NCBI GenBank assembly: GCA_008638125.1
Contig: VTPM01000003.1
Coordinates: forward strand, 1-50,601
Origin: Pelagibacteraceae bacterium
GTDB lineage: Bacteria > Pseudomonadota > Alphaproteobacteria > Pelagibacterales > Pelagibacteraceae
DNA: 50,601 nucleotides
Reading direction: 5' to 3'
Below the pieces are notes generated by a model, which was given only the letters and a program-made list of their open reading frames with translations, was not told the DNA's origin and searched no databases. A program made the position numbers and the translations under genes. Of the stretch, positions 1 through 50,601 are shown piece after piece (the stretch's first letter is position 1; each line of letters begins with the position of its first letter).

Positions 1-575
1 TTATCCTCACTTATTGCATGGTCTAAACCTCTAGCTAAATAGTCATAGCCTGTATATAGCGTTAAAAAAGCAGAGACCCATAAAAGTATAATTCCAATTG
101 TTTGAGCATTATAATCTTGAAAGTTAATTATCTTATTTCCAACTTCTCCAGTTAATAGAATTGAAATAGAAAACATTTGTAAAAAGGTTTTAAATTTTGC
201 AAGATTAGTTACCGGCATTGAAATACTTAGCTTTGCAAGAAATTCTCGTAAACTTGAAATCAAAATTTCTCTGGTTAAAATAATAATAGCTGCAATAACC
301 TCATAATTTTTTATTGCACCATGCATAACTAGCAAAACCAATGCAGAGCAAACTAAAATTTTATCAGCTATAGGATCTAATAATTCACCTAATTTTGACT
401 CTTCTTTAAGAATCCTTGCTAATAACCCATCTAAAAAGTCAGTAAAGCTTGCTGCAACAAAAAGAAAAAAAGGTATCAAATCTCCATACATACCAGGTAA
501 AAAAAACGTAATAACAAAAATCGGTACAATTATTATTCGTCCAATAGTTAGCAAATTTGGTATTTTTAAATTCAT
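1..575 (-). CDS. pgsA: CDP-diacylglycerol--glycerol-3-phosphate 3-phosphatidyltransferase, partial (C-terminus runs off the window start)
   Basis: Manual minus-strand translation from the ATG at 575 gives MNLKIPNLLTIGRIIIVPIFVITFFLPGMYGDLIPFFLFVAASFTDFLDGLLARILKEESKLGELLDPIADKILV..., which carries the CDP-alcohol phosphotransferase motif D(x)2DG(x)2AR(x)8G(x)3D(x)3D. Not in the ORF track because its stop codon lies outside the window. Confidence 0.93.
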   Translation of the reverse strand, partial: MNLKIPNLLTIGRIIIVPIFVITFFLPGMYGDLIPFFLFVAASFTDFLDGLLARILKEESKLGELLDPIADKILVCSALVLLVMHGAIKNYEVIAAIIILTREILISSLREFLAKLSISMPVTNLAKFKTFLQMFSISILLTGEVGNKIINFQDYNAQTIGIILLWVSAFLTLYTGYDYLARGLDHAISED

Positions 576-580
576 AAGTT

Positions 581-2419
581 TTATTCGTGAAAATAATTAT
601 ATATTTTTTTTGCAATATTGTCCTCAATGCCTTCAACTGATTTTAAATCCTCAAGACTTGCTGACTCAACGGACCTAGCTGAACCAAAGTGGTTAAGTAG
701 GGCTCTTTTTCTTTGTTTTCCAATTCCAGAAATTTGATCTAATAAAGATTTATTAAAAGTCTTTTTTCTTTTAGCCCTATGAGAACTTATTGCAAATCTA
801 TGTGCCTCGTCTCTAAGTCTTTGAATAAAGAACAATAAAGGATCATTTTTTTCAAAAGTAAATTCTTTATTTTGATAATATAGCTTTTCTTCTCCAGCGT
901 TACGATTTTTACCTTTTGCAATTGCTATGATTGGTAGATCATGTAAGCCTAATTCGTTTAATACTTCTCTACTAACAGAATATTGGCCCTTGCCGCCATC
1001 AATCATAATCAAATCTGGTAAAGACAATGATCCTGATTGTTCTTTGATAGCTTTAGAAAATCTTCTAAAGAGAACTTCTTTAAGCATTCCATAGTCATCA
1101 CCTTTGACTGCATCATTTTTTATATTAAATTTCCTGTATCTTTTCTTGATAAATCCTTCATTGCTAAAACATATTAATGCACCAACACAATCTGTTCCTT
1201 GAATATGACTATTATCGTAAACTTCTAAATAATTTATATTATTATTAAGATTGAACTTTTTAATTAAATCATCGATCAGATTTGAATTACTTTGAGTTTC
1301 ATATATTCTTTGAGTTAGAGCCTGTTTAGCATTTTTTTCAGCTAAAGAAGTTAAATGTTTCTCTTCTTTATTTTTTGCTTCTCTTAAAACAATTTCTTTA
1401 TCTTCTTTTGCTTTAAATGTTTTTTCAAGAAGATCTCTTTCTGAAATAAAATGATTTGTAATAATTAAAGATGGAATGCTCTTGTTCTCGTAAAATTGAG
1501 TCAGAAAAGATGATAAGATATGTTCTAATTTATCATCAGGGTCATGCTTTGGAAAATAAGCTTGGTTTCCCCAATTTTGTTTTGATCTAAAAAAGAATAC
1601 TTGAATACACGTTTTCCCGGAGTCTTTGAAAATACTCACGACATCAGCTTCATTTAAATTAGTTTGATTAATTTTTTGTGAAGATTGTATTTGAGACAAA
1701 GCTTTAATTCTATCTCTTGCGATTGCTGCCTTTTCAAAATCAAGTTCTTTACTTGCTTTTTCCATTTCATCAGATAAATTTTTTTGAATTTTTCTTGATT
1801 TACCTGAGATAAAATCAACAGCGTCTTCTACAGAAGTTTTATAATCTTTTTCTGCAATGTGACCTACACATGGAGCTGAACATCTTTTAATTTGATATAA
1901 TATACATGGCCTATCTCTATTTTTAAAAACATTATCATCGCATACTCTTAATAAGAAAATTTTTTGTAAAATTTTAATAGTCCAATTGGCAGATCCTGTT
2001 GAAGCGAAAGGTCCAAAATAATAACCATCTCTAGCTTTTTTACCTCTTAATTTTGTTAGTTGTGGCCATTTATCTTTATGACTTATAAAAATATATGGGA
2101 AAGATTTGTCATCTCTAAGCAATATATTAAATCGAGGTTTATGTTTTTTTATTAAATTGGCCTCTAAAAGTAATGCCTCACTTTCATTAGATGTTGTTGT
2201 GGTTTCAAGAAATTTTGTCAAAGAAAGCATTCTTTCCGTTCTAATCGGCAGGTTAGCGTCAGACACATAACTCTTAAGTCTATTTGGAATATTTTTAGCT
2301 TTTCCTATGTAAAGAATCTCTTTTTTTGCACCAAGCATTTTATAAACACCTGGGTTTTTTGGAATAAATGGTATTTTATCTTTTATAATTTTTTTTCCAA
2401 GTTCGAGATTATTTATCAT
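581..2419 (-). CDS. uvrC: Excinuclease ABC subunit C
   Basis: 612 aa; N-terminal GIY-YIG domain ([29 protein letters not shown]), UVR motif, C-terminal RNase H-like and HhH domains ([18 protein letters not shown]). Confidence 0.97.
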
Positions 2420-2826
2420 TTTCTTTTTTTGACGACTTCAATACCAACAGATGAGGTATTCTTGATTATTTCTGGTTTTTCAATTTTAAGTTTGATTGAA
2501 ATAATATTTTTATTTTCAAATAAATTAGAAAAAATATCCTCTGCTAATGTTTCAAGTAAAAGATAATGCTTTTTATTTGTAATTGTTTCAATTTTATTAA
2601 TAACATCTTCATAATTTATTATACTATTAAGATCTTGCTCATCAGGTTGGAGTTTATTGTTAGTATAAATTTCAATATTAAATTTTATGATTTGTTTTCT
2701 ATTTTTTTCAAATTCGTGTAATCCAATAAAAGTGTTAAATATAAGATCTTTAATGATTACTTTTCTTCTATAAGAGTATTCATCCTTTTTTTTAAAATTA
2801 ATAATATTTAAATTTTTTTTCTTCAT
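2416..2826 (-). CDS. folB: Dihydroneopterin aldolase (FolB-like)
   Basis: 136 aa; FolB pattern [21 protein letters not shown]...YEDVINKIE...[11 protein letters not shown]...[18 protein letters not shown]. Confidence 0.85.
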
Positions 2827-3578
2827 TCTTTAATATTAATTATATCGGGTGTTATCCAAGCAAGACTTTGGCCACTATCTACTGGAATTATTTGACCTGT
2901 TACGTTGTCATTATCAATTAAAAATTTAACTGTATTAGTAATATTTTTTAGATCTACTTGTTTGCTTAACAAAGTTGCTTTCCATTGTTTTTTAAAATGT
3001 TTTTCGGTTTGTCTTTTATTTTTTAATGTTGGTCCTGGTGCTATTCCATTTACTCTAACATTTGGAGCAAATTTCATTGCACTAACTTTAGTTAAAGTGC
3101 CTAACCCAGTCTTGCTTAATGTATAAGATAAAAAATGGGGAGTTAATTTAAAAATTCTTTGATCAATAATATTGATTATATTTCCTTTTTTTTTATTTAT
3201 ATATTTGTAAAAATCTCTTGAGAGTATTGATGGAGACTTTAGATTAATGTTTATGTGTTTATCAAAATTTTTTTCATTAAAATTTTCAATAGAATCATTT
3301 TCAAACAAAGAGGCATTATTTATTAAACAATCAATTCCTTTCATTTTAGAAAATGCATAAGGAATTATTTTTTGTGTTTCCTTAGAGTTATTTAAATTTG
3401 ATTTTAATAAAAAAATTTCCGAGCCTAATTGTTCTAAATCTTTTTTTAATTTTTTTACCTGTATCGAAGATTTATTATAATGAAGTAAGATTTTTGTATC
3501 AAAATTAGCTAAAGCCCTAGCGATTGCTGCCCCAATTCTTGTTGCTGCTCCAGTAATAATTATTTTTTTTGCTTCCAT
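2823..3578 (-). CDS. SDR-family oxidoreductase, pteridine/dihydromonapterin reductase-like
   Basis: 251 aa; Rossmann TGAATRIG (fits the TGx3RxG motif of PTR1/FolM-type pteridine reductases), NNAS, YTLSK catalytic motif; 4-nt overlap with folB. Confidence 0.8.
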
Positions 3579-5728
3579 TTTTTTGCTGCTTTGTTCACCT
3601 TTACTCCTGGCATACCCATAGTCGATCGTCCTTTTGGATAGATTTTATTTTTTAGGTTATACTGACTAATTTTAGGATTCAAATTTATTTCTAATTCACT
3701 AGCTTCTAATTTTCTAATTTCATCTCTTATTTTAGCTGCTTCTTCGAATTCAAGATTGGCAGCTGCTTCTTTCATCTGTTTATCTAAAGATTTAAGATGT
3801 TTTTTTAAATTTCCACCGATGTTTGATCCTGTGTTTAGCTGAAGATAATCTTTTTCATAAATAGAGGATAAAATATCACTAATGTCTTTTTTAATTGAAG
3901 TGGCAGTAATGTTATTTTTCTTATTGTATTCTAGTTGTTTACTTCTTCTTCGATCTGTTTCTTTAATTGCTTTTTCTATACTTTTTGTGACCTTGTCTGC
4001 ATATAGAATAACTTTTCCATCAATATTTCTTGCTGCCCTTCCAATTGTTTGAACTAATGAAGTTTCAGATCTTAAGAAACCTTCTTTGTCTGCATCTAAA
4101 ATAGCTACAAGTCCACATTCAGGAATATCTAATCCCTCTCTTAATAAATTAATTCCCACCAAAATATCGAAAACACCCATCCTTAGATCTCTGATGATTT
4201 CAATTCTTTCTAGCGTATCAATATCAGAGTGCATATATCTAACTTTCAGTCCATTTTCATGCAGATATTCGGTTAGGTCCTCAGCCATTTTTTTAGTTAA
4301 TGTTGTTGCAAGAACTCTGTACCCATTGCCAATTACTTTTGCTGCTTCATGCATAAGGTCATCCACTTGAGTCTTTGCTGGTCTAATCTCAACTGGCGGG
4401 TCAATTAAACCAGTTGGCCTAATGATTTGATCAATAGTTTCGTTTTGAGTTTGTTTTAATTCCCAAGGTCCAGGAGTAGCAGAGACAAATATGGTTTGTG
4501 TTCGCATAGAATCCCATTCTTCAAATTTTAGAGGTCGATTATCCATACAAGAAGGTAATCTAAATCCATATTCTGATAATGTTTTTTTTCTCGTATGGTC
4601 ACCTTTGTACATCCCATTTAATTGAGGAACTGTAACATGACTTTCATCTACAAAAATAATCGAGTTGTCTGGAAAATACTCAAAAAGTGTTGGAGGAGGC
4701 TCACCTGATTTTCTACCAGATAAATATCTAGAGTAATTTTCAATACCATTACATGTTCCTGTGGCTTCAATCATTTCTAAATCAAATTTTGTTCTTTCTC
4801 TTAACCTTTGTGCTTCAAGTAATTTATTATTTTTTTTAAATTCAATTAATGTTTGTTCAAGTTCAATTTTAATTTCTTTAATGGCTTGATCAATAGTAGG
4901 TTTTGGAGTGATGTAGTGACTATTTGCATATAATTTAATCAAAGAAAATTCTTTAAAAGTATCACCAGTTAAAGGATCAAATTCTTCTATTTTTTTTAAC
5001 TTGTTTAAATCAAAACTTAATCTCCAGGCTCTATCTTCTAAATGTGAAGGGAATATTTCTAAGTTTTCGCCCCTGACTCTAAAAGTACCTCTAAAAAAAC
5101 TTTGATCATTTCTTTTGTACTGTAGAGTAACAAACATCCTAATAAGGTCTTCTCGACTGTAGTCATTATTTTTTTTTAAAGTAAGAGTCATTTTACTGTA
5201 GGCCTCAACTGACCCTAATCCATAAATACAAGAGACACTGGCTACTATAATGACATCATCTCTTTCCAGGAGAGATCTAGTTGCTGAGTGACGCATTCGA
5301 TCAATCTGTTCATTTATTGAAGCTTCTTTTTCTATATAAGTATCTGATCTTGGCACATAAGCTTCAGGTGTATAATAATCATAGTAAGAGACAAAATACT
5401 CAACAGCGTTATCTGGAAAGAAATTTTTAAACTCACCATATAATTGAGCAGCAAGTGTTTTGTTAGGCGCTAGGATTAAAGCAGGTCTATTTGTTGCTTC
5501 AATTATTTTTGCCATTGTAAAAGTTTTTCCTGATCCAGTTACACCAAGTAAAACTTGCTCATGTTTTTGTTTGCTAAGATTTTCAACTATTTTCTTAATT
5601 GCCTGAGGTTGATCACCTTCAGGCTTAAAGTTACTTTTAATTTTAAATTTAATTCCTCCCTCAAGCTTTTTAGCTTGGCTGTGAGCAATTTCTAAATTAT
5701 CTATTTTTTCTTGATAAGTATTTTGCAT
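3560..5728 (-). CDS. uvrB: Excinuclease ABC subunit B
   Basis: 722 aa; Walker [19 protein letters not shown] beta-hairpin region, helicase motifs, C-terminal UVR domain. Confidence 0.98.
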
Positions 5729-5770
5729 TTCGTGCTATTAATTTATTTAAAAAAAACATTATAAAATTCA

Positions 5771-6958
5771 ATGAGCATAGTTTCCAACAGTTTAAAACGT
5801 ATAAAACCGTCACCCACAATAGCTGTTACGCAAAAAGCTAAAGAAATGCGAGATGCTGGTAAAGATATTATAGCCTTAGGAGCAGGTGAGCCAGATTTTG
5901 ATACTCCAGACAACATTAAACAAGCAGCAATTGCTGCAATCAATAGGGGGGATACAAAATATACTGCAGTAGATGGAACTCCAATTTTAAAAAAAGCCAT
6001 TCAAGCAAAATTTTTAAGAGAAAATAATTTAAAATTTGAACTTGATGAAATAACTGTTGGTACAGGTGGAAAGCAAGTTTTGTATAATGCCTTTATGGCG
6101 ACTATAAACAAAGGAGATGAGGTAATCATTCCAGCTCCTTATTGGGTTTCTTATCCTGATATGGTTTTGTTAGCAGGTGGTAAACCAAAAATTGTCAAAT
6201 GCTATGAAGAAGATGAATTTAAATTAACTCCACAGCTACTCAAAAAAGCTATTTCAAAAAAAACTAAATGGTTGATATTAAATTCACCATCTAATCCAAC
6301 TGGTGCTTGTTATTCAAAAAAAGAAATAGAAGCTTTGGCTGAAGTGTTAAAGAAAAATAAGCAAGTTTATATTTTAAGCGATGATATTTACGAACATATA
6401 ACTTTTGATAATTTTAAATTTTATACAATTGCGCAAATTAACGAATTAAAAAACAGAACATTGACTATGAATGGAGTTAGTAAATCATATTCAATGACAG
6501 GATGGAGAATAGGTTATGCAGCTGGACCAAAAGAAATTATTAAGGCAATTGCTAAGATTCAATCTCAATCAACAACTAATCCTTCTTCAATTAGTCAAGC
6601 GGCTGCAGTTGAAGCTTTAAATGGTACTCAAGATTTTATTAAAACTAGAGCTAATTCGTTCAAAGAGAGAAGAGATTTTGTTGTAAAAGAATTAAATAAT
6701 ATTAAGGGCTTAAGTTGCTTGAACCCTAATGGTGCTTTTTATGTTTTTCCAAATTGTAAAAAATTATTAGGAAAAAAAACCAAGCTAAAAACAGATACTA
6801 ATTTTGTTGAAAAGCTTTTAGAAAACACAGGAGTTGCAGTGGTGCAGGGTTCTGCATTTGGTCTAGATGGTTATTTTAGAATTTCTTACGCTACTTCAAT
6901 GGAAAATTTAAAAAAAGCTTTATCTAGGATTAAATCTTTTTGTGAAAAAACTATTTAA
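5771..6958 (+). CDS. Aspartate aminotransferase (class I/II, PLP-dependent)
   Basis: 395 aa; GAGEPDFDTPDNIK, SPSNPTGACYS, SKSYSMTGWRIGY PLP-lysine motif. Confidence 0.93.
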   Translation: MSIVSNSLKRIKPSPTIAVTQKAKEMRDAGKDIIALGAGEPDFDTPDNIKQAAIAAINRGDTKYTAVDGTPILKKAIQAKFLRENNLKFELDEITVGTGGKQVLYNAFMATINKGDEVIIPAPYWVSYPDMVLLAGGKPKIVKCYEEDEFKLTPQLLKKAISKKTKWLILNSPSNPTGACYSKKEIEALAEVLKKNKQVYILSDDIYEHITFDNFKFYTIAQINELKNRTLTMNGVSKSYSMTGWRIGYAAGPKEIIKAIAKIQSQSTTNPSSISQAAAVEALNGTQDFIKTRANSFKERRDFVVKELNNIKGLSCLNPNGAFYVFPNCKKLLGKKTKLKTDTNFVEKLLENTGVAVVQGSAFGLDGYFRISYATSMENLKKALSRIKSFCEKTI

Positions 6959-7901
6959 CGTTTTCTAAATACTTTTCAGTTTCTAGAGCCGCCATGCATC
7001 CCATACCGGCAGCAGTTACAGCTTGACGGAATTTCTTATCTTTTACATCACCTGCAGCAAATACACCTGGAATATTTGTTTCTGTAGAGTCTGGTTTAGT
7101 AATTAAATATCCCTCTTTATCCATTTCTAATTGATTTTTAAATAGTGATGTAGCTGGATCGTGTCCGATTGCAATGAATAGACCATCAACTTTTAACTCA
7201 CTAATATTATTTGTTTTTAAGTTTTTAATTTTAATTGCATTAACTCCTTTAGGTTCGTTAGTTCCAAGCACTTCTTCTACTGCGCTATCCCAAATAATTT
7301 CAATTTTTTTATTAGCTTTTAATTTTTCTTGTAATAATTTTTCAGCTCTTAATTCATTTCTTCTATGAATGAGGTGAACTTTTGATGCAAATTTAGTTAG
7401 AAATATTGCCTCTTCAACTGCAGCATTACCACCCCCAACAACCGCAACTTCTTTTTCCTTAAAAAAGAAACCATCACAGGTCGCACAAGCTGAAACACCA
7501 AATCCTCTAAAATCTTGTTCAGTTTTTAAATTTAACCATCTTGCTTGAGCTCCTGTTGCAATTATTAAAGCATCAGCAGTATAGTTTTGTCCGCTATCTC
7601 CATAAGCAACAATAGGTTTTTTTGATAAATCAATTTTATTAATATGATCTTGTATCATTTCTGTACCAACTGCCTCTGCTTGAGATTTCATTTCCTCCAT
7701 TAACCAGGGACCTTGGATAACCTTTGAATACCCTGGGTAATTTTCTACATCTGTTGTTGTAGTTAATTGTCCTCCAGGTTGAGTTCCATGCACTAGCATT
7801 GGTTTTAGCATTGCCCTTGCAGCATAAATTGCTGCTGTATATCCTGCTGGGCCAGATCCCAAAATCAACACTTTAGAATGTTTAGGTGATTTGTTATTCA
7901 T
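6951..7901 (-). CDS. trxB: Thioredoxin-disulfide reductase
   Basis: 316 aa; GSGPAGYTAAIYAARA, CATCDG redox motif, GGGNAAVEEA, C-terminal FAAGDVKDKKFRQAVTAAGMGCMAA. Confidence 0.97.
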   Translation of the reverse strand: MNNKSPKHSKVLILGSGPAGYTAAIYAARAMLKPMLVHGTQPGGQLTTTTDVENYPGYSKVIQGPWLMEEMKSQAEAVGTEMIQDHINKIDLSKKPIVAYGDSGQNYTADALIIATGAQARWLNLKTEQDFRGFGVSACATCDGFFFKEKEVAVVGGGNAAVEEAIFLTKFASKVHLIHRRNELRAEKLLQEKLKANKKIEIIWDSAVEEVLGTNEPKGVNAIKIKNLKTNNISELKVDGLFIAIGHDPATSLFKNQLEMDKEGYLITKPDSTETNIPGVFAAGDVKDKKFRQAVTAAGMGCMAALETEKYLENVK

Positions 7902-7914
7902 AATATCAGTTATA

Positions 7915-7920
7915 TATAAT
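7915..7920 (+). promoter_or_regulatory. Candidate -10 box (TATAAT), with -35-like TTGTTA at 7891-7896 and 18-nt spacer
   Basis: Perfect TATAAT six nt before the ATG of the 7926 CDS; -35 matches 4/6. Pattern only. Confidence 0.45.
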
Positions 7921-7925
7921 AGTAA

Positions 7926-8876
7926 ATGTCAAAAATAAAAGCACTACTTTTAACACAGGGTATGCACGGTATGTTAAGTCAAGTTGAAGGCTTAGCAAAA
8001 GCACTTAATCTTGAATTTAAGCATCAAACAATCACATTAAAAAAATTTTGGAATTTAATTCCACCAAAATTTACTCCTATTACTGAAAATATTTTAGTTG
8101 AGAAATTTTCATGTGATGCAAAAGTAATCATTTCTTGCGGAAGAAAAAGTGTAATTCCTTCTATTGCTCTTAAGAAAAAATTTGGTAAAGACATATTTAA
8201 CATTCACATACAAGATCCAAAGGTTTCCATAGATAATTTTGATTGTATTGTTTGTCCTGAACACGATGATTTAGATGGAGAAAATGTTTTGCAAACTCTA
8301 GGAGCAATTCATTATTTAACTGCAAAAGAAATTAAAAGTAATAATGCATACTTAAAGTTTAATAAAAATAATAAAAAGATTGTTTCCTTAATTATTGGTG
8401 GACCTAATAATTATTATGATTTTAATGAGAAAGAAATTGGTTTTTTATTTAATAAAATAAAAATTATTTTCTCTCCAGATAAATACAAATTAATAGTTGT
8501 TCCATCTTATCGAACCCCAAAGAATATTATTGATATGTCTTTTGGAGTTTTTGGTGATGATCACGTAGTGGTAAAATCAGTGGATAAAAAAGCTTATTTA
8601 AGCGCACTTAGTTTAGCTGACTATATCGTAGTAACAAGCGACTCTACCTCAATGATTTCAGAATCTGCCGTGACAGGTAAACCCATTTACATTGCAAATA
8701 TGAAAGCTAAAAAGAGTAGTAAAAGATTTAATAAATTCTATAATCAATTTAAACAAATGAAAATTATAAGAGATTTAGAAAATAATATAGAAACATGGGG
8801 TTATAATAAATTAGACGAAGCAAGTCGAGTTGCAGCTATTATAAAAAAAAAAATGAATTTAAATGGAATTAATTAA
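7926..8876 (+). CDS. ELM1/DUF1022-family protein (mitochondrial-fission-ELM1-like, GT-B-like)
   Basis: 316 aa; family-like segments LLLTQGMHGMLSQVEGLAKAL, IISCGRKSVIPSIALKK, HIQDPK, LIIGGPNNYY, VVTSDSTSMISESAVTGKPIYI. Confidence 0.8.
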   Translation: MSKIKALLLTQGMHGMLSQVEGLAKALNLEFKHQTITLKKFWNLIPPKFTPITENILVEKFSCDAKVIISCGRKSVIPSIALKKKFGKDIFNIHIQDPKVSIDNFDCIVCPEHDDLDGENVLQTLGAIHYLTAKEIKSNNAYLKFNKNNKKIVSLIIGGPNNYYDFNEKEIGFLFNKIKIIFSPDKYKLIVVPSYRTPKNIIDMSFGVFGDDHVVVKSVDKKAYLSALSLADYIVVTSDSTSMISESAVTGKPIYIANMKAKKSSKRFNKFYNQFKQMKIIRDLENNIETWGYNKLDEASRVAAIIKKKMNLNGIN

Positions 8877-9528
8877 AGCTCTAACGTCAAAAATAAAATC
8901 AAATGATTTCCCATTTAAGCATTGGGAAATTAATCAACCACTCAATAGGGAAGCCATAAAAGAAATTTGTGAAGCAGACATTCCCGATCCAAGAAAAGAC
9001 AAACTAAATTATGATGGCACAAGAGCAATAGATGGAGGAGAGGGTGTTTATCGTGAGGGTATAAAAGATGGCGGTAAAGCAAAAAAATATAGATGTTTTA
9101 TAGATAAAGAAAATTCAAAAAAATTTCCACATTTAACAAAGTTTATTGACGAATTAAGATCTCCAGAAGTTCATCAATTGATAAGTAAATTAATCAACAA
9201 AGATCTTTCAAATGCCTATGTTAGAGTCGAAGTAATTTGTGACAGAGAAGGTTTTTGGCTTAAACCGCACTGTGATATTAAAGAAAAATTATTATCATCA
9301 TTGATTTTTGTTAATCCATTCAATGAGTCAGAGGATTTAGGAACTGATTTTTATGACAAAGAACTTAAAAAAGTAAAAACTGTACCTTATCGAGATAATT
9401 ATGGATATTTTTTTACTAGCGGACCAGATACTTGGCATGGGATGGAAAAGAAAAAAATAGTCAAAGAAAGACGATGCTTGCAAGTAAATTACGTGTCTTT
9501 TCCAACTGACTGGCAAGTCAGAAATTGA
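8863..9528 (+). CDS. 2-oxoglutarate/Fe(II)-dependent oxygenase-like protein
   Basis: 221 aa; double-stranded beta-helix signature with HxD (LKPHCDIKEK), distal H (TWHGMEKK) and a following Arg (KERRCLQVNYV). Overlaps the preceding CDS by 14 nt. Confidence 0.7.
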   Translation: MELIKALTSKIKSNDFPFKHWEINQPLNREAIKEICEADIPDPRKDKLNYDGTRAIDGGEGVYREGIKDGGKAKKYRCFIDKENSKKFPHLTKFIDELRSPEVHQLISKLINKDLSNAYVRVEVICDREGFWLKPHCDIKEKLLSSLIFVNPFNESEDLGTDFYDKELKKVKTVPYRDNYGYFFTSGPDTWHGMEKKKIVKERRCLQVNYVSFPTDWQVRN

Positions 9529-9534
9529 TATAAT
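9506..9534 (+). promoter_or_regulatory. Candidate sigma70 promoter for the small Cys-rich gene: CTGACT (9506-9511), 17-nt spacer, TATAAT (9529-9534)
   Basis: Perfect -10 and 4/6 -35 at optimal spacing, overlapping the 3' end of the oxygenase gene; followed by an aaaggaga ribosome-binding-site-like sequence before ATG 9556. Confidence 0.5.
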
Positions 9535-9555
9535 TTAATTTAACAAAGGAGAAAT

Positions 9556-9750
9556 ATGGCTACTTATTCGTGCAGTAAATGTGGAATGTCAGTGAATGCA
9601 ACGTGTGGAAAATGTAATGCTCCATTAGTTAATGGAAATTTGAAACTTGATAATGGAAATTCTGTTCAAATTTCAGAATGTCCAAATAAACATGGTAAAA
9701 TAAAATCACCTCTTTGTTGTGGACAAGATATGACGTGTTCTACTAATTAA
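9556..9750 (+). CDS. Small Cys-rich (zinc-ribbon/desulforedoxin-like) protein
   Basis: 64 aa with CSKC, CGKC, a CPNKH segment and CCGQDM; strong RBS-like sequence upstream. Confidence 0.8.
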
Positions 9751-12700
9751 ATATCTTGAAGAGAAGTTACTTCAAGTTTTTTGTTTTTTAAGGAATTAAT
9801 TGCTTCCAGACAAGCTTGTGCTGTTGACATATTAGTACAATAGGGGACTTTATTATTTAAAGTAGCTCTTCTAATTTCTCTAGCATCGCTAATTCTATGT
9901 TTTCTACTTCCACCACCTGTATTAATTACTAAAGCGATTTTTTTAGAGTTTAAAACATCTACAATGTGAGGTGAACCGCTACTAACTTTATTTATAGTTC
10001 TACATTTAATTTTATTTTGTCTAATGAATTCTGCAGTTCCTTTTGTGGCGCAAAGTTTAAAACCTAATTTTAACAATTGTTTCGCCAGATCAATACCCTC
10101 AGGTTTATGAGAGTCTTTTAATGAAATGAAAGCTAAACCTTTTGTTGGCAAAGAATTTGAGGCAGCAATCTGACTTTTGGCAAAAGCCATTCCAAAGTCC
10201 TTGTCAAAACCCATTACTTCACCAGTTGATTTCATCTCAGGGCCAAGCAGTAAATCACTATTTGGAAATTTATTGAAAGGAAAAACAGCTTCTTTTACTG
10301 CAAACATTTTTTTGGTTTTACTAACTAAATTAAATTTAGATAATTTTTCTCCAGCCATTACTCTTGAAGCTATTTTAGCATAAGGTATTCCTTTTGCTTT
10401 GGAGACGAAAGGAACCGTTCTACTTGCTCTCGGGTTAACTTCAATGACATAAATTTCATCATTTTTAATTGCAAACTGAATGTTCATAAAACCTTTAACT
10501 TTTAAAGCTAAAGCTAGTTTCTTGGTTTGGTTTTCTATTTCTTTTATTAATTCTTTTTTAATCGAAACAGGAGGTAAGCAACAAGCGGAGTCACCTGAGT
10601 GAATACCAGCTTCTTCAATATGCTGCATAATACCTGCCACTTCTACTTTTTTACCGTCAGAAACTGCATCAACATCAATTTCCATAGCGTGATCAATAAA
10701 TTTATCAATTAGTATTGGATTTTCTTCTGCTGCTTTAAAAGCTTCTTCGACAAAGTTTTTAAGTTGGTCTTTTTCATATACAATCTCCATTGCTCTACCG
10801 CCCAAGACATATGATGGCCTTACCATTAGAGGCAAACCAATTCTTTCTGCAATTTTAATTGCTTCTTTGAAATTTTTTGCTATTCCACTTTCTGCTTGTT
10901 TTAATTTTAGTCTATCTATTAATTTACTAAATCTGTCTCTATCTTCGGCTAAATCAATAGAAGTATATTGAGTTCCAAGTATTGGAAACTTATTTTCATG
11001 CAAAAATTTAGCAAGTTTTATTGGAGTTTGCCCGCCAAATTGAGCAATAATTCCGATTAGATTTCCTTTTTCTTTTTCTTTTTTAATAATATTAAAAACA
11101 TATTCTTCTTTTAATGGTTCAAAATAAAGTCTATCGCTAGTATCATAATCTGTAGAAACCGTTTCAGGGTTGCAGTTTATCATTATTGTTTCAAATCCGG
11201 CTTCTTTCAAAGAATAACTTGCCTGGCAGCAACAATAATCAAACTCTATACCTTGGCCAATTCTATTAGGTCCACCTCCTAAGATTATAACTTTCTTTTT
11301 AGCAGAAGGATCTGCTTCACATTCAGAATTAAGTGCAAAGTTTCTTTGATATGTTGAATACATATAAGGCGTAAATGATTTAAATTCAGATGCACAGGTG
11401 TCTACTTTTTTAAACACAGGCATCACTTTTAACCCCATTCTCTTGTTTCTGATTATCTTCTCTGGAATTTTAGTTAATTCTGATAGTTTCTTATCTGAAA
11501 AGCCAATTGATTTAATTTTATTAAAATTATTATAATCTTTTGGCAGACCTTTCTTCTTAATTTCATTCTCAATTTCAACAATTTCCTTTATTTGCTCTAA
11601 AAACCAATTATCAATTTTTGATAATTTCTGTATATTTTTAATATCAATTTTCTTTCTAAAAGCTTCAGCCACAAGAAGAATTTTATTTGGAATATTTTCT
11701 TTAAGTTTTTTTTCTATTTGTTTTTTATCTAAATTAAAAATTCTATCTAAACCTGAAAAACCTATTTCTAATGAAACCAAAGCCTTTTGCAGAGACTCTT
11801 TAAAATTTCTGCCAATTGCCATTGCCTCACCCACAGATTTCATTGATGTACCTAAAATTGCCTCTGAAGTAGGAAACTTCTCAAATGTAAATCTTGGAAT
11901 TTTTGTTACCACATAATCAATTGAAGGCTCAAAGGATGCAGGCGTAACTTTTGTGATCTCATTTTTTAGTTCGTCTAAAGTGTAACCCACAGCAAGTTTA
12001 GCTGCCACTTTTGCAATTGGAAAACCCGTTGCTTTAGATGCAAGTGCAGAAGATCTTGAAACTCTTGGATTCATTTCAATGATAACCATTCTTCCGTTTT
12101 TAGGATTGATTGCAAATTGAACATTAGATCCTCCAGTCTCAACACCAATTTTTCTAAGACAGGCAATCGAAGCATTTCTCATGACCTGGTACTCTTTATC
12201 AGTAAGAGTTAGAGCAGGAGCAACAGTAACCGAATCTCCTGTGTGGATTCCCATAGGATCAATGTTTTCTATAGAACAGACAATAATACAGTTATCTTTT
12301 CTGTCTCTTACGACCTCCATCTCAAATTCTTTCCAACCTTCAAGACACTCCTCAATTAGCACCTGGCTTACAGGAGACTCATGAAGTCCGTTTTTGACAA
12401 TTTTAAAATATTCTTTTTTAGACTTAGCTATTCCACCACCAAGGCCCCCTAATGTAAAAGCTGGTCTGATGATCGCCGGTAATCCTATTTGTTTTAAGGC
12501 TGAAGAAGCATCTTTGATATGATTAACAATTTTGGACTTAGGAAGATCTAAGCCTATCTCAATCATATTTTTTCTGAATTTTTTTCTATCTTCTGCGTTT
12601 GAAATTGCCTTAGAGTTAGCGCCAATTAATTCAATCTTATATTTTTTTAATATTCCTTTTTTTTCTGCTTCCATTGCTAAATTCAAAGCAGTTTGACCAC

Positions 12701-12971
12701 CCATTGTTGGTAGAATGGCATCTGGTTTTTCTTTTTTTAAAATTTTTTCTAAAACTTCTAGTGTAATAGGTTCAATATAAGTTTTATCTGCAACACCAGG
12801 GTCAGTCATGATTGTTGCCGGGTTCGAGTTGATTAAGATGACTTTATATCCCTCATCTTTTAATGCTTTACAGGCTTGTGTACCCGAATAATCAAATTCA
12901 CAAGCTTGACCAATGATGATAGGTCCAGCACCAACAACTAGTATTGTTTTAAGATCTTTTCTTTTTGGCAT
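9747..12971 (-). CDS. carB: Carbamoyl-phosphate synthase large subunit
   Basis: 1074 aa; duplicated ATP-grasp halves ([45 protein letters not shown]) and C-terminal MGS-like domain. Confidence 0.98.
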
Positions 12972-14157
12972 TTTTTTTCATTTCATTTACAAATTCTTGG
13001 AATAAATAAACACTATCTTGAGGTCCAGGATTTGACTCCGGGTGATATTGAACAGAGAATACTGGTTTATTTTTTAACCTTATCCCTTCAATACAATTAT
13101 CAAAGAGAGAGGTATGAGTGATTTCTATATTTTTAGGTAAGCTTTCTCTTACAATTTCAAAACCATGATTTTGACTTGTTATTTCAACATTCCCTTTTAA
13201 TAAATTTTTAACAGGATGATTAGCCCCTCTATGGCCTAGCTTCATTTTTTTTGTTTTAGCACCTAAAGTTAAAGCTAAAATTTGATGACCTAAACAAATT
13301 CCAAAAATAGGTAAATTATTTTTGATTAAATCTTTAATTATATTAATAGCATATTTTCCAGTTGCCGCAGGATCTCCAGGGCCATTAGATAAAAATACTC
13401 CATGAGGTTTTAGTTTTAAAATATCAGTAGCGCTAGTTTTGCAGGAAACTACAGTTACATGACAATTAAAATCAGAAAAATATCTAAGAATATTTTTTTT
13501 AATACCATAATCAATCGCAACAACATTTAATTTATTTTTTTTATTTTTTTCATATCCAATTTCTTTTTTCCAAGTTTTTAACCCTGACCAAGTATAATTT
13601 TTTTTAGTTGATACTTTTTGAGCAAGGTCTAGATTTTTTAAGCCGCTCCATTTTTTTGTTTCATTAATTAATTTGCTAATATTAAAGTTTTTATTTTTTA
13701 AGTGAGCTATGGTTCCTTTGGGTGCTCCTTTATCTCTAATAAAATTAGTAAGATTTCTAGTATCAAGACCAGTAATTCCTACAATTTTGTTCTTTTTTAA
13801 CCAAGCATCTAAATGGTTTAATGATCTATAGTTTGAAGGATCAGTGATTTCAGAATTAAAAATTACCCCTTTTGTCCAAATTTTTTCTGACTCGTGGTCT
13901 TCTTTATTCGTTCCCACATTACCTATATGTGGGAAAGTAAAATTAATAATTTGTTCAGCATAAGAAGGGTCAGAAATAATTTCTTGGTAACCAGTTATTG
14001 CAGTGTTGAAACAAACTTCACCCGTAGCAGTGCCTTGAAACCCTAGTCCAAAACCTTTAAAAATGTTTCCATTTTCTAATACTAAAATAGCGGTGCTGTT
14101 GATCTCTTTAAGATTTTTTTTAGAGTTTTTTATTTGTTGAATTGGTTTCAAATACAA
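12949..14157 (-). CDS. carA: Carbamoyl-phosphate synthase small subunit
   Basis: 402 aa; class I glutamine amidotransferase motifs GICLGHQ and [13 protein letters not shown]; overlaps carB by 23 nt. Confidence 0.98.
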
Positions 14158-14289
14158 CTCATGAGTTAAAGCAAATACTTATAAACATGATTTTGCGGAA
14201 GATATGAAATAGAAATATACTCGTCAAGAAAGATATTTTTCTTTTGAAGAAAAATTGTGATTAAAGTAAAAATAAAAAATTAATTAAAT

Positions 14290-14745
14290 ATGTCCCTGCA
14301 AAATCAAATCGAAGAAAAACTAAACCAGTCATTAAAAAATAAAGATAAATCTCTTTATCCAACACTGAGATTAATTGTTTCAGCTATTAAAGATGCTGTA
14401 ATTGCTAATAGAGGCAAAGACTCCAAAGAGCTAACAGATCAGGACATAATGAGTTTGTTAAAAAAGATGGTTAAACAACGAAACGAATCGTGTGAGGTAT
14501 ACAAAAAAGCTGGCCGAGAAGAATTACTTGCTAGCGAAACTAAAGAAATTGAAATTATTAGCTCTTTTTTACCTAAGCAATTAAGTGAAGAAGAAACAAA
14601 AAAAATATGTGAGGATGTTATTAAAAAAGTAGGTGCTGCTTCCATAAAAGATATGGGAAAAGTTATGGGTGAATTAAAGAAAACGCATGCAGATGTATTA
14701 GATTTTTCTAAAGTAGGCTCAATAATAAAAACAATTTTAAATTAA
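14290..14745 (+). CDS. GatB/YqeY domain-containing protein
   Basis: 151 aa; LRLIVSAIKDA...DIMSLLKKMVKQRNES...FLPKQLSEEE...DMGKVMGELK pattern. Confidence 0.92.
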   Translation: MSLQNQIEEKLNQSLKNKDKSLYPTLRLIVSAIKDAVIANRGKDSKELTDQDIMSLLKKMVKQRNESCEVYKKAGREELLASETKEIEIISSFLPKQLSEEETKKICEDVIKKVGAASIKDMGKVMGELKKTHADVLDFSKVGSIIKTILN

Positions 14746-14749
14746 GTTA

Positions 14750-16537
14750 ATGAAATATCCAAAAGAATATCTCGACGAAATTAAGTTGAGACTAAAAGTT
14801 TCACAAGTTGTTGGCAAATCAGTGCAGCTAAAAAAAAGAGGAAAAGAATTTGTAGGCCTTTCACCTTTTAAGAATGAAAAGAGTCCATCTTTTACCGTAA
14901 GTGATGAAAAGGAATTTTACCACTGCTTTAGTACAGGTGAACATGGGAATATTTTTGATTTTTTAATAAAGACGAAAGGAATGAATTTTGGAGAAGCAGT
15001 TAGGACACTAGCTGCAGAAGCAGGTATGCCTCCTTACAGATTTACTAAAATTGATACTGAAAAAGAAAAAAGATTTAATAATTATAAAAATATTTTTAAA
15101 GATTATTTAGATTTTTTTCACAAACAATTATTTTTGCCAGAAAATAAGCCTGCTTTAGATTATTTAGAGAAAAGGGGATTACAGCAAAATATAATTAAAG
15201 AATTTAGTTTAGGTTATGTGCCCTGGCAAAATAATTTTTATGAAGAGTTACTTAAAAAGTTTTCTGAACAAGATATTGCTTTAACTGGACTTTATTACAA
15301 AAATGATAAAACCAATAAATTTGTTGATCGTTTTAATTCAAGAATTATTTTTCCAATAAATAATCTTACAGGTGAGCCCATAGCTTTTGGTGGAAGAATA
15401 ATTAAAGAAAGCAATTTAGCAAAATATATAAATTCTCCCGAAACAGAATTTTATAAAAAAGGAAGAATGATTTTTAATCTAGATAAAGCTAAAGCACTTA
15501 GGTCCGAGACAGATGAAGTGGTGATTGTAGAAGGATATATGGATGTAGTAAGTTTGTATGCCTCAGGAGTTAAAAATGTAATTTCAAATTCAGGTACTGC
15601 TTTAACTGAAACCCAAATAGATTTGATTTGGAAATTCTTCTCTAATCCAATTATTTGCTTAGATGGAGATCAAAGCGGACAAAACGCAGCTCTGCGGATA
15701 GCAGAAAAACTTTTACCTCTAATTAATGAAAACAATAAATTATATTTTTCAATTTTACCAAAAGGTGAAGATCCAGATGATTATATTAAAAAAAATGGAA
15801 AAGAAAAATTTAATGAATTTTTAAATTCAAAAAAGATAATACAATCCTATATTTGGGATGCACATATAGCTGAAGTTAATATTAACAATCCTTTTGAAAT
15901 TTCAAAATTTGAAAAAAAGATTAAAGCACTTTGCTATGGAATTAAAGATGAAACTTTAAAAAAATATATCTTAGAAGATTTCTTAGAAAAAATAAAAAAC
16001 CTTACTCCAATACAAAGTTCAAAGAAAACATTTACACCTTTTATTAAATATGGAAAAAAAGACTTCAAAGTTTTGAATAAAACTAAACAGCTTTATAATG
16101 AAAAAAATCATTACTCCAAGGAAGAGGTTAAAGAACAATCTGCCTTATTTATTGTATTAAACCATCCATCCTCAATTAAAGATAAAATTAATTTTCTGGA
16201 TGAAATAAATTTTACAAATGAAAAAAATAATGAATTTAAAAATGAACTTATAAATATTATTAAAAATGACAGCATAAACGCCGTAAAAGGTCTTAATTCT
16301 GATCAAAAATTCAGGTCAATAATTAATGAAATAAATAAAAATATTAATTTTAAGAATATTTTAAATAAAAAAAATGACCAGGAAATCGAAGAATTGTTTG
16401 TAGAGCTGATAAATGAGTTGAAAGAAATGAATCACTTAAAACAAATAGAATTTTTAGAGAATAAAGTGGCAAAAAATTTAGATGAAAGTTCTTATTCCGA
16501 ACTTCTGAAGCTTAAAAGTCAGTTAAATAGGGATTAA
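14750..16537 (+). CDS. dnaG: DNA primase
   Basis: 595 aa; N-terminal CHC2-like domain with degenerate Zn ligands, TOPRIM (VVIVEGYMDVVSLY...CLDGDQSGQNAA). Confidence 0.96.
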   Translation: MKYPKEYLDEIKLRLKVSQVVGKSVQLKKRGKEFVGLSPFKNEKSPSFTVSDEKEFYHCFSTGEHGNIFDFLIKTKGMNFGEAVRTLAAEAGMPPYRFTKIDTEKEKRFNNYKNIFKDYLDFFHKQLFLPENKPALDYLEKRGLQQNIIKEFSLGYVPWQNNFYEELLKKFSEQDIALTGLYYKNDKTNKFVDRFNSRIIFPINNLTGEPIAFGGRIIKESNLAKYINSPETEFYKKGRMIFNLDKAKALRSETDEVVIVEGYMDVVSLYASGVKNVISNSGTALTETQIDLIWKFFSNPIICLDGDQSGQNAALRIAEKLLPLINENNKLYFSILPKGEDPDDYIKKNGKEKFNEFLNSKKIIQSYIWDAHIAEVNINNPFEISKFEKKIKALCYGIKDETLKKYILEDFLEKIKNLTPIQSSKKTFTPFIKYGKKDFKVLNKTKQLYNEKNHYSKEEVKEQSALFIVLNHPSSIKDKINFLDEINFTNEKNNEFKNELINIIKNDSINAVKGLNSDQKFRSIINEINKNINFKNILNKKNDQEIEELFVELINELKEMNHLKQIEFLENKVAKNLDESSYSELLKLKSQLNRD

Positions 16538-16602
16538 AAAAAGATAGATTTTAAGAGAATTCATACTATATATAACTTCGCATTAATTTAAAATCAGCCA
16601 TT

Positions 16603-18459
16603 ATGGTAGAAAAGCTAATAACTAAATCATTTGAAAGACTTTTAGACAAAGGAAAAGTAAGAGGCTTTATTACTTATGAAGAACTAGGTAAGTCACTTGG
16701 TAAAAGAGGAAGTTCAGTTGATAACGTAGAAAAAGCTTTTTTAATAATCGCTGACAACAGCGTAACTTTAGTAGAAAAAAAATCTCAATACCAATCTAAT
16801 AAGAAAAAAGAAACTCCAGTAGCGAGCGAAGAAAAACAGTCAGATAAAAGTGACGATCCAATAAGAATGTACCTCAGAGAGATGGGTGGTGTAGAACTAC
16901 TTTCTCGTGAAGGTGAAATTGCTATAGCTAAAAGAATTGAAGCCGGAAAAGACGTGATGATCAATGCTTTAACGCAAAGCCCATTAGTTGCAAAAAAAAT
17001 TTATGAATGGAAAGAAAAAATTGAAAGCAATGAATTACTAGTTAGAGATATTATTGATATTGATTCTACTTATGAGGATTTTGAAGCAATTGACGAAGAA
17101 GAGAAAAAAGTAAAAGCAGAGGCTAAAAGTAAGAAAAATAAAGACGAAGACAAAAAAGATGAAGATGCTCCAGCAGTTGAGGAAGAAGATGAATTCAACG
17201 TTTCCCTTGCAAAAATGGAGGAGGAAATTAGACCTAAAATTATTAAGATTATTGATAACTTAACTAAAGACTATTTAAAACTTCAAAAATATCAAAGAGA
17301 AAAATTAGATTGCATTCTTGCTTCAAAGGAACTCTCAATTTCAAAAAATAAAAATTTTAAAAAAATTCAATCTACATTAGTAGATAATTTTAAAAACCTT
17401 CAACTAGCTCCCCACGTAGTAGAAGAATTAGTCCAGGCTCATTACAAAGAGAATAAAAAAATTGTATCTTTAGAAGGTGTTTTATTAAGATTAGCTTTAG
17501 ACAATAAAATTTCTAGAGATGAATTTTTAAAATATTATATTGGAAATGAAATTAATCCAAAATTTGAAGCTTTTCTAACTGAAAATCCTACGTGGAAAGC
17601 TTTTTTCAAAAAATTTAAAAATGATTTTAATGAAATTAGAGAAAGATTAGTAGAATTTAGTGAGAAGATCGGTTTATCAGTTGGTGAGTTTAAAAAGTTA
17701 GTAAGCAGAATCCAAAAAGGTGAAAGAGAGTCACGAATAGCTAAAAAAGAAATGGTAGAAGCTAATTTAAGATTAGTAATTTCTATAGCTAAAAAATATA
17801 CCAATCGAGGATTACAATTTTTAGATCTTATTCAAGAGGGAAACATTGGACTAATGAAAGCAGTAGATAAATTTGAATACAGAAGAGGATATAAATTCTC
17901 TACTTACGCAACTTGGTGGATTAGACAGGCTATAACACGATCAATTGCTGACCAAGCCAGAACAATTAGAATTCCAGTTCACATGATCGAAACCATTAAT
18001 AAAATTGTTAGAACTCAAAGACAAATTATGAGCGAATTTGGTAGAGAACCAACTCCTGAAGAATTGGCAAAAAAATTAGCTATGCCTTTAGAGAAAGTTA
18101 GGAAAGTTTTAAAAATTGCAAAAGAACCAGTTTCTTTAGAAACACCAGTAGGTGATGAAGAAGATAGTAGTTTAGGAGATTTTATTGAAGATAAGAATGC
18201 ACTTCAGCCTTTAGATACTGCAATTCAGTCAAATTTAAGTGAGTCTACTACTAAAATTCTTGCATCATTAACCCCAAGAGAAGAAAGGGTTCTTAGAATG
18301 CGTTTTGGAATAGGTATGAACACAGATCATACTTTGGAAGAAGTTGGGCTACAATTTTCAGTAACGCGAGAAAGAATTAGACAGATAGAAGCTAAAGCTT
18401 TGAGAAAATTAAAACATCCAAGCAGATCAAAACAACTTAAAAGTTTCCTAGAAAAATAA
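16603..18459 (+). CDS. rpoD: RNA polymerase primary sigma factor (sigma-70)
   Basis: 618 aa; [83 protein letters not shown]. Confidence 0.98.
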
Positions 18460-18484
18460 ATTCTGTTATACAAGTTATAAATTA

Positions 18485-18561
18485 GGGCCTGTAGCTCAGT
18501 TGGTTAGAGCAGTACACTCATAATGTATTGGTCGTAGGTTCGAGTCCTACCGGGCCCACCA
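18485..18561 (+). tRNA. tRNA with CAU anticodon (tRNA-Met or tRNA-Ile2)
   Basis: GGGCCTG...CGGGCCC acceptor pairing, TAGCTCAGTTGGTTAGAGC D-arm, CTCATAA anticodon loop, GGTTCGAGTCC T-arm, encoded CCA. Confidence 0.95.
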
Positions 18562-18562
18562 A

Positions 18563-19162
18563 TTAATTATTAATGAATTCTTCTAGCTTAGAAAATAAAA
18601 TATTAATATCGTTATTGTTAGAATTTAATATAGAGGCAAATTCTTCTTTTTGAGTTTTAGCCAGACTTAATCCTTCAACTATCAAATCTCTTATCAAAGG
18701 TTTACTAGGATCTTTAGTGTAAATTCTCCAGTCAATTTTAATTTCAGGCTGAGATGCGCTTTCTACAATTCTTGAGCTTACTATATTATAGTTATCGCTT
18801 TTTTGATCAGCTGATAACACTTCAAATTTTTGAGAAGAGTAATCTGTAAGTCTTGATGTCAAACTTTTGAGGAAATATTTTTCAAATAAAGTTTTGTATT
18901 TTTTTAAATTATTTTCATCTAGAGTTTTTCTAACATCACCTAGCGTATACATTCCAAGTGCATCTATATCGACATTAGCAAGGGCTATTTCTTCTATTTT
19001 TTTATTTTTATCAGCTTTAGAAATACTTTTATTACTTAAAGTTTTAATTGCATCATCCACTAACTCCTCCACAAATAATTTTGGATCAGTGTTATAGGCA
19101 AAACTATTTATACTTATAGTAGTTATTAGAAATATTACTAATGCGCTTAGAAACCTTTTCAT
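18563..19162 (-). CDS. MlaC/Ttg2D-family phospholipid-transport periplasmic protein
   Basis: 199 aa; signal peptide; VDIDALGMYTLGDVRKTL..., KYKTLFEKYFLKSLTSRL, IDWRIYTKD...IRDLIVEGLSLAKTQKEEFASIL. Confidence 0.88.
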   Translation of the reverse strand: MKRFLSALVIFLITTISINSFAYNTDPKLFVEELVDDAIKTLSNKSISKADKNKKIEEIALANVDIDALGMYTLGDVRKTLDENNLKKYKTLFEKYFLKSLTSRLTDYSSQKFEVLSADQKSDNYNIVSSRIVESASQPEIKIDWRIYTKDPSKPLIRDLIVEGLSLAKTQKEEFASILNSNNNDINILFSKLEEFINN

Positions 19163-19174
19163 GATCGAAAAGTA

Positions 19175-19918
19175 TTATTTGTTAAATTCGTTCCATTCAT
19201 CATCATCAGATGTGAATGTATTACTAATTTTTTTAGCTCTATTTTGCAAGTACAAGCTTTTTATGGCAGCATACATATCTAATGAATTTTTCTCTAAACT
19301 TTCTAAATTTTTAATATTATCTGCCCTAAAATCAACTGCTGATGCACCCATAACAGAAAAATAATCTATTTTACTTCCAGATATACTTAAAATTTCTTTT
19401 TCTCTAAGTGTTACTTGAGCAAATGGGTCAATTAAAGTATCCGCAACCATTCCAACAGTGTCCCTTATAGTCGTTGGCCCCAATATTGGCAGTACAAAAT
19501 AACATCCTCCGCTAATTCCATAAGCGCCTAATGTTTGACCAACGTCTTCCTGTTGATTTTTAAGACCAAGTTTTTCAGCTGGATTAGCAAAACCTAAAAT
19601 ACCTATCGTAGAATTTATCAAAAAGCTTGCTGTTGACTCCCCAGCAGATCTCCATTGACCTTGCAATAAATGATTTGGCACGGTTAATAAAGTAGCTAGA
19701 TTTGAAGTGAAATTTCCAGTTCCGTTTTTAATTGGTTCAGGTAATTTGCTATAGCCTTTAGCAATTGGTTTTAAAACAGCTTTATCAACTACTTGGTTGA
19801 ATTCAAATATACCTCTGCTTAATTTTTCAAAACATTCTTTCTCAGTCTCAGCACTTAAATTAGTGTTGAAGAGCAAAGTTCCAGCAGTGATTAAAATACC
19901 AAGATTTTTAAAATTCAT
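19175..19918 (-). CDS. MlaA/VacJ-family lipid-asymmetry protein
   Basis: 247 aa; FEFNQVVDKAVLKPIAKGY, GGCYFVLPILGPTTIRDTVGMVAD typical of MlaA. Confidence 0.92.
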   Translation of the reverse strand: MNFKNLGILITAGTLLFNTNLSAETEKECFEKLSRGIFEFNQVVDKAVLKPIAKGYSKLPEPIKNGTGNFTSNLATLLTVPNHLLQGQWRSAGESTASFLINSTIGILGFANPAEKLGLKNQQEDVGQTLGAYGISGGCYFVLPILGPTTIRDTVGMVADTLIDPFAQVTLREKEILSISGSKIDYFSVMGASAVDFRADNIKNLESLEKNSLDMYAAIKSLYLQNRAKKISNTFTSDDDEWNEFNK

Positions 19919-20009
19919 TAGGTTCTATATATACAAATTAACAATTAAATCTATTCTAAATAAGCCACTATTTTGTTGAATTTTTGATATAATTTGGCAG
20001 TTAAAATTA

Positions 20010-20735
20010 ATGATAATCAATTCAATAAAATCTCCAAATCACTCTCAAAGAAAGAGAAGTAAAAAAAAAATTGAATTTATAATTATTCATTATACTGGAA
20101 TGCAATCTGAACGAGCATCTATTAAAAGATTGGTTAGCTCTAAAAGCAAAGTTAGTACTCATTATTTAATTAATAGAGATGGAGAAGTAGTAAAAATGGT
20201 TGATGAGAACAGAGTCGCTTGGCATGCTGGTAAATCTAAGTGGAAACATTTTAATAAATTAAATAGCACTTCGATAGGAATTGAACTTGTAAATAAAGGT
20301 CATGAATTTGGCTATCAATCGTTTCCAAAAGCTCAAATTCAAAAATTAGTTTTACTTTTAAAAACACTAGTCAAAAAATATAAAATTAAAAATACTAATA
20401 TTTTAGGTCATTCAGATATTGCCCCTTTACGAAAAATAGATCCAGGTGAAAAGTTTCCTTGGAATTATTTAATTAAAAATAAAATTGTATTTAAATATTC
20501 AGTAAATAAAAATATCGATTTAATGATTAATAATAAGAAAAATTATCGTAGTATTTTTTTTAAAAATTTATACAAAATTGGTTATAGATATTTTAATCAA
20601 AAAAAATCCTCAAAATATGATTCAAAAATTATTAAAGCATTCCAGCGGAGATATAGGCAGAATAAAATTGATGGGTTAATAGACAGGGAGTGTATTAATA
20701 TTAGCTATAATGTAGCTAATTCAATGAAAAATTAG
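20010..20735 (+). CDS. N-acetylmuramoyl-L-alanine amidase (AmpD/AmiD-like, Amidase_2)
   Basis: 241 aa; IIHYTG, STHYLINRDGEVVKMVDENRVAWHAGKS, SIGIELVN, ILGHSDIAPLRKIDPGEKFPW; C-terminal peptidoglycan-binding-like region. Confidence 0.92.
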   Translation: MIINSIKSPNHSQRKRSKKKIEFIIIHYTGMQSERASIKRLVSSKSKVSTHYLINRDGEVVKMVDENRVAWHAGKSKWKHFNKLNSTSIGIELVNKGHEFGYQSFPKAQIQKLVLLLKTLVKKYKIKNTNILGHSDIAPLRKIDPGEKFPWNYLIKNKIVFKYSVNKNIDLMINNKKNYRSIFFKNLYKIGYRYFNQKKSSKYDSKIIKAFQRRYRQNKIDGLIDRECINISYNVANSMKN

Positions 20736-20756
20736 GCTTGATCTTTTACTCATAAA

Positions 20757-20762
20757 TATAAT
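20757..20762 (+). promoter_or_regulatory. Candidate -10 box (TATAAT) for RNase P RNA
   Basis: Perfect TATAAT about 10 nt before the RNA 5' end; no good -35 seen. Confidence 0.4.
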
Positions 20763-20772
20763 AAAAACACAT

Positions 20773-21138
20773 CGCTAGATAGTTGGCTTGTCGCTGTCAG
20801 CGTTAGCTGATAGAGGAAAGTCCGGGCTCCATAAAGACACAGTGCCAGTTAATGGCTGGCGAGGGTGACCTTAGGGACAGTGCCACAGAAAATAAACCGC
20901 CTTATCAAGGCAAGGGTGAAAAGGTGTGGTAAGAGCGCACCGGTTTTTTGGTAACAAAAAACGCATGGTAAACCCCACTGGGAGCAAGGCTAAATAGAGA
21001 CAACATTGCATTAATTTATTAATGCTAAAAACAGTCTTTAGTTCGTTGTCTGGGTTAGCTGCTTGAGTCTAAACGTGAGTTTAGATCTAGAGAAATGACG
21101 GTTTAAATGACAGAACCCGGCTTACAGACTATCTAGCT
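20773..21138 (+). ncRNA. rnpB: RNase P RNA component, bacterial class A
   Basis: Conserved gaggaaagtccgggctcc, cagtgccacagaaaa, gtaaaccccac, gacagaacccggcttacagacta; termini gctagatagt / actatctagc pair (P1). Confidence 0.96.
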
Positions 21139-21182
21139 CATCATTAATATTTTCAAAAAATACTCAATAAACAGGAATAAAT

Positions 21183-21203
21183 CCTTAAACTTTAGGGTTT
21201 TTG
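21183..21203 (+). terminator. Possible weak Rho-independent terminator after rnpB
   Basis: ccttaaactttaggg hairpin (short stem with G-T pair) followed by a T-run. Stem is weak. Confidence 0.35.
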
Positions 21204-21248
21204 ACCAATAACTTACATATTGACTATATATTTATAAACCCATAATAT
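21201..21248 (+). promoter_or_regulatory. Two overlapping candidate sigma70 promoters upstream of mraZ/ftsZ
   Basis: TTGACC(21201-21206)-18-TATATA(21225-21230) and TTGACT(21220-21225)-17-TAATAT(21243-21248). Confidence 0.5.
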
Positions 21249-21262
21249 CCCATAAAAACCCA
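21238..21262 (-). promoter_or_regulatory. Probable MraZ-binding box: three TGGGW direct repeats at 10-bp period
   Basis: Plus strand ACCCA(21238-21242), TCCCA(21248-21252), ACCCA(21258-21262); minus strand reads TGGGT-N5-TGGGA-N5-TGGGT, matching the described TGGGN-N5 repeat structure, 93 nt upstream of mraZ. Confidence 0.7.
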
Positions 21263-21354
21263 AATTGGAGTTTTATTGATAAAACAAAGTGAAAGAAACT
21301 TTAATAAATATGAATTTTACCCAGTCTTCCTTTGTGTTTTTAAATTAAAAAAAA

Positions 21355-21819
21355 ATGTTTTTATCGAATTACGAGAACAAACTAGACAAAAAAGGGAGGG
21401 TTTCTGTGCCTGCTAGTTTTAGATCGCATTTGAGTTCTTTAGGATACAATGGATTTATTGCTTATCCCTCATTCAATCATTCTGCTTTAGAAGCTTGTTC
21501 ACAGGATAGAATTGAAAAACTTTCTAATACAATAGATTCATTAAATCCTTTTGAAGAAAAGAGAGATTATTTTGCAACTTCAGTTCTTTCTGAAAGTATT
21601 AATTTACAGTTTGATAGCGAAGGACGAGTTTTAATATCAGAAAAATTATTAGATCATGCAAAAATTAAAAATAATATTTTATTCGTAGGATTAGGAAAAA
21701 CTTTTCAAATTTGGGAACCAAAGAATTTTGATAAATTTAAAGTAGTTGCAAGAAAGAAAGCGTATCAAAATAGATCTAATTTAAAATGGGATAACAATCT
21801 AACAAGGGAGAAAATATGA
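21355..21819 (+). CDS. mraZ: Transcriptional regulator MraZ
   Basis: 154 aa; two SpoVT-AbrB-like DxxxR motifs ([20 protein letters not shown]). Confidence 0.96.
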
Positions 21820-23279
21820 ACATAAGAATAGGAGCAGGTGAATTAAAAGAATTAAAACCAAGAATAATAGTTATGGGTGTTGGTGGAGCAGGTGGAAATG
21901 CTATTAACGCTATGATCGAAGCAGGTTTGCAAGGTGTGGAATTTGTAGCAGTCAACACTGATGCTCAGGATCTTAAGTTGAGCAAAGCAGATGCAAGAAT
22001 TCAAATTGGTGCAAATCTAACTAAAGGATTAGGAGCAGGTGCTAAGCATGACATAGGACAGGCTGCTGCAGACGAGTCTTTGAATGAAATAATTAATTTT
22101 TTAGAAGGTGCCAATATGGTTTTCATTACCGCTGGTATGGGTGGTGGAACTGGAACTGGTGCCTCAAGTGTTATTGCTAGAGCAGCTAGAGAATTAAATA
22201 TATTAACTGTTGGTGTTGTAACTTTACCTTTCTCTTACGAAGGACCAAAAAGAATGCGAAGAGCAATCGAAGGCATGAATGCTTTGAAAAAACATTTGGA
22301 CACTTCAATAGTTGTGCCTAACCAAAACCTTTTCAAAGTTGCGAGTGAAACAACAACTTTTGAAGACTCATTTCATTTATCAAACAATGTTTTAAAATTT
22401 GGAGTTCAGAGCATAACTGATTTAATGGTTAAGCCAGGAATCATAAATTTAGATTTTGCAGACGTTGAAACAGTAATGAGCTCAATGGGTAAAGCAATGA
22501 TGGGAACTGGAGAAGCCGAAGGAGAAAACAGAGCTTTAACAGCAACTGATATGGCTTTAAACAATCCATTAATTGACGATTATTCTCTTAAAGGTGCCAA
22601 AGGTTTATTGGTTAATATAACTGGTGGTAAAGACATTACTCTTTTTGAAGTTGACCAAGCCGTAAATAAAATAAGAGCTGAAGTAGATCCAGAAGCTGAA
22701 CTTATTTTTGGTGCAATCAAAGACGAGAGTTTGAATGGAAAAATGAGAGTGTCAATTGTAGCCACTGCTTTAGATGGTCAAATAGCAAGCACAAATGGTG
22801 TAGTGAATATGGTCAATCGTATTCAAAACAGAAATAGTGGTTATTCAGAAAATTTATTTTCAAAAGGACCAATTTTTTCTAACAACACTTACAATACGTC
22901 TATTAGTGGAGCTACAGCTTTAAAATTAGACGAACAATTTGATACAAACACTCACTCTCAGTCAGAGTCTTTTATTGAAATCAATAAGGAGCCTGAAATT
23001 CAAAGTGAAGCTAACGAGTTTGAGTCAAGTATTTCAACTTCAGAAGTTACAAGTGAGGAAACTCCATTTGAAATAGATTCAATAGAGCAAAGCACTGCTT
23101 CAAATGAGGAGCCGTTAAGTCTAGATGAAGAGTACACTCCTAAACTTTTTTCTGATGAAGGATCAAATTCAGACATAGAAAATACTTCTGAGATCGAAGA
23201 AAAGAAATTGTTTGAGCAAGAGAGCACTCAAGAAGATGATTTTGAAATACCTGCATTCTTAAGAAGACAGAAATTTTAA
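21816..23279 (+). CDS. ftsZ: Cell division protein FtsZ
   Basis: 487 aa; [13 protein letters not shown], tubulin signature [11 protein letters not shown]7-loop region, acidic linker, C-terminal peptide [14 protein letters not shown]. Overlaps mraZ by ATGA. Confidence 0.99.
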
Positions 23280-23297
23280 TGAAGTATAAATATTCAA

Positions 23298-24320
23298 ATG
23301 AATATTTTAACATCATCACTGGAAACCAAACATTTTCCAGTGATGATAGAAGAAGTCATTAAAATTTGTAATCCAGAAAAAGGAAATAAAATATTTTTAG
23401 ACTGTACTTTTGGTGGTGGCGGTTACGCAAATGCTTTGTTAAATTTTCCTAATGTAAAAGTCATAGCTTTAGACAGAGATAAATCTGCAATAGAAAGAGC
23501 TAAAACATTAAAACAAGTTTTTCCCAAACAATTTTTTTTTCATAATGAAAAATTTAGCAATCTTGATAAAATTATTAATACAGAGGGTAAACCTGACGTA
23601 ATAATTTTTGATCTAGGTCTTTCTACTTTTCAATTAAAAGATTTAACTCGAGGTTTTTCTTTTAATGCTAAGGAAAAAATAGATATGCAGATGGGTTTAT
23701 CTAATATATCTGCTGAAGAAGTAATTAATAATTTTGGGGAAAATGAACTAAAAACAATTTTAAGAGTTTTAGGTGAAGAAAAAGAAGCAAGTAGGATCGT
23801 TAAAAATATTGTTAAATCGAGACAAATAAAAAAAATACAAAATGTTTCTGAGTTAGTTTCAATTATAGAAAAAAGTAAGAAAAAAGTTTTTAATAAAAAA
23901 ATCAATGTCTGTACTAAAACTTTTCAGGCTTTAAGAATTTTTGTAAACAAAGAAACAACAGAATTAATTGAAGGTTTAATTAAAGCTACTCAATTCATTA
24001 AATCTGGTGGAAAAATTATTGTAATTAGTTTTCACTCTATCGAAGACAAAATTGTTAAGTATTATTTTACTAACTACTCATCCAATCAATCTAATCCATC
24101 AAGATATTTACCTTATGAAAGTAAAAAAAAAGATAACTTTTTCGAAAAATATAAAAATAATTTTTTGACACCATCTAAAAATGAATTAGAAAAAAATAAT
24201 GCATCAAGATCAGCAAAATTAAGATTTGCTACGCGAAGTAAACAAGAATTTATTTATCCAACAGATTTCATAGAGAAATTTAATAAATATTTACAAGTAG
24301 AGAGTTACTATGCGCAATAA
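23298..24320 (+). CDS. rsmH: 16S rRNA (cytosine(1402)-N(4))-methyltransferase
   Basis: 340 aa; HFPVMIEEVI, DCTFGGGGYANALL, SFHSIEDKIVK. Confidence 0.97.
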   Translation: MNILTSSLETKHFPVMIEEVIKICNPEKGNKIFLDCTFGGGGYANALLNFPNVKVIALDRDKSAIERAKTLKQVFPKQFFFHNEKFSNLDKIINTEGKPDVIIFDLGLSTFQLKDLTRGFSFNAKEKIDMQMGLSNISAEEVINNFGENELKTILRVLGEEKEASRIVKNIVKSRQIKKIQNVSELVSIIEKSKKKVFNKKINVCTKTFQALRIFVNKETTELIEGLIKATQFIKSGGKIIVISFHSIEDKIVKYYFTNYSSNQSNPSRYLPYESKKKDNFFEKYKNNFLTPSKNELEKNNASRSAKLRFATRSKQEFIYPTDFIEKFNKYLQVESYYAQ

Positions 24321-24636
24321 AAGTATTTTTATATTTTTAATTTATTTATCTTTTTTTATTTTAATACCAATTATTAAAAATGAGACTAGACTAATAGAAA
24401 AAAAAATAGAGTCCTTTGAAAACAAAATAGTTTCATTGGAGAAACATTTGATAGAAGCAAGTTTAGAGTTTCAATATTTAAGTTCAGCTGAAAATTTATA
24501 TAAAACTATAAACAAAAATTTAGATTTAAAATATGAAAGCTTAGATGTTTCGCAAATTTATTCATCACTAGAAGCTTTTATTAATCAACAGAAACAACTG
24601 TCAAAAATTTCAACTAATGAAACACAAACAAAGTAA
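24310..24636 (+). CDS. ftsL: FtsL-like cell division protein
   Basis: 108 aa, one N-terminal TM segment then coiled coil; located between rsmH and ftsI. Assigned mostly by position. Confidence 0.65.
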   Translation: MRNKSIFIFLIYLSFFILIPIIKNETRLIEKKIESFENKIVSLEKHLIEASLEFQYLSSAENLYKTINKNLDLKYESLDVSQIYSSLEAFINQQKQLSKISTNETQTK

Positions 24637-26350
24637 GAAAAAACTAATAAGTGAGAATCAAAAATCTTTTTTCTTTGAGGATTTTATCGAGCATAATAAT
24701 AAACAAAAAAAAAGTGTAAAATCTAATCTAACAGAAGACAGGTTTTATATTTTATTTAGTGTTTTCTTTTCTCTTATTTTAATTTTCTCAATATCTATTT
24801 TCAATATTTCAACTGAAGACACAAATCATAGAGTTATTAAAAAAAATAAACCATATTCCTCTCCTCTAAGAAGAGATGTTGTAGATCGAAATGGTGAATT
24901 GATTGCAAGAAACATTACAGCTTATCATGCTGCAATAAAATCTAGCCAAATCAAGAATAAAGAAAATTTTATTCTTAAAATTAAATTAAATTTTCCAGAT
25001 ATAAATTTAACCGAATTAAAAACGAATTTGGAAAATAAAAAATATTTTTATTTAAAAAAAAGGTTAACCGAGGAAGAAAAAAACAAGATCTGGGAATTTG
25101 GAGAAAAGGGAATTGTCATTGAACCATTTCAAAGCAGAATTTATCCTCACCGACAATTATTTAGTCATGTTTTAGGTCAAATCGATGATGATAACTATGG
25201 AATCTCAGGAATTGAAAAATACTTTGATAGAGAACTTAAAAATAATGAAAAATTAAATACCCCATTATCTCTAACGTTAGACTCAAATCTGCAATATTTA
25301 ATAAAAAAAGAGCTAAGTGAGGCTATGAATGATTTTAAAGCAAATGCTGCGGGAGGGTTGCTAATGGATGTTAACACTGGTGAAATTTTATCACTTGTCT
25401 CTTTACCTGACTATAATGTTAATGTTAGATCAGACATTTCAGATCTTAAGTATATAAATCAAATCACAAAAGGCGTTTATGAACTTGGGTCAGTTTTTAA
25501 AACTTTTACGTTAGCTCTTGCTTTAGAAGAAAATATTTTAACTCCAGAAACTATTGTAAGTAATATTACTAAAAAAGTTCAATGCTCAAAATATCAGATA
25601 GGAGACATACACGAATTTCCAGAAAGTATGTCTGCCCAAGATATTCTTATTCAATCCTCCAATATTGGAGCTTTATTAATTGCTAGAAAAATAGGCGAAG
25701 AAAAATTAAAAAATTTCATAGAAAAAATAGGTTTATTAAAAAAGCCAACTATTGAATTGGAAGAAATAGGTCAACCGCTAAGTTTTAATTGGGAGAAATG
25801 TAAATTAGAAACCGTATCTTACGGACATGGTATTACAACAACACCCTTACAAGCTGCTACAGCTTATGCAGCGCTAGCTAATGGAGGTTATTTGATCAAT
25901 CCTACTTTAGAGCTAAAAGAATTTAACAAAAAAGAAAGTAAGGAAAAAATAATTTCTGAACAAACAAGTAATGAAATTTTAAGCATCTTAAGAAAAGTAG
26001 TTACAGATGATAAGGGTACAGCGAGTTTTGCAAATATTTTTGGTTATGAAGTTGGAGGAAAAACCGGGACTTCAAAAAAATATTTTGATGAGAATAAAAA
26101 TTTAAACACTTTTATTTCAGTATTTCCCGTAAGTGAGCCGAGATATGTTTTTTTAGTCATTCTCGATGATCCTAAGGGAGCACCACACATTAAGTATAAT
26201 TATAAAGGACAAAAAATAAGCACCTCTAGAAATGAAGCTGGTTGGAATTCTGTGTATGTAGCAGGCAAAATAATAGAAAAAATTGGACCTATTTTAGCCA
26301 TAAACAACAACGAGGTTGACAAAACTCATGTTGTTAAAAAAAATAATTAA
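24617..26350 (+). CDS. ftsI: Peptidoglycan transpeptidase FtsI (PBP3)
   Basis: 577 aa; RDVVDRNGELIARN, catalytic GSVFKTFT (SxxK), SSN, KTGTSKKY. Confidence 0.96.
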   Translation: MKHKQSKKKLISENQKSFFFEDFIEHNNKQKKSVKSNLTEDRFYILFSVFFSLILIFSISIFNISTEDTNHRVIKKNKPYSSPLRRDVVDRNGELIARNITAYHAAIKSSQIKNKENFILKIKLNFPDINLTELKTNLENKKYFYLKKRLTEEEKNKIWEFGEKGIVIEPFQSRIYPHRQLFSHVLGQIDDDNYGISGIEKYFDRELKNNEKLNTPLSLTLDSNLQYLIKKELSEAMNDFKANAAGGLLMDVNTGEILSLVSLPDYNVNVRSDISDLKYINQITKGVYELGSVFKTFTLALALEENILTPETIVSNITKKVQCSKYQIGDIHEFPESMSAQDILIQSSNIGALLIARKIGEEKLKNFIEKIGLLKKPTIELEEIGQPLSFNWEKCKLETVSYGHGITTTPLQAATAYAALANGGYLINPTLELKEFNKKESKEKIISEQTSNEILSILRKVVTDDKGTASFANIFGYEVGGKTGTSKKYFDENKNLNTFISVFPVSEPRYVFLVILDDPKGAPHIKYNYKGQKISTSRNEAGWNSVYVAGKIIEKIGPILAINNNEVDKTHVVKKNN

Positions 26351-29171
26351 AGACGTCCCGTCTTCAATTTCAAACATTAATATCGAAGGGCTGTCCTCTG
26401 ATAGCAGAAAGGTTAAAAAAAATTATATATTTTTTGCCATAAAAGGAATGAGAGATGATGGCGAAAAATATATTAAGGACGCTATTTTAAATGGTGCAAA
26501 GATTATTATTTGTGAACAAAAAAGTAAATATAAGAATAATAAAACAATTGTTTTAAAGATTAAAAATATTAAAAAACAAATCGTTCAAGCGTGTAAGATT
26601 TTTTATAGTAAAAAACCTAAGAATATTATCGCAGTTACAGGGACAAATGGTAAAAGTTCCATTGCAGAATTTTATTATCAAATTTTAAAATCACAAAAAA
26701 TACCAGTTGCATCAATTGGAACTTTAGGGATTAAAATCAATAATAAAATTTTAAAAAGCAATTTAACTACATTAGACACTATTTCATTACACCAAGCGCT
26801 CTCTGAAATTAAAAAAAAGGGAATTGAGAACGTAATTTTAGAAGCTTCAAGCCATGGACTTGATCAGGGTAGATTAGATGGAATTAAATTTAGCACTGGG
26901 ATTTTTACAAATTTTTCACAAGATCATTTAGATTATCACAAAACTATGAGTAATTATTTAAATGCAAAATTATTATTGTTTAAAAAACTTTTAAAAAAAG
27001 GATCAAATATAATTACAAATTATGAATTGAAAGAATTTTTAAAAATTAAAAAAATAGCTAAAGAAAAAAAATTAAAACTAAATACTATCGGTCCAAAAAA
27101 CTCTACTTTAGAATATAATCTAATTAAAAATTTAGAAAATTCTCAACTAGTTAGTATTAAGTATGGCAATCAATTAGAAGAAATTAAAATACCATTAATT
27201 GGTTGGTTTCAAATTAAAAACATTTGCATGTCAATATTAGCTGCAAAGTTATCAGGTGTAAAATTAGTAAAAATTTTTAGATCTTTACCGAAAATTAAAA
27301 CGGTTAATGGCAGACTTCAGTTAATCAGAGTATTACCTAATTTAACAAAAGTTTTTGTTGATTACGCTCACACACCTGACGCGTTAAAATCAAGTCTAGA
27401 AGCTCTAAGCAAACATTATAATAAAAAACCTGATGTAGTTTTTGGTTGTGGTGGGGACAGAGATAAAATGAAAAGACCTATAATGGCTAGGATAGCCGAA
27501 GAAAATGCCAATAAAGTGTATATTACCGATGATAATCCAAGATATGAAAATCCAAAAAAAATTAGAAAAACTTTAATTAAAAACTTTACTAAAAAATTTA
27601 ATGCACGCGAAATATCAGATAGAGCTGAAGCTATTAAAAGGTCTTTAATTGATTCAAATTTTAATAATTGTGTTTTGATTGCAGGAAAAGGACACGAAAC
27701 AACTCAAACCTATAAAAATAAAATAATAAATTTTTCAGACATAGATGTGATTAAAAAAATACGTCTCAAAAAATTAAATTATAAAAAGAAAAATTTAAAT
27801 CAATTATTGAATTCAGAATTAATTAACACAATTCAGAATACTGATAAGGATTATAGATTTGAAGGAGTTTCAATTAATTCAAAAAAAATTAAAAAAAACA
27901 ATATATTTATTTGCATTAAAGGAGAAAGGTTTGACGGTCATTCATTTATAAAAGAAGCTTTTAAAAATAAGGCAAATTTTTGTGTTAGTGAAAAAAGTAT
28001 AAACCATAGAAAAATAATAAAAACAAAAAATTCACTAAACTTTTTAAACAAACTTGCAGAACTTAAGCGAGATAATTCAAAAGCAAAAATTATTGCAATA
28101 ACTGGAAGTTCTGGAAAAACTACGCTTAAAACATTTTTAGGTAAAACTTTATCAATGTATGGAAGGACATATTATTCAGAAAAATCTTACAATAATCATT
28201 ATGGTGTTCCTCTTAGTTTGAGTAATTTAGAAAGCTATCATGATTATGGAGTTTTTGAAGTTGGTATGAGTAAAGCCGGAGAGATTTTAAAATTATCAAA
28301 GATAATTAAACCAGATTTAGTAATTATAACAAATATTGGCGAGGCACATCTAGAAAACTTTAAGAATATAAATTTTATAGCAAAAGCAAAAGCAGAAATA
28401 ATCCAAAACATAAGGCCTGGTGGATTCTTGTTATTAAATAAGGATGATAAATTTTTTTCTTTTTTAAGTAATTTAGGCAATAAAAGAAAATTAAAAATAT
28501 ATTCTTATGGAAAATCTTTTGGCGCAGACGCAAGGTTAATAAGTGAAAAAAACCTTAAAAATCAAAATCAATTAAAAATTAAAGTTTTAAATGAAATTAT
28601 TACCCTAAAGGCAAAAGATGTAAATGAGGTGAAAATTTATAACATATTAGCTTTGGTACTAGCCTTAAAAATTTTGAATTTAAATTTAAATAAATTAAAA
28701 AGTAACTTGAACTTAGAGTCACCAGAAGGAAGAGGAAGAATTAATAAAATTAAGAGATTTGGAAAGGATTTTAATTTGATTGATGAAAGCTATAATGCAA
28801 ATCCATCATCAATAAAAAATGCAATAAATAATTTTTCTAAACTAGAAACTAAAAATGGAAAAAAATATTTGTTATTAGGTGATATGTTAGAGTTAGGCAA
28901 AAATTCTGATTTTTATCATAAAAATATATCAAAAATTGTAAACCAAAGTAATATCGATAAATTATTTGTTTATGGTAAAAACGTTTTTAAAACTTATCAA
29001 GAGACACATAAAAGAAAACAAGGAAATGTTTTACAAAATTTGAGTGATTTTGATGAAATTTTTTCTGAATTAATTAAAAAAAATGATTATTTGATGATAA
29101 AAGGTTCAAACGCAACTGGTTTGAACAAATTATCTAAATTAGTAATATCAGGAAACAAAAATGCTTTATAG
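26316..29171 (+). CDS. Bifunctional MurE-MurF fusion (UDP-MurNAc-tripeptide synthetase / UDP-MurNAc-tripeptide--D-Ala-D-Ala ligase)
   Basis: 951 aa; two full Mur ligase modules: MurE P-loop AVTGTNGKSS with DDNPR (meso-DAP signature) and GKGHETTQ, then MurF P-loop AITGSSGKTT with NYNN/NHYG, ESYNANPSS, LLLGDMLELG. True start may be the ATG at 26328. Confidence 0.95.
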   Translation: MTKLMLLKKIIKDVPSSISNINIEGLSSDSRKVKKNYIFFAIKGMRDDGEKYIKDAILNGAKIIICEQKSKYKNNKTIVLKIKNIKKQIVQACKIFYSKKPKNIIAVTGTNGKSSIAEFYYQILKSQKIPVASIGTLGIKINNKILKSNLTTLDTISLHQALSEIKKKGIENVILEASSHGLDQGRLDGIKFSTGIFTNFSQDHLDYHKTMSNYLNAKLLLFKKLLKKGSNIITNYELKEFLKIKKIAKEKKLKLNTIGPKNSTLEYNLIKNLENSQLVSIKYGNQLEEIKIPLIGWFQIKNICMSILAAKLSGVKLVKIFRSLPKIKTVNGRLQLIRVLPNLTKVFVDYAHTPDALKSSLEALSKHYNKKPDVVFGCGGDRDKMKRPIMARIAEENANKVYITDDNPRYENPKKIRKTLIKNFTKKFNAREISDRAEAIKRSLIDSNFNNCVLIAGKGHETTQTYKNKIINFSDIDVIKKIRLKKLNYKKKNLNQLLNSELINTIQNTDKDYRFEGVSINSKKIKKNNIFICIKGERFDGHSFIKEAFKNKANFCVSEKSINHRKIIKTKNSLNFLNKLAELKRDNSKAKIIAITGSSGKTTLKTFLGKTLSMYGRTYYSEKSYNNHYGVPLSLSNLESYHDYGVFEVGMSKAGEILKLSKIIKPDLVIITNIGEAHLENFKNINFIAKAKAEIIQNIRPGGFLLLNKDDKFFSFLSNLGNKRKLKIYSYGKSFGADARLISEKNLKNQNQLKIKVLNEIITLKAKDVNEVKIYNILALVLALKILNLNLNKLKSNLNLESPEGRGRINKIKRFGKDFNLIDESYNANPSSIKNAINNFSKLETKNGKKYLLLGDMLELGKNSDFYHKNISKIVNQSNIDKLFVYGKNVFKTYQETHKRKQGNVLQNLSDFDEIFSELIKKNDYLMIKGSNATGLNKLSKLVISGNKNAL

Positions 29172-30246
29172 TTTTTTTACTTCTCTAATAGATCAATATT
29201 CCTTTTTAAATGTTTTTAAGTACATAACTGTAAGAATAGGTTTTTCAGTAGTTACTTCTTTTGCTATTGTTTTTATTATAGGAGAGCCTTTAATTAAATT
29301 ATTTGCAAAAAAACAAATTTCTGGGCCTATAAGACAAGATGGTCCTATTGATCATATTATAAAAAAAACTGGCACTCCTACTATGGGAGGATTGATCATC
29401 ATACTTGGGATTTTTTTAGGAACTTTTTTATGGTCAGATTTGAGCAATGTTTATGTTTTAGTCGTTATATATGTTTCTTTAGCCTTAGGCTTATTAGGTT
29501 TTGTTGATGATTTATTAAAAATTAAATTAAAAAACTCAAGGGGATTGAATTCAAAAATAAAACTTTTAGGTCAGTTATTTATCAGTTTAGTGGCAATATT
29601 GATTTTGATTAAATTTACAGATCATCAATATTTAGAAAACTTATATTTTCCCTTTTTTAAAAATTTGATTTTGCCATTAGGAATATTTTTTATTCCATTT
29701 GCAATTTTTGTGATCGTAGGTTCATCAAATGCTGTAAACTTAACGGATGGTTTAGATGGATTAGCTACAGTTCCAGTAATGTTAGTAGCATTATCTTTTA
29801 CATTAATAAGTTACGTTGTAGGTAATACAATTTTTGCTGAGTACTTACAGATTCCCTATGTTTCTAAAGTCGGTGAGTTAAGTATATTTTGTGGCGCAAT
29901 CTTTGGCTCTTGCCTTGGATTTCTTTGGTATAATGCACCTCCTGCAAAGATTTTTATGGGGGATACCGGTTCATTATCTCTTGGAGGTTCTCTAGCTGCA
30001 GTAGCTATTATAGTTAAACACGAGATAGTTTTAGCAATTATTGGTGGTTTATTTGTTCTTGAAACAGCTTCAGTAATCATCCAAGTCATTTCTTTTAAAC
30101 TTACTGGAAAGAGAGTTTTTATGATGGCACCTATTCACCATCATTTTGAAAAAAAGGGATGGCCCGAGTCTACTGTTGTTATAAGATTTTGGATTATTGC
30201 AATAATTTTAGCGTTGATTGGCTTGGCAACACTAAAATTAAGATAA
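29161..30246 (+). CDS. mraY: Phospho-N-acetylmuramoyl-pentapeptide-transferase
   Basis: 361 aa; GTPTMGGLIII, NLTDGLDGLA, FMGDTGSLSLGG, PIHHHFEKKGWPE. Confidence 0.98.
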   Translation: MLYSFFTSLIDQYSFLNVFKYITVRIGFSVVTSFAIVFIIGEPLIKLFAKKQISGPIRQDGPIDHIIKKTGTPTMGGLIIILGIFLGTFLWSDLSNVYVLVVIYVSLALGLLGFVDDLLKIKLKNSRGLNSKIKLLGQLFISLVAILILIKFTDHQYLENLYFPFFKNLILPLGIFFIPFAIFVIVGSSNAVNLTDGLDGLATVPVMLVALSFTLISYVVGNTIFAEYLQIPYVSKVGELSIFCGAIFGSCLGFLWYNAPPAKIFMGDTGSLSLGGSLAAVAIIVKHEIVLAIIGGLFVLETASVIIQVISFKLTGKRVFMMAPIHHHFEKKGWPESTVVIRFWIIAIILALIGLATLKLR

Positions 30247-30249
30247 TAA

Positions 30250-31539
30250 ATGAAAAAAATAATTCCGCTACGAAAGTATTCCTTTGCTATTTATGGATTA
30301 GGCATTTCAGGCAAATCAGTCATTAATTATTTAAAAAATAAAAAGGTAAATAAAATTTTTACTTGGGATGATGAGCTTTTTAAAAATGATAAAAAAAAAT
30401 TAAGTATCTTTAAAAGCTCTTTGTCTAAAGTTGACTATATTATTATTAGTCCTGGAATTAGTATTAATAAATCAATATTTCAAAAACATTTATTTAAAAA
30501 TAGAAATAAAATTATAACAGATTTAGATTTATTTTATTTAGAAAATAATTCAATCAAAACTATTGTAATAACGGGGACAAACGGAAAATCAACAACTTGT
30601 AAATTATTAGAGCATTTATTTAAAACAAATAAAGATGATGTTCAGTTGGGTGGCAATATAGGTAAGCCAATTTTAAATCTAAGAATAAAAAAGAAAACCA
30701 TAGTTATTATAGAAGCCTCATCATTCCAATTGGCTTATTCAAAGTTTTTAAGACCAAATTATGCGGCGATACTAAATATAACTAAAGATCACTTAGATTG
30801 GCATTTAAATATGAGGCACTATATTAAATCAAAATTTAAAATTTTTTCTAGGCAATCAAAAACAGATTATGCTCTTTTAAAGGAAGAAAAACTTATAAGA
30901 ATATTTAAAAAAAATAATTTTAAAAGTAAACTACTAAAAGTTCATAATAATATTTTAGATAATAAAATTAAAAAACAAATTAACAATTTCTATTTATTAT
31001 CTAAACCCAATATTGAAAATTTAATTTTTGTGTTAAAATTTGCTAAAATTTTTAAGATAAAGAATTCAATTTTTTTAAGTGCAATAAATTCATTTAAAGG
31101 CTTGCCTCATCGGCATGAGCTTTTCTATAAAAAAAAGAGAATTTCTATTATTAATGACTCTAAAGCTACTAGTTTTGAAGCATGTAAATATTCTTTAGAA
31201 AAAAATAAAAATATATTTTGGATTGTAGGTGGTTTACCAAAACTTGGAGATAGATTTAAATTAAAATATTTAAAAAAAAACATACTCAAAGCTTATATTA
31301 TTGGAAAAAATACAACTTTTTTTACAAAACAACTTTCAAAAGAAATAAATTATAAAATTTCTCATAATTTAAAAAATGCTGTTATTGATATTATTAAAGA
31401 TTTAAAAAAATTTAAAAACAAAAGTTTGACAATACTTTTAAGTCCAGCAAGTGCGTCTTATGATCAATTTAATAATTTTGTTGATAGAGGAAATCAATTT
31501 AAAAAAATGATTAATTTAAATGCTAAAAAATTTATATAG
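30250..31539 (+). CDS. murD: UDP-N-acetylmuramoylalanine--D-glutamate ligase
   Basis: 429 aa; ITGTNGKSTTCKLL, GGNIGKP, NDSKAT, LLSPASASYDQF. Confidence 0.96.
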   Translation: MKKIIPLRKYSFAIYGLGISGKSVINYLKNKKVNKIFTWDDELFKNDKKKLSIFKSSLSKVDYIIISPGISINKSIFQKHLFKNRNKIITDLDLFYLENNSIKTIVITGTNGKSTTCKLLEHLFKTNKDDVQLGGNIGKPILNLRIKKKTIVIIEASSFQLAYSKFLRPNYAAILNITKDHLDWHLNMRHYIKSKFKIFSRQSKTDYALLKEEKLIRIFKKNNFKSKLLKVHNNILDNKIKKQINNFYLLSKPNIENLIFVLKFAKIFKIKNSIFLSAINSFKGLPHRHELFYKKKRISIINDSKATSFEACKYSLEKNKNIFWIVGGLPKLGDRFKLKYLKKNILKAYIIGKNTTFFTKQLSKEINYKISHNLKNAVIDIIKDLKKFKNKSLTILLSPASASYDQFNNFVDRGNQFKKMINLNAKKFI

Positions 31540-32638
31540 TTTTAATTTAAGAGAATATTGGAGAAATGTAGATAAAATAATATTTTTTAGCTTTCTTATT
31601 TTATTTGTTCTTGGCGTGTTTTTCTCATTTGCTTCTACTTCTTCCCTAGCTGGAGAAAGACTTAATAAAGATTATTATTTTTTTTTTTCAAAACATTTAA
31701 TTTTTTCTATTATTTCGATAATATTAATGACGCTAATTTCCTCAATTGAAAATCAATTATTCAAGAAAACTATAATTCCAATCTTTATCATATCTTGTGT
31801 GACATTATTTTTAGTGCTTTTTATAGGCGTTGAAGTGAAGGGGTCTAAAAGGTGGTTAGATTTATTTTTTTTTAGGCTTCAACCTATTGAATTTTTAAAA
31901 CCTTTTTTTGTTGTGATGGTGGCAATAGTTTTATCTAAAAATGATTTTGTGACCACTAAGATGAATTATTTTTTTAGCTTCTTAATATTGCTTTTTCCTT
32001 CTATCTTATTATTAAATCAACCTGATGTTGGTCAAACCATATTATTAGTACTCACATGGTTGGCGACAATTTTTATTTCAGGAATTGAATTAATTTATAT
32101 TTTTATTCTAGGAATATTTTTTATTTTATCATTAATACTTTTGTTTCTTATATTTCCTGAAAGATTTTTTTATATTTTAAAGAGATTTGAAGTTTTTTTT
32201 GATCCATCTAAAGGTGATAGATTTCAGACTAACCAAGCATTAGATGCCATTAGAGAAGGAGGACTCATAGGACAAGGTATGGGAGAAGGAATCTTAAAAG
32301 AGAGTGTACCCGAAGCTCATACAGATTATATCATTGCAGTCATTACAGAAGAGTTTGGCTCTATTGTTTCAATTTTAATTGTATGTATTTTTTTATACAT
32401 AGCTTTTAGAATTATTAAATCCGCGTTAGTCATTGAAAATAAATTTATAAAAATATCTTTAGGTGGTTTAGCTTCACTTTTGATATTTCAAACATTCATA
32501 CACATTGGGGTTAATACAAGTTTAATACCAACCACAGGAATGACTTTACCTTTTTTGAGTTATGGTGGCTCATCAATGATTGGAAGCTCTATACTTGCAG
32601 GAATTATTTTAAATTTTACCAAGAAAAACTTAAAATGA
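31520..32638 (+). CDS. ftsW: SEDS-family lipid II glycosyltransferase FtsW
   Basis: 372 aa polytopic; KGSKRWLDL, GGLIGQGMGEGILKESVPEAHTDYIIAVITEEFG, PTTGMTLPFLSYGGSSM. Confidence 0.97.
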   Translation: MLKNLYSFNLREYWRNVDKIIFFSFLILFVLGVFFSFASTSSLAGERLNKDYYFFFSKHLIFSIISIILMTLISSIENQLFKKTIIPIFIISCVTLFLVLFIGVEVKGSKRWLDLFFFRLQPIEFLKPFFVVMVAIVLSKNDFVTTKMNYFFSFLILLFPSILLLNQPDVGQTILLVLTWLATIFISGIELIYIFILGIFFILSLILLFLIFPERFFYILKRFEVFFDPSKGDRFQTNQALDAIREGGLIGQGMGEGILKESVPEAHTDYIIAVITEEFGSIVSILIVCIFLYIAFRIIKSALVIENKFIKISLGGLASLLIFQTFIHIGVNTSLIPTTGMTLPFLSYGGSSMIGSSILAGIILNFTKKNLK

Positions 32639-33741
32639 AGAATACTAAAGAAAATAAAATAATTGTAGCAACTGGTGGAACTGGAGGGCATGTGTTTCCA
32701 GCCTACAGTTTAGCTAAAAACTTATTAGATAAAGATTATAAAGTTGAAGTTATTACAGATAATAGAGGTTTTAAATTTTTAGAAAGATATAAAAATTTAA
32801 AATTGATTATAAATAATTCAACTACAATTTTTTCAAAAAATAAAATCAATATTTTTTTTTCATTTTTTGTAATTTTACTATCATTTTTTAGATCTTTGAT
32901 TATTCTTGTTAAAGCAAAACCATTTTTAGTCTTTGGTATGGGAGGGTATGCCTCTTTCCCAGTGTGTATGGCAGCCAGGGTATTAAATATCCCATTTATA
33001 ATTTATGAAAATAACCTTCAATTTGGTAAAAGTAATAAATATTTATCACGCTATGCTTATAAAATTTTCGTAGCCTATGAAGAAGTTCAGGGAATAGACG
33101 AAATATACAACAGTAAGATTATTAAGACTGGAAATATTATTAGAGAAGAAATTTTATTTCAGGAATTACCAAAAAAAAATATTTCAGATGAATTGAGCAT
33201 ATTAATTTTAGGAGGAAGTCAGGCTGCAAAGTCTTTTGGTGAATTTTTACCCGCTATATTTAGCAAATGTATCAAAGAAGGAATTAAACTAAATATTTTT
33301 CAGCAATGTGTAGAGTCTCAAAACGATGATCTTAAAAGTTTTTATGAAAAATCTAAAATTAAATTTGAAGTTTTTAATTTTACTAATGATATATTAAAAT
33401 ATTTTTCAAAAGCTCAGTTAGTTATAACTAGATCGGGGGCTTCTATGACAGCTGAATTAATCAATTCTAGAATGCCTTTTATTTCAATCCCTTTCCCTTT
33501 TTCAGCTGATGCACACCAAGAAAAAAATGCAGTTTATTTAGAGAAAAAAGGTTACAGCTTTTTAATTAAGGAAGCAGAAGTAAATGACAAATTATTCCCT
33601 TTGATAAAATCAATTTATAAAGATAAAGAAATATTGAACAATATGATTAGAAAACAAGCTAGTTACTCTGATAAAGAAGTTTTTTCAATAATTAGATCTG
33701 AGATAGAAAAGTTATTAAATGGGAAAAATTCAGCTAGGTAA
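32635..33741 (+). CDS. murG: UDP-GlcNAc:lipid I glycosyltransferase
   Basis: 368 aa; ATGGTGGHVFPA, GMGGYASFPV, ILGGSQAAKSF, TRSGASMTAEL, PFPFSADAHQEKNA. Confidence 0.97.
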   Translation: MKNTKENKIIVATGGTGGHVFPAYSLAKNLLDKDYKVEVITDNRGFKFLERYKNLKLIINNSTTIFSKNKINIFFSFFVILLSFFRSLIILVKAKPFLVFGMGGYASFPVCMAARVLNIPFIIYENNLQFGKSNKYLSRYAYKIFVAYEEVQGIDEIYNSKIIKTGNIIREEILFQELPKKNISDELSILILGGSQAAKSFGEFLPAIFSKCIKEGIKLNIFQQCVESQNDDLKSFYEKSKIKFEVFNFTNDILKYFSKAQLVITRSGASMTAELINSRMPFISIPFPFSADAHQEKNAVYLEKKGYSFLIKEAEVNDKLFPLIKSIYKDKEILNNMIRKQASYSDKEVFSIIRSEIEKLLNGKNSAR

Positions 33742-35116
33742 AAAAGAAATTATTCACTTTATTGGCATAGGCGGCATTGGAATGAGTGGCCTTGCTCAAA
33801 TAATGAAAATTATGGGTTTTAATGTTCAAGGAAGTGATGTTAGTCAAAATAAAAATACAGATAATTGTAAAAAGATTGGAATAAGAATTTTAAAAGGTCA
33901 TAAAAAGACAAACATAAATTCTGCTACAATCATTGTAAAATCATCAGCCATTAAACAAAATAATATTGAAATTTTAAGCGCACGTAAAAAAAATATTCCA
34001 ATTTATGACCGTATTGAAATGTTAGCTAATGTCATTGATTTAAAGAAAAATATTATAATTACTGGTTCTCATGGAAAAACAACTACTACTTCTCTTGTGG
34101 CTAAAATCATATCTGCTGCTAAATTAGATCCAACTATCATTAACGGTGGGGTCATTAATTCAATTAAAAATAATGCAAAATTTGGCAGAGGTGACTGGGC
34201 AGTCGTTGAAGCTGACGAGTCTGATGGAAGTTTTTTAAAAGTACCAATTAATTATTCAATTGTAACAAATATAGATAAAGAACATCTAGACTATTACAAA
34301 AATTTTGAAAATCTTAAAAAAGCTTTTATTCAATTTATAGAAAAAACACCACCAATAGGAAAAGCATTTTTATGTTTAGATAATAAAGATTTAAAAAATT
34401 TGATTAGTAAAGTTAAAACAAAAAATTATTACACTTATGGTTTTAATAAAGAATCAAATTATCAGATTTGTAGTCCAGAGTATCACATAAATTATAGTAA
34501 ATTTGATCTAAAGATTAAAAAGACAAGTTCTAAAAATAGATACATAAAAAATATTTACCTAAATCTCATTGGTAAACATAACGTCGTTAATGCAACTGCT
34601 GCCATAGCACTTTGCTTAAATCTTGGTTTAAAAATAGATACTATAAAAAAAGCCTTAAAAAATTTTTCTGGAGTTCAAAGAAGATTGACTAAAGTTCATA
34701 AAAAAAATCATATAGAATTTTATGATGATTACGCGCACCATCCGACTGAAATCAAAACTGTATTAGACGGAGTCAGACAGGTTGTTTCAAATAGAAAAAT
34801 TATAACAATTTTTCAGCCGCATCGATATTCTAGGATTAAAAATTTAAAAAAAGAATTTGCAAAATGTTTTTCAAGTGCAAATCAAGTTATTTTATGCCCG
34901 GTATACTCAGCTGGAGAAAAAAAAGACTTAAAATATAATTCTTTAAATTTTGCTAGAATGATTACAAAATTTTCAAAAGTTCAGGTTATTTTAATTAAAG
35001 AACAGTTTGAATTAAATAAATTCCTACAAAAAAATTTAATTAAAAATGAGATTGTTATTGGGATGGGGGCAGGATCCATTTCAAACTGGATGAATAATCT
35101 TAAAAATGTTTTATGA
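33719..35116 (+). CDS. murC: UDP-N-acetylmuramate--L-alanine ligase
   Basis: 465 aa; HFIGIGGIGMSGLAQ, ITGSHGKTTTTSL, EADESDGSF, YDDYAHHPTEI, FQPHRYSR. Confidence 0.98.
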   Translation: MGKIQLGKKEIIHFIGIGGIGMSGLAQIMKIMGFNVQGSDVSQNKNTDNCKKIGIRILKGHKKTNINSATIIVKSSAIKQNNIEILSARKKNIPIYDRIEMLANVIDLKKNIIITGSHGKTTTTSLVAKIISAAKLDPTIINGGVINSIKNNAKFGRGDWAVVEADESDGSFLKVPINYSIVTNIDKEHLDYYKNFENLKKAFIQFIEKTPPIGKAFLCLDNKDLKNLISKVKTKNYYTYGFNKESNYQICSPEYHINYSKFDLKIKKTSSKNRYIKNIYLNLIGKHNVVNATAAIALCLNLGLKIDTIKKALKNFSGVQRRLTKVHKKNHIEFYDDYAHHPTEIKTVLDGVRQVVSNRKIITIFQPHRYSRIKNLKKEFAKCFSSANQVILCPVYSAGEKKDLKYNSLNFARMITKFSKVQVILIKEQFELNKFLQKNLIKNEIVIGMGAGSISNWMNNLKNVL

Positions 35117-36009
35117 TTAAAATATCAGAAGAAATAAAAAAAAAATTTGGACGACGATTATTAACAAATGAAAAGTTGGCAAATTATAGTTGGTTTAATC
35201 TAGGTGGCCCTGCTGAGTTTTTTTTTAAGCCAGAAAATATAAATGACTTAATTGATTTTCTAAAAGAAGTTAGGCCAAATAAAATAACTCTTATAGGCTC
35301 AGGTTCTAATACGCTCATTAGAGATGGAGGTGTTAAAGGATTAACAATAAAATTAGGCTCAAGTTTTTCCTACGTTAAATTATTAGATAATCATATAGTT
35401 GAAGCAGGAGCAGCTACGCAAGATAAACGAATAGCAGATTTTGCTCTCAATAATTCTTTAGCAGGATTAGAATTTTTGTCCTGTATACCGGGATCAATTG
35501 GTGGAGGCATTAGAATGAACAGCGGTTGTTACGGAGAAGATATTTCTAAAATTCTACATTCTGTTAAAGCAATAAACATTGACGGAAAAGAAATAGAATT
35601 AGCAGCAAATGATATTAAGTTTTTTTATAGAGGGACAGATTTAAAAGATGATTTGATAATAACTAGTGTACGGTTAATCGGCAAAACTTCCTCAAAAGAA
35701 GATATTAAGAATAAACAGGAGAAATTAATAAATCAAAAAAAAATATCTCAGCCAAGTCAGGTTAAAACTTGTGGAAGCACATTTAAAAATACAGAAAAGA
35801 AAAAAGCTTGGGAATTAATTAAGGAATCTGGTTGTCAAAATTATAAAGTTGGGAATGCTAAAATTTCTGAAAAACATTGTAATTTTTTTATTAATGAAAA
35901 CAACGCAACTGCTAAAGATTTAGAGGAGTTGATTAACAAGGTAAAAGATACTGTTTATCAAAAAACAAAGATTAACCTAGAATTAGAAATTAAAATCATT
36001 GGTCAATAA
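35113..36009 (+). CDS. murB: UDP-N-acetylmuramate dehydrogenase
   Basis: 298 aa; GSGSNTLIRDGGVKG, IPGSIGGGIRMNSGCYG, CGSTFKN. Confidence 0.97.
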   Translation: MIKISEEIKKKFGRRLLTNEKLANYSWFNLGGPAEFFFKPENINDLIDFLKEVRPNKITLIGSGSNTLIRDGGVKGLTIKLGSSFSYVKLLDNHIVEAGAATQDKRIADFALNNSLAGLEFLSCIPGSIGGGIRMNSGCYGEDISKILHSVKAINIDGKEIELAANDIKFFYRGTDLKDDLIITSVRLIGKTSSKEDIKNKQEKLINQKKISQPSQVKTCGSTFKNTEKKKAWELIKESGCQNYKVGNAKISEKHCNFFINENNATAKDLEELINKVKDTVYQKTKINLELEIKIIGQ

Positions 36010-36016
36010 AAAAAAG

Positions 36017-36943
36017 ATGAAAAAAAAAATTTTGCTTATCCAGGGAGGTTCATCAAGTGAAAGAGAAATAAGCTTAAGATCTGGAAAGGCATGTCAGAAA
36101 GCTCTTCGTCAATTAGATTTTAAGGTAATTGTATTTGATCCATTTAAAGACAAGCTCATAAAGATAAAAAATTTAAAAGTTAATAAAATTTTTAATGCAC
36201 TACATGGAAGGGACGGGGAAGATGGGATTGTTCAAGGTTATTTTGAGTATTTTAAAATTCCTTATACACATTCAGGAATCACTTCTTCAATGAATGCAAT
36301 GGATAAAATATTTTCAAAAAAAATATTTATAAAAAATAATTTAAAGACACCAAATTTTATTTCATTAAATGCCATTACTTATTTAGATTTTATAAAGAAC
36401 AAAAGTTTTAAAAAATCAAATTTACATTTCCCAGTTGTTGTTAAGCCATCCAATGAAGGGTCTAGTGTAGGAGTAGAAATTTGCAAAACTTTAAATCAAT
36501 TAAATTATTCTATAAGGAAACTTATCAAAAAATTTAAAACTTTAATAATCGAGGAATTTGTAGGTGGTCAAGAAATACAAGTTGCAGTTATTAATGGAAA
36601 AGCTTTAGGTGCAATAGAGTTAAAGCCAAAAAGAAAATTTTATGATTATAAGGCGAAGTATTCCAAATCTGCAAAGACAGAACATATTATGCCAGCTAAT
36701 TTAAAAGAAAATAAGTATAAGGAAGTTTTAGAATTAGCTCTTAAGGCACATAAAGCATTAAACTGTAAAGGAGTTACCAGATCTGATTTTAAATTCTTTA
36801 ACAATAAATTTTATATATTAGAAATAAATACGCAACCAGGCATGACAAACTTATCTTTAGTTCCAGAAATTGCAAAATTTTATGGAATTACTTTTTTAAA
36901 TCTTGTTAAAAATATTCTTAATGACGCAAGTACAAATAGATGA
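36017..36943 (+). CDS. ddl: D-alanine--D-alanine ligase
   Basis: ORF track starts at TTG 35999; ATG at 36017 (MKKKILLIQGGSSSEREISLRSG) is more plausible. ATP-grasp, ALHGRDGEDG, EGSSVGV, EINTQPGMT. Confidence 0.95.
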   Translation: MKKKILLIQGGSSSEREISLRSGKACQKALRQLDFKVIVFDPFKDKLIKIKNLKVNKIFNALHGRDGEDGIVQGYFEYFKIPYTHSGITSSMNAMDKIFSKKIFIKNNLKTPNFISLNAITYLDFIKNKSFKKSNLHFPVVVKPSNEGSSVGVEICKTLNQLNYSIRKLIKKFKTLIIEEFVGGQEIQVAVINGKALGAIELKPKRKFYDYKAKYSKSAKTEHIMPANLKENKYKEVLELALKAHKALNCKGVTRSDFKFFNNKFYILEINTQPGMTNLSLVPEIAKFYGITFLNLVKNILNDASTNR

Positions 36944-37608
36944 TTTTTAAACGAAAGTTTTTTTTTTTAATTATAATTTTTCTAATTTTTACAACCTACA
37001 ATCCTCAAAATAACAATTATAGTAATAGTTATTTGTTTCCAATAAAAAAAATAGAAATAGAGGGCAACAAGGCTATAGACAATAATGAAATAATAAAAGA
37101 TTTAGATTTTTTAAAAAATTCTAGCTTATTATTTGTCAACAAACAAAATATTGAAGATATTTTACTTAAAAACAAATTTGTATCTAAAATTATCTTAAAA
37201 AAAATATATCCCAACATATTAAGATTAATTATTTTTGAAAAAGAACCTGTGGCAGTTCAAATAATAGAAAAAAATAAATATTACATTACAAAAAAAAATG
37301 AAAATATTAATTTTTATGAACTAGAAATATATAAAGAATTACCAGTCATTTTTGGCAATCAAAAAGATTTTGATATTTTTTATGAAATTTTGGAAAAAAC
37401 TAATTTTGATATTTATAATATAAAAGCTTTTTACTATTTTGATGTTGGCAGATGGGATATAATGCTAATGGACGAAAGGATTATCAAATTACCAGAAAAA
37501 AATTATCAAAATATATTGGAAGAATTAAATTCAATTTTAAAAGATAATAATTTTTCTAAATATAAAATTTTTGATTACAGAATTAATAATCAGCTTATTT
37601 TAAAATGA
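36940..37608 (+). CDS. ftsQ: FtsQ-like cell division protein (POTRA domain)
   Basis: 222 aa; N-terminal TM, POTRA-like IKKIEIEGNKAIDNNEII...NKFVSKIILKKIYPNILRLIIFEKEPVAV; located between ddl and ftsA-like. Confidence 0.85.
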   Translation: MIFKRKFFFLIIIFLIFTTYNPQNNNYSNSYLFPIKKIEIEGNKAIDNNEIIKDLDFLKNSSLLFVNKQNIEDILLKNKFVSKIILKKIYPNILRLIIFEKEPVAVQIIEKNKYYITKKNENINFYELEIYKELPVIFGNQKDFDIFYEILEKTNFDIYNIKAFYYFDVGRWDIMLMDERIIKLPEKNYQNILEELNSILKDNNFSKYKIFDYRINNQLILK

Positions 37609-38804
37609 TACATAACAAACCAAATTTGATAATAGATTTAAATGATGAGTTTTTCTTATTTACTGTGTTTTCTTCTAATCAAGATAAAAAATTAGAGATA
37701 ATAAAAAAAAAAATAATAAAATCTTCAGGTATAAAAAATGGAAAAATTATCGATCAAAATTTAGTATCAAATTTAATTAAAAATACAATTAATGAGATTG
37801 AAGATGAAATAAATTTTTTTTTTTCTAGTACATCAATAATTATAAATCCTGCTGATATAAAATGTTTAAACATTAGCGGATATAAAAAATTGAATGGCTC
37901 TCAAGTTTTAAATGAAGATATAACTTTTATATTAAATGACATTAAAAACATTGTTAATGCAAATGAAAATAAATCTTCAGTTATTCATTTATTTAACTCA
38001 AGCTTTTCTCTAGATAGCGATAATTTAGAAAATTTACCAATTGGTTTATTTGGAGAATTTTATAATCAAAATATGTCATTTGTATTATTGGAAAATAATA
38101 TTTTAAAGAATTTTAAGATGGCTTTGAATGAAATAAACATCTCTATAGATAAAATAATTTTAAAGCCATTTGCTGAAGCAGTTCATTTAATATTCAACAA
38201 CAAATATAAGAATAATTTCTTTATATTTGAGCTAAAAAAAAATCAAATTCAACTTTCATTATTTAAAAATAAATCATTCATTTATTCAGAAAACTTTAAT
38301 TTTGGATTAAATTTAATTATCAAAGATATTTCTAAGTTATGCTCACTTAAAGAAGAAGAGATTGAGTTATTATTAAATGAATTAAATCTCAAAGAAATTT
38401 TATCTACAGACAATGAGTCAATTGTAGATAAAAAATACTTTTCTATTTCCCCATATAGAAAAATTAAGCATAAATTAATTTTTGAAATTATTAGTGCCAG
38501 GATAGATGAGTTAATCGATATTTGTATTAATAAAAATTCAAATTTAAGATTCTTAAAAAAAGATATTGTAAATATTTATCTCAAGCTTAATTCTGTGAAG
38601 TATTTTAAGAATATTCAATTTATATTGGAAAATGGAAATTATGCTTTAGCACTTGATTTTAGTCATAACTATTTAGATGAAGCATATAAGGGGACAGAAG
38701 GAGGCATTGAACTCATTTTAAACGGTTGGGAAAAAGAGGCCATTCCTGTGACTCAAATTAAAAAATCAATGATATCTCGTTTTTTTTCAAAACTTTTTGC
38801 ATAA
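37605..38804 (+). CDS. ftsA: Highly diverged FtsA-like protein (likely pseudo-ATPase)
   Basis: 399 aa; position ddl-ftsQ-X-lpxC; FtsA-like spacing (VIHLFNSSFSLDS...LPIGLFGEF...KMALNEINISIDKIILKPFAEAV) and C-terminal amphipathic KKSMISRFFSKLFA, but no DIGGGT-type motif. Confidence 0.7.
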   Translation: MIHNKPNLIIDLNDEFFLFTVFSSNQDKKLEIIKKKIIKSSGIKNGKIIDQNLVSNLIKNTINEIEDEINFFFSSTSIIINPADIKCLNISGYKKLNGSQVLNEDITFILNDIKNIVNANENKSSVIHLFNSSFSLDSDNLENLPIGLFGEFYNQNMSFVLLENNILKNFKMALNEINISIDKIILKPFAEAVHLIFNNKYKNNFFIFELKKNQIQLSLFKNKSFIYSENFNFGLNLIIKDISKLCSLKEEEIELLLNELNLKEILSTDNESIVDKKYFSISPYRKIKHKLIFEIISARIDELIDICINKNSNLRFLKKDIVNIYLKLNSVKYFKNIQFILENGNYALALDFSHNYLDEAYKGTEGGIELILNGWEKEAIPVTQIKKSMISRFFSKLFA

Positions 38805-38872
38805 TTAAGATTGTATTTTTTTGTAACATTAGTTGTTTTAGCCACTTCAAGATAGTTTTGTATAAGTATTTC

Positions 38873-39802
38873 ATGCTTAGCTTGTTCCAAAAAACAATTA
38901 AAGAAAAAGTTATTTTTAAGGGTCACGGTCTTCATAGTGGACTTAAAAGTGTACTTAAAATTATGCCCGCAGAAGAAAACTTTGGAATTGTTTTTAAAAG
39001 GATAGATCTAGAAAAAAACAATCTTATACTAGCAAATTATAAAAATGTAAGTTCAGCTCAATTATGCACAACACTTCAAAATGATTCAAAGGTAACTGTA
39101 TCAACAGTCGAGCATTTGTTAGCAGCGCTTTACATAACTGGAATTGATAATGCATTAATAGAAATAGATAATTCAGAAGTTCCAATTATGGATGGATCAT
39201 CAAAAGAATTTGTTGAAACAATTAATAGAATTGGCACTAAGGATTTAAAAGCAAAAAGAAAATATTTAAAAGTTACAAAAAAATTTGAGTACAAAAATGA
39301 AGAGAAGCTTGTTTCGATTGAACCAAATGATAGCAAAGAGTTGAATGTAGATTTTCAATTAGTTTATGCTAATAAACTTATTGGCACTCAAAGAAATGAA
39401 ATTAATTTTTCTAAAGAAGATTTAGAGGAAGTCTACTCTTCTAGAACGTTTTGCTTATTTGAAGATATAGAACAGATCAAAAAAATTGGTTTAGCCAAAG
39501 GAGGCTCGCTTGACAATGCTGTGGTTGTTAAAAATAATGAAATATTAAATTCTGGCGGATTAAGAAATTCAAAAGAGTTTGTTAATCATAAAATTTTAGA
39601 TTTAGCCGGAGATTTTTTACTTTCAGGTTACAGAATACTTGGAAATGTAAAATGTGTGCAAGGTGGACACAGCCTAAGTAATTTATTTTTAAGAGCCTTT
39701 TTAAGTGATAAGTCAAACTTTGTTACCTTAGAGCTGGAAGAAATGCTTCAGGTTAAGTCTTTACCCAATCAATTAGATCAAAAGCTAGCCGTTAACGCTT
39801 AA
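38873..39802 (+). CDS. lpxC: UDP-3-O-acyl-N-acetylglucosamine deacetylase
   Basis: ORF 38858-39802; likely start MLSLFQKTIKEKVIFKGHGLHSG at 38873; TVEHLLAAL, SRTFCLFEDIE, NHKILDLAGDFLLSG. Confidence 0.96.
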   Translation: MLSLFQKTIKEKVIFKGHGLHSGLKSVLKIMPAEENFGIVFKRIDLEKNNLILANYKNVSSAQLCTTLQNDSKVTVSTVEHLLAALYITGIDNALIEIDNSEVPIMDGSSKEFVETINRIGTKDLKAKRKYLKVTKKFEYKNEEKLVSIEPNDSKELNVDFQLVYANKLIGTQRNEINFSKEDLEEVYSSRTFCLFEDIEQIKKIGLAKGGSLDNAVVVKNNEILNSGGLRNSKEFVNHKILDLAGDFLLSGYRILGNVKCVQGGHSLSNLFLRAFLSDKSNFVTLELEEMLQVKSLPNQLDQKLAVNA

Positions 39803-39853
39803 ATTTATTCATTAAAATTTACCTAATAAGTTAAATTTGATATGAGTGAATGA

Positions 39854-44426
<4,573 letters not shown>

Positions 44427-44439
<13 letters not shown>

Positions 44440-46493
44440 TTTAACATTTTATTCTTTTTATATCGTTCCCATCCAGGACTTCGATACCCTTCATCAAATT
44501 CTAAACTAGTATCTTGGTTAAACTCAAATTCATCATTAGCTGTTGAACCAAAATCTATTTCATTTTTTTCTACATTTTCATCTGGTATCTCATTTACAAA
44601 CCTTGAAGGTAATGCATCCATCCAATCACCATGATATGATCTTTTCATGGCAAATGATAAAAAAGCCTCTTGCTTTGCTCTTGTTATGCCAACATAAGCT
44701 AATCTTCTCTCTTCTTCCAATGCACTATCACCTTTTTCTTCAAGCGATTTCTGGTGTGGAAATAATCCTTCTTCCCAGCCAGGTAAAAAAACTACATCAA
44801 ATTCAAGTCCTTTTGCAGCATGCATTGTCATTAAATTGATCTTTTCTCCTTCCCATTCTTTATCAATAGATGTTGCTAAGGAGACGTGCTCTAGAAAGGA
44901 TTGTAAATTATCATAGTCATGCATTGCTCTTAAAAGTTCTTTAATATTTTCAAGTCTATTTTCGTTTTCTAAATCTTTTTTATTTTTTAACATTTCTGAA
45001 TATCCAGACTCGTCTAAAACTAATTTTAAAAGATCATAATGTTTGTTAGTTTTTGCATCCAATCTCCATTTATCAATCATTTTTGTTAATTGACTAAGAC
45101 TAGTTTTGATTTTTGGCTTTAGGGAATCTATTTCTATATTTTTTTTTATTGAATCTTCCAAACAAAGTTTATTTTTTTGTCCAAAACTATACAATAGATT
45201 TAAAGTACTCTCGCCAACACCTCTCCTAGGATTTTCTATAACTCTTTCTAATGCAAGATCATCATATTTTTGATTGATAATCCTCAAATAAGCTACAGCA
45301 TCTTTAATTTCAGCTCTTTCATAAAATCTAGTTCCTCCAAGCACTCGGTATCCAAGTCCAATTTTTAGAAATCTTTCTTCAAATTCTCTTGTTTGGTAAA
45401 TCGCTCTAACTAGTATGGCAACGTTATTTAAGGAATATTTTTTCTTAAGCTTATTTTCTATAATATCGCTTATGGCTTCAGCTTCTTCTCTACCAGTTTG
45501 ATAACAATTCAATTTAACTTTTTCACCCTGTTGAGATGAAGACCAGAGTTTTTTCTCAACCCTTCCATTGTTATGAGAAATTAAAGTAGAGGCAGTTTCT
45601 AAAATATTTTTTGTTGATCTATAATTTTGTTCTAATTTAAAAACTTTACAATTTTTATATAAATGATCAAATGTAAGAAAATTTTTTATTTCAGCACCTC
45701 TCCAACTATAAATAGATTGATCATCATCACCTACGCAGCAAATATTTTGATTTTCATTAACTAGTAAATTAAGCCATTTGTTTTGGATGAAATTTGTATC
45801 TTGAAACTCATCTACTAGAATATATTTAAAATTATTATTATATATTTTTTTAATATCTAGATGATTTTCAAAAAGTTTAACACAGTACAATATTAAATCT
45901 CCAAAATCACAAGCATTAAGATCTCTAATTTTTGATTGGTAAATTTTATAAACTTTAAAAATTGATTTTTCTAAACCAGAAAACTTTTCATCCTTTATGT
46001 CTTCTGGTAGCAATCCTTTATTTTTCCATTTATCTATAAATGATAAAATAAATTGAGGAGTAATCTTTTTTGCATCTATATCCTCAGCTTTACAGATATT
46101 CCTAACTATTTTTTTTTGATCATCAGTATCTAAGATCGTAAAATTCCCTTTTAGGCCTATTGCTTCAGCATGTCTTCTGAGAAACTTGACACTAATAGAG
46201 TGGAATGTTCCAAGCCAAGGAACTGCTGTAGACTTTTCTTTTACATAACTCATTACTCTACTTTGCATTTCTTTGGCCGCCTTATTAGTAAAAGTCACAC
46301 ATAATATTTGATTAGGCCAAGCTTTTTTTGAATTAATAATGTGGGCAAGTCTTGTGGTAAGCACTCTTGTTTTTCCCGATCCTGCTCCTGCAACAATTAG
46401 GTTGGGTCCTTCAGTGCTTAGAACGGCCTCCTTTTGCTCCTTGTTTAAATTTTCAATTAATTTATTTATAGAATCCATATTAAAATAAGCCAA
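44427..46493 (-). CDS. UvrD/PcrA-type ATP-dependent DNA helicase
   Basis: 688 aa; Walker A VAGAGSGKTRVLTTR, DEFQDTN, GDDDQSIYSWRGA, TMHAAKGLEFDVVFLPGWEEGLFPH. Confidence 0.96.
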
Positions 46494-46559
46494 ATATATA
46501 CTACTTATTTATGCTTAATAAATATTTAAATAATGGAATAATAATCGTTAGAGTTAAAA

Positions 46560-47900
46560 ATGTTTAAAACTATTAATTTTTTTTTAAAAAAAAAAAATCT
46601 TTCAGTTTTAATATTGTATTTATTAATTTTTTTCCTTTTTCTAATTTTTATTTACTTAAGTTCACCAAAATTTTTTAATATTTCAAAAGAGTTATTAGAA
46701 AAAAATTTAAAAACAAATCATAATATAAATTTATCATCTTCAACAAATTTTAAATATCAAATATTTCCAACGCCAAGAATTATAGCTTCAGATGTAAATT
46801 TAAATTCTGAGGATAACATTTTCCAAGTTGAAAATAGTGAAATCTCATTTGTATTAAAATTTAATAAAATTTTAGATTTTAAAAATTTGAATTATAAAAA
46901 ATTAATTATCTCAAAGGGAAATTTAACCTTTGATTTAAAAAAAAGTACCAATGTAATTAATTTTTTAAAAAAAAATAATAAAAAAATTATTTTTGAAAAA
47001 AATCAACTTTATTTAACTCAAGAAAATGAAGATTTAATTGTCATAAACAATTCTAGAATACAATTAAATAGTGATAATTTAAAAAAAGAATTAGTTTTAA
47101 ATGGATTATTTTTAGATAATAAAATTAATTTATCTTTAACTAACTTATCAGATAAAAAAAATAATTTGATATTAAAAATTCCAAGTTTAGATATTACTAC
47201 CAATGTTGTCTTTGAAAAAAATAATCTAACCAATGTTTATGATGGCACAATCAATATTCAAGTACTAAATAATCTTTTATTTTTTAAATTTTTCAAGGAT
47301 AAAAGCTTTAACATTGAACAAGGTTATATTAGAAATGATTTGATAAACTCATCAATATTAGGCGATATAATTTTAAAGCCTAATTTTTTTATAAATCTCA
47401 CTTTAGAGCCAAATTATCTAAAGATTAAAAAAATATTTAATTTAACTAATATGAGTTTTTTCAAAGAAGACTACTTGAATAATATAGAAATGCTAAAAAA
47501 AATAAATGGTTCAGTAAGTATAAAACAAATATTAAATGGAGAAATTATTTTTGAAAATAATCAAATAATCTTGAAAAATTTTTACAATGAAGCTGATAAT
47601 AATTATATTATTAATGCTCAAATAAATGAATATGGAAAAAAGGGTAAAATTAGATTTCAACTTACAAAAAAATTAAACAATAAAGATAACGTAACTAATA
47701 ATATAGAAATAATTGGTTATCTTATTCCTTTTGAATCAAAAATCATTTTCAATCAAATCTCATTAGACAATGTTGAATATTCAATTGATCAAGTAGAAGA
47801 ATTAGAAACAAAGTTTAATAAGGAAGTAATAGAGAAATCTTTAGATAATCTATTTGAAAAAGCAAAACTGGATAATTTTTTTAAATCTTTAATAAATTAA
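46560..47900 (+). CDS. AsmA-like protein (outer-membrane biogenesis/lipid-transport superfamily)
   Basis: 446 aa; single N-terminal TM, then long beta-rich periplasmic region with AsmA-type NLNYKKLIISKGNLTFDLKK segments. Confidence 0.6.
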   Translation: MFKTINFFLKKKNLSVLILYLLIFFLFLIFIYLSSPKFFNISKELLEKNLKTNHNINLSSSTNFKYQIFPTPRIIASDVNLNSEDNIFQVENSEISFVLKFNKILDFKNLNYKKLIISKGNLTFDLKKSTNVINFLKKNNKKIIFEKNQLYLTQENEDLIVINNSRIQLNSDNLKKELVLNGLFLDNKINLSLTNLSDKKNNLILKIPSLDITTNVVFEKNNLTNVYDGTINIQVLNNLLFFKFFKDKSFNIEQGYIRNDLINSSILGDIILKPNFFINLTLEPNYLKIKKIFNLTNMSFFKEDYLNNIEMLKKINGSVSIKQILNGEIIFENNQIILKNFYNEADNNYIINAQINEYGKKGKIRFQLTKKLNNKDNVTNNIEIIGYLIPFESKIIFNQISLDNVEYSIDQVEELETKFNKEVIEKSLDNLFEKAKLDNFFKSLIN

Positions 47901-47901
47901 A

Positions 47902-49290
47902 TTACTTTGGCTTAGTCATCAACATAGGGTTCATGATCTTGTCGTATTCTTTTTCATTTAGAACACCTGATTTAATGACCTCTTCCTTTAAAGTCGTACC
48001 ATTCTTGTGAGCAGTCTTTGCAATTTTGGCTGCATTGTCGTAACCAATTTTAGGAGCAAGAGCTGTAACTAACATTAACGAATTATCTAATAAATATTTA
48101 ATTCTTTTTGTGTCTGCTTTGATTCCCCTAACGCAGTATTCAGCAAAAGTTTTTGATGAGTCTGCCATAATTTCAATTGACTGCAATATGTTGTGAGCAA
48201 TTAAAGGTTTAAAAACATTTAATTCAAAATGCCCATGAGATCCTGCCATAGTTATTCCATTATGGTTTCCAATTACTTTAACACATACCATTGTAACGGC
48301 TTCAGATTGAGTTGGATTTACTTTTCCTGGCATTATTGATGAGCCAGGTTCGTTAGAAGGTAAGATCAATTCACCGTATCCAGCCCTAGGGCCAGAGCCT
48401 AAAAATCTTATATCATTTGCAATTTTCATTAGACAAACTGCTGCTGTATTCATTGCTCCTGAAAAATGAACAATCGGATCATGAGTTGCTAATGCAGCAA
48501 ATTTGTTTGGAGAAACTTTAAATGGAAGTTTTGTTATTTTGCTAATTTCTTTTACGATTTGTTTGTCAAAATTTTTTCTTGTATTTAAGCCTGTTCCTAC
48601 AGCAGTTCCACCTTGAGCTAAATAAAATATTTCTTCTAAAGCTTTCTCTATTCTTTTAATCGATTCTTTTAATTGAAATTGATATCCTGAAAACTCTTGA
48701 CCCAAAGTCAAAGGAGTTGCATCCTGTAGATGCGTTCTACCTAATTTCACGATTTTTTTGAATTGTTTAACTTTTTTTCCCAATTCTTTTTCCAAGAGCT
48801 TGAGAGAAGGTAATAACTTTTGCTTGGCTTTGATTACGATAGCTATATGCATAGCTGAAGGAAAAACATCATTTGTTGATTGTGATTTATTAACATGATC
48901 ATTTGGATGTACGGGTTTTTTTGTGCCCATTTTTCCACCCATCATCTCAATTGCCCTATTAGCAATTACTTCATTAACATTCATATTTGTTTGTGTGCCT
49001 GAGCCAGTTTGCCAAACTTTTAAGGGGAAATGATTGTCTAATTTTCCTTTAATTACTTCTTCAGAGGCTTTGATAATGTATTTGCTAATTCTTTGATCTA
49101 AATCTTTGTTTTTTGCATTAACGATAGCTGCAGCTTTTTTTATGATGGCAATGGAATGTATAACAATTGGCCTAACTAGAAAGTCTCCAATATTAAAATA
49201 TTTCTTTGACCTCTCAGTTGATGCACCCCAATACTTATCACCATCTACTCTGATTTTACCAATACTGTCAAATTCTGTTCTGTATTTCAT
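47902..49290 (-). CDS. fumC: Class II fumarate hydratase
   Basis: ORF to 49329; likely start [15 protein letters not shown] at 49290; [28 protein letters not shown] signature. Confidence 0.97.
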
Positions 49291-49351
49291 GAAGAGATTA
49301 AAGTTATAATATATCTTAATTTGAAACAAATCAAATAAGGGGTTTAATATT

Positions 49352-49723
49352 ATGAGTAATTTTCAAAGTGTTAAAAAGTTTATGCAAACTTTTGGCCAGG
49401 AGGTAAAAAATAGAGCAGAGTTTCCAAATGAGAAAATAGTTAAATTAAGATACGATCTGATTAAAGAAGAATTAGATGAACTTCATCAAGCAATCACCGA
49501 TAAAGACATCAAAGAAGTAGCTGATGCTTTAACTGACATTTTATACGTTACATATGGGGCAGGCCATGCTTTTGGCATTGATTTAGATAGATGCTTTAAA
49601 GAGGTTCAAGATTCAAATATGAGCAAATTAGGTTCAGACGGAAAGCCTATATATAACGAGCAAGGAAAGGTAATGAAAGGTCCTAACTATTTTAAACCAG
49701 ATCTAAGTAAATATCTTAGTTAG
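49352..49723 (+). CDS. MazG-like/HisE-like all-alpha NTP pyrophosphohydrolase family protein
   Basis: 123 aa; [37 protein letters not shown] (ExxE...D metal-binding pattern). Confidence 0.82.
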
Positions 49724-49729
49724 AAATTA

Positions 49730-50601
49730 ATGAGTGATTTTATAGTTTATACGCATGAGGCCTGTTTAAAAAAAGATAATGGTACTGGACATCCCGAAAG
49801 AAAAGAAAGACTTGAGACAATATTAAGCTCAATTAAGCAGATTAAAGGTTTAAACATTGAAATTAAAAGCGCACCCCAAGCCACCCTGGATGTAATTGAT
49901 TATGTTCACCCTAAGAAATATGTTGAAGAAATATTTTCAAAAATACCAAAAGAAGGTTTAATTGGTGTTGAACAAGAACCGTATGCAGATACTTTATTAT
50001 GTCCACATAGCAAGGAAGCTATATTACGAGCTTGTGGTTCTGGAATTGCAGCAGCAGACGATTTAATTAAGTTTAATAAAAAAATTTTTTGTGCTGTAAG
50101 ACCACCCGGACATCACGCAGAGACTGTAAGAGCAAATGGATTTTGTTTTATTAATAATATTGCTGTTACCGCAAGATACTTACAAAAAAAATATTCAGTC
50201 GGTAAAATTGCCATAATAGATTTTGATGTTCATCATGGTAATGGAACTCAAGAGATATTTTATAAGGATCCATCTGTCGCATATGGTTCCATCCATGAAT
50301 TTCCATTATTTCCAGGTACTGGCGCTGAAAATGAAACTGGGGTTGGTAATATTTTTAATGCACCAGTTAAAGCTGGGACAAATGGTAGAGATTTTATTAA
50401 TATTTTAAATCAAAAAGTTTTAAACAAAATTGATAAATTTAAACCTGAAATAATTTTAATTTCTGCTGGTTTTGATGCACACGTAAGAGATCCATTAGCC
50501 CACATAAATGTAGAGTCAGAGCATTATTATGAAATGACAAAAAATATTACTGATCTTGCAAGTATTCACTGTAAAGGAAAAATAATTTCATTTCTTGAAG
50601 G
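49730..50601 (+). CDS. Histone deacetylase family protein, partial (runs off the window end)
   Basis: Manual translation from ATG 49730: MSDFIVYTHEACLKKDNGTGHPERKERL...AVRPPGHHAETVRANGFCFINNIAV...IDFDVHHGNGTQEIF...LISAGFDAH. Not in the ORF track because no stop falls in the window. Confidence 0.95.
   Translation, partial: MSDFIVYTHEACLKKDNGTGHPERKERLETILSSIKQIKGLNIEIKSAPQATLDVIDYVHPKKYVEEIFSKIPKEGLIGVEQEPYADTLLCPHSKEAILRACGSGIAAADDLIKFNKKIFCAVRPPGHHAETVRANGFCFINNIAVTARYLQKKYSVGKIAIIDFDVHHGNGTQEIFYKDPSVAYGSIHEFPLFPGTGAENETGVGNIFNAPVKAGTNGRDFINILNQKVLNKIDKFKPEIILISAGFDAHVRDPLAHINVESEHYYEMTKNITDLASIHCKGKIISFLE

Follow-up and report, generated by a model that had tools for sequence, protein, structure and literature searches.

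A divergent FtsA lacking recognisable nucleotide-binding motifs in a Pelagibacteraceae genome, and graded motif loss among its SAR11 relatives

The window, i.e., the whole 50,601-nucleotide stretch of DNA analysed here, corresponds to contig 64 in a genome of 1.0 Mb and 88% completeness. An open reading frame (ORF) at the ftsA position was described in the initial annotation as an FtsA that had lost its actin-like nucleotide-binding signatures and had kept a membrane-targeting helix. The features needed for the discussion are as follows.

21816..23279, + strand: ftsZ, the only one detected in the genome, at mraZ-ftsZ-mraW
26316-29171: fused MurE-MurF protein of 951 aa, matching the bifunctional model NF008896 over almost the full length
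36940..37608, + strand: ftsQ, directly upstream of the ftsA ortholog (POTRA_1, E 3e-12)
37605..38804, + strand: 399-aa ortholog of FtsA in which the nucleotide-binding motifs are missing, ATG start (ORF, TIGR01174, profile against 7q6d)
37626..37652, + strand: phosphate-1 position, LIIDLNDEF (canonical DIGTxK), by alignment
37854..38057, + strand: IC (SHS2) domain, residues 84-151 (PF02491), with the genus-conserved GYKKLNGSQ and LPIGLFG
38217..38264, + strand: phosphate-2 position, FFIFELKKNQIQLSLF (canonical DxGGGT), by alignment
38490..38522, + strand: helix of subdomain IIB, ISARIDELIDI, carrying R299 and E302 (R300 and E303 in E. coli), by alignment
38574..38612, + strand: adenosine-motif position, IYLKLNSVKYFKN (canonical LTGGxSQ), by alignment
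38724..38747, + strand: GWEKEAIP, an instance of the new motif GWxxEAxP, found in 34/34 sequences of the window's genus
38760..38801, + strand: C-terminal basic-hydrophobic segment, a probable membrane-targeting helix
38858..39802, + strand: lpxC, directly downstream of the ftsA ortholog

The gene order around the ORF is murG-murC-murB-ddl-ftsQ-[ORF]-lpxC-bamD-ligA, and the ftsQ frame and the ORF overlap by 4 nt. The order ftsQ-ftsA-ftsZ is therefore not found here, the ftsQ-ftsA pair being kept with lpxC in the place of ftsZ. The gene lpxC is the usual neighbour of ftsA in SAR11, whereas canonical class members have ftsZ there. The MurE-MurF fusion matches NF008896 with an E value of 9e-258, at a score below the cut-off of the model.

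Profile comparisons, in which a fold other than that of FtsA could have come to light, identified the ORF as a divergent FtsA. TIGR01174 matches it with 104 bits (E 9e-30), below the cut-off of 175.85 bits, which is exceeded in no member of the window's genus and in only 10 of 247 genomes of the order, compared with 208 of 240 genomes of the class. A family profile searched against the PDB retrieved FtsA only, plus PilM weakly, with E. coli FtsA (7q6d) matched at an E value of 5.8e-42 over profile positions 4-377, and profile-profile alignment (hhalign) to canonical FtsA covered residues 9-308 (prob 98, E 2.9e-13). The IC domain model PF02491 scores 22.9 bits (E 1e-4) by hmmscan, just below the cut-off of 25.4, and 25.5 bits, just above it, in a six-frame search; it matches 16 of 18 members of the genus. 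An AlphaFold model built from four sequences (the window and three other loci) reached a pLDDT of 53 and a pTM of 0.36, too weak for the pocket to be judged. Foldseek with this weak model ranked FtsA entries first (E about 5e-12, TM about 0.3), which supports the local fold only. An identity as PilM was rejected, since PF11104 gives 15.2 bits (E 0.01) against a cut-off of 27, FtsA profiles score far higher, and the locus is a division and cell-wall cluster rather than a pilus cluster.

In what follows, g1 denotes the window's genus, which belongs to family f1, and g6 a sister genus, the largest of that family and probably Pelagibacter itself. Motif counts refer to distinct sequences in E. coli numbering, taken from alignments of fast-evolving sequences; the E. 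coli FtsA sequence used for numbering agrees with the 7q6d alignment lines. Alignment to canonical alphaproteobacterial FtsA placed LIIDLNDEF (residues 8-16) at the phosphate-1 position, FFIFELKKNQIQLSLF (residues 205-220) at the phosphate-2 position and IYLKLNSVKYFKN (residues 324-336) at the adenosine position, exactly where the initial annotation had put them. None of the 34 g1 sequences carries the phosphate-1 DxG[ST], the phosphate-2 DxGGGT or the adenosine glycines, which are present in 27, 25 and 27, respectively, of the 28 canonical class members. A fourth site, the adenosine-ring lysine (E. coli K258), is lost as well (0/34 in g1 vs. 28/28 in the class). Because 0/34 in g1 keep the motifs compared with 25-27 of 28 class members, the loss is, on these alignments, neither chance nor an assembly error. 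The reading as a pseudo-ATPase is thus supported at the level of sequence, with all nucleotide motifs gone in 34/34 of g1.

The comparison across the order Pelagibacterales (SAR11) points to a motif loss that is stepwise. Genera g5, g7 and g8 (n = 8) keep phosphate-1 in 8 sequences and the adenosine motif in 7, and DxGGGT in none; the full-length sequences of g6 (n = 11) keep phosphate-1 in 8 (DxG in 11) and the adenosine motif in 11, again with no DxGGGT. In family f2 (n = 27), phosphate-1 and DxGGGT are both absent and the adenosine motif is present in all 27. All three are absent from g9, a sister genus (n = 2), as they are from g1. GGGT is absent from all SAR11 lineages sampled, its common replacement being a KTS-type loop (DFGxxKTS, DIQKNKT). 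A few other small or reduced alphaproteobacterial genomes, from families f96 (L128, L132) and f19 (L129), have an FtsA without most nucleotide motifs, and therefore the decay may extend beyond SAR11. The IIB pair R300/E303 is also missing from the FtsA of these genomes.

The strongest alternative is that the window protein is an ordinary FtsA that still binds ATP via a rebuilt pocket invisible to motif comparison. The fold is probably kept, and the phosphate-1 acidic residue is usually retained in g1, as Glu in 82% of cases and as Asp in the window protein. In addition, phosphate-1 and the adenosine glycines persist in other members of the order, suggesting that the ancestor probably bound nucleotide. 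However, g1 has lost the GT/K of phosphate-1 together with phosphate-2, the adenosine-ring Lys and the adenosine glycines, and conserves no substitute glycine-rich loop. Most of the columns of the lost motifs also lie at or below the median conservation of 0.53 in g1 (0.35-0.47 for phosphate-2, 0.29 for T17 and 0.38 for K19), while R300/E303 are invariant. A rebuilt pocket is thus considered unlikely.

Several features outside the nucleotide site are retained. The Arg/Glu pair of subdomain IIB, of which the E. coli counterparts R300/E303 take part in FtsZ binding, is present in 34/34 sequences of g1 and in 110/110 full-length sequences overall. The terminal segment quoted in the initial annotation, KKSMISRFFSKLFA, was found at residues 386-399. 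This basic-hydrophobic C-terminal end is conserved; its hydrophobic moment of 0.41 is not above that of its own shuffles (p 0.195).

FtsZ is intact, with the canonical tail EIPAFLRRQ encoded at 23244-23270, and its gene lies 15 kb from the ftsA ortholog rather than adjoining it. It is flanked by mraZ and mraW where the division cluster begins (window 21355-24320), an arrangement that recurs in g1, g6 and g9; in g5, g7, g8 and f2, ftsZ is not within the 20 kb around ftsA. Of 30 canonical class loci, 26 have ftsA and ftsZ side by side, vs. none of the SAR11 loci examined.

A second canonical ftsA was found neither in the window's own genome nor in g1 genomes up to 98% complete. The PF14450 match in the own genome, a candidate for such a gene, was identified as MreB, and PF14450 in g1 genomes retrieved MreB plus, weakly, two orthologs of the ORF, and no other FtsA. 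Among the 37 g1 genomes searched (own included), 28 carry a full-length, stop-free copy of about 395-400 aa, one carries a 69-aa fragment, and the other eight, which are incomplete assemblies (57-86% complete), gave no match. The full-length g1 copies other than the window's share 33-42% identity with it, and four close g1 pairs gave dN/dS of 0.09-0.22. The motif loss is therefore conserved among orthologs that are under purifying selection. Searches for alternative FtsZ tethers gave no SepF in 20 genomes and no match to ZipA_C. The SPOR matches in SAR11 genomes (L200-L205) resemble RlpA-type lipoproteins beside a lytic transglycosylase, and none was a bitopic protein of the FtsN kind, so that FtsN as a partner finds no support.

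In g6, the ftsQ-lpxC interval (loci L138-L176 and L206-L265) holds an ORF in every genome with both flanks readable (n = 91). The ORF encodes 220-245 aa in 67 genomes (here called mini-FtsA) and 368-394 aa in 22, and its frame is broken in the remaining two. In these two, L159 (G073) and L216 (G184), the mini-FtsA frame is split into two ORFs, which may reflect sequencing errors or real breaks. The match of mini-FtsA to the full-length form covers residues 1-184 (prob 99.9, E 3.7e-37), i.e., domain I only, and that to E. coli FtsA covers residues 53-194 (E 3.5e-4); after domain I, the chain runs straight into the C-terminal NEV...GFFEKFF tail. The chain order of the actin fold is IA-IC-IA-IIA-IIB-IIA-IA, and by these alignments domain II (IIA and IIB) has been cleanly removed from mini-FtsA. 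Such a protein would have neither the ATP cleft nor the IIA-IIB filament contact nor the subdomain that binds FtsZ, and would keep domain I, which receives partner proteins, and the membrane tail. To our knowledge, there is no other case of an actin-type protein missing the whole of domain II. A concomitant loss of the FtsZ tail was discarded, as EIPAFLRRQ is present in every g6 FtsZ read.

The dN/dS values of mini-FtsA pairs range from 0.11 to 0.45, mostly 0.1-0.25 with 0.45 for the most diverged pair, and are similar to those of ftsQ in the same genomes. A five-gene tree rejects the mini-FtsA genomes as a single clade (p-AU 6.6e-5), and the domain-I gene tree does not reject a single mini-FtsA clade (p 0.55). 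Domain II may have been excised repeatedly, or once with later reacquisition of the full-length gene.

Deletion of FtsA subdomain 2B abolishes the FtsZ interaction, and 1C recruits FtsQ and FtsN (PMC4281207); FtsN docks in the IA-IC cleft of FtsA, and filaments are built by IIA-IIB contacts (PMC7613929). On the basis of these roles, the window protein is read as a nucleotide-free adaptor, and we consider it probable that the only FtsA of this genome has turned into a nucleotide-independent membrane adaptor. The C-terminal segment would keep the protein on the membrane, subdomain IIB with its invariant Arg/Glu pair would still bind the FtsZ tail, and domains IA and IC would dock later division proteins such as FtsQ. 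ATP would no longer be bound, and ATP-driven polymerisation and membrane remodelling would have been abandoned. The role as a membrane tether or adaptor, presumed here as in the initial annotation, is strengthened by g6, most genomes of which have lost the ATP- and FtsZ-binding half and yet kept domain I and the tail. Since loss of the nucleotide-dependent activities of FtsA breaks division in E. coli (PMC10213515), a nucleotide-free FtsA would need compensation.

Another possibility is that the FtsA-derived protein no longer works with FtsZ at all and only scaffolds FtsQ, FtsW and FtsI at the membrane, in line with the uncoupling of ftsA and ftsZ in every SAR11 locus read and with the absence of IIB from mini-FtsA though FtsZ retains its tail. 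However, g1 keeps IIB, with R299/E302 among its few invariant residues, making this quite improbable for the window protein. A gene decaying towards loss with no important function, as the fast evolution, the low identity and the broken frames in 2/91 g6 genomes might suggest, is the least credible explanation and very improbable, given the intact and near-constant length of complete g1 copies, the low dN/dS in g1 and in most mini-FtsA pairs (like ftsQ), and an ORF that is never simply absent in g6 where both flanks were read.

Judging from its domain content, mini-FtsA must be without the known link to FtsZ, and SepF and ZipA were not found either. It could be that FtsA has lost its ATPase character piece by piece in SAR11, GGGT going first, followed by all nucleotide contacts or, in most g6 genomes, by the whole of domain II. 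The half-actin remnant in those g6 genomes would then receive late division proteins independently of both nucleotide and FtsZ, and FtsZ would be anchored or organised by something other than FtsA, SepF or ZipA. To this extended proposal we give even chances.

No earlier report on the FtsA of SAR11 or Pelagibacter was found in the open literature. An abundant marine lineage seemingly divides with an FtsA that has no ATP site and often no FtsZ-binding half. This amounts to a natural experiment on the role of ATP, separating the jobs of FtsA as membrane anchor, divisome receptor, FtsZ partner and ATP polymer, each of which is made testable by the SAR11 variants.

Compared with canonical FtsA (E. 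coli 7Q6D, T. maritima 1E4G/4A2A), the window protein shares the position after ftsQ, the chain order, the IC (SHS2) domain, the IIB Arg/Glu pair and the C-terminal basic-hydrophobic segment. It differs in having no nucleotide motifs, no adjoining ftsZ, a shortened segment ahead of the adenosine position and the new GWxxEAxP motif. The FtsA of Deinococcus radiodurans was reported to be without ATPase activity, its polymerisation still being ATP-dependent (PMC4281207), whereas the window protein is without nucleotide motifs altogether. PilM of the type IV pilus has a similar FtsA-like fold with an IC domain, the PF11104 match being weak. Finally, some eukaryotic Arps and other actin-related pseudo-ATPases reuse the actin fold as a scaffold after nucleotide turnover has been lost; unlike these, the window protein is bacterial and would be membrane-bound.
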